A stretch of 52,235 nt of DNA, taken from the NCBI GenBank assembly GCA_902795065.1, contig CADBJR010000019.1, forward strand, positions 1 through 52,235, written 5' to 3'. The notes below the pieces were generated by a model that made no database searches, had not been told where the DNA came from, and saw nothing but the letters and a program-made list of their open reading frames with translations. Source of the stretch: an uncultured Coriobacteriaceae bacterium. Its GTDB lineage: Bacteria > Actinomycetota > Coriobacteriia > Coriobacteriales > Atopobiaceae. Below, in pieces: positions 1-52,235 of the stretch (positions are counted from its first letter, which is position 1; each line of letters opens with the position of its first letter). The translations under genes and the position numbers were made by a program.

Positions 1-102
1 CACGCGATCCCCGCCGTCAGGAAACAATGTCCCATATCCGGTTGCCCGCATTACAGGACGAAAGTCGCCGGGAGGCGACGATTAAGAGAATAAGAGGACC
101 GC

Positions 103-1540
103 ATGCCTCGCGACGCAAAACATGCAGCCTTCCACGGACGGGCGCCTCTGGCGCTCGTCTGCGTGTTCGCGCTGCTCTTCTCCCTGCTCGTCTCGGCCCC
201 CGCATACGCGCTCACCACGAACAAGGCGACCGCGCGCTCCAACGAGGATGGCGGCAACGCCATCATCGGCGGCCTGCCCACGCGCCTCACCTGGGAGGGC
301 ACCGTGGAGGCGGGGGAGGAGGTCTCGTCGATCACGCTCGAGCTCCCCGCGGGCGGCTCCTTCGAGGCCGCTGCCGTCAAGGTCACGGTCCTCGACGGCC
401 TGACGCGCATCCCTGTCGACGTCGCGTCGACCTCCGCCGAGGGCAGCTCTGTGACGGTCACGTTCGCCGAGCCGATCCCCGAGGGCGCGCTCGTGCGCCT
501 CGAGCTCGAGGGCATGCACTTCCCGGCCGCGGGCGGCGAGGTCAGCGTCACCGGATCCTACATGCTGGCCGACGGCACCGGTGCCGAGCTCGAACCTTCC
601 AAGCCCATCGTCACGATCTCCAACACGTGGCTCCAGCAGGCGGTCAACGCGCTCGACAACAACCCCTTCGTGCAGGCGTGGAACTCCTTCTCGTTCACGG
701 GCATGTTCCTGAAGCCGCAGCTCATCCTCACGTCGCTCGTGTCGCTGTTCCCCGGCTGGCTCCTCTGCCTGGCCATCGTGGTGATCGCCTACCCGTTCGC
801 CATCGCCATCGGCATGCTCTTCGCCCTCATGAAGATCTCGAAGAGCCGACTGCTGCGCGCCATCGCCATCGTCTACATCAACATCCTGCGCGGCACGCCG
901 CTGTTCCTGCAGATCTACATCATGTTCTTCGGCCTGCCGATGCTCGACATCCACATCAACAACAACGTGCTGGGCGTGATCGTCATCGCCATCAACTCGT
1001 CCGCCTACCTCGCGGAGATCTTTCGCGCGGGCATCGAGTCGATCCCGGTGGGCCAGTACGAGGCTGCGTCCTCCCTGGGCATGAGCCACATCCAGACGAT
1101 GCTCACCATCATCATCCCGCAGACCGTCCGCCGCGTCATCCCCACCGTGACCAGCGACTTCATCACCTCCTACAAGGACACCTCGCTGCTCTCCAGCGTG
1201 GGCGTCATGGAGCTCATGATGTTCGCCAAGAACGCCACGTCCATCTCGGGCAACATGACCCCGTACGTGACCGCGGCCATCTTCTACCTCGTCATCACGT
1301 TGCCGCTCATCAAGGTCGTCGGCATCATCGAGAGCAACATCGCCCGCTCCGAGCGCGGCGGCGGCCGTCCCGGCGGCAACCGCGCCAAGGCGGCCGAGAA
1401 GCTCGCTGCCGAGGAGGCCATGTCCGTGGCCGGCAGCTCGCACTTCGAGGGCCTCGACCGCGAGGAGTCCGCAGTCGGCGCCCTGCTCGCGCCCTTCATC
1501 CCGAAGGCGCCTGCGCTGTCCGCGACGGGAGGTGATGGCA

Positions 1541-1551
<11 letters not shown>
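103..1551 (+). CDS. Polar amino-acid ABC transporter permease with secreted N-terminal domain
   Basis: A 482-residue inner-membrane permease of the histidine/glutamate/glutamine family (HisM/GlnP type). Residues 1-36 form a signal peptide with a hydrophobic core and an AYA-type cleavage site. Residues 37 to about 180 form a beta-rich, acidic extracytoplasmic region that does not look like a solute-binding protein. Membrane segments follow from about 205. The permease EAA loop lies at about 319-340 ([20 protein letters not shown]) and contacts the ATPase. Start ATG follows AGAGGA. The gene overlaps the ATPase gene by 11 bases, so the two form an operon. Family permeases are usually 220-250 residues, so the N-terminal domain is an addition. 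The substrate is unknown and no separate binding-protein gene is in view; one may lie upstream of the window. Confidence 0.9.
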
Positions 1552-2410
<859 letters not shown>

Positions 2411-2436
2411 CGCTGTCCATCAAACCTGCATGCATC

Positions 2437-2464
2437 GGGCGCGCCGTTTCCGTACAGCGCGCCC
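2437..2464 (+). terminator. Hairpin after the ABC operon
   Basis: The 8-bp stem GGGCGCGC / GCGCGCCC with a 12-base loop lies 26 bases after the ATPase stop codon. Only a weak T run (GTTTCC) follows, so termination efficiency is uncertain. Confidence 0.45.
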
Positions 2465-2585
2465 GTTTCCGCAGCGTCACACCTTGCGTTACGCTGGAAT
2501 TTGATGGATGTGTGTAAGTTCGTAAATCCGACTCAATGTGTTATTCTTAAGTATCGATTCATCGTTTGGAAACATAAGGACATCT

Positions 2586-3263
2586 ATGGCGCACCACAAA
2601 ACGATATTGCTCGTCTCGAGCACCTCGCGCCTCCATGACCGCATGCGAGCCCTCGGCCATGCGATCGACGTCTCCATCGCCCTTGCCACGCACGACACGC
2701 TTCCCCAGGCACTCAACTCGGGTCACGAGTTCGATCTCGTGATCCTCGATTCCGAGGGGCTTCCCCAGACCACGCTCAACGCCGTCGACTCCTTCGTGGC
2801 CGAGAACGGCTTCATCCCCATGCTCGCCGTCGTCGACCCCGACAAGCTCTCCAAGCTCCACATGCCCATGCAGGGCCGCAACGACTTCATCCTCTCGACC
2901 GCCGGCGAGGCCGAGTTCGAGGTCCGCTGCTCGCTGCTGCTGTGGCCGGGCGAGGAGAACGCTCCCGCCGACATCGTCACCATCGACAACATGACGATCA
3001 ACCTGGCCACCTACCAGGTCAGCATCGACGACAAGCCCGTCGACCTCACGCTCATGGAGTACTCGCTGCTGTCGTTCCTCGCCACGCACCCGTCGCGCGC
3101 CTACTCGCGCGAGACGCTGCTGCACCGCGTCTGGGGCTTCGAGTACTGCGGCGGCACCCGCACGGTCGACGTCCACATCCGCCGCGTGCGCTCCAAGGTG
3201 GGCCCGCAGGTGGCGTCGCACATCGTCACGATCCGCGGCGTGGGCTACCTCTTCAGGGCATAG
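2586..3263 (+). CDS. Atypical OmpR/PhoB-family winged-helix response regulator
   Basis: A 225-residue predicted DNA-binding regulator. The N-terminal 110 residues keep the receiver pattern (hydrophobic ILLV strand, then DLVILD around residue 58), but the acidic pair after strand 1 is replaced by VSST and no clear switch lysine is visible. Phosphorylation is therefore doubtful. Residues about 130-225 are a typical trans_reg_C winged helix (LTLMEYSLL, RTVDVHIRRVRSKV, IVTIRGVGYLF). ATG at 2586 follows AAGGA with 5-base spacing; GTG at 2538 has no comparable site. A possible -10 TATTCT at 2542-2547 lies upstream with a poor -35 (TTCGTA at 2519). No histidine kinase gene is adjacent, so this is an orphan regulator with unknown targets. 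Confidence 0.8.
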   Translation: MAHHKTILLVSSTSRLHDRMRALGHAIDVSIALATHDTLPQALNSGHEFDLVILDSEGLPQTTLNAVDSFVAENGFIPMLAVVDPDKLSKLHMPMQGRNDFILSTAGEAEFEVRCSLLLWPGEENAPADIVTIDNMTINLATYQVSIDDKPVDLTLMEYSLLSFLATHPSRAYSRETLLHRVWGFEYCGGTRTVDVHIRRVRSKVGPQVASHIVTIRGVGYLFRA

Positions 3264-3293
3264 GCCGGCATCCATCGTTTCCGAATAAGGGCA

Positions 3294-3325
3294 CCCCTTA
3301 CGGTAAGGGGATGCTTCCTTTTGCC
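3294..3325 (+). terminator. Terminator-like hairpin between convergent genes
   Basis: CCCCTTA-CGG-TAAGGGG (3294-3310) forms a 7-bp stem with a 3-base loop, followed by the T-rich stretch ATGCTTCCTTTTG. It lies between the + strand regulator and a minus-strand gene and could serve both. Confidence 0.55.
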
Positions 3326-3342
3326 GCGGAACGGGGCGACCG

Positions 3343-3615
3343 TTACTCCACGGTGCCGTAGACGAAGCCCAGGCCGCGCGCGGTGATGATCGAGTTCAGC
3401 TGGTCGCAGAGGCGATAGCGCTTGTATCTGCCGGAGGGCAGGCTCTCCACTACGTCCATGAGCTCCTCGCCCAGGTCGTAGGTCTCGGCGAGCACCACGA
3501 CGTCCATGGCGGAGACCGCCTTGGAGGGGTTCACGGCATAGGCGGCGTTGACGAGCCTCTGGAGCTCGCCGTACTCGTCGGAGCGGCCGCGGGACGTGTT
3601 AGCAGTCGTTTTCAT
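3343..3615 (-). CDS. Small conserved-looking protein of unknown function
   Basis: A 90-residue soluble protein with no signal peptide or membrane segment. It is helical and acidic in the middle (DLGEELMDVVESLPSGRY), ending in VYGTVE. I do not recognise a family. It is divergent from the aminotransferase gene at 3693. There is no Shine-Dalgarno site; instead a TAGTAT box lies on the minus strand at 3622-3627, placing the likely transcription start on or next to the A of the ATG. This suggests a leaderless message and supports 3615 as the true start. Confidence 0.6.
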   Translation of the reverse strand: MKTTANTSRGRSDEYGELQRLVNAAYAVNPSKAVSAMDVVVLAETYDLGEELMDVVESLPSGRYKRYRLCDQLNSIITARGLGFVYGTVE

Positions 3616-3621
3616 GCCCCC

Positions 3622-3627
3622 ATACTA
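3622..3627 (-). promoter_or_regulatory. -10 box for a probable leaderless transcript
   Basis: TAGTAT on the minus strand ends 7 bases before the A of the ATG at 3615. No good -35 hexamer is visible 16-18 bases upstream, so it is a -10 match only. Confidence 0.35.
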
Positions 3628-3692
3628 GCACCGCGGCGCGCGGCTTGCGGCTATACTTGCGCTGACGGCACACCACGCGGCAAGGAGCGACC

Positions 3693-4979
3693 ATGGCCTC
3701 CATCTACCAGAGCATGTCCGATGCCGAGCTCGCGGCCGAGCTCGAACGTCTCGAGGCGGCGGCGCAGGCGCTGCGCGACAAGGGCCTCAAGCTTGATATG
3801 GCGCGCGGCAAGCCCAGCCCCGAGCAGACCGCGCTCTCCAAGCCGATGCTCGACCTTCTCACCAGCGAGACCGACCTTTCCGACGGTACCGTCCTCACCG
3901 AGAACTACTTCGCGCCCGACGGCCTGCCCTCGGCCCGCAAGCTCGCGGCCGAGCTGCTCGGCGTCGATGCGAAGAACGTGATCGTCAACGGCTCGTCGAG
4001 CCTCAACCTCATGCACGACCTCGTGGCGCACGCCTTCGCGCTCGGCATCTGCGGCAACGAGCCCTGGTGCCGGCAGGGGAGGGCCAAGTTCCTCTGCCCC
4101 GCGCCCGGCTACGACCGCCACTTCACCGTGACCGCCCACTACGGCATCGAGAACATCCCCGTGCCCATGACGCCCGACGGTCCCGACATGGACATGGTGG
4201 AGCGTCTCGTCGAGACGGATCCGCAGGTCAAGGGCATCTGGTGCGTGCCCAAGTACTCCAACCCGCAGGGCTACACCTACTCCGACGAGACGGTTCGCCG
4301 CTTCGCCGCGCTCAAGCCCGCCGCGCCCGATTTCCGCATCTTCTGGGATAACGCCTACATCGTCCACGACCTCTACGACGAGGGCGACGAGCTGCTCAAC
4401 ATCTTCGACGCGCTCGCCGAGACGGGCAACGACGATTTGGTCTACGAGTTCGCCTCCACCGCCAAGGTCACGTTCCCGGGCTCCGGCATGGCGTTCGTCA
4501 CCGCGAGCGACGCCAACATGGCCGACATCCGCGCCCACTTCGCCGCCGTGCGCGTGTGCCCCGAGAAGATCTCGCAGTTCGCGCACGTGGCGTTTTTGCA
4601 CGATGCCGCGGGCGTGCGCGCGCACATGAGGAAGCACGCCGCGGTGCTCCGCCCGCGCTTCGAGCTCGTGGAGCGCAAGCTCTCCGAGGGCCTCGGCGAT
4701 CTGGGCATCGCCACGTGGACGCATCCGCGCGGCGGCTACTTCGTGCTGTTCAACGGACCCGAGGGGTCTGCCAAGGCCATCGTCGCGCTCGCCAAGGAGC
4801 TCGGCGTTACGATGACCGGCGCCGGCGCCACCTGGCCGTACGGCAACGATCCCCACGACTCCGACATCCGCATCGCGCCGACGTTCCCCACGCTCGACGA
4901 CCTCGGGCAGGCGCTCGACGTGTTCGTCTGCGCCGTCAAGCTCGTCAGCGCCCGCTTGGAGGCCTCCTCCAGGGCCTGA
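3693..4979 (+). CDS. PLP-dependent aminotransferase, aspartate aminotransferase Ic / MocR-like group
   Basis: A 428-residue fold-type I aminotransferase. Visible landmarks are LDMARGKPSPEQ near the N terminus, CPAPGYDRHF, the KYSNPQGYTYS stretch, the cofactor-binding FWDNAYIVHDL and the Schiff-base lysine in STAKVTFPGSG. This pattern matches the Aminotran_MocR group that includes the Corynebacterium type Ic aspartate aminotransferase, so transfer between aspartate and 2-oxoglutarate is the likeliest reaction. Substrate choice is inferred from the family. Start ATG follows AAGGAG. TATACT at 3652-3657 is a possible -10. The stop codon abuts the palindromic element that follows, so the gene probably ends its transcript there. 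Confidence 0.85.
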   Translation: MASIYQSMSDAELAAELERLEAAAQALRDKGLKLDMARGKPSPEQTALSKPMLDLLTSETDLSDGTVLTENYFAPDGLPSARKLAAELLGVDAKNVIVNGSSSLNLMHDLVAHAFALGICGNEPWCRQGRAKFLCPAPGYDRHFTVTAHYGIENIPVPMTPDGPDMDMVERLVETDPQVKGIWCVPKYSNPQGYTYSDETVRRFAALKPAAPDFRIFWDNAYIVHDLYDEGDELLNIFDALAETGNDDLVYEFASTAKVTFPGSGMAFVTASDANMADIRAHFAAVRVCPEKISQFAHVAFLHDAAGVRAHMRKHAAVLRPRFELVERKLSEGLGDLGIATWTHPRGGYFVLFNGPEGSAKAIVALAKELGVTMTGAGATWPYGNDPHDSDIRIAPTFPTLDDLGQALDVFVCAVKLVSARLEASSRA

Positions 4980-5168
4980 CCGCGTTTTGGGGACGGTTCC
5001 TTTTCCCGGTAAATCCGCGCTTTTGGGACGGTGCCAGAAGCGCTGTTTTCTAGGAAAACCGTCCATATAGCGCGGTTTTCGGCAGAGGCACTCGCCCATA
5101 GCTGCGCTTTTGGCACCGTCCCAAAAGCGCGGATTTACCGGGAAAAGGAACCGTCCCCAAAACGCGGT
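4979..5168. repeat. 190-base palindromic element, GGGACGGTTCC family
   Basis: Arms 4979-5043 and 5104-5168 are reverse complements almost throughout; the outer 55 bases (4981-5035 with 5112-5166) are perfect. Each arm carries GGGGACGGTTCC and an inner GGGACGGTGCC. The 60-base centre contains a smaller dyad, GTTTTC-TA-GGAAAAC. It starts inside the TGA of the aminotransferase gene. The same family recurs at 14968-15070 and 52077-52136. No open frame or transposase is inside, so this is a REP/MITE-like non-autonomous repeat; the resulting RNA would also be a very stable hairpin. Confidence 0.85.
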
Positions 5169-5203
5169 TGTCGGCAGAGTTTCTGTGTTCGGCGTATCTC
5201 CGC

Positions 5204-5236
5204 AAAAGCGCTCGCGCACAACGGGCGCTTTTGTTC
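5204..5236 (+). terminator. Hairpin with T-rich tail
   Basis: AAAAGCGC (5204-5211) pairs with GCGCTTTT (5225-5232), followed by GTTCT. It is placed before the TPR gene. A TACACT box at 5235-5240 overlaps the tail and may be the -10 for that gene. Confidence 0.45.
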
Positions 5237-5290
5237 TACACTAAACGTTTGCAGGTGCATATTTAATAAAGTAAGGATGCGAACACCGCT

Positions 5291-6046
5291 ATGTCCAAGA
5301 AGAGAGCAACCAAGCAGGGTCAGCAGTACAAGAAGAACCGCAAGACCACCGCGCCGCAGACCGAGAAGAAGGAGGGCCTCTCGCTCGCCTCGAAGGTCGT
5401 CATCACCGTGTTCGCGGTGCTCATGGCGCTCGGCATGATGCTCCCGTCGCTGGCAGGCCTCGTGGACAAGGGCAGATCCAGCACTCCCGCCACCATCGAG
5501 GAGGTCGACGCGCGCTTCCAGAAGACGGCCGAGCCGCTCGAGCAGAAGGTCGCGGTCAACTCCGAGGACATGGACTCCGTGCTCCAGCTCGGCCAGACCT
5601 ACATGAACTGGGGCTACAACGTCCTGGCGCTCTCGAAGGTCGACGCCGAGACCCTGCATGCCAACGAGCTCTTCTCCAAGGCCATGCAGATGTTCGACAG
5701 CTACATCGCCGCCAACCCCGATGCAGCCGGCCAGGTCAAGGTCGACCGCGCGCTCTGCCTGCTCTACTCGGGCGAGACGTCCAACGCGCTCTCCGCGCTC
5801 CAGGCCATCGTCGACGAGGATCCCTCCAACGCGACCGCATGGGCGAACCTCGGCCTCGTGTACGAGATCACGGGCAGCACCGAGTCCGCGCGCGACGCCT
5901 ACACGCACGCCATCGAGGCCGACCCCAACGACGAGGCGGGCGCCAAGTCCTACGCGTCGCAGCGCATCCTCCAGCTCAACACCGCCGGCAGCAACTCGCA
6001 GGGCCTCTCGGGCACGCTGCGCGACCTCTCCGGCACCAACATCTAG
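5291..6046 (+). CDS. Membrane-anchored TPR protein
   Basis: A 251-residue protein with a very basic N terminus (KKR, KKNRK), a single membrane segment at about 37-58 (VVITVFAVLMALGMMLPSLA) and an extracytoplasmic tetratricopeptide region at about 95-230. The clearest repeat is NATAWANLGLVYEITG followed by the acidic DPND spacing. TPR proteins are scaffolds, so a partner in the envelope is likely but not identifiable. It is followed after 16 bases by a STAS gene and then the Tat genes, all on one strand. The upstream AAGGATG at 5272 is 12 bases from the ATG, a slightly long spacing. Confidence 0.7.
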   Translation: MSKKRATKQGQQYKKNRKTTAPQTEKKEGLSLASKVVITVFAVLMALGMMLPSLAGLVDKGRSSTPATIEEVDARFQKTAEPLEQKVAVNSEDMDSVLQLGQTYMNWGYNVLALSKVDAETLHANELFSKAMQMFDSYIAANPDAAGQVKVDRALCLLYSGETSNALSALQAIVDEDPSNATAWANLGLVYEITGSTESARDAYTHAIEADPNDEAGAKSYASQRILQLNTAGSNSQGLSGTLRDLSGTNI

Positions 6047-6062
6047 CAAAGGAGACGTGCAC

Positions 6063-6377
6063 ATGGCACTCACACTCAAGACCGGCGAAACCGCAGGCAT
6101 CTCGTTCGTGAAGGTGCTGGGCGAGGTCGACGTCTCGTGCGCGGACGAGCTGCGCACGTGCATCTCGCGCGTCATGGAGCACGAGGGCAAGGGCATCCTC
6201 ATCGATGTCGCCGACATGCCCTACATCGACTCCACGGGCATCGGCGTGCTCGTCGGAGCCGCCCACGCCGCGGCCGAGCAGGGCATCACCTTCTCGGTCG
6301 CCCATCCGCAGCGCAACGTCGCGCGCGTTCTGGAGCTTCTGGGCGTCCAGGGCGATCTGGGCATCGTCAACGACTAG
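6063..6377 (+). CDS. STAS-domain anti-sigma-factor antagonist
   Basis: A 104-residue single STAS domain (SpoIIAA/RsbV type). The hallmark is DMPYIDSTGIGVLVGA, whose serine (about residue 58) is the usual phosphorylation site used by partner-switching kinases. The ATG follows AAAGGAGA. No anti-sigma kinase or sigma factor gene lies nearby, so the regulated factor is unknown. It sits 16 bases after the TPR gene, which suggests co-transcription. Confidence 0.88.
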   Translation: MALTLKTGETAGISFVKVLGEVDVSCADELRTCISRVMEHEGKGILIDVADMPYIDSTGIGVLVGAAHAAAEQGITFSVAHPQRNVARVLELLGVQGDLGIVND

Positions 6378-6439
6378 AACGCGTCGCGTCAGGGTAGAAC
6401 CACAGCACGTACCGACAAGATCGGGGGAGGTACAACCAC

Positions 6440-7156
6440 GTGTTTGGCATAGGAGAGACCGAACTGTTCATCATCATCCTGTTCGGCTTCATGGTCTTCG
6501 GACCGGATAAGCTGCCGGGAGCCGGCCGTACGCTCGGCCGCGCGCTCCGCCAGTTCAGGACCGCGCAGCAGGGCTTCACCAAGGTCGTCCAGACCGAGAT
6601 CGTCGATCCCGCGACGCAGATGCTCGACATCGACGCCGCGAAGCCCAACCGCGACCGCGCCGCCGAGCTCGACGACGACGCGGACATCGAGGGGAGCGAC
6701 GACGAGGGCGCCGCGCCGCGCAAGGAGACCTTCGCCGAGCGCAAGGCTCGCCTCGCCGCCGAGCGCGCAGCCGCCAAGGCCGAGGCCGAGGCAGCCGCCG
6801 CAGCCGAGGCGGAAGCCGCTGCCGCAGCAGCCGCCGCTGAGGCGGAGACAGCGCCTGCAGCCGAGCCCGCCGCCGAAGGCGAGACCGCCGCGCAGCCCGC
6901 AGCCGAGGCAGCTCCCGCAGCCGAGGAGAAGCCCGCGCCCGTGCCCGCGCCGAAGCCGACAGCGAAGCCCAAGCCCGCAGCCGCCAAGAAGCCCGCGCCG
7001 ACGTCTGCCGCCGACCTGTACGCCAAGCCCGCCAAGAAGCGCACCCCGCGCAAGAAGGCGGCCGAGGCCGAGGAGGCAGCCTCCGAGGCCGCTCCCGCCG
7101 AACCCGCGACCGTCGTCGCCGAAGCCGGGAAGGAGGACGGGACCGACGCCGAGTAG
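6440..7156 (+). CDS. Twin-arginine translocase TatA/TatB-family subunit
   Basis: A 238-residue protein. Residues 1-22 are a short periplasmic start plus membrane helix (FGIGETELFIIILFGFMVFG), followed by the hinge GPDKLPG and the amphipathic helix TLGRALRQFRTAQQG, the classic TatA/TatB layout. The Gly-Pro hinge and long tail lean towards TatB. Residues about 100-238 are an alanine/glutamate/proline/lysine-rich low-complexity tail, much longer than E. coli TatA. Start GTG lies 9 bases after GGGGGAGG. It forms the protein-export complex with the adjacent TatC. The tail is probably cytosolic and disordered. Confidence 0.88.
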   Translation: MFGIGETELFIIILFGFMVFGPDKLPGAGRTLGRALRQFRTAQQGFTKVVQTEIVDPATQMLDIDAAKPNRDRAAELDDDADIEGSDDEGAAPRKETFAERKARLAAERAAAKAEAEAAAAAEAEAAAAAAAAEAETAPAAEPAAEGETAAQPAAEAAPAAEEKPAPVPAPKPTAKPKPAAAKKPAPTSAADLYAKPAKKRTPRKKAAEAEEAASEAAPAEPATVVAEAGKEDGTDAE

Positions 7157-7177
7157 GCGCGAGGACCCAACGCAAAC

Positions 7178-7969
7178 ATGCCCATCACACCCGCACGCAT
7201 GCCCCTTCTCGACCACCTGGGAGAGCTCAGGAGGCGCCTCACCATCGTCGTGGTCTCCGTCATTGCCACGGCCATCATCATCTACTTCGCCACGCCCACG
7301 CTCATCGAGATCATGATCGACCCGATCCGCTCGGCGCTGCCCGAGGGCTCGGAGCTCACGATCCTCTCCGCGCTCGGCGGCTTCACCATCCGTTTCAAGG
7401 TGGCGTTCTTCTTCGGCCTGATCATCTGCACGCCGATCATCCTCTGGGAGGCCATGGGCTTCTTCCTGCCCGCGCTCAAGGCAAACGAGCGCAAGTGGGT
7501 CGTGCCCACCGTCGCCGCCATGGTGGTGCTCTTCTTCATCGGCATGATCTTCTGCTACCTGGTCATCCAGAAGGCCGCCTTCGGCTGGCTGCTCGCCCAG
7601 ACCGACGCCTTCGCCGACCAGATCGTCAACGCCGAGGACTTCCTCGACATCATGATGAAGCTCGAGGTCGGCTTCGGCATCGCCTTCGAGCTGCCGCTCG
7701 CCATCTTCTACCTCTCGACGCTCCACCTCGTGCCCTACAAGACCTTCCGCTCGCAGTGGCGCTACGTGTACGTCGGCCTCCTCACGCTCTCCGCCTGCGT
7801 CACCCCCGACGCATCGCCCGTCACCATGATCATCATGTTCGCGGCGCTCATCGGACTCTACGAGATCGCGCTCGCCGTCTCTCGCGTGGTCATCACGGCC
7901 AAGGACGGCAGCGAGGCGCTCAAATGGACGCGCGAGGACTACGAAGCCCACGAGTTCGCAGAAGACTGA
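7178..7969 (+). CDS. tatC: Sec-independent protein translocase TatC
   Basis: A 263-residue polytopic membrane protein that recognises twin-arginine signal peptides. It has the N-terminal LLDHLGELRRRL motif, six predicted membrane helices and the conserved loop containing FxxGxxFxx-like residues around 55-70. Helix 5-6 features DASPVTMIIMFAAL match the family. It lies 21 bases after the TatA/B gene. The Shine-Dalgarno site is weak (GAGG at 7160), suggesting reliance on upstream translation. The MPITPAR start is accepted because it gives the expected length. Confidence 0.95.
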   Translation: MPITPARMPLLDHLGELRRRLTIVVVSVIATAIIIYFATPTLIEIMIDPIRSALPEGSELTILSALGGFTIRFKVAFFFGLIICTPIILWEAMGFFLPALKANERKWVVPTVAAMVVLFFIGMIFCYLVIQKAAFGWLLAQTDAFADQIVNAEDFLDIMMKLEVGFGIAFELPLAIFYLSTLHLVPYKTFRSQWRYVYVGLLTLSACVTPDASPVTMIIMFAALIGLYEIALAVSRVVITAKDGSEALKWTREDYEAHEFAED

Positions 7970-7995
7970 ACCGCATACCGAGATAAGGACCACCT

Positions 7996-10506
7996 TTGAA
8001 CCTCATCGTCACCGAGAAGAACGACGCTGCGGCGCAGATCGCACGCCTCTTGTCCGACGCAGGGAAGCCCGCGTCGGACAAGGTCTATAACACGCCCGTG
8101 TACCGCTTCCGCTGGAACGGCGACGACTGCGTCGCCATCGGCCTGCGCGGGCACATCCTCGAGCCCGACTTCCCCGACGCGCTCACCTTCGACGACGAGA
8201 ACGGCTGGTACGCCGTCTCGCCCGACGGAGAGATGCTGCCCGCCGACATCCCCGACGGCCTCGCCCGCCCGCCGTATCCCAGCCGCCGCAAGCCCTTCCT
8301 GGCCGACGGCGTCGACATCAAGAGCTGGAAGGTCGCGAGCCTGCCGTACCTCGTCTGGGCCCCCATCGAGAAGAACCCCGCCGAGAAGGAGATCATCCGC
8401 TCGCTCAAGAACCTCGCCAAGAAGGCCGACCGCGTCATCATCGGCACCGACTTCGACCGCGAGGGCGAGCTCATCGGCAGCGACGCGCTGCGCCAGGTGC
8501 TCGACGCCAACCCCGGGCTGCCCGCATCGCGCGCCCGCTACTCCGCCTTCACCAAGACCGAGATCGACCACGCCTTCAGCAACCTCGTCGATCTCGACCA
8601 GAACCTCGCCGACGCCGGCGAGAGCCGCCAGTACATCGACCTGATCTGGGGTGCCGTGCTCACGCGCTACCTCACGATGGCGCGCTACGGCGGCTTCGGC
8701 AACGTGCGCTCCGCCGGCCGCGTCCAGACCCCCACGCTCGCGCTCGTCGTCGAGCGCGAACGCGAGCGCCTGGCGTTCGTCCCCGAGGACTACTGGGTCA
8801 TCTCGGGCGAGGCCGACAAGGACGACGACACCTTCCGCATCGGCCACGCCACCGCCCGCTTCAAGGACGGCGACCAGGCCGCGGATGTGTTCGCGCGCGT
8901 GAAAGATGCCTCCTCCGGCACCGTCACGGGCGTGGAGCGCAAGAGCCGCAAGCAGCCCGCGCCGACGCCGTTCAACACCACGTCGCTGCAGGCGGCGGCC
9001 GCAGCCGAGGGCCTCACGCCCGCGCGCACGATGCGCCTGGCCGAGAGCCTCTACATGGACGGCCTCATCTCGTACCCGCGCGTCGACAACACGGTCTACC
9101 CGAGCTCGCTCAACCTGCGCGACTGCGTGAAGACGCTCTCCGCGGTGCCGCAGTACGCGCCCGTGTGCTCGAAGATCCTCTCGGCGGGCAAGATCACGCC
9201 CACGCGCGGCAAGCAGCAGACCACCGACCACCCGCCCATCTACCCCACGGCGGCGGCCGATCCCGACAAGCTCCAGCCCGCGGAGTGGAAGCTCTACAAC
9301 CTCATCGCGCGGCGCTTCCTCGCCACGCTCATGGACGCCGCCGTGATCGAGGGCACCAAGGTCACCCTCGACGTGGAGGGCGAGCCCTTCGTCGCCAACG
9401 GCAACGTGGTCGTGAAGCCCGGCTTCCGCGAGATCTACCCCTACGGCATGCGCAAGGACGAGCAGCTCCCCGCGCTCGCCGAGGGAGACGTCGTCTCCGT
9501 GCACGGCATGAAGCTCGAGGCCAAGCAGACCGAGCCGCCCGCGCGCTACAGCCAGGGCCACCTCATCCAGGAGATGGAGCGCAGGGGCCTGGGCACCAAG
9601 TCCACGCGCGCCTCGATCATCGAGCGCCTCTACACCGTGAAGTACCTCAAGAACGACCCCATCGAGCCGAGCCAGCTGGGCATGGCCGTGATCGACGCGC
9701 TCACCTCGTTCGCGCCGCGCATCACCTCGTCCGACATGACCGCCGAGCTCGAGGCCGACATGAACAAGGTCGCCGACGGCGCCGACACGCAGGACGCCGT
9801 CGTGGCGCACTCCCGCACGCTGCTCGCCGGCATCATGGACACCCTCATCGACCACAAGGAGGACCTCGGCAACGCCATCGCGGACGCGGTGACCGCCGAC
9901 GCCAAGGTGGGCATCTGCCCCACGTGCGGCAAGGACCTCGTGGTCAAGAACTCCGCCAAGACCCGCGGCAGCTTCATCGGCTGCATGGGCTGGCCCGAGT
10001 GCGACGTGACCTACCCCGTGCCGCAGGGCAAGCTCGAGCCCATCGAGGGCCCCGGCGGCGTCTGCCCGGAGTGCGGCGCCCCGCGCGTGAAGGTGCATCC
10101 GTTCCGCTCCAAGGCCTACGAGACCTGCGTCAACCCCGCCTGCCCCACCAACCAGGAGCCCGACATCAAGGTCGGCGACTGCCCGGTGTGCGCGGAGCAG
10201 GGCAGGATCGGCCAGCTCGTGGCCCACAAGAGCGAGAAGAGCGGCAAGCGCTTCATCCGCTGCACCAACTTCGACATCTGCGGCGTGAGCTACCCGCTGC
10301 CGCAGCGCGGCAAGCTCTCCGCCACGGGCGAGACCTGCCCGTCGTGCGGCGCCCCGCTCGTGCAGGTCGTCACATCGCGCGGCCCGTGGAAGTTCTGCGT
10401 CAACATGGACTGCCCCGCCAAGGCGGAGGAGAAGCCCAAGGGCGCGCGCCGCGGCCGCTCCGGCAAGGGCGCATCCAAGTCCTCCGCCCGCAAGAAGTCG
10501 AGCTAG
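7996..10506 (+). CDS. topA: DNA topoisomerase I with four C-terminal zinc fingers
   Basis: An 836-residue type IA topoisomerase that relaxes negative supercoils. The TOPRIM domain occupies about 1-160, including the metal-binding DFDREGELIGSD near 152. The active-site tyrosine is in LISYPRVDN at about residue 360. The C terminus (about 636-836) carries four Cys4 zinc-ribbon units (CPTCG, CPECG, CPVCA, CPSCG) and ends in a Lys/Arg/Ser tail. Start is TTG at 7996, with AAGGACC just upstream, giving the usual MNLIVTEKND start. The N terminus is slightly shorter and more variable than in E. coli TopA. It lies 26 bases after tatC. Confidence 0.95.
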   Translation: MNLIVTEKNDAAAQIARLLSDAGKPASDKVYNTPVYRFRWNGDDCVAIGLRGHILEPDFPDALTFDDENGWYAVSPDGEMLPADIPDGLARPPYPSRRKPFLADGVDIKSWKVASLPYLVWAPIEKNPAEKEIIRSLKNLAKKADRVIIGTDFDREGELIGSDALRQVLDANPGLPASRARYSAFTKTEIDHAFSNLVDLDQNLADAGESRQYIDLIWGAVLTRYLTMARYGGFGNVRSAGRVQTPTLALVVERERERLAFVPEDYWVISGEADKDDDTFRIGHATARFKDGDQAADVFARVKDASSGTVTGVERKSRKQPAPTPFNTTSLQAAAAAEGLTPARTMRLAESLYMDGLISYPRVDNTVYPSSLNLRDCVKTLSAVPQYAPVCSKILSAGKITPTRGKQQTTDHPPIYPTAAADPDKLQPAEWKLYNLIARRFLATLMDAAVIEGTKVTLDVEGEPFVANGNVVVKPGFREIYPYGMRKDEQLPALAEGDVVSVHGMKLEAKQTEPPARYSQGHLIQEMERRGLGTKSTRASIIERLYTVKYLKNDPIEPSQLGMAVIDALTSFAPRITSSDMTAELEADMNKVADGADTQDAVVAHSRTLLAGIMDTLIDHKEDLGNAIADAVTADAKVGICPTCGKDLVVKNSAKTRGSFIGCMGWPECDVTYPVPQGKLEPIEGPGGVCPECGAPRVKVHPFRSKAYETCVNPACPTNQEPDIKVGDCPVCAEQGRIGQLVAHKSEKSGKRFIRCTNFDICGVSYPLPQRGKLSATGETCPSCGAPLVQVVTSRGPWKFCVNMDCPAKAEEKPKGARRGRSGKGASKSSARKKSS

Positions 10507-10515
10507 GAGACGCGC

Positions 10516-11265
10516 ATGAGCACCCTCGACGAGCTGATCGCGCGCAAGTCCGTGCGCGCCTACACCGACGAGCCCATCTCGGCCGCCGACGAGCGCGCCA
10601 TCATCTCCGCCGCCTACGAGGCGCCCACGGCCGGCAACCAGCAGCTCTACTCGCTGGTCGCCATCCGCGACCAGGCGCTCAAGGAGCGGCTCGCGGTGCT
10701 CTGCGACAACCAGCCCTTCATCGCGAAGGCCAAGCTCGTGCTCATCTTCCTAGCCGACCTCAGCCGCTGGCAGGACGCCTATACCGCCGAGGGGCTCGAC
10801 GTGCGCGAGCCCGGCCTGGGCGACGTGATGCTGTCCGTGGTCGACACGGCGATCGCCGCGCAGAACAGCGTCGTCGCGGCGTGGTCGCTCGGTATCGGCT
10901 CGTGCTACATCGGCGACATCCTCGAGAACTACGAGGAGTTCGTCGAGATCCTCGACCTGCCGCCGTACGCGTTTCCCGCGGTGATGGTCGTCTTCGGCCA
11001 CCCCACCGAGCAGCAGCTCAGGCGCACGAAGCCGCCGCGCTTCGCCTACGACGACATGCTCGGCGAGGACCGCTACCTGCACATCTCCGGCGAGCGGCTC
11101 GAGGCCATGATGGGCGCCAAGATCGGCGTGCCCGGGCGCGACCGCAACCTCCAGGCCTTCGTCGACCGCAAATGGAACGCCGATTTCTCGATCGAGCTCA
11201 ACCGCTCGGTCGCCGCTTGGACCAAGACCCTGCACGACTACTACGGGAAGCCCGGTGAGCGCTGA
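10516..11265 (+). CDS. NfsA-like nitroreductase family flavoprotein
   Basis: A 249-residue FMN-dependent oxidoreductase. It has the typical opening LDELIARKSVRAYTDEPIS (FMN phosphate contact at RKSVR), the APTAGNQQ motif and the GIGSCYIGDI loop. The C-terminal 60 residues include the region that in NfsA binds NADPH. Physiological substrates of such enzymes are seldom known. ATG follows TAGGAGA. The stop overlaps the tmk start (TGATG), so it is translationally coupled to tmk. Confidence 0.88.
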   Translation: MSTLDELIARKSVRAYTDEPISAADERAIISAAYEAPTAGNQQLYSLVAIRDQALKERLAVLCDNQPFIAKAKLVLIFLADLSRWQDAYTAEGLDVREPGLGDVMLSVVDTAIAAQNSVVAAWSLGIGSCYIGDILENYEEFVEILDLPPYAFPAVMVVFGHPTEQQLRRTKPPRFAYDDMLGEDRYLHISGERLEAMMGAKIGVPGRDRNLQAFVDRKWNADFSIELNRSVAAWTKTLHDYYGKPGER

Positions 11266-11918
11266 TGGCAGAGCAGAACGGACGCGGCATCTTCATCACC
11301 CTCGAGGGGGTCGATGGCTGCGGCAAGTCCACCAAGGGCCGCTACCTCGCCGAGGAGCTCACGGCCGCCGGCCGCGAGGTCGTGTCGCTGCGCGATCCCG
11401 GCAGCACCGAGATCTCCGAGCGCATCCGCGCCATCCTGCTCGACCCCGAGGTCGAGGGCATGGTCCACGAATGCGAGCTCATGCTCTTCGAGGCCGCGCG
11501 CGCCCAGCTCACGCGCGAGGTCATCATGCCCGCGCTCGAGCGCGGCGCCGTGGTGGTGTGCGACCGCTACTGCGACTCCACCTTCGCCTACCAGGCTGCC
11601 GGCCGCGGCCTGTCCGAGCAGCTCGTGCGCGACGCCAACGCCATGGGCAGCTGCGGGCTCGCGCCCGACCGCACCATCGTGTTCGACCTCGAGGTCGACG
11701 AGTCCTTCGAGCGCGCCACGCGCCACGGGACCGACCGCATGGAGCTCGACGGCGAGCCGTTCCAGCAGCGCGTCCGCGAGGGCTTCCTGCGCCTCGCCGC
11801 CGAGGAGCCCGAGCGCGTGCGCGTGGTGAACGCGCATGGCGAGAAGCTCGAGGTCTACGCCCGCATGCGCGCCGAGCTCATCGACCTGTTCCCCGAGCTG
11901 GGGGAGGAAGCCGTCTGA
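11265..11918 (+). CDS. tmk: Thymidylate kinase
   Basis: A 217-residue kinase converting dTMP to dTDP for DNA synthesis. P-loop GVDGCGKST is at 15-23 and the DRY-type motif CDRYCDSTFAYQ at about 99-110. The usual R-E-P-G-G-T substrate loop reads RDPGST, a conservative change. The start overlaps the preceding stop by one base and the stop overlaps the holB start. The tmk-holB-ricT order is also found in Firmicutes, supporting all three assignments. Confidence 0.95.
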   Translation: MAEQNGRGIFITLEGVDGCGKSTKGRYLAEELTAAGREVVSLRDPGSTEISERIRAILLDPEVEGMVHECELMLFEAARAQLTREVIMPALERGAVVVCDRYCDSTFAYQAAGRGLSEQLVRDANAMGSCGLAPDRTIVFDLEVDESFERATRHGTDRMELDGEPFQQRVREGFLRLAAEEPERVRVVNAHGEKLEVYARMRAELIDLFPELGEEAV

Positions 11919-13033
11919 TGGCATCCCGCATCCCGACAGCCCTCTCGGTCCTCGCCGACCAGCCGCGCGTCCAAGGCTTCCTCGCCTCGGCGCTCGAGCA
12001 GGGCGTGGCCCACGCATACCTCTTCACGGGCGCGCCCGGGAGCGGCATGCAGGAGGCTGCCAAGGCGCTGGCGCAGTGCCTCGTCTGCCCCAACGGCGGC
12101 GACGGCACCTGCGACGAGTGCCGCCGCGTCGCGCGGCGCACCCACGCCGACGTGCGCTTCCTCGAGCCCACGGGCGTGTCCGGGTACCGCGTGGAGCAGG
12201 TGCGCGAGCTGATCGACGACTGCATGCGCGCGCCGATCCGCTCCGCGTGGAAGGTCTACGTGCTCGACCGCGCCGACACCCTGCGCGATGCGTCCGCGAA
12301 CGCGCTGCTCAAGACCATCGAGGAGCCGCCTGCAGGCGTGGTGTTCATCCTCATCGCCACCTCCGCCGAGTCGGTCCTGCCCACTATCGCCTCGCGCTGC
12401 CAGGTCGTGCCGTTCCGCGTGGTCGCACCCGATGCGGCCATGGCGTCGGTCATGCGCGCGACGGGCGCCCAGGCGTGGGAGGCAAGGCTCGCGCTCGCCA
12501 TCGCGCGCACCCCGCGCGAGGCTGCGGAGTTCCTCAACGCACCGTCCCGCCGCGAGGCGCGCCGCAAGGTGGTCCGCACGCTGGCGGGTCTCGCCGACGA
12601 CGACTCCTGGGACGTGCTGCTTTCCGCCAAGGATCTTGCCGAGGCCGCGCGCATCCCGCTCGAGGATGTGCGCGAGGCCCAGAAGGCCGCGACCGAGCAG
12701 GCCGGGGAGTTCCTCTCAGCCAGCGCGATGCGCAGCATGGAGGACGCCAACAAGCGCGCCCTCACGGCCCGCGAGCGCGCCGGCATGCTCGAGCTCCTCT
12801 CCGCGGGGGAGGCCGTCCTGCGCGACGTGCTGATCCGCTGCAGCGGAATCGAGGAGGATATCGTCAACGAGGACGCGTCCGATAAGATCGCGCGCATGGC
12901 CGCGCGGACCGAGACGGAGCGCGTCGTGGGCGCATTGGCGCTGTGCCGCGAGGCGGCGGCAAAGCTCGATGCGCATGTTTCGCCGCAGCTGGTCCTGGAG
13001 GACTGGCTGCTCGCCATAAAGGAGGCTCTGTAA
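11918..13033 (+). CDS. holB: DNA polymerase III delta prime subunit
   Basis: A 371-residue clamp-loader subunit. Zinc module cysteines are at 54, 57, 65 and 68 (CLVC...CDEC). The P-loop is degenerate (GAPGSGMQEAA lacks the GKT lysine), as expected for delta prime, which does not hydrolyse ATP. The SRC motif is present in TIASRCQVVPF and the sensor-like stretch is LLKTIEEPP. ATG overlaps the tmk stop; its own stop overlaps the next ATG (TAATG). Confidence 0.92.
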   Translation: MASRIPTALSVLADQPRVQGFLASALEQGVAHAYLFTGAPGSGMQEAAKALAQCLVCPNGGDGTCDECRRVARRTHADVRFLEPTGVSGYRVEQVRELIDDCMRAPIRSAWKVYVLDRADTLRDASANALLKTIEEPPAGVVFILIATSAESVLPTIASRCQVVPFRVVAPDAAMASVMRATGAQAWEARLALAIARTPREAAEFLNAPSRREARRKVVRTLAGLADDDSWDVLLSAKDLAEAARIPLEDVREAQKAATEQAGEFLSASAMRSMEDANKRALTARERAGMLELLSAGEAVLRDVLIRCSGIEEDIVNEDASDKIARMAARTETERVVGALALCREAAAKLDAHVSPQLVLEDWLLAIKEAL

Positions 13034-14529
13034 TGCCCACCATCATCCCGGTCCGCTTCGCCTACGCCTCGCGCGACCTGTGGTTCGACCCGGTCGAGAC
13101 GGGCGCGGTCGAAGGCGACCACGTCATCTGCTCCACCGAGCGGGGAACCGAGATCGGCCTCGCCACCGGCGAGCCGCGCGAGGTCAGCGACGAGGAGTTC
13201 GCCGCCATGACCGATGGCGCCACGCTCAAGCCGGTCGTCCGCGTGGCCGACGATGCCGACCTCGCCCGCGCCGAGGAGCTCGCCGCCCAGGGCGAGGAGG
13301 CCATGCCCACGTTCCGCCGCTGCATCGAGGCGGGCGGGCTCGACATGAAGCCCGTCGGCGTCGAGTACCTCTTCGGCGGTGACAAGGTCGTGTGCTACTT
13401 CGCCGCAGAGGACCGTGTCGACTTCCGCCAGCTCGTGCGCGACCTGTCCCGCGAGCTGCACGCGCGCATCGACATGCGCCAGATCGGCGTGCGCGAGGAA
13501 TCCGCGTTCATCGGCGGCTACGGCCACTGCGGCCAGGAGCTGTGCTGCGCCCGCTTCGGCCTGGCCTTCGAGCCGGTCTCGATCCGCATGGCCAAGGAGC
13601 AGGACCTGCCGCTCAACTCCACCAAGATCTCCGGCGCGTGCGGCCGCCTCATGTGCTGCCTGCGCTACGAGTTCGAGGCGTACCGCGATTTCAAGAGCCG
13701 TGCGCCGAAGCGCAACGCCGTCATCGAGACGCCGCTCGGCATGGGCAAGATCATCGAGTACGACACGCCCAAGGAGCAGATCGCGCTGCGCCTCGAGAAC
13801 GGCAAGGTCGTGCGCGTCGCGCTCGCCGACATGGTCGCGAGCGAGGCCGCGGTCAAGAAGAGCGAGGACCTGGGCTGTGCCTGCAGGCCGGACACCGTCA
13901 CACGCGCGGCGCTCGAGAAGCTCCAGAGCCCCGACGTGCAGATGGCGCTCGCCGAGCTCGACCGCAAGAACGGGATCGTGCCCGAGGACGAGGTCTTCGA
14001 CAGCTCCGACATCTTCGTCGATGCCAAGCCGCGCCGCCGTTCGCGCGCCGCGAAGGCAGAGGCTGCGGAGGCTGAGGACGCCGCTGCGCCCGCTCCCAAG
14101 CACGCGAAGGCTGCGAAGCCCGTCGCCAAGGGCGAGAAGGCCGACAAGGACGCCGCCGAGCCCAAGCCGCGCCGCCGCCGCAAGAAGGCGGGCACCGCTG
14201 CCGTCGAGCCCGATATCGTCGAGGCTGCGCCCGTCGAGGCCGAGGCCACGGCGACGCGCCGCCGCAGGCGCCACAAGAGCGCCGAGGGTGCGCCCGAGGT
14301 CGCCGCTCCCGCCGCCGAGAAGGCCGCGGAGGCGCCGACGCCCGTGCGCCGCTCCCGCAAGCCCGGCGACAAGGGCGGCGCCGCCCGCCGTACCGCCGCT
14401 GCAGCTCCCGCAGCGCCCGCTGCGGGCAACGCCGAAACCGGCGGCGAGGCGGCCAAGAAGAAGCGCCGCCGTCGCGGAAGCCGCGGTCGCGGTGGCAAGG
14501 GCCAGTCCGGCGAGCAGGCCGGCGAGTAG
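13033..14529 (+). CDS. ricT: RicT/YaaT-like PSP1-domain protein with long basic tail
   Basis: A 498-residue protein. Residues 1 to about 300 are the PSP1 domain. Two cysteine clusters, CGQELCC (166-172) and CGRLMCC (203-209), match the cluster-binding cysteines of Bacillus RicT, part of the Y-complex that affects RNase Y and mRNA maturation. Residues about 335-498 form a repetitive Ala/Lys/Arg/Glu/Pro tail, absent from the roughly 275-residue Bacillus protein, likely disordered and perhaps RNA-binding. AAAGGAGG lies 7 bases before the ATG. The position after holB is conserved in other bacteria. Confidence 0.85.
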   Translation: MPTIIPVRFAYASRDLWFDPVETGAVEGDHVICSTERGTEIGLATGEPREVSDEEFAAMTDGATLKPVVRVADDADLARAEELAAQGEEAMPTFRRCIEAGGLDMKPVGVEYLFGGDKVVCYFAAEDRVDFRQLVRDLSRELHARIDMRQIGVREESAFIGGYGHCGQELCCARFGLAFEPVSIRMAKEQDLPLNSTKISGACGRLMCCLRYEFEAYRDFKSRAPKRNAVIETPLGMGKIIEYDTPKEQIALRLENGKVVRVALADMVASEAAVKKSEDLGCACRPDTVTRAALEKLQSPDVQMALAELDRKNGIVPEDEVFDSSDIFVDAKPRRRSRAAKAEAAEAEDAAAPAPKHAKAAKPVAKGEKADKDAAEPKPRRRRKKAGTAAVEPDIVEAAPVEAEATATRRRRRHKSAEGAPEVAAPAAEKAAEAPTPVRRSRKPGDKGGAARRTAAAAPAAPAAGNAETGGEAAKKKRRRRGSRGRGGKGQSGEQAGE

Positions 14530-14538
14530 GGGGTAGCG

Positions 14539-14961
14539 ATGTTCGGGCTCAAGACCGAGGGCGCGTTCGACTCCGCGCACTTCCTCACCGACTACTACGG
14601 TAAGTGCGAGAACCTGCACGGCCACCGCTGGCGCGTGACGGTCTACCTCGCGCAGGAGGGCCTGCAGGAGGAGGGTACCATGCGCGACATGGTGCTCGAC
14701 TTCGGCGTCTTCAAGCGCCAGGTCCGCGAGCTGTGCGACGAGTTCGACCACACCTTCCTCGTGGAGGAGGGATCGCTCAAGCCCGCCACCATCGCTGCGC
14801 TCGAGGCCGAGGGCTTCACGCTGAAGATCCTGCCGTTCCGCACCACCGCCGAGAACCTCGCGCGCTGCTTCGCGGAGCGCCTCATCGCCGCGGGCCTGCC
14901 CGTGTGCCAGATCGACATGTACGAGACGCCCAACAACTGCGCGACCTACTACGTGTCCTGA
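14539..14961 (+). CDS. queD: 6-carboxy-tetrahydropterin synthase / 6-pyruvoyl-tetrahydropterin synthase family
   Basis: A 140-residue enzyme of the QueD/PTPS fold. Zinc ligands are His14 (FDSAHFL), His27 and His29 in CENLHGHRW, and Cys23 is the catalytic cysteine (CxxxHGH, the QueD pattern). LDFGVFKRQV and FDHTFL are conserved as well. QueD makes 6-carboxy-5,6,7,8-tetrahydropterin on the way to queuosine; no other queuosine gene is in the window, so the pathway is inferred. It starts 10 bases after ricT, with GGGGGT upstream. Confidence 0.88.
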   Translation: MFGLKTEGAFDSAHFLTDYYGKCENLHGHRWRVTVYLAQEGLQEEGTMRDMVLDFGVFKRQVRELCDEFDHTFLVEEGSLKPATIAALEAEGFTLKILPFRTTAENLARCFAERLIAAGLPVCQIDMYETPNNCATYYVS

Positions 14962-14967
14962 TCGCCA

Positions 14968-15070
14968 ACCGCGTTTTGGGGACGGTTCCTTTTTCGCGGT
15001 TTTCCGCGCTTTCGGGACGGTTCCAAAAACGCGGAAAACCGCGAAAAAGGAACCGTCCCCAAAACGCGGT
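14968..15070. repeat. 103-base inverted repeat, GGGACGGTTCC family
   Basis: Perfect 41-base arms (14968-15008 and 15030-15070) flank a 21-base loop that itself contains GGGACGGTTCC. The outer sequence CCGCGTTTTGGGGACGG is shared with the element at 4979. It lies between queD and rsmI and ends 19 bases before the rsmI ATG, so the rsmI transcript could begin with or be limited by this hairpin. Confidence 0.88.
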
Positions 15071-15089
15071 GCAGGAGAGGAGGAGTGAC

Positions 15090-15914
15090 ATGCTTTCCGT
15101 TTGCGGCACGCCCATAGGCAACCTCTCGGATGCCTCCCCGCGGCTCGTCGAGACCCTCTCGCGCGCCGATGTCGTGTGCTGCGAGGACACGCGCGTCACC
15201 ACCAAGCTGCTTGCGCACTTCGGCATCCGCGCCGCCACGCTGCGCTGCGACGAGAACGTGATCGAGGCCCGCATCCCCGAGCTGCTCGAGCGGCTCGAGG
15301 CGGGGGAGCGCGTCGCGTTCGTCTCCGACGCGGGCATGCCCTGCATCTCCGACCCCGGCCAGCAGCTCGTCGACGCCGCGCTCGACGCGGGGCTCGACGT
15401 CGAGGTGGTTCCGGGACCGAGCGCCGTCTCGTCGGCGCTTGCCCGTTCGGGCCTCTCAGCTGCGCATTTCTTCTTCGAGGGGTTCCTGCCGCGCAAGGCG
15501 GGAGCGCAGAAGGCGCGTCTCGCCGAGCTCGCGCGCATCCCCGGCACGCTCGTGATCTACGAGTCGCCGCATCGCGCCGCCGAGACCATCGCGCGCATCG
15601 CCGAGATCATGCCCGAGCGGCGCGTCGCGCTTGTCCGCGAGCTGACCAAGCTGCATGAGGAGGTCGTGCGCGGAACCGCCGCCGACGTCGCGGCCGAGCT
15701 CGCCGAGCGCGGAGAGGTGCGCGGCGAGTGCGTCATCGTGGTGGAGGAGGGCGGCGGGTCCGACGTCGCTTCCGGCCCCGAGCTGCCGCTCGACGACGCC
15801 ATCGCCGCGGGGCTCGCAGCGGGCGAGTCCAAGAGCGCGCTGGCCAAGCGCCTGGCGCGCGTCTACGGCATGCCGAAGGGCGACGTCTACGCCCGCGTGC
15901 TGGAGCTCGCATGA
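15090..15914 (+). CDS. rsmI: 16S rRNA (cytidine-1402-2'-O)-methyltransferase
   Basis: A 274-residue SAM-dependent TP-methylase that modifies C1402 in the ribosomal decoding centre. Motifs are GTPIGNLSD at the N terminus, CEDTRVT, the SDAGMPCISDPG loop, VPGPSAVSSAL and FEGFLPRK. ATG follows AGGAGGAG. The N terminus begins directly at the first strand, slightly shorter than E. coli RsmI. The stop overlaps the next start by ATGA. Confidence 0.94.
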   Translation: MLSVCGTPIGNLSDASPRLVETLSRADVVCCEDTRVTTKLLAHFGIRAATLRCDENVIEARIPELLERLEAGERVAFVSDAGMPCISDPGQQLVDAALDAGLDVEVVPGPSAVSSALARSGLSAAHFFFEGFLPRKAGAQKARLAELARIPGTLVIYESPHRAAETIARIAEIMPERRVALVRELTKLHEEVVRGTAADVAAELAERGEVRGECVIVVEEGGGSDVASGPELPLDDAIAAGLAAGESKSALAKRLARVYGMPKGDVYARVLELA

Positions 15915-16747
15915 TGGACGCCTCGAACATCAAGCTGCTCGCGTTCGACATGGACGGCACCGCGCTCAACGACGCGGGCAAGGTGACCGACCGCACGCGG
16001 GCGGCGCTGCAGGCGGCGGCCGACAAGGGCATCATGCTCGTGCCCGCGACGGGCCGCGGCTTCGCGCTCCTACGCGACGAGACGCTCGGCATCCACGACA
16101 TCGAGTACGCCATCTCCGCGAACGGCGCCATCCTCTACGAATACGCGACGTCGACCGAGCTCATGCGCGCCATGATCCCGTGGGCGCTCGCGGCCGACCT
16201 CGTGGACGACCTCAACTGCCGCGAGGTCAAGTTCTATCTGCAGCTCGGCGATGATAACAGCAGCTATTTCGGCAGCCTCTACGACTTCGAGCTGTTCGCA
16301 CCGCTCGAGGGCAAGCGCGTGTGGCGCGACAACCTCGAGCCGGACCTCGCTGGCAAGCTCCGTGAGATGAAGGTCGACGTTGCGAAGATCGGCGTCGTGT
16401 ACCGCTGGTGGGAGCGCGACCTCGCAGCCGGCATGGCGTTTATCGCGGAGCGCTATCCCAGCCTGCGCGCGTTCCGCGCCGAGCGCGAGAGCATCGAGAT
16501 CTGCGACCGCGGCGTCTCGAAGGGCCGCGCGCTCGAGCAGCTGTGCAGGCGGCTCGGCATCGCGCCGGCGGACGTCTGCGCGGTGGGCGACAACGGCAAC
16601 GACGTGTCGATGATTGCGAACGTGGGGCTCGGCGTGGCGATGGCGAACGGCATGGACGAGGCGAAGGCCGTCGCGCGTGTGGTGACCGACCGTCCGAACG
16701 ACGAGGAAGGCCTCGCGGATTTCATCGAGCGGACGTTCCTGCGCTGA
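15911..16747 (+). CDS. Cof-type HAD-superfamily phosphatase
   Basis: A 278-residue haloacid-dehalogenase hydrolase with a C2 cap (Cof/YidA type). Nucleophile Asp13 and acid/base Asp15 are in FDMDGTAL; the metal-binding GDNGNDVSM lies near the C terminus and a lysine sits in the VSKGRALE stretch. Likely substrates are sugar phosphates or FMN-like phosphates; specificity cannot be read from sequence. It is translationally coupled to rsmI (ATGA overlap) and ends 3 bases from the convergent Vsr gene. Confidence 0.88.
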   Translation: MMDASNIKLLAFDMDGTALNDAGKVTDRTRAALQAAADKGIMLVPATGRGFALLRDETLGIHDIEYAISANGAILYEYATSTELMRAMIPWALAADLVDDLNCREVKFYLQLGDDNSSYFGSLYDFELFAPLEGKRVWRDNLEPDLAGKLREMKVDVAKIGVVYRWWERDLAAGMAFIAERYPSLRAFRAERESIEICDRGVSKGRALEQLCRRLGIAPADVCAVGDNGNDVSMIANVGLGVAMANGMDEAKAVARVVTDRPNDEEGLADFIERTFLR

Positions 16748-16750
16748 TCG

Positions 16751-17191
16751 CTAGTCCTCGGGATCCATCCCTACGAGCTCTTTGCCCAGCTCATCTGCGA
16801 GCTGCGGGAACAGCGCCCCGACGGTGGCGTCGACGTTCTTCTTCTTGAGCTCGCATTCCCAGATGGTGTGGACGATCCAGCCGTCGGACTCGAGCTTCTC
16901 GCGTACCTCGCGGTCGCGCTCCTGGTTGCGCTCGAACTTGGCGGTCCAGTACTCGACGTTGGTCTTGGGCACTGTGAGCTTGCAGTGCGGGCAGCGATGC
17001 CAGAAGCAGCCGTTCACGAACACCGCGACCTTCTTGCCCGGCCAGCACACGTCGGGATGCCCGGGCACCTTCCACTGCAGGCGGTAGCCCGTGAGGCCAT
17101 GCGACCGCAGCAGCGTGCGCAGCACCAGCTCGGGCTTGGTGTTCGCGCGCTTGTTGCCCTGCATGCTCTTGTGGACGGCCTCGCTGACCAT
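16751..17191 (-). CDS. vsr: Very-short-patch mismatch repair endonuclease (orphan Vsr)
   Basis: A 146-residue Vsr-type nuclease that nicks beside T:G mismatches arising from 5-methylcytosine deamination. Conserved elements are KSMQGNKRANTKPELVLR, the catalytic aspartate in PGHPDV, the zinc/active-site stretch NGCFWHRCPHC, VPKTNVEYW and IWECEL. Full length relative to E. coli Vsr. Vsr genes normally accompany a C5-cytosine methyltransferase; none is seen on either side, so it is either an orphan or the methylase lies elsewhere. It is divergent from the TIR operon. Confidence 0.93.
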   Translation of the reverse strand: MVSEAVHKSMQGNKRANTKPELVLRTLLRSHGLTGYRLQWKVPGHPDVCWPGKKVAVFVNGCFWHRCPHCKLTVPKTNVEYWTAKFERNQERDREVREKLESDGWIVHTIWECELKKKNVDATVGALFPQLADELGKELVGMDPED

Positions 17192-17525
17192 GGGCGCCTT
17201 TCCGAAGCGGCTCTTCCGCCCTCAAGGATACCCCTTGGTCACCCGTCATGACGCAAAATGTCTGTGGTGATGCAGGAACTCGGGCCTCATGCGACTAGCA
17301 CGGATAGAGAATGAATATTGATACTTGAATATCCAGGATTCATGCATAGAAATCAGCGGACAACATTTGACGGCGTGATTCTTGCATCATCAGGGACATT
17401 TCGGTGCAACGAGCGCCATGACCGTTGCCAAAACAGCGCGCTGAGCGGGCAGAATCCGCGTGGATAAGGGCCCCAACGCTATAATCGAACTGTTGTCAAC
17501 AACACGGGACGCTCAGGAGAAACCC
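17192..17525. promoter_or_regulatory. 334-base control region of the TIR operon
   Basis: AT-richer than its flanks. A consensus -10 TATAAT lies at 17480-17485, 41 bases before the first TIR gene's ATG. No good -35 is visible at the usual distance. A dyad TGTTG-TCAA-CAACA at 17491-17504 falls at the expected transcription start and could be an operator. AGGAGA precedes the ATG at 17526. No open frame is convincing in the rest of the region. Confidence 0.5.
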
Positions 17526-19103
17526 ATGGCCACGCCCTACAACGGACCTGCACCCTACGCGTTCGTCTCGTACTCGCACGTGGACCGCGTGCGCGTGGAG
17601 GCATGGCTCGACCTGCTCGAATCGATCGGCTGCCGCATGTGGTTCGACGAGGGCCTCACGCTCTCCCAGGAGTGGAACGACGAGCTCGCCGCCAAGGTGA
17701 GCGGCTCCTCGTTCGTGTTCTTCTTCGCGTCGAAGGACTCGGTCAAGAGCAAGGTCGCGCGCCGCGAGCTCAGCCACGCTGACCGCCACGGCATCGCCGT
17801 GCTGCCCATCTCGCTCGACGGCTGCGAGCTGCCCGACGGCCTCCAGTTCATGCTCGACAAGCAGCTCGTGCGCGACGACATCGACCCCAAGGACGCCCTC
17901 GCGAAGATCCGCAGCGACCTGCCCGACGAGCTGTTCGGCGTCGAGACGTACACCTTCGGCTCGGAGACGCAGCTCAAGCGCGCGTGGTACATCGCGAGCG
18001 GCAAGGCGAAGAAGGCGCGCCGGATCATCGTCGCTGCTGCGCTCACCGTGGCTGCGTCCGCGATTCTGGGGCTCGGCCTCACGCTGGGTCGCAACGAGGC
18101 GGCGTCAACCCTCCAGACCATGCAGGCCGAACCCACGCCCGCCGCGCTCGACGTCTACGCGTCGACGCTCACGGGCTACCACATGGCGGGCAACTACCAG
18201 ACCGTCGACCACCTGCCCGAGGAGCAGAGCGAATACACGGTGAGCGAGGCATTCTCGATCACGAGCTTCATCGAGAACACCGGCGACGAGGGCGCGTTCG
18301 TCGAGTCCACGCGCATGGACATCCTCTCGCTCGAGCCGGTCGAGGAACCCGTCGTCCTGACGGACGTCGGCATGATGGGCAACGACTTCTACGTCTTCGC
18401 GATGAACGACGGCTGGGGCGACGCGGACGAGCCCCTCGAGCTCGCGGCGTTCAACTCCAAGACGGGGGAGGAGATCCCCTTCGACAGCATCTGCTCCGAG
18501 GTCGATATCGCGCCGTCGATCGTGCTCCCCTCGGGCTGCGTGAACCGCGTGGCGCGCCTCTCCTTCGACCTCGAAAAGTTCGCCGCTAACGCGGGCGAGA
18601 GCGTCTTCGGCGATGCCGAGGTCGTCATCAGGAAGCGCCTCGAGGACGGATCGTGGAGCTACGGCTGGACGGTCGTCTACTCCGCGCACGACGGCCTCTA
18701 CATCTTCTGGCCGGGCATCGGCGACGGCAGCGACTACTCGATCACGCTGTTCGCGCTGCTCGACGTCGACCAGAACCCCTCGAGCATCATCTTCACGGGT
18801 GCGGAGGCGAATCCGCTGATAAACGGCACGTTCCGCGTCGAGACGGTCGTGGCGCCCACGCGCTCGTGCCACCTCCAGGTGCGCAACGTCTTCACGGTCA
18901 CGGGTCAGGAGAATCCCGTCCAGACCGAGGTCTACGACGTCAAGGTGATCGTGCCGCGCTACGAGACCAACGGCGTCTTCTACCGTACGGGCGCGCTCAC
19001 GGACCAGCTGCTCGAGGACCCCGACGCGTCGATGATGTACTACACGGAGCTCGCCCAGCCATACCGCTACGATCCGACATCAATCCTCGAGAACCACAGC
19101 TAA
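17526..19103 (+). CDS. TIR-domain protein with one membrane segment and an extracytoplasmic domain
   Basis: A 525-residue protein. Residues 10-135 are a TIR domain: AFVSYSHVDR, MWFDEGLTLSQEW, FVFFFASKDS and RRELSHA with Glu81 in the position of the NADase glutamate, then AVLPISLDG. One membrane helix follows at about 167-187, preceded by a basic KKARR stretch, so the TIR domain is cytosolic. Residues 190-525 lie outside; this region is acidic, beta-rich and of unknown family. ATG at 17526 (AGGAGA site) is preferred to GTG at 17460. It is separated by 15 bases from the second TIR gene. TIR domains in bacteria often make or cleave NAD-derived signals in phage defence; the outer domain suggests a sensor or effector role at the membrane, which is inference. 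Confidence 0.82.
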   Translation: MATPYNGPAPYAFVSYSHVDRVRVEAWLDLLESIGCRMWFDEGLTLSQEWNDELAAKVSGSSFVFFFASKDSVKSKVARRELSHADRHGIAVLPISLDGCELPDGLQFMLDKQLVRDDIDPKDALAKIRSDLPDELFGVETYTFGSETQLKRAWYIASGKAKKARRIIVAAALTVAASAILGLGLTLGRNEAASTLQTMQAEPTPAALDVYASTLTGYHMAGNYQTVDHLPEEQSEYTVSEAFSITSFIENTGDEGAFVESTRMDILSLEPVEEPVVLTDVGMMGNDFYVFAMNDGWGDADEPLELAAFNSKTGEEIPFDSICSEVDIAPSIVLPSGCVNRVARLSFDLEKFAANAGESVFGDAEVVIRKRLEDGSWSYGWTVVYSAHDGLYIFWPGIGDGSDYSITLFALLDVDQNPSSIIFTGAEANPLINGTFRVETVVAPTRSCHLQVRNVFTVTGQENPVQTEVYDVKVIVPRYETNGVFYRTGALTDQLLEDPDASMMYYTELAQPYRYDPTSILENHS

Positions 19104-19118
19104 TCCGGGGGGCGCACG

Positions 19119-21749
19119 ATGATCTTCATCAGCTACAGCAGGAAGAACATGGAAGCCGCCCGGGCGGTGCGCAGCGTGCTCCAGGCAAACGGCCTGAGCG
19201 TCTGGATGGACGAGAACTCGATCGTCGTCGGAACGGACTACGCCGACCGCATCCCGGCCGCCATCGAGGCATGCACGGCGTTCGTGCTGGTGCTCTCGCA
19301 GGAATCCATGATGTCGGCTTGGGTGCGCAAGGAGCTCGACACCGCGCTGCTCATGGAGAAGCCCATCCTGCCCATCCACATCGACAAATCCAATATCAGC
19401 CGCGCCTACACCTTCATGCTCTCGGGCATCCAGTTCGTCGAGGCGAGCGGAAACTCGGCCGATGCGTACAAGAGGCTCGTATCCCGTGCCAAGGCGCTCG
19501 AAGCCGAGGCGGAAGGCGGGGCTGCCGATGCCCCCGCGGGTCCATCCCAGAAGAAGGGCCTGCTGGATCTGCTCGGGTTCGGTGCCAAGAAGAAGCCCGC
19601 CGCCGTTCCCGAGAGCGCAGCCCTGAAGTCGCAGCTGAAACCCGTGGACTACTCCAAGGAGATCGAAGCACTCTGCCAGCGGGTGGCGGAGCTGGACGCG
19701 ATCTACGATGGCATGAGCCCCAGCACGTTCGGCTCCCAGACCAGCCGGTTCAGGGAGCGCCTCGCCAGGGGAGAGGTGCTCGAGTCGATCATGCCCGAGG
19801 CCATCGCGACCATGTGGCACGCGTACGGCCGTGCAAGCACCTCGACGCTCAACGCGGCGATCGCGCTCTTCAAGGGCATGGCGGTCGACGTCGATGCGGG
19901 CGATCCCCTGGACGTGCCCATAGCCTTCGCAGCCTACGCCTATGCGCTCGAGGGCAAGGGCGTGCACGCGGTCTTCGAGACCGAGGAGGCCGCCCGCCGC
20001 GCATGCAGGTATTTCGCAAGGCCGTTCGAGCGTCTGGGCATCAGCACCGCGGTCGTCGGCAGGAAAGACTCCTCCGACGACAAACGCGCTGCATACGCAG
20101 CCGATGTGACCTTCGGCTCGTATGCCACCTTCGTCCTCGATTACCTGAGCGACAACACCGTGGGCAGCCCTGTCCGGCGCGTGCAACGCGGACTCGCCAT
20201 CGCCCTGATCAACGACGCGGACCGTGTCCTCATCGATTTTGCGAGCATGCCCTGCACGATCACGACGTCCAAAGGGGACGGAATCGCCTCGTGCGCTGCC
20301 TGCGACTTCTTCCGCATGTACGACCTGATCGGCGGCATCTCAACGACGGCCGAGGAGGCTGCCGACGATCTCCGCGCCGTCTACCGCATGCCGTTCTTCA
20401 AGGCAGGCGGAAGGCAGAAACCCCTCGGGAAGAATGACGACGAGGTGTTCATCACCGACGAGGGACGGTGGAAGGCGGTCGCGCGTCGTGCCGGGGAGAA
20501 GGCCAGGGAAGGCCATCCCGTGATCATCGAGATTAGCAGGGAGTTCAGCGCTGACGTAGAGCGCCTGATGTCTCTACGGCGCAGGGTGGACTTCGAAATA
20601 GACGATCGTGTCGCCGTTGTCGATGGAGCGGACCCGAAGCGAGATGCCACCGTCCTGTCACGTGCGGGCGAGAGGGGCTCGGTGACCATCATCGTCGATG
20701 ATGCTGCAGATGGCGCGCCCATCCTGCCCAAGAACGCAGACCTTTACGCCATCGCGACCGAGCACCACATGGACGGCCGCCATGACCGTCGCTTCGAGGA
20801 TCTTATCGCTGCGAACGGGCAGGATGCGGAGCTGCGCCACATGCTCTCCTTGGACGACCATCTGATTGAGGCTACCAGCAGTGACTTCATGACGACCATC
20901 AAGCAGCAGTCACGCAAGCTGGGTGTTGGAGAAGACGATCCGATAGCCGCGCCCATGCTTACGCGTTCCATCGCGAGCGGGCAGAAGTCGGTCGAGAAGG
21001 TCGAGCGTCTCGCGCTCAGGCGCTGGATCGAGCTCGAGAGCCCCATCAACTGGCAGCAGCAGTACATCTACGAGCTGCGCAACCAGTGCGTCGACCGTAT
21101 CGAGATGGGCGAGCTCGCACGCGGCTTCTTCGCGCAGTTCGCGGAGAACGTCGTGCGCGCTGCGTGCCCCGAAGGCGAGCCGCGTTCGCGGTGGAACCTG
21201 GGCGTGCTCAACGCCGAATGCGCCAAGCTGGGAGGCGATGCTCCGATTCCGTTCTTCAGCAGCGCCGAGTCCCGCGACCACGTGCTCGAGATGATGCGCG
21301 GATGGATGGACGAGGCCCTCAACCGGAAGGCCGAGGAGCTGGGCTTGGACCAGCAGTACCTTGACGAGCTGCTCGGACGCGCCATGGTCATGTGCATCGA
21401 CAGGGAATGGCCCCTCCATCGCAAGCAGCTCCAGATGATGATGGACCGCGTCAAGCGGCCGAGTCTGGACAACGACGCCGCGTGGGCCCACACGATCGAG
21501 CAGTTCAAGACCGAGATCGGCAAGCCCTTCGCCGAGCTCCAGGACAGGATCTACCGAGAGTATGTCTCGGCCGTCCTCGGCCTCAGCGTGAAGCCGAGGG
21601 AATCGCAGCAGGGGACCGTACGGACGGGGTCGTCCGATAGGGTTTCATCGGACAACCCGTATCGCGGCGTCCGGCCCAACGACCTGTGCCCGTGCGGCAG
21701 TGGCAAGAAGTTCAAAGCCTGCCACGGCAGGCCGAAAGAGAACGCATGA
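19119..21749 (+). CDS. TIR domain fused to a degenerate SecA-like motor with SEC-C zinc tail
   Basis: An 876-residue protein. TIR domain at 1-125 (MIFISYSRKN, VWMDENSIVVGTDY, SAWVRKEL with candidate catalytic Glu72, KPILPIHID). A charged linker at 126-180 follows. Residues 181-825 align by eye to SecA: FRERLARGEVLESIMPEAIA, ALEGKGVHAVF, AAYAADVTFG...LDYLSDN, RRVQRGLAIALIND, DFFRMYDLIGGISTTAEE, AIATEHHMDGR, MLSLDDHLI, and the C-terminal helical region near REWPLHRKQLQMMMDRVKR. Walker A of SecA (TGEGKT) is AGDPLD here, Walker B DEVDS is NDADR, and the arginine-finger motif is gone. The peptide-crosslinking (PPXD) domain is missing. SEC-C ligands CPCGSGKKFKACHG are at 857-870. It is therefore a pseudo-ATPase that keeps the SecA shape. 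The stop overlaps the next gene (ATGA). Confidence 0.85.
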   Translation: MIFISYSRKNMEAARAVRSVLQANGLSVWMDENSIVVGTDYADRIPAAIEACTAFVLVLSQESMMSAWVRKELDTALLMEKPILPIHIDKSNISRAYTFMLSGIQFVEASGNSADAYKRLVSRAKALEAEAEGGAADAPAGPSQKKGLLDLLGFGAKKKPAAVPESAALKSQLKPVDYSKEIEALCQRVAELDAIYDGMSPSTFGSQTSRFRERLARGEVLESIMPEAIATMWHAYGRASTSTLNAAIALFKGMAVDVDAGDPLDVPIAFAAYAYALEGKGVHAVFETEEAARRACRYFARPFERLGISTAVVGRKDSSDDKRAAYAADVTFGSYATFVLDYLSDNTVGSPVRRVQRGLAIALINDADRVLIDFASMPCTITTSKGDGIASCAACDFFRMYDLIGGISTTAEEAADDLRAVYRMPFFKAGGRQKPLGKNDDEVFITDEGRWKAVARRAGEKAREGHPVIIEISREFSADVERLMSLRRRVDFEIDDRVAVVDGADPKRDATVLSRAGERGSVTIIVDDAADGAPILPKNADLYAIATEHHMDGRHDRRFEDLIAANGQDAELRHMLSLDDHLIEATSSDFMTTIKQQSRKLGVGEDDPIAAPMLTRSIASGQKSVEKVERLALRRWIELESPINWQQQYIYELRNQCVDRIEMGELARGFFAQFAENVVRAACPEGEPRSRWNLGVLNAECAKLGGDAPIPFFSSAESRDHVLEMMRGWMDEALNRKAEELGLDQQYLDELLGRAMVMCIDREWPLHRKQLQMMMDRVKRPSLDNDAAWAHTIEQFKTEIGKPFAELQDRIYREYVSAVLGLSVKPRESQQGTVRTGSSDRVSSDNPYRGVRPNDLCPCGSGKKFKACHGRPKENA

Positions 21750-22159
21750 CCTCCCTGACCGAGCAGGCGTTCGCCGAGACGTACGTGCGTAAGGACCGCC
21801 GCGAGCGGCTGCTGCACGAGCTGTCGAACCCCAGGAAACGCTCCCGCGGGCTCGACCGGTTCTGCCACGGTGCAGCCGACCTGCTCGATCCCGCGCGTAT
21901 CACGCTCGCAGGTCCCAGCCTCGAGCACGACCCCGCATTCATCGCTTTCGTCGCCCCGCGTGCAGGCGAGACGTGCCGGATCTTCTCGCCCGACGGCGGG
22001 ATCGACGGCCTGGAGCTCCCGCTCGCTGAGGCGGTCGCAGCGTGCGTCGCGTGCCTCGACGCGTCCATCATCATGGGCGGCGGCTTCGCCATCGTGCGCG
22101 CCGAGGCGTGGAAGGGCGGCGCGGACATGTGGCTGCTCGAGCAGGGGAGGCAAGCATGA
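21746..22159 (+). CDS. Small protein of unknown function in the TIR-pseudoSecA operon
   Basis: A 137-residue soluble protein. The N-terminal half is basic and helical (YVRKDRRERLLHELSNPRKR, then RGLDRFCHGAADLLDP). The C-terminal half alternates hydrophobic strands with AEAVAACVACLD and IIMGGGFAIVRAEAW. I do not recognise the family. It overlaps both neighbours by ATGA, so the three genes are translated as a unit with near-fixed stoichiometry. A chaperone, immunity or adaptor role for the neighbours is possible but unproven. Confidence 0.65.
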   Translation: MTSLTEQAFAETYVRKDRRERLLHELSNPRKRSRGLDRFCHGAADLLDPARITLAGPSLEHDPAFIAFVAPRAGETCRIFSPDGGIDGLELPLAEAVAACVACLDASIIMGGGFAIVRAEAWKGGADMWLLEQGRQA

Positions 22160-22569
22160 TCAAGCCCATCATGACAAGCACGTTCTTCCTCAAGCGTCCG
22201 AGCACCGCCGCAAACGCCGGCGATCTCGAGATCGCGCGCGACCTGGAGGACACGCTCGAGGCGCACCGCGCCACGTGCGCGGGCATGGCAGCCAACATGA
22301 TCGGGCAGCTCAAGCGCATCATCGCCGTGGTCGACGACGACGGCTCCATCCTCGTGATGCTCAACCCCGAGATCGTGCACGCGAGCGGCCCCTACACCAC
22401 GAGCGAGGGCTGCCTGTCGCTGCCGGGCGTGCGCGAGACGACCCGCTTCCAGCGCATCCTGGTGTCGTACGAGGACACGCTCATGCGCAGCTGCGAGCGC
22501 TCGTTCAAGGGGTTCGTGGCGCAGGCGGTCCAGCACGAGATCGACCACTGCAACGGCGTGCTGATCTGA
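22156..22569 (+). CDS. def: Peptide-deformylase-like protein (short, altered motif I)
   Basis: A 137-residue member of the deformylase fold. Metal-binding motifs II (EGCLSLPG) and III (QHEIDH) are intact, giving Cys, two His and the general-base Glu. Motif I, normally GxGxAAxQ, reads CAGMAANMIG, so the conserved glutamine that helps stabilise the transition state is methionine. Canonical Def is 150-190 residues; this short type also exists in Firmicutes. Either it deformylates poorly or it acts on something else. It overlaps the preceding gene by ATGA, placing it in the TIR operon. A canonical def gene must lie elsewhere if this one is not functional. Confidence 0.8.
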   Translation: MIKPIMTSTFFLKRPSTAANAGDLEIARDLEDTLEAHRATCAGMAANMIGQLKRIIAVVDDDGSILVMLNPEIVHASGPYTTSEGCLSLPGVRETTRFQRILVSYEDTLMRSCERSFKGFVAQAVQHEIDHCNGVLI

Positions 22570-22641
22570 CGATTTCGACCGCGCTGCCGCTCGATTCACC
22601 CCCAATTGCTGCGCAAACCAGCTTCCGTCCACCTGGTCGAC

Positions 22642-22647
22642 TACAAT
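22642..22647 (+). promoter_or_regulatory. Possible -10 box for the Nudix-helicase pair
   Basis: TACAAT lies 29 bases before the Nudix ATG in the 107-base gap after the deformylase-like gene. No clear -35 is present. It suggests that the Nudix-helicase unit has its own promoter. Confidence 0.3.
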
Positions 22648-22676
22648 GGCTTGGAACGGGAGGAGGTCGAACGCCC

Positions 22677-23069
22677 ATGAAGTCCATCGATGTCGTTGCC
22701 GCGATCATCTGCCAGGATGGCAAGATTCTCGCCACGCAGCGCGGGTATGGCGACTTTGCCGGTGGTTGGGAGTTTCCCGGTGGGAAGATCGAGCCCGGGG
22801 AGACGCCCGAGGAAGCCATCGTGCGCGAGATCCACGAGGAGCTTGGGGCCATCATCGCGGTGGACGGGCACCTGGTGACCATCGACCATGACTACGAGAC
22901 GTTCCACCTGCACATGGCGTGCTTCCTCGCGCACGTGGCCGAGGGTGCGCTCGAGCTGCACGAGCACAGCTCCGCGCGGTGGGTGGATGGAGAGACGATC
23001 GACTCGCTCGACTGGCTGCCTGCAGATTTGAAGGTCGTTAAGGCTGTGAAAGAGCATTCTGTCGTGTAG
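22677..23069 (+). CDS. Nudix hydrolase, MutT / 8-oxo-dGTP diphosphatase type
   Basis: A 130-residue Nudix enzyme. It opens with the strand IDVVAAIIC, and the Nudix box is complete: GGKIEPGETPEEAIVREIHEELGA, seen in two stretches around residues 37-60, with both catalytic glutamates of REIHEE. Length and the WEFPGGK motif fit the MutT group that removes oxidised nucleotides, although related enzymes cleave other nucleotide derivatives. GGGAGGAGG precedes the ATG. The helicase gene starts 16 bases after its stop, so the two are probably co-transcribed and may be one module. Confidence 0.88.
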   Translation: MKSIDVVAAIICQDGKILATQRGYGDFAGGWEFPGGKIEPGETPEEAIVREIHEELGAIIAVDGHLVTIDHDYETFHLHMACFLAHVAEGALELHEHSSARWVDGETIDSLDWLPADLKVVKAVKEHSVV

Positions 23070-23085
23070 GGGCACGGGGGATTCC

Positions 23086-26034
23086 ATGGATGAAAACGGT
23101 GCAACGGGGATGGCTCTTGATGATGAGTTGCTAGACGCTGCCCGGACAGCGCTTATCGACAGCACGTTCCCCTCGAGGCCGGATCTTAGGCCTAAGCTGC
23201 TTTCGAATGATATTCATCGTGGGCGGAAGGTCGTCTCGTCGATCAATTCCGAGCTATCGAAATGCTCTTCGTTCGATTTCTCAGTTGCATTCATCACACA
23301 GGGTGGAATTGAGCCGCTTCTTCAAACGCTTCGAGAATTGGAGAAAAAGGGAGTGCCCGGAAGGGTTATCACAACCGACTACCTTGCCTTCAGCGAACCG
23401 AACGCTCTAGAAAAGCTCGATAGCCTCAAGAACATCGAAGTCAGGATGTATCGGACTATCAATTCTCCCAATCAATTCGGTTTCCATACCAAGGGCTATC
23501 TGTTCGCCTATCCCAACGGATTGAAGAAAGCGCTGGTGGGAAGCTCGAACATGACCCAGTCTGCCCTCTCGGTCAATCGAGAATGGAATCTTGAACTTAG
23601 TTCCTTGGGCCAAGGAAGTCTTGTTCAAGACATCCAAACAGAGTTCGAGGATCTTTGGGAGAAATCGGTCCCTCTCTCAGAGATCATCGATCTCTATCGG
23701 ACCATTCATGACGAGAAGAAGCAGATCGTCCGTCAGGAGACCATTGTCAGCATCGATCAGATCAAGCTTGAGCCCAATTCGATGCAGCTCGGTTTTATCG
23801 CCTCCCTTGACGATCTGATTGCGCGTGGAGCTTCGCGTGCGCTGCTTATCTCCGCAACGGGAACGGGGAAGACCTACGCCTCTGCATTTGCCATGCGCCA
23901 TCTTGATCCGAAGCGCGTCCTGTTCCTGGCACATCGCGAACAGGTTCTCAAACAGGCGAAGAAAAGCTATGCCAAGGTCTTGGGCCATACGAAGACCTAT
24001 GGCTTGCTCTCGGGCAATTCTCACGATTTCGACAGCGATTATCTCTTTGCAACCATGCAGACAATGTCGCAGGACTCCTGGCTGAAGCAGTTCAAACCTT
24101 GGGATTTCGACGTGATCATCGTTGATGAGGTTCATCGCGCAGGGTCTGCAAGCTATCAGAAGATCATCGACTATTTCAAACCGCGTTTGTATCTTGGCAT
24201 GACCGCGACTCCTGAAAGACCGGACTCATTCGATATCTACGGTCTGTTTGACAACGAGATTGCCTATGAGATCCGTTTGCAAGATGCACTCGAGAACAAC
24301 CTGCTTTGTCCGTTCCACTATTTCGGTATTACGGATCTTGAGGTTGACGGAAAGCCTGTTGATGATCTGACTGAAGTTGGAAAGCTTGTCTCGGATGAAC
24401 GTGTTGACTACATCATCGAGCAGGCAGAGTACTACGACTATAGCGGCGAGCGGGTAAAAGGACTTGTATTCTGCAAATCCCTAGAAGAAGCAGTTGCCCT
24501 TTCAAACAAGTTCAATGAGAGGGGCTACAAAACAAAGGCCCTTTCAGGAGATACTCCTCAAGAAGAACGAGAGGACGCCATTGAGCGTTTGACAAGCGAT
24601 TCTATTCCCGAGGATCTGCAGCTTGACTACCTGTTCACCGTGGACATCTTCAATGAGGGAGTTGATATTCCGCAGGTTAATCAGGTCCTCATGCTGCGTC
24701 CAACCAAGTCGCCAATTGTGTTTGTCCAGCAACTTGGCAGAGGTCTCCGACAGTCCGACAACAAGGAATTCGTTGTCGTTCTCGACTTCATCGGGAACTA
24801 CACGAACAACTACCTCATTCCTATCGCCCTGTCTGGTGATCGGACCTACAACAAGGATTCGATCCGTAAGTACGTGATGGAAGGCGATAGGGTTATCCCA
24901 GGCTCGTCCAGCATCCATTTCGACGAGATCTCCCGTGAACGCATCTTCGAATCGATTGACCAATCGAAGACGAGCCTTGCATTCTTCAGGCAGAAGTACA
25001 ACGACCTGAAACATAAGCTTGGTCGCATTCCCTTCATGCTTGATTTCCAGAAGTATGGCGAAGTCGATCCGATTCTTTTCGTCAACCAGTACAAATCGTA
25101 CTATCGCTTCCTGGTGAAGGTTGAGCCTGAGTACAGGCATGTTTTGACCGAAGACGAACAGCTTACACTCGAGTATGTTTCTCGTTACTTTGGAAACGGC
25201 ATGAGGCCTCACGAGATCCTCGTGATGCAGAAGCTGCTCAGAGATGAGCCGGTTTCACGTGATGATCTCCAGCTGATGCTCAAAGAACAGGGATTCGGTC
25301 AGCTCGATGAACGTGCATTTCTCTCCACGACTCTCGTCCTCGACAAGTCGTTCATGAACCAGCCTCCGGACAGACGAAGCTACGAAAAAGTCAGTCTGAT
25401 TGAAACTGACGGCGATACCATCACTTGTAGCTCTGGCCTTCATGAAATGCTCGAGCACGCCCTGTTCAAAGCGGCGATGCTTGACATTCTTGACTGTGGA
25501 CTGATGCGATATCGCGAAAAGTACGCAGTTTCCGACCATGGTTTGACGCTGTACGAGAAGTACACGCGAAAAGACGTTTTACGACTGCTCAATTGGGAGC
25601 TTGACGAGAGCATGGCGGTCATGGGCTATCGTGTTAAGCACAATACATGCCCCATTTTTGTCACGTATAACAAGTCCGACGAAATCGCTCGCTCGACTCA
25701 ATATGCAGACGAGTTCGTCTCACCTCGTGTGTTCAGCTGGATGACACGTTCTAACAGGTCGCTCTTTTCTCCTGAGGTCCGCATGATCATCGATGGCCCG
25801 TCATTTGATCTGGACATCAGGCTATTCATCAAGAAAAGCGATAACGAGGGCAGCGATTTCTACTATCTTGGGCGGGTAAAGCCTTTTGAGTGGAAAGAGA
25901 TGAAGCAGGAGAACGATGCGGGGGAGCTGCTCGATATCGTGAACTTCAAGTTCGAGCTTGAGCATACCGTCCCCGATGATCTGTATGAGTACTTCGGAGG
26001 TCCGGATCTAGCGGGAGAGATTCTTTCTGCGTAG
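23086..26034 (+). CDS. PLD-like nuclease / DEAD-box helicase / DUF3427 protein
   Basis: A 982-residue three-part protein. Residues about 55-205 are a phospholipase-D-type nuclease domain with HTKGYLF and GSSNMTQSAL, giving the H-K and S-N pair of one HKD-like half-site. The superfamily 2 helicase runs about 235-640: Walker A ATGTGKT near 257, DEVH near 346, GMTATPERPD and QQLGRGLRQS near 550. The C-terminal 300 residues match DUF3427, ending in ELEHTVPDDLYEYFGG. Codon use is clearly AT-richer than in neighbours (GAA, AAG, TTC with many A/T-ending codons), which points to recent transfer. Such proteins are found in defence islands; the mechanism is not established here. Confidence 0.85.
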   Translation: MDENGATGMALDDELLDAARTALIDSTFPSRPDLRPKLLSNDIHRGRKVVSSINSELSKCSSFDFSVAFITQGGIEPLLQTLRELEKKGVPGRVITTDYLAFSEPNALEKLDSLKNIEVRMYRTINSPNQFGFHTKGYLFAYPNGLKKALVGSSNMTQSALSVNREWNLELSSLGQGSLVQDIQTEFEDLWEKSVPLSEIIDLYRTIHDEKKQIVRQETIVSIDQIKLEPNSMQLGFIASLDDLIARGASRALLISATGTGKTYASAFAMRHLDPKRVLFLAHREQVLKQAKKSYAKVLGHTKTYGLLSGNSHDFDSDYLFATMQTMSQDSWLKQFKPWDFDVIIVDEVHRAGSASYQKIIDYFKPRLYLGMTATPERPDSFDIYGLFDNEIAYEIRLQDALENNLLCPFHYFGITDLEVDGKPVDDLTEVGKLVSDERVDYIIEQAEYYDYSGERVKGLVFCKSLEEAVALSNKFNERGYKTKALSGDTPQEEREDAIERLTSDSIPEDLQLDYLFTVDIFNEGVDIPQVNQVLMLRPTKSPIVFVQQLGRGLRQSDNKEFVVVLDFIGNYTNNYLIPIALSGDRTYNKDSIRKYVMEGDRVIPGSSSIHFDEISRERIFESIDQSKTSLAFFRQKYNDLKHKLGRIPFMLDFQKYGEVDPILFVNQYKSYYRFLVKVEPEYRHVLTEDEQLTLEYVSRYFGNGMRPHEILVMQKLLRDEPVSRDDLQLMLKEQGFGQLDERAFLSTTLVLDKSFMNQPPDRRSYEKVSLIETDGDTITCSSGLHEMLEHALFKAAMLDILDCGLMRYREKYAVSDHGLTLYEKYTRKDVLRLLNWELDESMAVMGYRVKHNTCPIFVTYNKSDEIARSTQYADEFVSPRVFSWMTRSNRSLFSPEVRMIIDGPSFDLDIRLFIKKSDNEGSDFYYLGRVKPFEWKEMKQENDAGELLDIVNFKFELEHTVPDDLYEYFGGPDLAGEILSA

Positions 26035-26037
26035 TGG

Positions 26038-27081
26038 CTACGCACTCTCTAGCTGCAGGAATTTGTCGAAATGCACCTGCAGATAATCTGCGTATGGGCG
26101 CTCAGATTCCAGTGCGGTGTCTCTCAGCTTTCTGCCCTTGAGCTCCGAATACTCAGTGTCCTTGAGCTGCGTTCCCGTTATGATGCGCATGTCCTCAGGA
26201 TCTACGCTCAGCAATGAGTTGTCGAACAGCAGGTGGATGTCCGCACGGAGCATGAGGCCGTTGTTAACGACGTTCGTCCTGTAGCCGCGATAGTCCATGA
26301 TGTGAGCTGCTTGCAGGGTCTTGTCGACGGAGCAACCGGTCATTGCACAACGTCCCTGATAAGCGCGCATGAGAGTCTCTCTGAATTGGCGCTGCCCTTC
26401 GCGCGTCTTCCGTTCCACCGTCACGAGCTTGCGAAGATCCTCCGCCAGCTCTTCGGGAGAGGGGAGGAACAGCGGAACAGAGGAGTGTTCAGGCGAGAGC
26501 GCTCTTCCAGGGTTCTCGTTGAGCGACATCACCGGGCCGTGCAGCGTGAAGGTGTCGGTGAGGGGGTCGTACGCCTCGACGAAGGCAAGCGCTCGGTAGT
26601 AGTCGCTGCTTCCAGGTCCTTCTTGGATGTACACACCGACTGGAAGCCCGCAGTACATGCAATTCATAAGGCCGTCGTTCCACTTTGCGAACGTCTCGTT
26701 GCCTTTGTTGTTGCGGTGCGCTGAGTAGTACAGCAGCCATGATCCGTCGGGGAGAGGCCTGCGTGGCTGATCGTTGGAGTAGATGCTCTTCCTGTTGACG
26801 CGGATCGAGAGTGCGAAGTCTTGGTTAGCTGGAACATGGATGCCACGCTGAGCAGAGGTCTTGAAGCCTTCGGAGGTTCCTTCGAGGTGCTGGCCGAGTA
26901 GCGTTTTACCAACGGTGCCTGAGTTATCGATGAACCACTCATACGTTACCTTATAGTCGTTTCGCACGCTCTCAGGCAGAATGGCGAGCGCTTGTCCGAA
27001 CGTGAGGTTGAGGAAGCGGATGCGCGATTCCGCGCCGAACCCGTCAGGTGCGTAGGCGATTGCGCTGTGCATGGTGGCCAT
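26038..27081 (-). CDS. HNH endonuclease with N-terminal recognition-like domain
   Basis: A 347-residue predicted nuclease. The C terminus is an HNH_2-type domain: YQGRCAMTGC, LQAAHIMDYRG, NGLMLRADIHLLFD and a conserved LLSVDPEDMRI end. The N-terminal 200 residues contain QRGIHVPANQDFALSIRVNR and DGSWLLYYSAH, a layout seen in modification-dependent restriction proteins that join a DNA-reading domain to HNH. The start at 27081 is chosen because TTGGAG lies 6 bases before it; an in-frame start 69 bases upstream has no site. It is convergent with the helicase gene, 3 bases apart. Restriction of modified or foreign DNA is the likely role, by analogy only. Confidence 0.78.
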   Translation of the reverse strand: MATMHSAIAYAPDGFGAESRIRFLNLTFGQALAILPESVRNDYKVTYEWFIDNSGTVGKTLLGQHLEGTSEGFKTSAQRGIHVPANQDFALSIRVNRKSIYSNDQPRRPLPDGSWLLYYSAHRNNKGNETFAKWNDGLMNCMYCGLPVGVYIQEGPGSSDYYRALAFVEAYDPLTDTFTLHGPVMSLNENPGRALSPEHSSVPLFLPSPEELAEDLRKLVTVERKTREGQRQFRETLMRAYQGRCAMTGCSVDKTLQAAHIMDYRGYRTNVVNNGLMLRADIHLLFDNSLLSVDPEDMRIITGTQLKDTEYSELKGRKLRDTALESERPYADYLQVHFDKFLQLESA

Positions 27082-27200
27082 ATCTGCTCCAAACAACGCT
27101 GTGAGCTGGGATCCTATGGCTATGATCGCGCATTGCGGAGGCGCGGGCAATCGGGTACGGGATTATTGCCAGAGAGAATGTCCCCCGCCGATTGACCTTC

Positions 27201-27228
27201 TTGTCCTCCGTCTAATGCATGCTATACA
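27201..27228 (+). promoter_or_regulatory. Sigma-70-like promoter for the zinc-ribbon gene
   Basis: TTGTCC (27201-27206), a 16-base spacer, then TATACA (27223-27228). It lies 30 bases before the GTG start at 27259. Confidence 0.5.
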
Positions 27229-27258
27229 TGAGTAAATGGCTTTCCGAAAGGGGGCGTC

Positions 27259-27768
27259 GTGGGATACGGCTATCTGTACCGGTGCGCATCATGCGGTTTC
27301 GAGGACGAGGTTCTGGTCGGAGTCGGCTTCGGGCACACCCAGGAGGTTGGGGAGATATACCGGGGCTTCCAGCTTGGCGCGTACGGCCCGAGACTGAGGA
27401 GGGTTTTCAGGAAGTCGAAGCTTGCGGGCGTCAGCGCCAACCACGACATCTTCGTGTGCGAGAGCTGCGGCCATTGGAGCACGTTCGTGGACGCCTCTAT
27501 CTGGGAGCCGAATGACCCGGATCAGGCGGTCGCAGAGGCTGCGCAGAACAATAACCCGTATTGGGAGTGGGACAATCACCCGGCGTTCATCGACACCGAG
27601 GCTTGGCATCCTGCATGCGCGTACGAGCCCAAATGCCCGAAATGCAGCGACAAGATGCACCATCTGGGGCTGGGCGACCGGTATGAGACGGATTTCGTCC
27701 TGCCATGCCCGGAGTGCGGGGAGAAGAACCGTCTCTCCGATGGGCTGAGCATGATCAACTGGGACTAG
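27259..27768 (+). CDS. Zinc-ribbon protein of unknown function
   Basis: A 169-residue protein with four CxxC knuckles: CASC near 9, CESC near 69, CPKC near 127 and CPEC near 152, enough for two zinc ribbons. Between them is a WEWDNHP acidic-aromatic stretch. No membrane segment. Start is GTG after AAAGGGGG. No family recognised. Zinc-ribbon proteins of this kind often bind nucleic acid or act as adaptors. Confidence 0.6.
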   Translation: MGYGYLYRCASCGFEDEVLVGVGFGHTQEVGEIYRGFQLGAYGPRLRRVFRKSKLAGVSANHDIFVCESCGHWSTFVDASIWEPNDPDQAVAEAAQNNNPYWEWDNHPAFIDTEAWHPACAYEPKCPKCSDKMHHLGLGDRYETDFVLPCPECGEKNRLSDGLSMINWD

Positions 27769-27824
27769 GCTGGGTCGCTGCGGGGCTTTTCTACGGTTGC
27801 AACTTGATGTGAAAGGACAACGTT

Positions 27825-28193
27825 ATGGCTGATGGAACGGTTTTTCTCACTGCACGGCGACTGAACCAGGGGCTTCGGATGGATGGGGATTGGGGCGAAA
27901 CCCGGTTCACCGTTTTCGAGGATGGTACGGTCACCTGCGTCAACCATGCGGGAAGCGAGGATCGGGAGTTCACGCGGTCGCTCAGCGAATCCGACTTCGC
28001 CTTCATCGAGGAGCATATCGACGAGTACATGAAGGCCGAGCCCGTGCTTGCGATCTGCGATGGAACCACATGGGAGTTCAAGTACCGCGACCGTCATTTC
28101 GGCCCCGGCTATGTGTATGGGATCGAACTCGAGGAGATAGCCGATATACTCGATGCGCTCGATCTTCCCGCCGGCGGTACGTGCGATGAGTGA
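27825..28193 (+). CDS. Small acidic protein of unknown function
   Basis: A 122-residue acidic protein with a beta-rich first half (FTVFEDGTVTCVNHAG) and a helical end (IELEEIADILDALD). ATG follows GAAAGGAC with good spacing. It lies 56 bases after the zinc-ribbon gene, same strand. No family recognised; the overall look is of a small cytosolic domain repeated in many accessory regions. Confidence 0.55.
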   Translation: MADGTVFLTARRLNQGLRMDGDWGETRFTVFEDGTVTCVNHAGSEDREFTRSLSESDFAFIEEHIDEYMKAEPVLAICDGTTWEFKYRDRHFGPGYVYGIELEEIADILDALDLPAGGTCDE

Positions 28194-28272
28194 GATGAGG
28201 GTGGACCGCATCTCGCGTACGTGCACCGCGCTGCGCATCCTGTGAGGTAGGGGATACGGGGGTCGTTCCGGC

Positions 28273-28746
28273 TTACCCCTCGAGATGCTGCCCCAGGATC
28301 CGTGCAGCAGATGCGACGAGCTCGGCGCAGGGGCGGCTGCCGTAGTACGACTCCGTGCGCTTCTCCGGCGTCGCCTCGCTGGGACCGGCGTCCAGGCCGA
28401 GAAGCTCGCGGCAGATGATCGAGCCGTTCTCATCCTTGAACGCGCCGGCGAGCGCCTGCGCCTTCTCGTACAGCTCCTTCTTCGCGTCGAACGCTTCGGG
28501 GTCGTTGTAGCCCTCGGCGAGCCCCAGTACGAGCAGCATTCCCGAGACCGCCCCGCACACCTCGCGCATGCGCCCCATGCCGCCGCCGAGTGGCGACGCC
28601 AGCAGCGCTGCCGTCTCGGGGTCGACGCCATGCTCCTCGAACACGTCGTCGAACGCCCGCACAACCGACTGCGCGCAGTTGTATCCCGCCGTGAAGTTCC
28701 GCCGTGCCAGCTCTTCCCGCTCCGCCGCGTCCATGCCGCCTCCCAT
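28273..28746 (-). CDS. C_GCAxxG_C_C-type putative redox-active protein
   Basis: A 157-residue protein of the C_GCAxxG_C_C family. Cysteines fall in NCAQSVV (about 24), the VCGAVSGM motif at about 63-70 (CGAxxG), a later IICREL cysteine and RPCAEL near the end. These fit the family's spacing of metal- or disulphide-competent cysteines; function is unproven. ATG at 28746 has AGGAAG 8 bases upstream; ATG at 28734 with GGGAGG 4 bases away is an alternative start, changing the protein by four residues. Confidence 0.8.
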   Translation of the reverse strand: MGGGMDAAEREELARRNFTAGYNCAQSVVRAFDDVFEEHGVDPETAALLASPLGGGMGRMREVCGAVSGMLLVLGLAEGYNDPEAFDAKKELYEKAQALAGAFKDENGSIICRELLGLDAGPSEATPEKRTESYYGSRPCAELVASAARILGQHLEG

Positions 28747-28902
28747 CCGCCGTGCTTCCTGCTAGAAGCTTAACGCATCCGCCGGCGGCGAGGCCGTGCG
28801 GGCGCATCCTGCAGGTTCGAGGGGTCTACAATAGGCTCAATTGGATTGATCCGTCGTAACAGAGAGATCGACCTCCTGCGCCCCAATCGATTGGAGTTGC
28901 TC

Positions 28903-29971
28903 ATGTACGAGCACATGACGAGGTTCATCGAAGATTTGGACAACGGGCGATTCGACGAGTCCGCGTTCACGCATGCCCTCTACGATCCGCCCGTGTACGA
29001 CAACCGGTACCGCGATACGCTCGATGCGCATGGTCTCGACGGCGCGAAGCCCTGGGGTGCGGATGTGGAGCATCTCGACCTTCCGGCGACGCTCGCGCTG
29101 CTCACCTTCGTCCATCGCGCGGATTACTTCTCGTGGGGCGCGCTGCAGAAAGCCGTGGAGGACGGCTTCCTGCGGCGGATCCTCGTGCGTCTCGCCGAGC
29201 TCGAGGAGGAGATGCGCTCGCACACCATCATCGGCTTCTGGAAGGACGACGAGCCGTACGGGTTCTGCAGCAACTGGTACCCCGCGGGCTTCGAGTTCTT
29301 CGGGACCGAGTTCAAGACCAGCGAGCACTGGATGATGTGGCAGAAGGCGCGCGTGATGGGCGCCTTCGACATGGAGCAGAAGATCCTCGACGCGCCGACC
29401 GCTGGGCAGGAAGATTCCCTACTTCGACGGCGACCTCTGGAACGACGTGAGCGAGCAGCTCGTCTACTACGGCGTCCGCGAGAAGTTCCTGGCGAATCCC
29501 GCGCTCGGGTCGATGCTCATGGCGACCGGTTCCGCGCTGCTCTGCGAAGCAACGCCGCCCGACCTGGTGTGGGGCATCGGTATGGGTGTGGACGACCCCT
29601 CGTTCAACAGCCCCGCCTCGTGGAAGGGGAAGAACCTGCAGGGACGCGTGTGCATGCGCGTGCGCACCGACCTGGGGCTGTGCGGGGGGAAGCTGCCCGC
29701 CCGCGAGGAGATGGTGGAGCGGCTGCTGGATTCGCAGATCGGACGGATGAGCCTGACCGAGCTCTATCGCGTTCCCGTCGCGCGTCGGGCGGTGCAGTGC
29801 TACGCGCAGATTGCGGCGCAGGCAGTTTTCAGCACGACGGTCAGCATCCTGGACGATTTCCTCGAAAAGACCCAGTGGCTGGACGCCAGGATTCAGGACA
29901 TGGCGGCCACCAATCTGGGGCGCGAGCTGCTCGTCCAGCTCGCCTTCCTGCAGCACACGAAGCAGTTGTAG
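28903..29971 (+). pseudogene. Frameshifted DUF6508-NADAR protein
   Basis: Two reading frames together encode one protein of about 355 residues. Frame 1, from ATG 28903 (GGAG 6 bases before), has a DUF6508-like region (ATLALLTFVHRADYFSWGAL) and the start of a NADAR domain (FWKDDEPYGFCSNWYPAGFE, SEHWMMWQKAR). Near 29404-29410 it must shift by +1 to continue as RKIPYFDGDLWND and then VREKFLANPALGSMLMATGS and DLVWGIGMGV, the rest of NADAR, plus about 90 C-terminal residues ending at 29971. NADAR domains act on ADP-ribosylated substrates. The shift is either a real inactivation or a sequencing error; both halves otherwise keep their conserved residues. TACAAT at 28826-28831 is a possible -10. Confidence 0.75.
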
Positions 29972-29979
29972 GAGCGATC

Positions 29980-30408
29980 ATGGCCGATTACCTTGCCCGT
30001 GCGGAGTCGCTTGCGCGCAGGGCCCATGCGGCGCAGGTCGATAAGTCCGGCGCCCCGTATGTCGAGCATCTCGCGTTTGTCGCCGACCATGTGGCGGGCG
30101 ATGATGCCAAGGCTGTCGCGTGGCTGCACGACATCGTCGAGGATACCGAGGTCACGCTCGACGATCTCCGGCGCGAGGGCTTTCCGGAGTATATCGTCGC
30201 TGCGGTCGACGCCCACACGCATCGGGCGGGCGAGGCGTATCTCGACTACGTGCGCCGCGCTGCGGCGAATCCGCTCGCGCGGCAGGTGAAGACCCAGGAT
30301 GTGCTGCACAACATGGATCTCTCGCGCCTTCCCGAGCCTGGTGCGGCGGATGTTGCGCGTCTGCACGGCAAGTACATCCCCGCGTTGCGGATTCTGATAG
30401 GGGAGTAG
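29980..30408 (+). CDS. HD-domain phosphohydrolase, SpoT/MESH1-like
   Basis: A 142-residue single HD domain. His16 (RRAHAAQ), His30 (PYVEHLAFV), the His50-Asp51 pair in AWLHDIVEDTEVT and the final aspartate in LHNMDLSRL match the hydrolase part of RelA/SpoT enzymes, so removal of pyrophosphate from (p)ppGpp or a related nucleotide is likely. No synthetase domain is present. ATG follows AGGAGCG 8 bases after the NADAR gene stop, so the two are probably one transcript. Confidence 0.8.
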   Translation: MADYLARAESLARRAHAAQVDKSGAPYVEHLAFVADHVAGDDAKAVAWLHDIVEDTEVTLDDLRREGFPEYIVAAVDAHTHRAGEAYLDYVRRAAANPLARQVKTQDVLHNMDLSRLPEPGAADVARLHGKYIPALRILIGE

Positions 30409-30437
30409 GGGCGTCTCCAGCTGGTTTTGCGTGCAAT

Positions 30438-30550
30438 GCAAGTTGACTTGGTGGTTTTATTCAATGGGGTGCTGAAGAAAGCCACCAAGTCAACTTGCTT
30501 CATACTGCATTTGCCCAGTTGAAAGCTCGTCAGACACCAAGTCAACTTGC
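30438..30550. repeat. Three copies of a 16-17-base motif, two as an inverted repeat
   Basis: GCAAGTTGACTTGGTGG at 30438-30454 is the exact reverse complement of CCACCAAGTCAACTTGC at 30482-30498 (27-base gap). A third copy, CACCAAGTCAACTTGC, is at 30535-30550 in the second orientation. The region is otherwise gene-free and lies between the HD gene and a convergent minus-strand gene. It may be a protein-binding array, a terminator or a degenerate mobile end. Confidence 0.75.
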
Positions 30551-30580
30551 AACGTCTCAAAAACTCACGAAAGGGGTTCT

Positions 30581-30964
30581 CTACTCGTGGCCGAAGTAGT
30601 CGGCGAGGCCCTTGATACCGACAGCATCCTCGTCGTTTGCGTCGGGGCAGAACGTATCGACGAGGATCTTCTGGATCTGGTCGGTCTTGACGTCTGCGCG
30701 TCCGAGGGCCTTCGCGAGGACGACGATGCCGTCGAGGGTGCCCGGCGTCCTGAGCCTCTCGGTGAGCGGGATCCTTCCGCCTACGACGCTGTCGAGCTCG
30801 TCGTCCGAAAGCGCGAAGCCGGATTCGCTGCCACCCGCGACGAGGCGGTCGCCGATGATCCTGGCGAGCCTGTCGGATGACATGGAGGCCAGCTGGTCGG
30901 GGGGAATGACGAGGCCGGCGGCGATCTTGTCGAGCTGCTCGGGGGTGAGGTCCTTGATTTCCAT
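30581..30964 (-). CDS. Small protein with Gly-Gly leader-like motifs, unknown function
   Basis: A 127-residue acidic protein. It contains two leader-like stretches: LTPEQLDKIAAGL at the start, and ALSDDELDSVVGGRIPLTER in the middle, which resembles the ELxxVxGG end of Nif11-type or bacteriocin leaders. The segment after the Gly-Gly is 65 residues with one cysteine. No maturation enzyme, protease-transporter or immunity gene is adjacent, so a peptide natural product is not claimed. GAAAGGA precedes the ATG. Confidence 0.5.
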   Translation of the reverse strand: MEIKDLTPEQLDKIAAGLVIPPDQLASMSSDRLARIIGDRLVAGGSESGFALSDDELDSVVGGRIPLTERLRTPGTLDGIVVLAKALGRADVKTDQIQKILVDTFCPDANDEDAVGIKGLADYFGHE

Positions 30965-31111
30965 GGTCGGTCCTTTCTCGCGTGTTCATGTCCTGCACCT
31001 ATTATTACGCTCGGGCATCGGGTTCTGTCTCAACTGTTCGAAGAGAATCTCAGCCGGCAGATGGCTACACTTGATTCGGCAAATAAACGACCGTTCTGCG
31101 GAGGAGCGATC

Positions 31112-31731
31112 ATGGCACACGAGAAGAAGGAACGCAAGCTGACGGAAGCCGAGCAGAGGCGCCTCGACCACTTCAACGAGGTTGGCGACGCGCTCGTCGC
31201 GCAGGGCTATACGCGCACCGACCTCCGGATCAACATGGTGACGGCCAACGTGGTCTCCATCGTCGGCGCCGTCGCGCTTCTCGCTCTCTGCATCGTCGCG
31301 TTCTCCTTTATCCACCCCGAGGTCGATCTCGCCTCCGGGTATTCGCTCATCGTGCTTCTGGTTGTCTTCGTTGTGCTGATCGTCGTGCACGAGCTGATCC
31401 ACGGCTTCACGTGGAGCCGCTTCACGAGGACGTCGAGTTCGGCGTCATGTGGAGCGCGCTCGCGCCGTACTGCGCCTGCAACGCGCCGCTGAAGAAGGGC
31501 CCCTACATCCTCGGCGCGTTGATGCCCCTTATCACGTTGGGCATCATCCCCCTGATCGTGGCGTTCTGCATCGGATCGGCGCCGCTCCTGTACATCGGGG
31601 CGCTTATGGTCGTTGGTGCCACGGGCGACATCCTGATCGTCCTGAAGCTCCTCGGCCACAAGTCCACCGCGACCGACGTGCTCCTCTACGACCACCCCAC
31701 CGAGGGCGGCAGCGTCATCTTCGAGCGCTAA
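31112..31731 (+). pseudogene. Frameshifted DUF3267-type membrane metalloprotease
   Basis: Frame 1 from ATG 31112 (GGAGGAGCG upstream) encodes two membrane helices and the zinc motif HELIHGFTWSRF. At about 31421-31428 the frame must slip by -1 to continue as EDVEFGVMWSALAPYCACNA, followed by two more membrane segments (PLITLGIIPLIVAFC, LLYIGALMVVGATG) and the stop at 31731. Joined, the product is about 206 residues, the normal DUF3267 size with HExxH and PYCxC motifs. As sequenced, frame 1 ends at 31492 without the second half. It is the second single-base frameshift within 2 kb. Confidence 0.75.
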
Positions 31732-31818
31732 CGGCTGCGGGCGCAGGGCAGCCTGTCTCCAAAAAGCGCCAAATCGGGAACCGTCCCCCGTTTCTCACTC
31801 GCTCACGCGGAAATTCAT

Positions 31819-31982
31819 GTCGTGATGGCGTTTTTCGGGACTTGTCGGCGGTTTATGCGTATCGAAAAAGACGGGTCCGCAGAATCGGTCGTTCTACCTG
31901 CGCAAACAGAGGCCTCCTATTCGCCCGATGGAAACATGAGACCCCGAAACCGCCGACAAGTCCCGAAAAACGCCATCACGAC
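31819..31982. repeat. 164-base element with perfect 36-base inverted repeats
   Basis: Arms 31819-31854 and 31947-31982 are exact reverse complements and contain CGGGACTTGTCGGCGG. The centre (31855-31946) has no open frame of note. It is flanked by GGGAACCGTCCCCCG at 31767-31781 and GGAACCGTCTCC at 32022-32033, remnants of the GGGACGGTTCC family. The whole 31732-32039 gap therefore holds repeats only. Confidence 0.8.
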
Positions 31983-32039
31983 GCAAAAAACTGCGCAGAA
32001 CGCTCCGAAAAGGTCTATTTCGGAACCGTCTCCTTTTGA

Positions 32040-32660
32040 TCAAGCGCGGTTGCGGCCCATCCCGAAGCCCGCGGCGCCGCCGATGACGCCGCCCACGAAG
32101 TGCGACAGGTTGGAGACGTTGTCGGTCACGAAGACACCCTGGATGATCTGCTGGCCCAGGAAGATGATCGCCACGAGGATGAACGTGAGCGGGATCTCGC
32201 CCGTGCGGACGCTCGTGACCGATGACAGGATGATGAACGCGAGCACCACGCCGCTCGCGCCGCAGAGCGCGACGTTGGGGAACAGCAGGTAGTTGATGAC
32301 GCCCGTGATGGCCGCCGTCACGGCGATGACCAGAGCGAGCGTGCGCGAGCCGTACTTCTCCTCCAGCAGCGGTCCGAGCAGCAGGATGTAGCTGAGGTTG
32401 CCGACGAGATGGTCCCAGCCGCCGTGGCCCAGCACGTGCGTGAAGAGGCGCAGGTAGGTGAGGGGGTCGGAGAGCGGGCTGCGGTAGGTCATGAAGAACG
32501 CCTGCGTGATGGCGCCGCCGCTGGTCTGGCCGAGTATGGTCGCCGCCACGCACAGCCCCGAGAAGATCAGGACCACGGGCGCGTTGAAGGTGATGTGCCA
32601 GCGCGGCCGCGGTGCGGGCGTGGGCTGTTCGGGCTGCATCTGCAGGGGGTCGTCTGCCAT
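32040..32660 (-). CDS. Rhomboid-family intramembrane serine protease
   Basis: A 206-residue polytopic membrane protein. The catalytic serine is Ser136 in CGASGVVLAF and the partner histidine is His187 in SNLSHFVGG. The loop GHGGWDHLVGNLSY supplies the conserved His and Asn of the oxyanion region. The N-terminal 22 residues are a cytosolic Pro/Gln stretch. Six helices are visible, the minimal rhomboid core. Substrate unknown. GAAAGGAG precedes the ATG. Confidence 0.88.
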   Translation of the reverse strand: MADDPLQMQPEQPTPAPRPRWHITFNAPVVLIFSGLCVAATILGQTSGGAITQAFFMTYRSPLSDPLTYLRLFTHVLGHGGWDHLVGNLSYILLLGPLLEEKYGSRTLALVIAVTAAITGVINYLLFPNVALCGASGVVLAFIILSSVTSVRTGEIPLTFILVAIIFLGQQIIQGVFVTDNVSNLSHFVGGVIGGAAGFGMGRNRA

Positions 32661-32731
32661 GGCGGGCTCCTTTCTCGGAGCTAATTGTACGCCCGCTACC
32701 TGCAGTTTCGATTATCGTTCCGCGTGCGGCG

Positions 32732-34558
32732 CTACAGCTCCGCGAGCATCCAGATGAAGCCTCCGGGCGGCAGCGTGATGGCGTTCTTGTCCACCGGCGC
32801 GCCGCTCAGCAGGTCGCGGAAGTCGCCCAGCTCGTCGACGGCGAGCGTCTTCTCGTGCTCGGAGAAGTTGAACAGCGCCACGAGCTTCTCGCCGTCGAGG
32901 TAGCGCCCGATGCCGAGAAGCCCGTCGTCGTGCGTGTCGACGAGCCACTGGTCGGCCTTGCAGTCGAAGACGCGATGCGACGCGCGGATGGTCTCGAGCG
33001 TGCGCAGCCCCTGGAAGACCCTGCCCTCGGGCGTCTCGGGGTCGGTGCGCTTCTCGGCGGCGGACCAGTTCAGGTGGCCGCGGTGGAGGTAGCGGCTGTC
33101 GGCGGCCTTGAGGGGCTCGTCGTGGTAGCCGTAGTCGTTCTCCTGCGCGATCTCGTCGCCGCTGTAGAGCACGGGGATGCCGCTGATCGTGAACATGTAC
33201 GCGTGGAGCATGAGGTCCTCGCGCAGCGCCCAGTCGAGCTTGACGTCGTCCCGCTCGTAGCGCGCCGCCTCGACGCCGCAGAGCGACGCGGTCGTGCCGC
33301 ACAGGCGCGCATCGCCGAGGCGCGGGTCGTCGTTGTAGAGCTCGCCACGCGCCGGGCTGCCGGCCCACTTGCCCGTGAAGTAGTCGTTGACGTACTTCTT
33401 GTGCGCGACCTCCTCGATGCCGAACTGCTCGAGGTAGTCGTAGTCGAGGCCCCAGCCGATGTCGTCGTGGCAGCGCAGGTAGTTGAGGAACGTGTACTGC
33501 ACGGGCAGCGCGAAGACCTGCGAGAGCTGGTGCTTGAGCAGGCGGGTGTCCTTGGTGGCCACGGTGTGCCAGGTGCTCGCCATGGTGGTGACGTTGTAGA
33601 GCAGGTGGCACTCCGGGCGCTCGATCGACCCGAAATACGGCACGACCTTGCTCGGTTCCATGACGACCTCGCCCAGCAGCAGCGTGCCGGGGCAGACGAT
33701 GTCGCACGCGAGGTGCATCAGGCGCACCAGCGTGTGGACCTGCGGCAGGTTGCGGCTGGTGGTGCCGAGCTCCTTCCAGATGTAGGGCGTCGCGTCCAGG
33801 CGGATCACGTCGATGCCCTGGTTGCAGAGGAAGAGGCAGTCCTCGGTCATGTCGTTGAAGACGATGGGGTTGGCGTAGTTGAGGTCCCACTGGTAGGGGT
33901 AGAAGGTGGTCATGACCACCTTGCCGGCCTCCTCGCACCACGAGAAGTTGCCCGGGGCGGTGGTGGGGAAGACCTGCGGCGTGGTCTTCTCGAACTCGTT
34001 GGGGATGTCCCAGTTGTCGTAGAAGAAGTAGCGGCTCTGGGCTTCCGGATCGCCGGCGCGCGCGGCCTTGGCCCACGCGTGGTCCTCGCTGGTGTGGTTC
34101 ATCACGAAGTCGAGGCAGACCGAGATATTGCGGCGGTGGCACTCGCTCGCGAGCGACGCGAGGTCGTCCATGGTGCCGAGCTCGGGCTGCACCTTGCGGA
34201 AGTTGGAGACCGCGTAGCCTCCGTCGCTGCGGCCCTCGGGGCTCTCGAGCAGGGGCATGAGGTGCAGGTAGTTGACACCGCATTCCTCGATGTAGCCGAG
34301 CTTCTCGCGCACGCCCTCGAGCGTGCCGGCGAAGCAGTCGACGTACATGAGCATGCCGAGCATGTCGTTGCCGGTGTACCAGCCCGGATCGGCGAGGCGC
34401 TGCTCGTCGAGGTCGCGCAGCTCCTGCGGGCGCTCGTCGGCGCAGCGGCGGAGCATCCCGACGAAGTAGTCGTAGGCTTTCTCATCGTGGTAGAGCCCGA
34501 GGTAGGTCTCCTTCAGCTCTTCCTCGCAACGGGCGAGACGCTCATCGAAGCTGCTCAT
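32732..34558 (-). CDS. Amylosucrase-like GH13 sucrose-active enzyme
   Basis: A 608-residue glycoside hydrolase family 13 protein. Family-13 motifs are present: LDFVMNHTS near 150, nucleophile Asp255 in VIRLDATPYIWKE, acid/base Glu297 in LLGEVVMEP and transition-state Asp365 in LRCHDDIGWG. The N-terminal helical domain (YFVGMLRRCADERP) and the HDDIGW sequence fit amylosucrase, which makes alpha-1,4-glucan and fructose from sucrose; sucrose hydrolase is the close alternative. ATG at 34558 follows GAGGAGA; the longer frame upstream has no site. No signal peptide, so it works in the cytosol. Confidence 0.85.
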   Translation of the reverse strand: MSSFDERLARCEEELKETYLGLYHDEKAYDYFVGMLRRCADERPQELRDLDEQRLADPGWYTGNDMLGMLMYVDCFAGTLEGVREKLGYIEECGVNYLHLMPLLESPEGRSDGGYAVSNFRKVQPELGTMDDLASLASECHRRNISVCLDFVMNHTSEDHAWAKAARAGDPEAQSRYFFYDNWDIPNEFEKTTPQVFPTTAPGNFSWCEEAGKVVMTTFYPYQWDLNYANPIVFNDMTEDCLFLCNQGIDVIRLDATPYIWKELGTTSRNLPQVHTLVRLMHLACDIVCPGTLLLGEVVMEPSKVVPYFGSIERPECHLLYNVTTMASTWHTVATKDTRLLKHQLSQVFALPVQYTFLNYLRCHDDIGWGLDYDYLEQFGIEEVAHKKYVNDYFTGKWAGSPARGELYNDDPRLGDARLCGTTASLCGVEAARYERDDVKLDWALREDLMLHAYMFTISGIPVLYSGDEIAQENDYGYHDEPLKAADSRYLHRGHLNWSAAEKRTDPETPEGRVFQGLRTLETIRASHRVFDCKADQWLVDTHDDGLLGIGRYLDGEKLVALFNFSEHEKTLAVDELGDFRDLLSGAPVDKNAITLPPGGFIWMLAEL

Positions 34559-34634
34559 CGTCTGTCTCCTCGCAATCCGGTGGAAGCGGTCTGATGAAAA
34601 GGTCAATTGAGAGATGGTCAAATGCAATTATTGA

Positions 34635-34662
34635 TTGTTTAAATGCACACTGATTGTACAAT
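34635..34662 (+). promoter_or_regulatory. Sigma-70-like promoter for the HIRAN gene
   Basis: TTGTTT (34635-34640), a 16-base spacer, TACAAT (34657-34662). The surrounding 80 bases are AT-rich and also precede the divergent amylosucrase gene, so this is a shared control region. TGATTGT occurs twice (34632 and 34651). Confidence 0.5.
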
Positions 34663-34756
34663 AGGCCGCTCGGTGCTCGTGCGACGTGGGAGGGTTTTTG
34701 TCCAGTCGGTAGGCGATGATGGGCTCGACAAGCAGCAGACCAGAAAGGAGAGCGCC

Positions 34757-35083
34757 ATGTACGAGCCTTCACGCCAGGTCCTAACCTTCACCATCGCCGG
34801 ATTCTCCCATTGGTACGGGTACGAAGTGCTCGACAAGCTCAAGGTCGGCACCAGGCTCGACCTCGTGCCCGAGTTCGACAACCCGTACGACCACTGCGCC
34901 GTCGCCATCTGCTACGAGGACCGCAAGCTGGGCTTCGTGCCCGCCAAGATCAACGGCGAGATCTCCCACTGCATGTTCTTCGGCCACGGTGACATCTTCG
35001 AGTGCGTGGTCACGCAGGTCGATCCCGAGGCGCACCCCGAGCGCCAGGTCCGCGTCACCATCAACTTGGTGGACGCACGCTAG
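34757..35083 (+). CDS. HIRAN-domain protein
   Basis: A 108-residue single HIRAN domain: the opening FTIAGFSHWYGYEVLDKLKV, then LVPEFDNPYDHCAVAICYED and KLGFVPAKIN. HIRAN domains bind DNA ends or damaged DNA in helicases such as HLTF, but stand-alone bacterial versions have no defined role. ATG at 34757 lies after AAAGGAG. It is followed by a strong hairpin. Confidence 0.85.
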   Translation: MYEPSRQVLTFTIAGFSHWYGYEVLDKLKVGTRLDLVPEFDNPYDHCAVAICYEDRKLGFVPAKINGEISHCMFFGHGDIFECVVTQVDPEAHPERQVRVTINLVDAR

Positions 35084-35105
35084 TCGCTATCCGCAAACCC
35101 CCTTT

Positions 35106-35142
35106 CCGAGAAGCCCCCGCATCCCCCGCGGGGGCTTCTCGG
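35106..35142. terminator. Strong 15-bp hairpin between convergent genes
   Basis: CCGAGAAGCCCCCGC (35106-35120) pairs with GCGGGGGCTTCTCGG (35128-35142) around a 7-base loop. It directly abuts the TAA of the minus-strand DUF1810 gene. T runs are short on both sides, so it may act by stalling rather than by classic intrinsic termination. Confidence 0.6.
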
Positions 35143-35589
35143 TTAGCGGGCGAGCATCTCGAGGGTGAGGCGGTCCTGGCTGCCGTCGTAGAACTCGTTG
35201 AGCACCTGCAGGAAGAGCGGGTCGTGCGACACCGCGGCGAAAAGCGTCATCGAGCTGCGCACCTTGGGGTAGTCCATGCGGCCGAAGATCGCGAGGGCAT
35301 CGCGCGACCTCTGGGCGAGCAGCGCCTCGCAGCATTCGCGCAGGCGCGCGCCCAGCACGGGATGCGCCAGGTACGCGGTCGCCTCCGCCGCGTCCGCGAT
35401 GCCGTAATACCACGCGTAGTCGGAGCGGCCCAGCCCTCTGAGCTGCGGAAACACATACCAGATCCAGTGCGATGACTTGCGTCCGGCGCGGATCTCCGAG
35501 AGTGCCTCCGCATAGCCGCTCGTGTGCATGCCGATGCCGTCCTGCGCATCCACGAACCGTTCGAGGTCCGCCTCGTCGCGTCTGGCCAT
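35143..35589 (-). CDS. DUF1810-family protein
   Basis: A 148-residue soluble protein with the DUF1810 signature: GRKSSHWIWYVFPQLRGLGR, then AYLAHPVLGARLREC and a DPLFLQVLNEFYDG end. The family's biochemical role is not settled. No partner is evident. The rhomboid, amylosucrase and DUF1810 genes all read leftward but are separated, so no operon is claimed. Confidence 0.85.
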   Translation of the reverse strand: MARRDEADLERFVDAQDGIGMHTSGYAEALSEIRAGRKSSHWIWYVFPQLRGLGRSDYAWYYGIADAAEATAYLAHPVLGARLRECCEALLAQRSRDALAIFGRMDYPKVRSSMTLFAAVSHDPLFLQVLNEFYDGSQDRLTLEMLAR

Positions 35590-35649
35590 GCGTCCCTCCC
35601 GTTCCGTGCGGTCGGTTCCATCTTACGCGCGTGCGTTGGCGCGGAATCT

Positions 35650-37231
35650 GCCGGTTTCTAGCACGAAGGGCACTTATTCCGAGGTTTTCGGGTGCGAAAT
35701 CGCCATCGGGGTGATCGCGTCGCAAACCGTGGTGTATGAGGCGAGCAAAGAAAAAGACCATCGCATGTCCTAGAATGTCGGTTCGCCAAAACGGACAGAA
35801 AGGAGCAGCGATGGTCAACCCCAATAGGATAGCCCACGACACGCCCGAGCTGAGGGACGTTCTTCTCGGATTCCTCGAGAGCGCATCGAGCCTCTGCGAC
35901 ATGATGAACACGACGATGGCGGCGGTGCTCAACGGGATCATGTCGATCCAGGCCGACGAGGCTTGCGGCGCCAGCTACGGCGAGCGCAGCGAGGCCCGCG
36001 TGAACAGCAGGAACGGCTACCGCAAGCGCGACCTCGACACGACGGTGGGCACGCTGCCGCTCATGGTGCCGAAGCTCCGCAGCGGCTCGTACTTCCCGAC
36101 GGACCTCTTCGAGCGCTGGTCGCGAACAGACCGGGCGCTTGCCGCCGCGGTCGCCGAGATGTACGTCACCGGCACATCGACGCGCAAGGTCGAGAAGGTC
36201 GCCGCGAAGTTCGGCGTGGACTCCCTGTCCAAGGACCAGGTCTCGCGCCTGTGCGCCGTGATCGACGGCGAGGCGGATGCGTTCCTGGCGAAGGACTGGT
36301 CGGGCATGCGCTTCGCCTACCTGTTCCTGGACGCCACCTACGTGAGCCGCCGCGTGAACGGGCGCGTGCGCAAGGAGGCCTTCATCACCGCGATCGGCGT
36401 GGGCGACGGCGGGCACCGCCGCTTCGTGGGGTTCACCTGCGCCAACGCCGAGAGCTACGCGTCGTGGCGCGGCTTCCTGCAGGGCCTCGAGGAACGCGGG
36501 GTGCGCAACGTGCGGCTCGTCACCTCCGACGCACACGACGGCCTCGTCAAGGCGATCGGCGAGATCTGGCCCGAGGCCACCTGGCAGCGCTGCATCGTGC
36601 ACGTCAAGCGCGACGTGCTCGCCAAGATAGACGGCGCGGAGGGCCAGCGCCGGGCCCGCACCGTCATGTCGCCGATCTTCAGGGAGGCGGATCCTGCGCT
36701 CGTGCGCGCCCTCTACCACGAGGCGGTCTGCGAGCTCGAGTCGTTCGCGCCGGCGGCGGCCAAGGTGCTCGAGGACGCCGAGGTCGACGCGCTCGCGCAC
36801 CTGTCGTTCCCCCGCGAGCACCGCATCAAGATCCGCACCAACAACGTCCAGGAGCGCATGAACCGCGAGCTCAAGCGCAGGGCGAAGGTCGTGCAGGCCT
36901 TCCCCTCGACCGGCTCGGTGATGCGGCTGCTGGGCGGCATAGTCGACGAGGTGAACGCGGACTGGGAGTCGGGCAGGCTGTTCATGTCGAGGGAATCGCT
37001 CGCCCCCGTCCTCGCCATGGAGAGGGCGGAGAACCGCATCGACGAGTTCGTCCCGGATGAGGAGGTGAGGTCCAACGCGAGGGCGATCATGATGGTGGCG
37101 CTTGACGAATACGCCAAGGCGGCATAGATTACGAATCGGAAGGCACCGCATTCGAGGCATTGCGATGGCCCTTCATACACCACTTAATCCGACGCAACCC
37201 GGAATAAGTGCCTTTCGTGCTAAAAACCGGC
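35650..37231. mobile_element. IS256-family insertion sequence
   Basis: A 1,582-base element with near-perfect terminal inverted repeats. The left end GCCGGTTTCTAGCACGAAGG (from 35650) and the right end (to 37231) match inward for about 35 bases with a few mismatches. It encodes one transposase. The flanking eight bases (left CGGAATCT, right CATTTTGA) differ, so no target-site duplication is seen; it may be old or have recombined. It sits upstream of the molybdenum-hydroxylase operon. Confidence 0.85.
35811..37127 (+). CDS. IS256-family (Mutator-type) transposase
   Basis: A 438-residue DDE transposase. Catalytic residues are Asp174 (FLDATYVS), Asp240 (VTSDAHDGL) and Glu348 (NNVQERMNREL). The conserved WQRCIVHVKRDVL block is at 258-270 and the N-terminal region has RNGYRKRDLDTTVG. 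Length and reading frame are intact, so it may be active. ATG 35811 follows AAAGGAGC; an in-frame start at 35736 lacks a site. TAGAAT at 35771-35776 is a possible -10. Confidence 0.93.
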   Translation: MVNPNRIAHDTPELRDVLLGFLESASSLCDMMNTTMAAVLNGIMSIQADEACGASYGERSEARVNSRNGYRKRDLDTTVGTLPLMVPKLRSGSYFPTDLFERWSRTDRALAAAVAEMYVTGTSTRKVEKVAAKFGVDSLSKDQVSRLCAVIDGEADAFLAKDWSGMRFAYLFLDATYVSRRVNGRVRKEAFITAIGVGDGGHRRFVGFTCANAESYASWRGFLQGLEERGVRNVRLVTSDAHDGLVKAIGEIWPEATWQRCIVHVKRDVLAKIDGAEGQRRARTVMSPIFREADPALVRALYHEAVCELESFAPAAAKVLEDAEVDALAHLSFPREHRIKIRTNNVQERMNRELKRRAKVVQAFPSTGSVMRLLGGIVDEVNADWESGRLFMSRESLAPVLAMERAENRIDEFVPDEEVRSNARAIMMVALDEYAKAA

Positions 37232-37408
37232 CATTTTGATGCACGCGGGTGTTCCAAAGCTCCCCGACAAGCCCGCTCGCCTGTTGGCGCACGCGAACAC
37301 GGCATCCTCGCGGTAAAATGGAACGAGCCACTGCATGAATTCCCAGATCCGCAGCGTGCGGGCATAAGGGCGATGCGGTGCCAGCCCATGCGCGCAGGGA
37401 GGCAGGTC

Positions 37409-39736
37409 ATGCAGCAGGATGGTTTCCATGTGGTCGGAACGTCGGCGCCCCGCGTCGATGGCTACGACAAGGTCACCGGCCGCGCCCTCTACACAGACGA
37501 TCTGAACATGTCCGGGCAGCTCTATGCCGGCTGCGTCCACAGCAAGCAGCCGCACGCGACGGTCGTGGTGGACACCTCCGCCGCACTTGCGGTCCCCGGT
37601 GTCGTGAAAGTGCTGGTAGAGGCCGATTTTCCCAAGCCGCAGTCGCGCTACGACTGGTTCTACTGCACGTCGCACCCGCGCTTCTGCGGAGACGTGCTCG
37701 CCGTGGTCGTGGCCGAGACGCCCGCAGCCCTCGAGGCGGGCATCGCCGCCGTGCGCGTGAAGTACGAGAAGCTGCCTGCCGTGTTCACCGTCGCCGATGC
37801 GCTCGCACCCGACGCGCCGCAGGTGCGTGCGGAGGGCGTCGCGCTCTCCGACGACGGCGTGCCCGATCCCACGCGCCCCGGCAATGTCTTCCTCGGCTCC
37901 TTCAAACCGCTCCGCAAGGGCGACCTCGAGGCCGGCTTCGCCGCGGCGGACCACATCATGGAGCGCACCTACGACAGTCCGTACGTCGAGCACGCCTACC
38001 TCGAGCCCGAGAGCGTGCTCGTCTCGCCCGAAGGCGCCGACGTCGTGCTCGTGCGCGCGTCGTCGCAGCAGGGCCACGGCCCGCAGGAGTTCGTCGCCGA
38101 CGCCCTGCAGATCCCGATGAGCCGCGTGCGCGCAGTCTCCACCGTGGTGGGCGGCTCGTTCGGCAGCAAGTTCGAGCTCGTCGGCCTCATGTGCGGCCGC
38201 GCGGCCGTCGCGATGGCCGCCACCGGTCGCCCCGTCAAGATGACCTACTCGCGCGAGGATTCCCTGCTCGAGAGCACCAAGCGCCATCCCTTCACCACCA
38301 CCGTCCGCGTGGGCGCGAAGGCCGACGGCACCCTCACGGCGTATCGCTCGTCGCAGGTCGAGAACGCGGGCGCCTACAACAACCAGGCGCCGTGGATGAA
38401 CATCCGCGCGCGCGTGCATTCGGCCGGCCCCTACGACATCCCCAACATCCGCACCGACACCTTCGCGGTCTACACCAACAACACGGTGCCCGGCGCCTTC
38501 CGCGGCTACAGCTCGCCGCAGATCATCTTCGCCAACGAGATGGCCATCGACGATCTGGCCGATGAGCTGGGCATCTCCGTGCTCGACCTCAAGCGCCGCA
38601 ACCTCCTGCGCCGCGGGTCGATCACCGCCACCGGACAGCAGCTCGTGCACGAGACGTTGCTCGTCGACATGATGGAGGACATCGTCCGCGACACCGGCTA
38701 CGAGGAGAAGACCGCAGCGTACGCGGCCGAGACGGGCACCTGGCGCCACGGCATCGGCCTCGTCACGGCCTACCGCGGGGCCGCGCTGGGCGGCGAGGGC
38801 GTCGACGCGTCGGGCGCCATGATGATCGGCATGCAGGACGGCTCGTTCGTGCTGCGGCCCACGCTCATGGAGTTCGGCCAGGGCCTCAACACCGTCTACG
38901 CGCAGATTGCGGCCGAGGCCAGCGGCGTCGCGCTCGCGGACATCCGCGTGGAGACGGTCGACACCACCATCATGGCTGACAGCGGCCTCACCGTGGCGTC
39001 GCGCGGCACGCCCCAGGGCGGCCACGCCGTGCGCATGGCGGGCGAGGCCATCCGCGCGATGATCGAGGAGAGCGCGCGCCAGATGCTCGCCGCCGGCCCG
39101 GACGACGCCATCGAGGTGCGCGACAGCGTGGCGTGGATCGCCGGCAGCCCCGAGCGGAGCGTGCGCGTCTCGGACATCTGGACCATGCGCCGCTACACCG
39201 GCCAGCAGCTCTCGACGTACCAGTGGTACGCCGCGCGGCCGCTCGTGAACGACAACGACACCGGCCAGGGCGAGGCGTTCCAGACCTACGCGTACGGCTG
39301 CTGCGTGGCCGAGGTCTCCGTGAACACCACCACCGGCGAGGTCGTCGTCGACAAGGTCAGCGCCTACCACGACGTGGGCCACGCGCTCAACCCCGCGCTC
39401 GTCCGCGGGCAGATCTACGGTGGCATCCTCATGGGCATGGGCTTCGGCCTGTACGAGGAGTACCGCCTCGACCAGGGCGTCTCGCCCGACACCAACCTCG
39501 ACGCGTACCCCATCGCCACCGCGAAGGACGCGCCGATCGTCGACATCAAGCTCTACGAGTGCGCCGACCCCGAGGGAACGTACGGCGCCAAATCCATCGC
39601 GGAGAACGCGTCCGAGATGATTGGCGCGGCGTGCGCGCTCGCCGTGAAGCACGCCATCAAGCGGCCCGTGCGCAGGGTGCCGCTCACGCCCGAGTACGTG
39701 CTCGAGCTGCTTGCGCGGGGGGAGGGGTGCGCATGA
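37409..39736 (+). CDS. Molybdenum hydroxylase large (molybdopterin-binding) subunit, XdhA-like
   Basis: A 775-residue xanthine-dehydrogenase-family subunit that binds the molybdenum cofactor. Visible motifs are GYDKVTGRALYTDD near the start, GGSFGSKFE and PGAFRGYSSPQ in the active-site region, TVASRGTPQGGHA, and the base Glu732 in YGAKSIAENASE. The first 67 codons of the longer open frame overlap the end of the IS element and lack a ribosome site; ATG 37409 follows GGGAGG. It overlaps the iron-sulfur subunit gene by ATGA. The substrate is probably a purine or other N-heterocycle; sequence alone does not decide. Confidence 0.88.
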   Translation: MQQDGFHVVGTSAPRVDGYDKVTGRALYTDDLNMSGQLYAGCVHSKQPHATVVVDTSAALAVPGVVKVLVEADFPKPQSRYDWFYCTSHPRFCGDVLAVVVAETPAALEAGIAAVRVKYEKLPAVFTVADALAPDAPQVRAEGVALSDDGVPDPTRPGNVFLGSFKPLRKGDLEAGFAAADHIMERTYDSPYVEHAYLEPESVLVSPEGADVVLVRASSQQGHGPQEFVADALQIPMSRVRAVSTVVGGSFGSKFELVGLMCGRAAVAMAATGRPVKMTYSREDSLLESTKRHPFTTTVRVGAKADGTLTAYRSSQVENAGAYNNQAPWMNIRARVHSAGPYDIPNIRTDTFAVYTNNTVPGAFRGYSSPQIIFANEMAIDDLADELGISVLDLKRRNLLRRGSITATGQQLVHETLLVDMMEDIVRDTGYEEKTAAYAAETGTWRHGIGLVTAYRGAALGGEGVDASGAMMIGMQDGSFVLRPTLMEFGQGLNTVYAQIAAEASGVALADIRVETVDTTIMADSGLTVASRGTPQGGHAVRMAGEAIRAMIEESARQMLAAGPDDAIEVRDSVAWIAGSPERSVRVSDIWTMRRYTGQQLSTYQWYAARPLVNDNDTGQGEAFQTYAYGCCVAEVSVNTTTGEVVVDKVSAYHDVGHALNPALVRGQIYGGILMGMGFGLYEEYRLDQGVSPDTNLDAYPIATAKDAPIVDIKLYECADPEGTYGAKSIAENASEMIGAACALAVKHAIKRPVRRVPLTPEYVLELLARGEGCA

Positions 39737-40317
39737 ACCGCGTGACGTTTTCCGTCAACGGCGTGGAGCGCACGCTCGACGTGGAGCCGGGCGAGCGCCT
39801 GCTCGACGTGCTGCGCGTGCGTCTCGGCCTCACCGGCACCAAGGAGGGCTGCGGCGTTGGGATGTGCGGCGCCTGCACGGTGCTCGTGGACGGCCGCGCC
39901 GAGAACGCGTGCCTCGTGCCGGCGGCGTCGCTCGACGGTGCGCGCGTCGTGACGATCGAGGGCCTCTCGGAAGGCGGCCTCGACCCGCTCCAGCAGGCGT
40001 TCCTCGACCACCACGCGATCCAGTGCGGCTTCTGCACGCCCGGGCTGGTCATGAGCGCGCGGGCGCTGCTCGACGAGAACCCTGCGCCCACGGAGGAGGA
40101 GATCCGCACCGCCATCCAGGGCAACCTCTGCCGCTGCACCGGATACGAGCAGGTCATCGCCGCGATTGCGAGCGTGGCGGGTGTGGAGGCGCGTGCGCTC
40201 GCCGATGAGGGCGACGCCACGATCCGCCGCAGCCCCGCGCTGCAGGCGGGCGCTCCGTTCGCGCGCAAGCCGCCCACCGCGACGCCCGAGCTGCAATTGC
40301 AGCTTCGAGGGAGGTGA
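39733..40317 (+). CDS. Molybdenum hydroxylase small [2Fe-2S] subunit
   Basis: A 194-residue electron-transfer subunit. The plant-type cluster uses GCGVGMCGACTVLVDG plus a later ENAC cysteine; the second cluster uses CGFCTPG and LCRCTGY. The C-terminal 35 residues are an extra Ala/Pro/Gln tail. It passes electrons from the molybdenum site to FAD in the next subunit. Coupled to the large-subunit gene by ATGA. Confidence 0.93.
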   Translation: MNRVTFSVNGVERTLDVEPGERLLDVLRVRLGLTGTKEGCGVGMCGACTVLVDGRAENACLVPAASLDGARVVTIEGLSEGGLDPLQQAFLDHHAIQCGFCTPGLVMSARALLDENPAPTEEEIRTAIQGNLCRCTGYEQVIAAIASVAGVEARALADEGDATIRRSPALQAGAPFARKPPTATPELQLQLRGR

Positions 40318-40323
40318 TGCGCG

Positions 40324-41223
40324 ATGAAGGCGGAAGGGTACGTTCGTCCGGCATCGCTCGCCGAGGCTGCGGCCGCCCGCGCTGAGGGCGGAATCATCAT
40401 CGCCGGCGGCACCGACGTCATGGTCAAGGGCCGCGCGCGCGGCGTCTACGCAGGCAGGACGCTCGTCGATGTGTCGAAGCTCGAGGAGCTGCGGCAGGTG
40501 CGCGAGCGGGACGGCGCGGTGGAGATCGGCGCCGCCTGCACGCTTGCCGAGCTGTGCGAGCACCCGCTCATCGCCGGGAAGCTTCCGCTGCTCGCGGACG
40601 CCTGCGCGCACGTGGGCGGCGTCCAGATCCGCAACCGTGCGACCATCGGCGGCAACGTCGTGAACGCGTGCCCCGCCTCCGACGTCATCCCCGCGCTCAT
40701 GGTGCTCGGCGCCCGCGTGCGCACGACCGCGCGCGAGGGCATGCTTGTGCGCACCTGCTATTTCCCGGACGCGGCTGCCAAGAAGACCGTGCTCGAATCC
40801 GATGAGCTCGTGGTCTCGCTCATCGTGCCCGTGCCGCCCGAGGGTGCGTGCTGGCTCTTCCACAAGCTCACGCGCACGCAGGGCATCGGCCTCGCGCGCC
40901 TCAACATCGCCCTCCTGAATCCTGCCAAAGGGACAGGTTATTTGACAGAAAAGCTGATGAATCCTGTCAAAGGGACAGGTTATTTGACAGAAAAGCCGAT
41001 TAACGAGATCGCCGCGAGCGTGGGCGGGCTGTTCCCGAAGCCGTGCGTGCTGCACGTCTCGTCGCCCGAGGACGCGAGGGCCCAGCTCGCCGAGAAGATC
41101 GCCGCCGAGTGCGCCGCGCTCGTCGACTACGACTACAAATCCCGCGTGGCGCCGGCGCTGCTCGCCGACGCCGTCGCAGCCCTGTTGGCAGGGGAGACAC
41201 TCGAGAGGAAGAGGCGCGCATGA
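40324..41223 (+). CDS. Molybdenum hydroxylase FAD subunit with in-frame repeat insertion
   Basis: A 299-residue FAD-binding subunit of the CoxM/XdhB/YgfM type. FAD contacts are IIIAGGTDVMVKGR (about 24-38) and IRNRATIGGNVVNACPASD (about 100-120). Residues 199-226 are two tandem 14-residue units (NPAKGTGYLTEKLM, then NPVKGTGYLTEKPI) encoded by palindromic repeats inserted in frame in the C-terminal domain. The rest of that domain resumes at NEIAASVGGLFPKP. Whether folding survives is unknown. RBS GGGAGG overlaps the preceding stop. Its stop overlaps the amidohydrolase start. Confidence 0.88.
   Translation: MKAEGYVRPASLAEAAAARAEGGIIIAGGTDVMVKGRARGVYAGRTLVDVSKLEELRQVRERDGAVEIGAACTLAELCEHPLIAGKLPLLADACAHVGGVQIRNRATIGGNVVNACPASDVIPALMVLGARVRTTAREGMLVRTCYFPDAAAKKTVLESDELVVSLIVPVPPEGACWLFHKLTRTQGIGLARLNIALLNPAKGTGYLTEKLMNPVKGTGYLTEKPINEIAASVGGLFPKPCVLHVSSPEDARAQLAEKIAAECAALVDYDYKSRVAPALLADAVAALLAGETLERKRRA
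40918..41001. repeat. Two tandem 42-base palindromic repeats inside a coding gene
   Basis: Copies 40918-40959 and 40960-41001 differ at a few bases. Each contains CCTGTCAAAGGGACAGG (the first has CCTGCC) followed by TTATTTGACAG. The core can fold two ways: CCTGTC with GACAGG, or CTGTCAAA with TTTGACAG. The 42-base period preserves the reading frame and adds 28 residues to the FAD subunit. The same core recurs at 43551-43655 and, inverted, at 48442-48472. Confidence 0.9.
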
Positions 41224-42488
41224 TTGCGATCAAGGCAGCTTGGGTCATCGTCTCGGCCGACGACGTGCGCGAGCGCGCGGCCGTCCTCATCGACGGATCG
41301 CGCGTGGCGGACGTGGTGCCGTGGGAGCAGATCCCCGCGGGCAGCACGGTCGTCGACCGCAGCCGCGCCATCGTCCACCCCGGCTTCGTGAACGCCCACG
41401 AGCACCAGTACGGCCTGCTCAGCCACGGCATCCCGCAGGTGGGTGAGGTCGTCGACTTCGACTCGTTCCTGCGCGCGTACTGGTGGCCCGCCATCGAGGA
41501 CCGCATCCGCAAGGAGCAGGTCCTCATCACGAGCCGCGCGTCGATGGCGGAGATGATCCACAGCGGCATCACGGCGTTCTGCGACTGCCTCGAGGGGCCG
41601 CTCACCGAGGGCGACACCCTCATCGCGCAAGGCGAGGCCATCGAGGCCGCCGGCATGCGCGCGGGCGCGGCGTGCCTGCGCCAGAACGCCGAGGCCGTTG
41701 ACCACTTCGCGGCGCGCGGCGGGCTCGTGCGCGGCGCCATCTGCACGCACACCACCTTCACTTGCCCCGAGCGCATGATCGCACGCGCTGCCGAGCTCGC
41801 TGCCGAGCGCGGCGCCATCCTGCAGTTCCACCTGTCCGAGAGCAAGTACGAGGGCGAATGGACCGCGGCGCACCTGGGCCGCACGCCTGTCTCGATCTAC
41901 GAGAGCGCCGGCGCGCTCGGTCCTAACACGCTCGCGGCGCAGGTCGTCAAGACCACGCCCGCGGAGCTCGAGGTGCTGCTCGCGCACGGCGTGAAGACGG
42001 CGCACCTGCCCATCTCCAACTGCGAGGTGGGCGGCGGCGTGGCGCCCGTGCCGCGCATGCTCGAGATGGGCTTCCGCACGGCGCTCGGCACCGACGGCTA
42101 CATCAACGACTTCTACCAGGTCATGCGCGCGGCGTGCCTCATCCACAAGGCGTGGGCCGAGAACACCGTGGTCATGCCCGCGCGCGAGGTGTTCCGCATG
42201 GCGACGGCCAACGGCGCCGAGGCCCTGCACCTCTCCGACGTGGGCACGCTCGAGCCGGGCATGCAGGCCGACCTCGTGGTGTACGAGGACGCGCAGTTCA
42301 CGCCCGTGGAGCGCCACAACATCTTCGACCAGCTGGTCATCTTCGGCAACAGCAACAACGTGCGCGACGTCTACGTGGCGGGCCGCGCGATCCTGGAGGA
42401 CGACATCCTCACGACCATCGACGAGGAGCGCGCGTTCGCGGAGCTGCGCGCGTGCGCCGACGCGTTCTGGAAGGGCATGGTGGCGTAG
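41220..42488 (+). CDS. SsnA-like metal-dependent amidohydrolase/deaminase
   Basis: A 422-residue amidohydrolase of the chlorohydrolase/SsnA group. Metal and catalytic residues are the HxH-type pair in FVNAHEHQYG, a histidine in FHLSESKYEGE with its HxxE glutamate, a third metal-site histidine in AHLPISN, and the aspartate in LGTDGYINDF. The C-terminal NIFDQLVIFGNSNNVRDVYV is typical of SsnA. In E. coli, ssnA lies with ygfM and xdhD; here it overlaps the FAD gene by ATGA. Hydrolytic deamination of a purine or pyrimidine-like ring is the likely reaction. Confidence 0.85.
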   Translation: MIAIKAAWVIVSADDVRERAAVLIDGSRVADVVPWEQIPAGSTVVDRSRAIVHPGFVNAHEHQYGLLSHGIPQVGEVVDFDSFLRAYWWPAIEDRIRKEQVLITSRASMAEMIHSGITAFCDCLEGPLTEGDTLIAQGEAIEAAGMRAGAACLRQNAEAVDHFAARGGLVRGAICTHTTFTCPERMIARAAELAAERGAILQFHLSESKYEGEWTAAHLGRTPVSIYESAGALGPNTLAAQVVKTTPAELEVLLAHGVKTAHLPISNCEVGGGVAPVPRMLEMGFRTALGTDGYINDFYQVMRAACLIHKAWAENTVVMPAREVFRMATANGAEALHLSDVGTLEPGMQADLVVYEDAQFTPVERHNIFDQLVIFGNSNNVRDVYVAGRAILEDDILTTIDEERAFAELRACADAFWKGMVA

Positions 42489-43577
42489 ATGAAGACCACG
42501 TTCCTCGGCCACGAGCTGCAGTCGCCCATCATCGTGGGGTCGAGCCCCGCGAGCTTCGGCGCCGACGCGATGATCCGCTGCCACGAGGCGGGCGCCGGCG
42601 CGGTGGTGTGCAAGACCATCAACCGCAACGCCGCCGAGAACCCCGACCTGCACATGGTGGTCGCCGGGCGCGAGACGCTCATGAACTGCGAGAAGTGGAC
42701 CGACTTCCCGATGGAGCGCTGGCTCGACGACGAGATGCCGCGCGCCGTCGCGGCGGGCGTGACGTGCATCGCGAGCGTGGGCCACGGCATCGAGGACTCG
42801 CGCCTCTGCGTGGAGCGGCTCGAAGAGATCGGCGTCATGGCCATCGAGCTCGTGAGCTACACCGACGACACGGTGCTGCCGATGCTCGAGGACACCAAGC
42901 GGCGCGTGGACATTCCCGTGATCGTGAAGCTCTCGCCCAACAGCGCGGACCTCATGGGGCACGCGCGGCGCTGCGTCGACGCGGGCGCCGACGCGCTCAC
43001 TGCCTGCGATTCCATCGGTCCGGCGATGCGGATCGACATCGAGACGGGCAAGCCCTTCATGGGCGGCGCGGACGGTTGCGGCTGGCTCACGGGCGCCGCC
43101 ATCTTCCCGTTCACCGTGGCGCGTATCGCGGCGCTGCGGCAGGCGCTGCCCGAGGTCCCGATCATCGGCCTCGGCGGCATCACGGCCTGGCAGGACGGCA
43201 TCGAGTTCGTGCAGGCGGGCGCCGACGCGATGGGGCTCGCGAGCGCGGCGATCCTCCATGGGCCCGGCTTCATCACCCGCATGAACGCGCGGGTGGATGC
43301 GTGGTGCGCCGAGCATGACGTGACGGACCTCGCGCAGATCCGCGGACGCGTGCTGGAGCACCTGCCGGTTGTGCAGGAGGACGGCTACGAGATGTGCTTC
43401 GACTTCGGGAAGTGCCGTCACTGCAATGCCTGCGTCACGGCGTGCGCCTACGCGGCGCGCAGCTTCGACGAGGGCGGATTCGCACAGGTGGACGAGGCGC
43501 TCTGCCGCCACTGCGGCCTCTGCGTATCGGTCTGCTCCTTCGGCGCCCTCAACCTGTCAAAGGGACAGGTTATTTGA
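42489..43577 (+). CDS. PreA-like dihydroorotate/dihydropyrimidine dehydrogenase with 2[4Fe-4S] domain
   Basis: A 362-residue flavoprotein. Residues 1-300 form a DHOD-type FMN barrel (SPIIVGSSPASFGAD, VKLSPNSADL, IIGLGGITAWQDGIEFVQAG). Residues 320-355 hold two CxxCxxCxxxC ferredoxin clusters (CRHCNACVTAC, CRHCGLCVSVC). This is the layout of PreA, the NAD-dependent dihydropyrimidine dehydrogenase subunit. The last eight residues (NLSKGQVI) and the TGA stop are supplied by the first palindromic repeat of the array at 43551, so the native C terminus has been replaced. It directly follows the amidohydrolase stop. Confidence 0.87.
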   Translation: MKTTFLGHELQSPIIVGSSPASFGADAMIRCHEAGAGAVVCKTINRNAAENPDLHMVVAGRETLMNCEKWTDFPMERWLDDEMPRAVAAGVTCIASVGHGIEDSRLCVERLEEIGVMAIELVSYTDDTVLPMLEDTKRRVDIPVIVKLSPNSADLMGHARRCVDAGADALTACDSIGPAMRIDIETGKPFMGGADGCGWLTGAAIFPFTVARIAALRQALPEVPIIGLGGITAWQDGIEFVQAGADAMGLASAAILHGPGFITRMNARVDAWCAEHDVTDLAQIRGRVLEHLPVVQEDGYEMCFDFGKCRHCNACVTACAYAARSFDEGGFAQVDEALCRHCGLCVSVCSFGALNLSKGQVI

Positions 43578-43681
43578 CAGAACACGCACAGAAACCTGTC
43601 AAAGGGACAGGTTATTTGACAGAAACCTGTCAAAGGGACAGGTTATTTGACAGAACACGCACAGGGGGACAGGTTGCCTGA
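43551..43681. repeat. Array of three palindromic repeats plus a partial copy
   Basis: Full copies at 43551-43582, 43593-43624 and 43624-43655 (core CCTGTCAAAGGGACAGG), with the spacer ACACGCAC between copies 1 and 2 and again after copy 3; then the partial GGGGGACAGGTTGCCTGAC to 43681. The first copy forms the end of the PreA-like gene. Spacers are short and nearly identical, unlike CRISPR. Confidence 0.9.
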
Positions 43682-43717
43682 CGGGTCCCTGCTGCCCCTA
43701 TCGTCCATCTCGAGAGG

Positions 43718-44500
43718 TCAGCCGAGCGCCACGTCGAGCGCCATCATGACGGTGAACCCGAACGCGAACATGAGCACCGGCAGGTGCGAGTGCTCGCCCT
43801 CCGCCATCTGGGGCACCAGCTCCTCCACCACCACGTACATCATGGCGCCGGCGGCGAAGCTCAGCAGGTAGGGCATCCACGGGACCAGCTGCCGGGCGAA
43901 CGCGATGGTCAGCAGCGCCGCCAGCGGTTCGACTATGCCGGAAGCGGTGCCCTTGGCGAACGCCTGCATCCTGCTCGACCCTTCGGCGCGGAGCGGGAGC
44001 GAGATGATGGCGCCCTCGGGGAAGTTCTGGATGGCGATGCCCAGCGCCAGCGTCGCGGCTCCCGCCAGCGTGACGGCGGATTCCCCGGCGAGCCAGCCGG
44101 CGAACACGACGCCCACGGCCATGCCCTCGGGGATGTTGTGGAGCGTAACGGCGAGCACCATGAGGGTGGTGCGCGCCAGATCGGTGCGGGGTCCCTCCGC
44201 CTCGTCCTCGCCCAAGTGCAGATGGGGGATGGCGCGGTCGAGCGCGAGGATGAACAGCGTGCCCGCCCAGAACCCGACGAACGCGGGCATCCACGCCATG
44301 CGGCCCAGCATCTCCGAGCCGTCGAGGGCGGGCTGCAGCAGGCTCCAGATCGAGGCGGCGACCATGACGCCCGCGGCGAAGCCCGCGAGCGAGCGCTCCA
44401 GCAGCGCGGAGAGGCTGCCGCGCATGACGAACACGCAGGCAGCTCCCAGCGTGGTGCCCAGGAACGGCACGAGCAGACCCATGATCGCCTCGGTGGGCAT
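43718..44500 (-). CDS. ZIP-family metal transporter
   Basis: A 260-residue membrane protein with eight predicted helices. The metal path is marked by TLHNIPEGMAVGVV and AIQNFPEGAIISLPL in helices 4 and 5, which define ZIP (ZupT-like) transporters for zinc, iron or related divalent ions. The loop between helices 3 and 4 has DRAIPHLHLGEDEAEG, a histidine/acidic segment that may bind metal. It is the last of a run of minus-strand genes and starts 12 bases after the methyltransferase stop. Confidence 0.92.
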   Translation of the reverse strand: MPTEAIMGLLVPFLGTTLGAACVFVMRGSLSALLERSLAGFAAGVMVAASIWSLLQPALDGSEMLGRMAWMPAFVGFWAGTLFILALDRAIPHLHLGEDEAEGPRTDLARTTLMVLAVTLHNIPEGMAVGVVFAGWLAGESAVTLAGAATLALGIAIQNFPEGAIISLPLRAEGSSRMQAFAKGTASGIVEPLAALLTIAFARQLVPWMPYLLSFAAGAMMYVVVEELVPQMAEGEHSHLPVLMFAFGFTVMMALDVALG

Positions 44501-44512
44501 CTGCGTCCTCCC

Positions 44513-45352
44513 TTACCGCGCGAACTCCACGCGCACGATGCTCATGTGCACGAGGCTGTCCGAAAGCTTCGCCAGCAGCGCGTTGAGCAGGCCGTATCGT
44601 CTGCCCAGCGGCCGATAGCCGTTCATGTAGCTCCTCGCGGTCACGCTAGCGAAGCGGTCGCTCCACGGTCCGAGCTCGCGCGCGGCGTCGTCCGTGCAGA
44701 AGTACGCGCCGATGTCCGCCATGCCGGTCTGGTCGAGGACGGTCTTCGCCATGAGCTTGAGGCCGAAGCGGTTGACCGTATCGAACGCCACCGCGCCTCC
44801 GGGGAAGCGCTCCGCCATGGCGCGGAGCAGCCTGCGGATCTGCTCGGTGGTGAAGTAGTAGAACACGCCGGCCGCCACGAAGACCGCCCCATGGCTGCCG
44901 TCGATCTCGTCGAACCACGAGAAGTCGTTGAGGTCGCAGGGCAGGTTGCGCTCGCGATCGCCCGCGGGCATGAGCTGGTCGCGCACGGCGATGACATCGG
45001 GGAAGTCGAGGTTGTAGCCGCGTGCCATGCCGTTGTCCACGCGCGAGAACACGTCGAGGAGCCCGGCGCCCATGTTGACGACGGCAGCCTGCGGATGCTC
45101 GGCGAGATAGGCGCGCGCCTCCTCGCAGAGGTCGTATTCGCGCTGCGCCACCTCGAGCGCGCCGAACTGCCCGAACCTGGTGTCCATGAGGCGCTTCTGG
45201 TCTCTGAAGTCGTAGTCCACGCGGTCAACGATCGCACCTGTGTTCACGCCGTCGTAGAGCTCCGGATGCATCTGCGCGAGTACGTGGCGGGCGTAGAGGG
45301 GGATGACGAGCGTCTCCTGCACCGAGCCCTTTTCGATGGCGATCCTGTCCAT
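44513..45352 (-). CDS. TcmP/leucine-carboxyl-type SAM-dependent O-methyltransferase
   Basis: A 279-residue class I methyltransferase of the LCM/TcmP group. SAM-binding features are AVVNMGAGLLDVFSRVD (motif I), YNLDFPDVIAVRDQL (acidic strand) and FVAAGVFYYFTTEQ (motif IV). Typical substrates are carboxyl or hydroxyl groups of small molecules; none can be named. GGAAGGA precedes the ATG. It is probably co-transcribed with the ZIP gene downstream, and separated from the MATE gene by the large palindrome at 45427. Confidence 0.82.
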   Translation of the reverse strand: MDRIAIEKGSVQETLVIPLYARHVLAQMHPELYDGVNTGAIVDRVDYDFRDQKRLMDTRFGQFGALEVAQREYDLCEEARAYLAEHPQAAVVNMGAGLLDVFSRVDNGMARGYNLDFPDVIAVRDQLMPAGDRERNLPCDLNDFSWFDEIDGSHGAVFVAAGVFYYFTTEQIRRLLRAMAERFPGGAVAFDTVNRFGLKLMAKTVLDQTGMADIGAYFCTDDAARELGPWSDRFASVTARSYMNGYRPLGRRYGLLNALLAKLSDSLVHMSIVRVEFAR

Positions 45353-45426
45353 GCTGGTCCTTCCGCGTGGTGCTTGCTGTTTGTCCGTAAAGTAAGATAT
45401 AGCTAACTAATGCTGAACGCAAGTTC

Positions 45427-45529
45427 CGCGCAGGGGGACAGGTTGTTCGTTCCCTTTCGGCACAGGGGGACGGGTTTGAAACCCGTCCCCCTGTGCCGAA
45501 AGGGAACGAACAACCTGTCCCCCTGCGCG
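45427..45529. repeat. 103-base perfect palindrome, GGGACAGGTT family
   Basis: Left arm 45427-45477 is the exact reverse complement of 45479-45529, with a single G at 45478 in the centre. The arms carry GGGGGACAGGTTGTTCG and GGGGGACGGGTTT. It touches the TAA of the MATE gene and lies between two minus-strand genes, so the RNA would form a 51-bp stem. No open frame inside. Confidence 0.93.
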
Positions 45530-46945
45530 TTACGAGATGACCGAGGTCTCCAGCCACCTGCCGCGGCGGATGCGCACGAGGAAGACGATGCCGCGGACGA
45601 TGAGTTCCGTCGCCATGCCCAGCCAGATGCCCGCGAGGCCGATGCGCGGCGCGAGGAACCACGCCATCGGCAGCCTGATGATCCACACGGTCGCGAGGCC
45701 GATGACGCTCGGGATGAACGTGTCGCCGACGCCGCGGAAGATGCCCACGCCCACGATCGACGCCGCGTAGAGCGGCTCGGCGAACGCCTCGATGCGCAGC
45801 GCGGTCACGCCCAGCGCCCGCACGGTCTCGTCGGGGGTGAGCAGCGCCATGATGGCGGGGGCGAAGATGAACAGCAGCACGCCCATCACGCCCATGAGCA
45901 CCATGCCCAGCACCAGCGACGCATCGGAGAAGCGCTTGGCGATGTCCTTGCGATCCGCGCCGACCGCCTGCCCCACCAGCGTGGTCGCGGCGGCGGCGAT
46001 GCCGAACCCGGGCATGTAGCAGACCCCCTCGGCGGTGATGGAGAGCGAATGCGCGGCGAGCGCGTTGGTCCCGAGCGGCGAGACGAACACCGTGAGCACG
46101 ACCAGCGCGAAGTTCATCGCGATGCGCTCGAGGAACATCGGCGCGGCGATCTTGGTGGCTCCCTGCAGGCACGTGCGCCTCAGGCGCCAGCTGCCGCCCA
46201 GCTTGAGGGCGAGGATGGGCGAGCGCACGAGCAGCGCCAGCCCCATGCCGAGGGTGGCGCACGTATCGGCGAGCACGGTTCCGAGCGCGGCGCCCGGCAC
46301 CCCGAGGCCCGCGCCGGGGATGTGGATGGCGAGGCTGCCGAGCGAAAAATCGATGCCCGGGAAGATGAGCAGCGCGTTGAAGACCACGTCGAGGACGCAC
46401 GCCGCGATGGTGAGCCGGCTCGGCGTCTCCATGTCGCCCGAGCACTGCAGGCCGCCCGCGAAGACACGGTTCAGCGCCCAGAGCGGCATCGTGATGGAGA
46501 ACCAGAAGAAGTAGTCGCGCGCGCCGGCCCATGTCTCGGGTGCGCCGCCCAGCCAGTGGGGGAGCGGCTCCGCGATCGCCAGTCCGATGGCCATCATGGC
46601 CAGGCCGAAGAGCAGCGAGACGATCATCGACTGCCGGAGCACGCCGCGCGCCTCATCGTGGCGGCCCGCGCCGACGAGCTGCGCGATCTGGACGTTGAAG
46701 CCCATGGAGACGCAGAAGCACATGCCGCTCATGAGCCAGACGCTCGTGTTGACGAGACCCACCGAGGCGGATGCCACGGGTCCGAGGCTGCCCACCATGC
46801 CCGCGTCGATGTAGCTGATCACCTGGACGCTGATCTCGGAGAGGATCATGGGGATGCTCATCAGGATGACGGTGCGGACGAGCTCGCCGCGCGTGGGCGT
46901 GTAGCCCGCGCGAAGCCTATCGATGTCCAGCTCGCCCACTGCCAT
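45530..46945 (-). CDS. MATE-family efflux transporter
   Basis: A 471-residue polytopic membrane protein with 12 predicted helices in two similar halves. Conserved MATE stretches are MILSEISVQVISYIDAGMVG in helix 1, VGLVNTSVWLM, NALAAHSLSITAEG and the FRGVGDTFIPSVIG loop. It exports cationic or drug-like compounds using sodium or proton gradients; the substrate is unknown. ATG 46945 follows AGGG at a suitable distance; a longer frame starting at TTG 46978 is less likely. Its stop is flush with the 103-base palindrome. Confidence 0.9.
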   Translation of the reverse strand: MAVGELDIDRLRAGYTPTRGELVRTVILMSIPMILSEISVQVISYIDAGMVGSLGPVASASVGLVNTSVWLMSGMCFCVSMGFNVQIAQLVGAGRHDEARGVLRQSMIVSLLFGLAMMAIGLAIAEPLPHWLGGAPETWAGARDYFFWFSITMPLWALNRVFAGGLQCSGDMETPSRLTIAACVLDVVFNALLIFPGIDFSLGSLAIHIPGAGLGVPGAALGTVLADTCATLGMGLALLVRSPILALKLGGSWRLRRTCLQGATKIAAPMFLERIAMNFALVVLTVFVSPLGTNALAAHSLSITAEGVCYMPGFGIAAAATTLVGQAVGADRKDIAKRFSDASLVLGMVLMGVMGVLLFIFAPAIMALLTPDETVRALGVTALRIEAFAEPLYAASIVGVGIFRGVGDTFIPSVIGLATVWIIRLPMAWFLAPRIGLAGIWLGMATELIVRGIVFLVRIRRGRWLETSVIS

Positions 46946-47033
46946 GCGTGCATCCCTGCTGCTCAAGCGATTCCCCAAGAGATGGTACGTCTACGGGCCG
47001 CCCGTTGATAGAGGGCGGAATGCCCCGCGCCTC

Positions 47034-47771
47034 TCAGCTGCGCGTGAACGTACCTCCGATGCCCCAGCTCCAGGTTCCGCCGACGCCCGCGCTGGTGGCG
47101 CCGAGCTCGAAGTGGAGCTTCGCGATGCCCAGGTCGAGCAGCTCGATCCCGCTCTTGACGGAGGGCAGCGTGGCTGCGATGCCGCCGGGCGTGTCGATGA
47201 AGACCCAAGGCTGGCCGTTCACCGCCGACGGCCCCTTGATGACGGCGTCGATGGCGGCGCGGACGGCTGCGGAGGCGACGTTGTAGCCTGCATAGACGTC
47301 GGTCGGCTTCTTGTCGCGCCTGCGCAGGGCGGCCCGCACGGTGCGCTGCTTGAGGGGCGTCTTGGGGGCGGGGTATCCGACGGGGATGACGGCGTGCAGC
47401 TCCTCGCCGGGCTCGAGCGACACGTGCGCGGATGCGCGGTCGTAGGTGCCGGCGACCCAGCAGGTTCCGAGGCCGAGCTGCGTCGCGAACAGGATGACCT
47501 TCTCGCCGTAGTAGCCCAGGCGGTCGCGCGACTCCTCGTCGGTTCTGGCGATGTAGGCGATATAGGTGCTGGGCTGGCCGGCGAACATCGCCTTGGCGAG
47601 CTTGAGGTCGGCGCCGCCGTTCTCGGGGCGCATGAGCACCATGCGGACATTGCCCGCGGCGTTGCACTCCGCGATGCACGCCTCCAGCTGGTCGAGCTTC
47701 TCGGCCTCGATCGTGCGGCCGTCGTATGCCCTGCACGAGATGCGCGTGTCGATCGCCTGCATGATGTCCAT
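47034..47771 (-). CDS. Nitroreductase-family protein (tandem-half type)
   Basis: A 245-residue FMN-dependent protein of the TM-nitroreductase group, in which the fold is distributed over both halves. It opens with MQAIDTRISCRAYDGRTIE; later GLGTCWVAGTYDRA and AAIDAVIKGPSAVNGQPWVF (the second FMN-contact half) are recognisable. Substrate unknown. It lies 88 bases upstream of the MATE gene, same strand, and may be co-transcribed with it. Confidence 0.83.
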   Translation of the reverse strand: MDIMQAIDTRISCRAYDGRTIEAEKLDQLEACIAECNAAGNVRMVLMRPENGGADLKLAKAMFAGQPSTYIAYIARTDEESRDRLGYYGEKVILFATQLGLGTCWVAGTYDRASAHVSLEPGEELHAVIPVGYPAPKTPLKQRTVRAALRRRDKKPTDVYAGYNVASAAVRAAIDAVIKGPSAVNGQPWVFIDTPGGIAATLPSVKSGIELLDLGIAKLHFELGATSAGVGGTWSWGIGGTFTRS

Positions 47772-47823
47772 CTGCGTAACCCCCTTAACTATCTCTGCAC
47801 TGAAAACAGCATAGCACCGCCGT

Positions 47824-47898
47824 GTGACAATTCTCCTCGTAGGACTTTTGTCAAGGTGACGAGCACCTTGACAAAAGTCCTACGAGGAGAATTGTCAC
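47824..47898. repeat. 75-base inverted repeat with 35-base perfect arms
   Basis: Arms 47824-47858 and 47864-47898 flank a 5-base loop. They contain GTGACAATTCTCCTCG and TTTTGTCAAGGTG. It is unrelated in core to the GGGACGGTTCC family but has similar architecture. It sits in the divergent region between the nitroreductase and the fused hydroxylase genes, so it overlaps any promoter there. Confidence 0.9.
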
Positions 47899-47970
47899 GC
47901 CAGGATGTTGTATCGTTAGAGGGTGATACTGGGCTCGTGCGGGGTGTCGGCCCGCGCTGGAGGTACTGCC

Positions 47971-50733
47971 GTGGAGCAGACCGAACTGATCGTCAATGGC
48001 CAGACCTATCCCATCCTCTATGAAAAGAACTGGAACCTCCTCTACGTGCTGCGCGAGGTGCTCGGCCTGACCGGCACCAAATGCGGCTGCGGCACCAACG
48101 ACTGCGGCGCGTGCCGCGTGATCGTGGACGGCGAGGCGAGAAACTCGTGCGTCCTCATGGTGCGCAACCTCGCTGGCAAGCGCATAGAGACCATCGAGGG
48201 CCTCTCGCGCGGCACCCAGCTGCACCCCATCCAGCAGGCATTCATCGACGCGGGCGCCGTGCAGTGCGGCTTCTGCACGCCGGGCATGATCATGAGCGCG
48301 AAGGCGTTGCTCGACCGCTGTCCGGACCCCACGGAGGAGGAGATCCGCGCGGCGCTGGAGCCCAACCTCTGCCGCTGCACGGGGTACGTGAAGATCGTCG
48401 AGGCGGTCCAGCTGGCTGCCAAGAGGATGCGCGAGGGAGAAAACCTGTCAAATAACCTGTCCCTTTGTCAGGAAGACGGGGTGATCGGCAAGCCGACGCC
48501 GGTGTTCGATGCGCGGCTCAAGGTGTCGGGCCAGCTGCAGTACGTCGATGACATGAAGCTGCCCGGCATGCTCCACGCCAAGATCCTGCTCTCCACGCAC
48601 GCCCACGCCAACATCGCCTCCATCGACACGAGCGCCGCCGAGGCCCTGCCCGGCGTCCGCGCGGTCATCACATACAAGGACGCCCCCGACGTGCGCTTCA
48701 ACGGCAACGGGGAGGACTGGGACATCCTCGAGAGCGAGCGCGTGCTCGACTCCCGCGTGCGCTACGTGGGCGATAAGGTCGCGGCCGTCGCGGCGGATAC
48801 CGACGCCATCGCCGCGGCCGCCCTCAAGCTCATCAAGGTCGAGTACGAGGACCTGCCCGCGTACTTCGATGCGGAGGAGGCCGTCGCTCCCGATGCCGTG
48901 AAGCTCCACGATTGGAACGAGAACGGCAACATATTGTGGGAGGTGGACAATACCTTCGGCGACCTCGACGCGGGCTTCTCTGCCGCTGACTTCGTGCTCG
49001 ACGAGCGTTTCGAGGTGCCCGCCATCCACCATGCGGCCATGGAGACGCACGGCTGCGTCGCCTCCTTCGACGCCGATGGCAAGCTCACGGTGTGGTCGAG
49101 CTCGCAGGACGTGTTCGGCAAGCGCCGCAACCTCGCCAAGATCTTCGGTCTGCCCTACGCCAAGGTGCGCGTGCTCGCGCCTGCGCTGGGCGGCGGCTTC
49201 GGCGGCAAGATCGACACCTCGACCGAACCCGTGGCCGCGCTGCTCTCGCTCAAGACCGGCCGTCCCGTGAAGTGCGTCCTCTCCCGCCAGGAGGACATCC
49301 AGGCGACGCCGACGCGCCACGCGGAGACGATCTACGTGCGTGCGGGCTTCAAGGACACCGGCGAGCTCACCGCGCTGGACTACACGGTCTGGATCAACGC
49401 AGGTGCGCATTCTGGCGGCACGATGAGCGTCGCCTGGGCGTCGGGCGGCAAGTTCTTCAAACTCTTCAAGTGCCCCAACATGCGCAACCACGCCATACCG
49501 GTCTGCACCAACCGCCAGAACGCCGGAGCGATGAGAGGATTCGGTTCTCCGCAGGTGTTCTGGGTATTCTCGCAACTTATTGCCCAAGTGTCGGAGCGCA
49601 CGGGCATCGACCCTACGGTGCTCTACGACCTCAACCTGCACGATCCCGATACCGTTGACCAACGCGGCGAGGACCTCGGCAACTTCCGTGCCAAGGACTG
49701 CCTCGCCCGTGCGAAGGAGCTCTTCGGGTGGGATGAGGCGGTGGCCGAGGCACGTGCCAGCCAAGCCGCCGGCGGGACCAAGCGCATCGGCGTGGGCCTT
49801 GCGGTGGCGCCGCACGGCTCGTCGATGTACGGCGTCATGCCCGATACCTGCGGCATCACCATCAAGATGAACCTCGACGGCTCGATCACGCTGTTCAGCG
49901 GTATGAGCGACATGGGCAACGGCTCCAACACCGTGCAGCGGATGATCGTTGCCGAGGTCCTCTCGATGCCGCTCGACAACATCGCGCTCGTCCATACCGA
50001 CACCGAGCTCACGGGCTACGACGTGGGCATCTTCGCCAGCCGCGGCACCTACGTGGGCGGCGGTGCGGCCTACCAGTGCGCATCCAAGGTGGCAGCCGAG
50101 ATCCGCTCCATCGCCGCGGGTCTGCTCGATGCCCCTGCCGACGCGCTGGAGCTCCGTGCCAACGGCGTGGGCGTCATCGGCGAGCCCGAGCGCTGGGTGA
50201 CCATGGAACAGGTTGCCCAACACGCCCACAAGCTGGAGCGCGACATCATCATCGGCGGCAATTTCGGCAGCCGCGCCGTGCCCGCGAGCGCCGGCGCGCA
50301 CATGGTGAAGGTGGAGGTCGACCTTGCGACGGGCGCCGTCACGCCGCTCGTCTACGCTGCCGTGCACGACGTGGGCCGCGCGCTCAACCCCATGGGGCTC
50401 GAGGGCCAGGTCCACGGCGGCATCCAGATGGGTCTGGGCTATGCGCTCTCCGAGGGCCTCTCGCTCAAGCCCGACGGCTCCGGCGCGCTCAAGAACCGCT
50501 TCCTCCGCGACTGCCATCTCTTCCGCGCGACCGACATGCCGCGCGACATCCGCGTGGAGTTCCTCGAGAGCGAGGAGCACACCGGTCCGTTCGGCGCAAA
50601 GAGTGTGGGGGAGTGCGGCGTCGTCCCCGTGGCGGGCGCCGTGGCCGCGGCCGTGGGCAATGCGCTGGGCCGCACGTTCACCAAGCTGCCGATCGACGAG
50701 GAGGCCGTGGTATGTGCCGCACGCGAATCGTAA
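47971..50733 (+). CDS. XdhD-like fused [2Fe-2S]/molybdopterin hydroxylase
   Basis: A 920-residue protein joining the iron-sulfur subunit (residues 1-155: CGCGTNDCGACRV, CGFCTPGM, LCRCTGY) to the molybdopterin subunit (170-920: GGGFGGKIDTSTEP, AGAMRGFGSPQ and the base Glu881 in FGAKSVGECG). E. coli XdhD has the same fusion and order. Residues about 157-168 (NLSNNLSLCQ) come from an inverted palindromic repeat inserted in frame in the linker, a tolerant place. GTG 47971 follows GGAGG. No FAD subunit is adjacent; the one at 40324 could serve. It overlaps the dihydropyrimidinase gene by 22 bases. Confidence 0.88.
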   Translation: MEQTELIVNGQTYPILYEKNWNLLYVLREVLGLTGTKCGCGTNDCGACRVIVDGEARNSCVLMVRNLAGKRIETIEGLSRGTQLHPIQQAFIDAGAVQCGFCTPGMIMSAKALLDRCPDPTEEEIRAALEPNLCRCTGYVKIVEAVQLAAKRMREGENLSNNLSLCQEDGVIGKPTPVFDARLKVSGQLQYVDDMKLPGMLHAKILLSTHAHANIASIDTSAAEALPGVRAVITYKDAPDVRFNGNGEDWDILESERVLDSRVRYVGDKVAAVAADTDAIAAAALKLIKVEYEDLPAYFDAEEAVAPDAVKLHDWNENGNILWEVDNTFGDLDAGFSAADFVLDERFEVPAIHHAAMETHGCVASFDADGKLTVWSSSQDVFGKRRNLAKIFGLPYAKVRVLAPALGGGFGGKIDTSTEPVAALLSLKTGRPVKCVLSRQEDIQATPTRHAETIYVRAGFKDTGELTALDYTVWINAGAHSGGTMSVAWASGGKFFKLFKCPNMRNHAIPVCTNRQNAGAMRGFGSPQVFWVFSQLIAQVSERTGIDPTVLYDLNLHDPDTVDQRGEDLGNFRAKDCLARAKELFGWDEAVAEARASQAAGGTKRIGVGLAVAPHGSSMYGVMPDTCGITIKMNLDGSITLFSGMSDMGNGSNTVQRMIVAEVLSMPLDNIALVHTDTELTGYDVGIFASRGTYVGGGAAYQCASKVAAEIRSIAAGLLDAPADALELRANGVGVIGEPERWVTMEQVAQHAHKLERDIIIGGNFGSRAVPASAGAHMVKVEVDLATGAVTPLVYAAVHDVGRALNPMGLEGQVHGGIQMGLGYALSEGLSLKPDGSGALKNRFLRDCHLFRATDMPRDIRVEFLESEEHTGPFGAKSVGECGVVPVAGAVAAAVGNALGRTFTKLPIDEEAVVCAARES
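48442..48472 (-). repeat. In-frame inverted copy of the CCTGTCAAAGGGACAGG-type repeat
   Basis: Read on the minus strand, the segment gives CCTGACAAAGGGACAGG followed by TTATTTGACAG. It encodes ten residues in the linker of the fused hydroxylase without breaking the frame. Confidence 0.88.
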
Positions 50734-52076
50734 ATGCCCGCGTCGTCACACCGCAGGGCGTCTGCTACGGCGGCGTGGTCTTCGACGAGGGCGGCATCAT
50801 CGCCGTCGAGGACGCCGCCTCCGAATGCTGCGCTGCGGGTCTCGACGATGCCAGCCTGACCACGGTCGATGCGGACGGCGCATGGCTCGTGCCCGGCGGC
50901 ATCGACCCGCACGTCCATTTCGGCGGCTTCGGCGACATTCCCATTGCGGACGACTTCCGCACCGGTTCGTTCGGCGCCCTTGCCGGCGGCACCACCACCG
51001 TGATGGACTTCTGCGAGCCCACCGTCGAGGAGGATGCGCGCGCCGTCATCGCGCGGCGCATGGCCGACGCGTCGGTCTCCTCCGTCGACTACGCGTTCCA
51101 CTTCGTGCTGTCCGAGCAGTACCGCGACCTGCTGCGCGACCTCGCCTACATCGAGGACGAGTGCGGCATCCGCGACTACAAGCTGTTCACGGTCTATGGC
51201 AACACGACGCTCTCGCTCGACGATGTGCGGGAGATCTTCATGCGCCTCGCCGACGACCCGCGCCGCACGTTCCTCATCCACGCTGAGGACGCTGAGCTCG
51301 TCGCCTGTCTCGAAGACGAGCTGGGCGACAGTACCGACATGCGGCTGCTCGCCGAGACGCGCCCCGATGCCGTGGAGTTCCGCGAGGTCGAGGCGCTGCA
51401 CGGGCTGGTCGCCGAGACTGGCGTGCGCGCCTGCATCGCGCATTCGACCTGCGCCGAGACGGCGGCCCTGCTCGATGATCCGCCTGCGCGCGGCGAGTTC
51501 GAGCTCGAGACCTGCCCGCACTACCTCGCCTTCACGTCCGAGAAGCTCGCAGGGCCCGAAGGCGCCCGCTTCACGATGGTGCCGCCGCTGCGCTCGGCGG
51601 CAGACCAAGCGGCCCTGTGGGACGCGATCCTGTCCGGGAAGCTCAGGATCCTCTCGACCGACCACTGCCCCTACCATGCGCGCTACAAGGACGGCGCCAC
51701 GTACCGGACCATCCCGAACGGCGTGGACGGCGTGCAGTGGCGCATGATCTACGCATTCTCGGAGGGCGTTGCGAAGCGCGGCCTCACGATGCCGCAGTTC
51801 GTGGACCTCACCTCGGCAAATGCGGCGCACTTCTACGGCATGTGGCCGCGCAAGGGCTGCATCGCAGTGGATTCCGATGCCGATCTCGTGCTTATCGACC
51901 CCGCTGGCACCACCGTGCTGGGGATGGGGGAGAACGTATCCGCCATTGACTACAGCATCTACGAAGGCATGGAGATGTCCGGCCGCATAGCGCGCGTGTT
52001 CAAGGGCGGCCGCGAGGTGTATGATGGCGAACGCGTCTGCGCCGAACCCGGCTCAGGCCGCTTCCTCGCCCGCTGA
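50712..52076 (+). CDS. hyuA: Dihydropyrimidinase / hydantoinase-like amidohydrolase
   Basis: A 454-residue cyclic-amide hydrolase. Metal ligands: HxH in GGIDPHVHFGG, the bridging lysine in RDYKLFTVYGN, His in FLIHAEDAEL, His in CIAHSTCAE and Asp in STDHCPYH. The family opens dihydropyrimidine, hydantoin or allantoin-like rings. In E. coli, hyuA belongs to the same neighbourhood as xdhD and ssnA, which supports a role in purine-derived ring opening. It starts inside the end of the hydroxylase gene and ends next to a palindromic repeat. Confidence 0.88.
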   Translation: MCRTRIVNARVVTPQGVCYGGVVFDEGGIIAVEDAASECCAAGLDDASLTTVDADGAWLVPGGIDPHVHFGGFGDIPIADDFRTGSFGALAGGTTTVMDFCEPTVEEDARAVIARRMADASVSSVDYAFHFVLSEQYRDLLRDLAYIEDECGIRDYKLFTVYGNTTLSLDDVREIFMRLADDPRRTFLIHAEDAELVACLEDELGDSTDMRLLAETRPDAVEFREVEALHGLVAETGVRACIAHSTCAETAALLDDPPARGEFELETCPHYLAFTSEKLAGPEGARFTMVPPLRSAADQAALWDAILSGKLRILSTDHCPYHARYKDGATYRTIPNGVDGVQWRMIYAFSEGVAKRGLTMPQFVDLTSANAAHFYGMWPRKGCIAVDSDADLVLIDPAGTTVLGMGENVSAIDYSIYEGMEMSGRIARVFKGGREVYDGERVCAEPGSGRFLAR

Positions 52077-52136
52077 CCGCGCTTTGGGGAACCGTCCCAA
52101 AAGCGCGGAAAACCGCGAAAAAGGAACCGTCCCCAA
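52077..52136. repeat. Shortened GGGACGGTTCC-family repeat
   Basis: It starts at the base after the TGA of the dihydropyrimidinase gene. CCGCGCTTT (52077-52085) pairs with AAAGCGCGG (52100-52108), and the right half GAAAAAGGAACCGTCCCCAA matches the end of the element at 14968. The left arm is truncated. Confidence 0.8.
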
Positions 52137-52235
52137 GGTAGTGTGCCGAAAGCTGGTGTCATCAATCCCGGCGCGAGCGGCAGGCCTTGAGCCTGCCCGA
52201 GCGGCGGGACGACGCCCGGAACCGTCTGCATTCTA
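52137..52235. other. Gene-free tail with a small hairpin
   Basis: No convincing gene. A 7-bp hairpin, GGCAGGC-CTTGA-GCCTGCC, lies at 52179-52197, in a CG-rich stretch that ends with another GGAACCGTC fragment near 52218. The window stops here. Confidence 0.5.

Follow-up and report, generated by a model that had tools for sequence, protein, structure and literature searches.

An intact open reading frame on the forward strand of the window, the whole 52,235-nt stretch of DNA that was analyzed, was confirmed to encode an N-terminal TIR domain followed by a whole SecA-derived chain in which, judging from alignments, the ATPase motifs have been lost. The gene occupies 19119..21749, begins with ATG and encodes 876 amino acids, and the GC content of its three codon positions is 0.63/0.45/0.84. 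All five Pfam domains scored above curated cut-offs, in the order TIR_2 (residues 2-121, E 6.4e-23), SecA_DEAD (179-385, E 1.9e-34), P-loop_SecA (439-535, E 6.9e-9), SecA_SW (608-820, E 2.9e-15) and SEC-C (854-871, E 2.7e-9). In a phmmer search of the PDB, Bacillus subtilis SecA matched the fusion with an E value of 1.4e-54 in two blocks, which pair residues 187-382 with SecA 27-227 and residues 390-872 with SecA 356-843. Since SecA residues 227-356 are skipped between these blocks, the preprotein-binding domain appears to be missing. The initial annotation of a TIR domain joined to a SecA-derived pseudo-ATPase with a SEC-C tail was thus borne out by the Pfam domain order, the phmmer match and the motif alignments. 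That annotation had put the start of the SecA likeness at residue 180; the likeness does extend end to end from there, and it appears to begin earlier, at a candidate N-terminal helix (residues 147-159, GLLDLLGFGAKKK, 19557..19595, forward strand) that in alignment is similar to the amphipathic N-terminal segment of SecA from Eggerthellaceae. This match comprises 4-5 identities in 13 positions, which is weak taken alone, and an insert of about 20 amino acids comes after it. With a SecA-like helix ahead of NBD1, the fusion seems to have arisen by the addition of a TIR domain upstream of an entire secA.

The SecA half, also on the forward strand throughout, combines a retained architecture with the loss of all its ATPase motifs. 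In NBD1 (residues 179-385, 19653..20273) Pfam, phmmer and alignments indicate that the motifs are destroyed: the remnant of Walker A reads AGDPLD (19896..19913) in place of the canonical TGEGKT, that of Walker B reads NDADR (20211..20225) in place of DEVDS, with Asn-Asp at the position of Escherichia coli D209-E210, and the Q-motif region is 5 aa shorter and has Thr for Q87. NBD2 (residues 389-600, 20283..20918) has lost its lineage-specific insert, motif V (ATNMAGRGTDI changed to IVDDAADGAPI) and motif VI (QLRGRSGRQGD changed to RFEDLIAANGQ); E. coli Arg509, Arg574 and Arg577 are replaced by Asp, Leu and Ala, and Arg566 is retained as R554. The destruction of both Walker motifs and of the arginine motif, claimed at the outset, therefore holds in the alignments, with three of four arginines lost. 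The claimed absence of the peptide-clamp domain was upheld as well, as E. coli residues 228-366 are absent in phmmer and other alignments and a scar, TSKGDG (20265..20282), stands in their place. The scaffold, wing and two-helix finger (residues 608-820, 20940..21578) are recognized by the SecA_SW model, and the finger is still modelled as helices 745-777 and 786-820, with the conserved tip rewritten from GYAQKDP to AAWAH, so that Ala787 corresponds to E. coli Tyr794. The SEC-C zinc tail (21678..21731) keeps an intact CxCx8CH motif in Pfam and in alignment: the E. coli ligands C885, C887, C896 and H897 are all retained, as C857, C859, C868 and H869.

These losses bear on what the SecA half might bind. 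SecA contacts SecYEG and the chain in transit through its preprotein-binding domain and the finger tip with Tyr794. In E. coli SecA, F399 crosslinks to ribosomal uL29 (PMC6620043), and the aligned position in the fusion is Asp416, which disfavors ribosome docking of the E. coli kind. The initial annotation had proposed that the fold is kept for binding and had listed SecYEG and the ribosome among candidate partners; these two are now disfavored because their contact features (the preprotein-binding domain, the finger tip and F399) are what the fusion lost. Taken together, the retained and lost features argue for putative binding through the tail or a core surface rather than to SecYEG.

An AlphaFold2 model of the SecA part, with a mean pLDDT of 73 (for the most part 80-95 across NBD1 and 75-90 across the scaffold), had solved SecA structures as its best matches and aligned to them over residues 170-825, with Z scores of 40.6 against 5EUL and 39.9 against 2FSH. 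Because SecAs made up the alignment behind the model, its agreement with the sequence evidence is not independent support. A profile search of the SecA part likewise matched SecA families, as the initial annotation anticipated, and with model Z scores of about 40 over residues 170-825 the core SecA fold is predicted to be retained in the fusion. A tree of 25 sequences placed the fusion among Coriobacteriia SecAs (UFBoot 88), and together with an actinobacterial relative (UFBoot 100); its branch is 3.4 substitutions per site long, and long-branch effects on this placement are possible. The AU test gave 0.956 for a position within Coriobacteriia and 0.064 for one beside them, which is not rejected, and rejected, at 0.004, a position outside the wider group with the actinobacterial relative. 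The SecA part most likely descends from a Coriobacteriia SecA. The host, a gut actinobacterium, also encodes a canonical SecA as a separate gene on contig 15, with intact Walker motifs in the part inspected.

The TIR domain (residues 2-121, 19122..19481, forward strand) was assigned to the NADase type from TIR_2, phmmer and Foldseek matches. It was matched to AbTIR and SARM1 by phmmer, and when modelled on its own (pLDDT 65) its best Foldseek matches were SARM1, SPARTA and AbTIR. Glu72, in the motif WVRKEL (19332..19334, forward strand), lies on helix alpha-C and aligns with the catalytic Glu of SARM1 (E642) and AbTIR, and the domain is probably of the active type, a predicted NADase. Its identity of about 38% to the TIR domains of membrane TIR proteins in two other genomes of the family (G134 and G127) suggests domain shuffling within the family. 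Six TIR_2 genes were found in the host genome, and other TIR proteins encoded there (L082:4395-5912 and L084:3386-6739) resemble proteins with a TIR domain, a membrane segment and repeat or propeller-like regions.

No second TIR-SecA protein was found in about 750 actinobacterial genomes, in searches that covered sets of 140 genomes of the family, 397 of the order, 396 across the phylum and 36 of another class. None was found in viral contigs, plasmids or phages, where a TIR-only scan of the viral contigs also gave no match, nor in a shallow scan of 85,000 genomes that used six exact octapeptides, which leaves room for distant relatives; in other phyla, relatives with less than roughly 30% identity would escape the ortholog searches, which had no independent positive control. 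The relatives of the fusion that were inspected are canonical SecAs, and no match shown spans the TIR domain. Two candidates, L031 from Clostridiales and G575, proved to be canonical SecAs, and the extra SecAs of an Eggerthellaceae genome (G041) were rejected as pseudo-SecAs, their Walker motifs being retained; that genome (L024, L025 and L026) has four SecA genes, three of them within 20 kb. These searches gave no homologue with another effector in place of TIR. In the literature searched, SecA-like domains are mentioned in secreted toxins (PMC8195603), which differ from the TIR-SecA fusion, and no TIR-pseudoSecA was found described, in agreement with the initial annotation.

Upstream of the fusion, 15 nt away and on the same strand, is a gene (17526..19103, inferred start codon, in a frame that opens at 17460) for a predicted TIR - transmembrane - ectodomain protein, with a TIR_2 match at E 1.1e-13 and a hydrophobic segment at residues 189-207 of the long frame; the catalytic-type Glu is present in both TIR domains. 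Two full-length relatives of this membrane TIR protein occur in the family (G134 and G127), and no SecA-like gene was found beside them where sequence exists, the G127 contig ending there. Downstream, overlapping the fusion by ATGA, is a gene for a 137-aa protein (21746..22159, forward strand) that had no match in Pfam, PHROG, NCBIfam or PADLOC and was not found in the other 139 family genomes or the phylum sample. It may or may not be an obligate partner of the fusion, since its distant relatives occur solo in Bacillus plasmids (Priestia and Niallia). The next gene, again with an ATGA overlap, encodes a peptide deformylase-like protein (22156..22569, forward strand, PF01327 E 2.1e-25), which was rejected as a partner because it is widespread in the family without the fusion, and is probably not specific to this system. 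A NUDIX gene separates it from a type IV restriction enzyme of PLD - helicase - DUF3427 composition (23086..26034, forward strand, PADLOC mREase_IV E 5e-230), which is followed by an HNH nuclease gene; the enzyme and the converging nuclease gene span 23086-27150 of the window. Further along, a NADAR (ADP-ribose-related) gene is split over two frames (28846-29409 and 29447-29968), either by a true break or by an assembly error, and a gene for a DUF3267 putative zincin peptidase is split between frames at 31061-31728. A promoter scan gave no hit.

These genes lie in a genomic island. In two congeneric genomes (G078 and G079) the run of rsmI, (HAD) and vsr leads straight into sequence that starts near 32.05 kb in the window, and because both lack the segment from about 17.2 to 32.0 kb at the same site we take it as an island of about 15 kb, from vsr to a rhomboid gene (17194..32042). 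As it holds the membrane TIR protein and the type IV restriction enzyme, a defence-type setting for the fusion is supported. Near the right end lie two inverted repeats, one of 26 nt with an additional 19-nt direct copy and the other of 45 nt around a 74-nt loop (30438-30550, 31819-31982).

The reading we favor, at a probability of roughly 45%, is that the fusion is an immune-type TIR protein whose regulatory half, a catalytically dead SecA copy built into the protein, serves as decoy or platform. In a resting cell the SecA-fold platform would hold the TIR domain inactive. A factor that normally attacks or binds SecA, such as a phage takeover factor, an aberrant SecA or a SEC-C partner, might then engage the decoy, upon which the platform would shift shape or oligomerize and the TIR domains would pair, possibly with the upstream membrane TIR protein serving as partner. 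Paired TIR domains could cleave NAD, or make an ADP-ribose signal, halting the cell and the infection. The narrower proposal is an integrated-decoy receptor: a second copy of the cell's own SecA would have lost its engine and been joined to a TIR NADase, and factors that act on SecA would thereby set off an NAD-depleting suicide. This is offered more tentatively and should be regarded as a doubtful but serious possibility. The earlier suggestion of a decoy or sensor of the export machinery is plausible to this extent: a TIR domain is combined with a dead SecA, the fold is predicted to be kept and the island is of defence type. Ancestry within the lineage is what a decoy of a host protein would be expected to show, and together with the island context it favors an integrated decoy for SecA-directed attack. 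Counting against the decoy, no phage factor that binds SecA was found in the literature searched. TIR domains can also act as plain adaptors, and the fusion is a single example, with no pattern of conservation or effector swapping among the genomes searched, both of which count against an immune reading. Sensing of an essential host protein that phage has bound does have a precedent in bacterial immunity, namely CapRel-Ebc, with FtsZ and Gp0.4 (PMC13423816).

The main rivals of the decoy reading are two other working roles for the protein. SecA itself dimerizes and binds lipid, and its fold might here be only a scaffold for dimerization or membrane docking, with the membrane TIR protein (17526-19103) as sensor and the fusion as its cytosolic partner. 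The adjacency of the two genes, 15 nt apart on one strand, and the Glu shared by their TIR domains fit such a pair, which we consider somewhat unlikely, as it is not conserved next to the membrane TIR relatives in G134 and G127 where sequence is available, and the strong conservation of the SEC-C tail calls for a specific ligand. That tail would also suit a non-immune regulator of export stress, in which the dead SecA would either compete for a partner of SecA (the SEC-C ligand, lipid or SecA itself) or measure it, and the TIR domain would report an export block through a drop in NAD or protein contacts. Deformylase acts on nascent chains, and the fusion lies near a deformylase-like gene; yet that gene is widespread without the fusion, the features for SecY and ribosome contact are lost, and the fusion sits in an island absent from sister species rather than in the core genome, which makes this role improbable.

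It is very unlikely that the protein is functionless, a decaying SecA copy fused to a TIR domain by accident, as its singleton status, long branch and loss of motifs and a domain might otherwise suggest. About 700 SecA-derived codons, at 21-38% identity, contain no stop or frameshift, where by our own estimate a randomized sequence at the window GC of 65.5% would be expected to contain about 17 stops, with a chance of about 3e-8 of having none. The GC profile over codon positions is typical for coding sequence, with 0.84 at the third. In canonical SecAs 168 alignment columns reach at least 95% conservation; the fusion retains 15 of the 54 inside the ATP motifs and 53 of the 114 outside them (p 0.03). 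Identity to Coriobacteriia SecAs falls from 34-38% in NBD1 to 25-28% in NBD2 and 21-24% in the scaffold and wing, whereas in the SEC-C tail (residues 846-872; SSDNPYRGVRPNDLCPCGSGKKFKACHG), similar to the tails of Eggerthellaceae and Collinsella, it reaches 70-74% for the two closest Coriobacteriia SecAs and 52% for a third. A nearly unchanged tail on a body diverged by 3.4 substitutions per site suggests selection on what the tail binds. Constraint rather than decay, as first proposed from the coordinated losses, is thus supported by the intact 876-codon frame, the third-position GC and the tail. An atypical but working translocase of the SecA2 type is scarcely credible: SecA2 models are among the best NCBIfam matches, but the best score is 214.5 bits against a curated cut-off of 814, and Walker A and B, three of four arginines, the preprotein-binding domain and the finger tip are gone.

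Bacterial immunity is known to couple TIR effectors with sensing modules, and a sensing module built from an essential housekeeping motor was not found described in the literature searched. By its domain composition the fusion is an unusual TIR-effector protein, a single example whose sensing or scaffold module may be of a new kind. If the decoy reading is true, an inactive replica of a host target forms part of an immune receptor in bacteria just as it does in plants, SecA is attacked by phages or rivals so frequently that guarding it pays, and the fusion could be used as bait to find SecA-targeting factors; such guard or decoy logic for the Sec pathway would be previously undescribed in bacteria. 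Even if the protein is not immune, a SecA with neither ATPase nor clamp and with a strongly constrained zinc tail would amount to a natural separation-of-function experiment on SEC-C binding.

Among known systems, the fusion shares with canonical Coriobacteriia SecA (PF07517/PF21090/PF07516/PF02810; SecA translocase, PF07517 / TIGR00963) the domain order NBD1, NBD2, scaffold/wing and SEC-C, the predicted fold, the zinc ligands, the tail and probable ancestry, and differs from it in having no ATP site, preprotein-binding domain, finger tip or NBD2 insert and in carrying a TIR domain in front. With NADase TIR immune proteins (AbTIR, SPARTA TIR-APAZ, TIR-SAVED, Thoeris ThsB and also SARM1) it shares the TIR fold, the catalytic-type Glu and the pairing of an N-terminal effector with a C-terminal sensing or oligomerizing part; unlike in those proteins, the sensing part would be a SecA-derived pseudoenzyme. 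No Ago, SAVED or ThsA partner was found among the neighbors scanned. A short Argonaute system of the SPARTA TIR-APAZ type was rejected because the C-terminal part is SecA and the PADLOC matches reach only to residue 122, and CBASS TIR-SAVED because the match is confined to TIR residues 2-80. The ThsB match in PADLOC (1.2e-6) spans only the TIR domain, and no ThsA model (SIR2-SLOG, macro or TM effector) was matched among six neighbors. In mode of action only, the proposed reading recalls the integrated decoys of plant NLR proteins (NLR-ID), where a dead copy of a host protein lies inside an immune receptor; the fusion is bacterial and has neither NB-ARC nor LRR, and the likeness would be one of analogy, not homology. 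CapRel-Ebc, which senses FtsZ-Gp0.4 (PMC13423816), would be its bacterial counterpart in watching an essential host protein, with the difference that there the host protein is separate, whereas here a derivative of SecA is fused into the protein itself.

Follow-up and report, generated by a model that had tools for sequence, protein, structure and literature searches.

The gene for the FAD-binding subunit of a molybdenum hydroxylase contains, in this genome, two palindromic repeat units that are read in frame, raising the question of how DNA with the look of a mobile element became part of a coding sequence and what the host gene has made of it. The window, i.e., the whole stretch of 52,235 nucleotides that was analyzed, is contig 19 of the 53 contigs of a 2.24-Mb genome (G000), and it was compared with those of the congeners G001 to G004 and of wider sets of relatives. 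Its molybdenum-hydroxylase operon comprises a molybdopterin subunit (37208-39736), a [2Fe-2S] subunit, the FAD subunit (40324-41223), an amidohydrolase gene that starts at 41220, and, at 42489-43577, a dihydroorotate dehydrogenase/PreA-like gene. The operon genes co-occur in G002 and G003 too. The host genes and repeat copies in question are as follows.

40324..41223, + strand: gene for the FAD-binding subunit, host of two in-frame repeats (ORF of 299 aa; PF00941 FAD_binding_5, E 4.9e-40)
40918..41001, + strand: two 42-bp units in tandem, each made of a REP and a spacer
40922..40948, + strand: REP copy 1, CTGCCAAAGGGACAGGTTATTTGACAG, one mismatch relative to the consensus, read as ..AKGTGYLTE..
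40964..40990, + strand: REP copy 2, exact consensus, read as ..VKGTGYLTE..
42489..43577, + strand: dihydroorotate dehydrogenase/PreA-like gene, in which a REP supplies the last residues, NLSKGQVI, and the TGA stop
43554..43580, + strand: REP copy that supplies the PreA-like gene with its 3' end
43596..43622, + strand: REP copy, tandem, intergenic
43627..43653, + strand: REP copy, tandem, intergenic
47923..50733, + strand: fused [2Fe-2S]/molybdopterin-binding hydroxylase of 936 aa, second host gene in the window (Fer2_2 at 90-163, Ald_Xan_dh_C at 202-312)
48445..48471, - strand: REP copy, reversed, in the interdomain linker (Fe-S to molybdenum), read in frame as NLSNNLSLCQ

An earlier note on this DNA had described palindromic repeats in frame within the FAD subunit at 40918-41001, and the tandem array, the palindrome positions, and the open ORF all agree with it. 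TRF reports a 42-bp unit at 40916-41000, in 2.0 copies with a 95% match; inside each unit lies a 27-bp palindrome, CTGYCAAAGGGACAGGTTATTTGACAG. The single 12-mer peptide that the note saw repeated twice is in fact two different peptides, the first unit being translated as NPAKGTGYLTEKLM and the second as NPVKGTGYLTEKPI. In its 28-base form, the palindrome matches the window six times, versus none in 100 dinucleotide shuffles. The consensus palindrome is open in three of its six frames, including the one used by the FAD gene. The host protein also gives an XdhB-like match, which falls below the curated cut-off in the profile search.

The 42-bp (14-codon) units are present twice, as claimed, but they do not add 28 residues to the protein: counted from the alignment, the net gain at the site relative to the insert-free congener G003 is 20 codons, so that the native turn is partly gone or altered. 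CutM of CO dehydrogenase and other PDB homologues align across the insert region, where few residues separate two hydrophobic stretches, and our own reading is that the insert may sit where two strands of the C-terminal domain are joined by a turn. The single-sequence AlphaFold model of the subunit, with a mean pLDDT of 36, is unusable as structural evidence. The period of 42 bases is divisible by three, as had been pointed out, yet this is true only locally: the 13 tandem spacings in G000 range from 31 to 42 bp, and 4 are multiples of three, which rules out an element with a built-in coding period.

The palindrome belongs to a sizeable family. At up to three mismatches, G000 carries 49 copies, 23 of them exact (reversed control, 0), arranged as singles, direct tandems with site-specific spacers, and several inverted pairs, and the palindrome can form two alternative hairpins. 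With the same tolerance, this repeat type occurs in 4 of 150 relatives, namely, G000 itself, G004 (25 copies), G062 (one copy), and G092 (one copy). A wider pattern is found in 12 of the 150 genomes, including all five congeners (43, 26, 21, 70, and 26 copies in G000 to G004, respectively). A scan of genome contigs from 84,980 species, a set that possibly does not include G000, showed the exact repeat on three contigs only, all from one uncultured Coriobacteriales MAG. Inspection by eye of 39 distinct contexts and of the G004 transposase locus L108 showed no GTAG/GT(A/G)G or CGTC tag beside the stem. The repeat is short (within 20 to 40 bp), palindromic, and multicopy, and it is mostly extragenic with inverted doublets; it is a RAYT-associated REP-like element, not one of the GTAG or CGTC family.

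Other palindromes share the window. A second family (GGGGACGGTTCC...) lies outside called genes at 4979-5168, 14968-15070, 31777-32033, and 52080-52144; repeats of this type flank another RAYT of G000 (L003), and a pair of them is in frame in the second Mo-hydroxylase linker of G002. A perfect 51-bp inverted repeat with a 1-nt gap, of the GGGGACAGGTTGTT... type, is intergenic at 45427-45529, and a perfect 35-bp inverted repeat with a 5-nt loop (47824-47898) stands directly upstream of the second Mo-hydroxylase gene. Upstream of the operon, 32-bp inverted repeats (94%) at 35650-35681 and 37200-37231, 1.5 kb apart, enclose most of the ORF at 35736-37127.

The likely source of mobility was found in a sister species. 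PF01797 transposases scoring over the cut-off are present in all five congeners, and one of them, L108 of G004 (ORF 1477-2241), stands between two upstream copies of the repeat and two downstream copies in inverted orientation; its stop codon is overlapped by one of the latter. L108 matches the NCBIfam REP-associated tyrosine transposase model NF047646 with an E of 1.3e-16 and 60.8 bits, under the cut-off of 80, and shares with all 14 transposases checked the HxH and Y..NP motifs, which we take to be catalytic. Related RAYTs in G001, G002, and G003 (52 to 60% identical to L108) are each flanked by their own version of the palindrome. The multicopy palindrome and the RAYT flanked by its inverted copies in G004 bear out the likeness to REP-derived protein insertions that had been suggested. 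G000 holds six RAYT-like genes (L001-L006) in 2.24 Mb, several of them with their own flanking palindromes. None of these six, once checked, proved to be flanked by this exact repeat; the one nearest to L108 (L002, 52%) is flanked by a different palindrome, itself present in 12 copies. In G000, the transposase that the sister species shows for this repeat may have been lost, left unassembled, or replaced. Judging from this arrangement of genes and repeats, a RAYT would be what moves the repeat.

The FAD site itself exists in three states: empty in G003 (ALIGTLLGGVVEGLSISMGG), with one divergent copy in G002 (ALLGTFRDKGTGALSEKTINHVDVCMGG), and with two copies in G000. FAD homologues were matched in 50 of 150 genomes, 30 loci were fetched, and 14 were aligned; the insert is present in 2 of these 14, G000 and G002 only, which contradicts an ancient peptide carried by all of the relatives compared. 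The core motif appears in 2 of 29 other homologue loci, that of G002, at the FAD site, and that of G077, in the native cysteine region, and the FAD protein used as a query had no match in the genome-contig set (84,980 species). At the operon, G000 and G002 are the closest pair, the dS of the molybdopterin subunit being 0.40 between them and 0.69 between either and G003. The simplest order of events, and the best reading of the series, would be a single insertion that preceded the separation of G000 and G002 and then a local tandem duplication in G000. Two separate insertions for the two G000 units are less likely than a tandem duplication, because the two 42-bp units have a spacer in common (95% match) and G000 commonly shows tandem arrays whose spacers are particular to the site. 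Of the two units regarded by the earlier note as mobile insertions, the first can keep that description, while the second is best read as a duplicate.

Across G000, the 49 copies, grouped by hand, make up 29 sites, of which 4 are translated within genes, 4 form gene 3' ends or stops, and 21 are intergenic. Copies lie inside genes at three sites, the FAD subunit, the linker of the second Mo-hydroxylase, and an anti-sigma-like gene that adjoins an ECF sigma factor gene, carries an inverted doublet, and has no Pfam match itself. The fourth translated site is the N terminus of an AmmeMemoRadiSam radical SAM enzyme (MILSKGQVICQVCP). In both the FAD subunit and the second Mo-hydroxylase, the whole repeat lies in the ORF, in frame, in a protein with a known domain. 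The 3' ends or stops are those of the PreA-like gene, an XRE regulator, a ROK kinase, and a nucleosidase. Two of the copies in the window had been overlooked before: that at 48445-48471, the third in frame, and the gene end at 43554-43580. Gene calls were based on third-codon-position GC and the longest ORF, with starts adjusted by eye from translations, and the intergenic counts depend on leaving out N-terminal overlaps at L089, L091, L094, and L105 as upstream of the likely start. In G003, among the 26 of 70 reported copies that were looked at, one inverted pair falls inside a U32 peptidase gene (L207, C1:534600-537600, positions 1457-1518, in frame and C-terminal to the DUF3656 domain) and three copies overlap likely miscalled starts.

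If the window is typical of the genome (85% coding) and sites are independent, the chance of 4 or fewer translated sites among 29 is about 5e-17, and that of 8 or fewer genic sites is about 9e-12. Since genic sites are far fewer than chance would give, insertions into genes must be strongly purged or avoided, and most of them appear to be purged. The idea that the repeat spreads inside genes without killing them stands insofar as further in-frame copies exist elsewhere and the FAD gene is under purifying selection, but such events are rare (4 of 29 sites versus the roughly 85% expected). In copies whose frame the consensus would close, TGA has become TGT twice and TAA has become CAA once; the second Mo-hydroxylase copy, with TGT for the consensus TGA, stays open in this way. 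These changes alone are no evidence of selection, because any open frame must show them.

Several of these sites can be followed across congeners. Among 40 genomes, four orthologues of the anti-sigma-like gene were found: those of G000 and G004 carry the doublet, and those of G001 and G003 lack it. The radical SAM N terminus carries a REP in G000, G002, and G004; G001, G003, and six others aligned have none there. The PreA-like gene ends at equal length in NLSKGQVI (G000), SVEKGGIR (G002), and AVERGAVR (G003). In the second Mo-hydroxylase linker, G000 has this REP and G002 has a GGGACGGTTCC-type inverted pair resembling the repeats around a second G002 transposase; G004 has an inverted repeat there, and G003 has a sequence of no assigned type. 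That the G004 inverted repeat represents another REP family has no support, there being no second exact site in that genome and counts at or below the reversed control.

The reading that we favor, with a probability of roughly 0.87, is that the repeat is a non-autonomous REP of a RAYT lineage that entered the FAD gene in the common ancestor of G000 and G002, was tolerated there, and doubled in tandem in G000. The element would belong to the RAYT (IS200-like tyrosine transposase) lineage of the genus. One copy would have entered at the turn of the C-terminal domain, in the element's open frame and with a net length divisible by three, and would have survived because the turn tolerates added residues. 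Copy and flank would then have doubled in G000 (42 bp, 14 codons), probably through slippage or unequal recombination. The same element would be translated at the three other G000 sites (Mo-hydroxylase linker, anti-sigma-like protein, and radical SAM N terminus) and would form the 3' ends of the four further genes. Both the timing of the FAD insertion and the tolerance of the insert are what we infer from these comparisons.

A different history, possible although we consider it unlikely, is that the FAD loop is a hot spot, independently hit or repeatedly overwritten in G000 and G002. The 3' arm of each FAD-site copy resembles the REP type of its own genome, the loop of the radical SAM N-terminal copy does likewise, and the second Mo-hydroxylase linker holds different REP families in the two species. 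Yet the G002 copy at the FAD site does not closely match the type usual in that genome, both species have the flank GAAAAGNCGATTAAC downstream, and the anti-sigma doublet appears to be inherited. Counted from the alignment, the G000 and G002 copies differ at 7 of 28 positions, and because of these differences and the likeness of the 3' arms, separate hits or overwriting in each species could still have taken place. The coding copies also differ by a compensated stem change, from TGTCA/TGACA in G000 to TGACA/TGTCA in G002, which we dropped as a sign of selection on structure, as it may reflect different REP types. More speculatively, and with odds well against it, certain loops, linkers, and gene ends in the genus would be standing sites of landing and exchange, where REP types arrive one after another, duplicate, and overwrite each other, with the same codons affected in different species. 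If this were true, stretches of protein would be rewritten by the evolution of a mobile element and not by ordinary mutation.

It is improbable that the inserts persist because the FAD gene is decaying and nothing depends on it. G000 alone lacks 17 codons with two cysteines at about 40734 (near residue 137), present in G002 and G003. The missing cysteines belong to a DCPxCLxH stretch, which is similar to the Fe-S loop of 4-hydroxybenzoyl-CoA reductase beta. Moreover, the dN/dS of the FAD gene relative to the sisters (0.34 for G000-G002 and 0.41 for G000-G003) is high next to those of four operon neighbors (0.14 to 0.34). However, the G002-G003 comparison also gives 0.40, so the raised ratio is a trait of the FAD gene. 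Against decay, too, G000 has the fewest residues unique to one species (20, versus 25 and 37), its frame is open, and its third-position GC is 0.86. The gene is under purifying selection, and the REP-derived peptides are probably produced as protein in a working enzyme, even though full activity of the G000 subunit is not to be assumed given the missing codons and cysteines.

Positive selection for REP-coded peptides as useful linkers is still less plausible. In-frame retention at several orthologous sites would fit it, as would the fact that in G000 and G004 a REP-coded TGT provides the conserved Cys of CxxCP in the radical SAM enzyme, but neutral tolerance is enough in loops, linkers, and termini, which is where the sites lie, and the peptide sequence drifts from species to species. 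Lastly, an old conserved part of the protein whose palindromic DNA is a by-product of its codons, a view to which the K-G-T-G-x-L-S/T-E-K-x-I-N shared with the G002 orthologue at the same place lends its one support, is ruled out for practical purposes by its absence from 12 of 14 aligned homologues, the congener G003 included, and by the same DNA at 29 G000 sites, 21 of them intergenic and some of the rest read in different frames and from the opposite strand.

In-frame REPs as such are known from PMC3733652 (BMC Genomics 2013), and so are the Rickettsia palindromic elements (RPE). According to the sections of PMC3733652 on intragenic REPs, the short palindromes of RAYT genomes, of GTAG and CGTC families, are mostly intergenic, some are translated within ORFs, and REP termini give stop codons to flanking ORFs, all of which is seen here. 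Placement in flexible linkers is offered there as a reason for neutrality; two Xanthomonas species carry different REPs at about the same recB site, and the paper also describes RAYT genes with other terminal repeats at their flanks. The terms "Coriobact" and "Actinobact" are absent from its main text. Unlike the REPs treated in those sections, our repeat has no evident GTAG or CGTC tag, its host genes are not repair genes, and one site shows absent, single, and double states in sister species. RPE, likewise in-frame palindromes in protein genes and thought to be tolerated (Ogata et al., as presented in PMC3733652 and PMC2229807), are given as 105 to 146 bp long in PMC2229807; the element here, at 27 bp, from Coriobacteriales and with a congener RAYT flanked by the repeat, is not one of these Rickettsia elements. 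The passages on RAYT/REP units and REPINs in PMC2817692 and PMC3116915 describe a transposase gene between two inverted REPs, inverted doublets, and REPs and RAYTs that change together between species, as they do here, whereas those accounts concern extragenic copies, and the Stenotrophomonas REPs have a GT(A/G)G head that is lacking in our repeat.

What is added here is a new lineage, a repeat without a GTAG or CGTC tag, a congener transposase, and one orthologous site found empty, single, and double. The in-frame REP case is real and well supported, ordinary in kind but with comparative evidence above the average. For annotation in this genus, tails of the NLSKGQVI type and motifs of the KGTGYLTE type should be taken as mobile DNA and not as domains. 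The natural series of zero, one, and two copies, together with several shared in-gene sites and a likely transposase in a congener, makes it testable how often mobile palindromes become protein and whether they are merely tolerated or kept.
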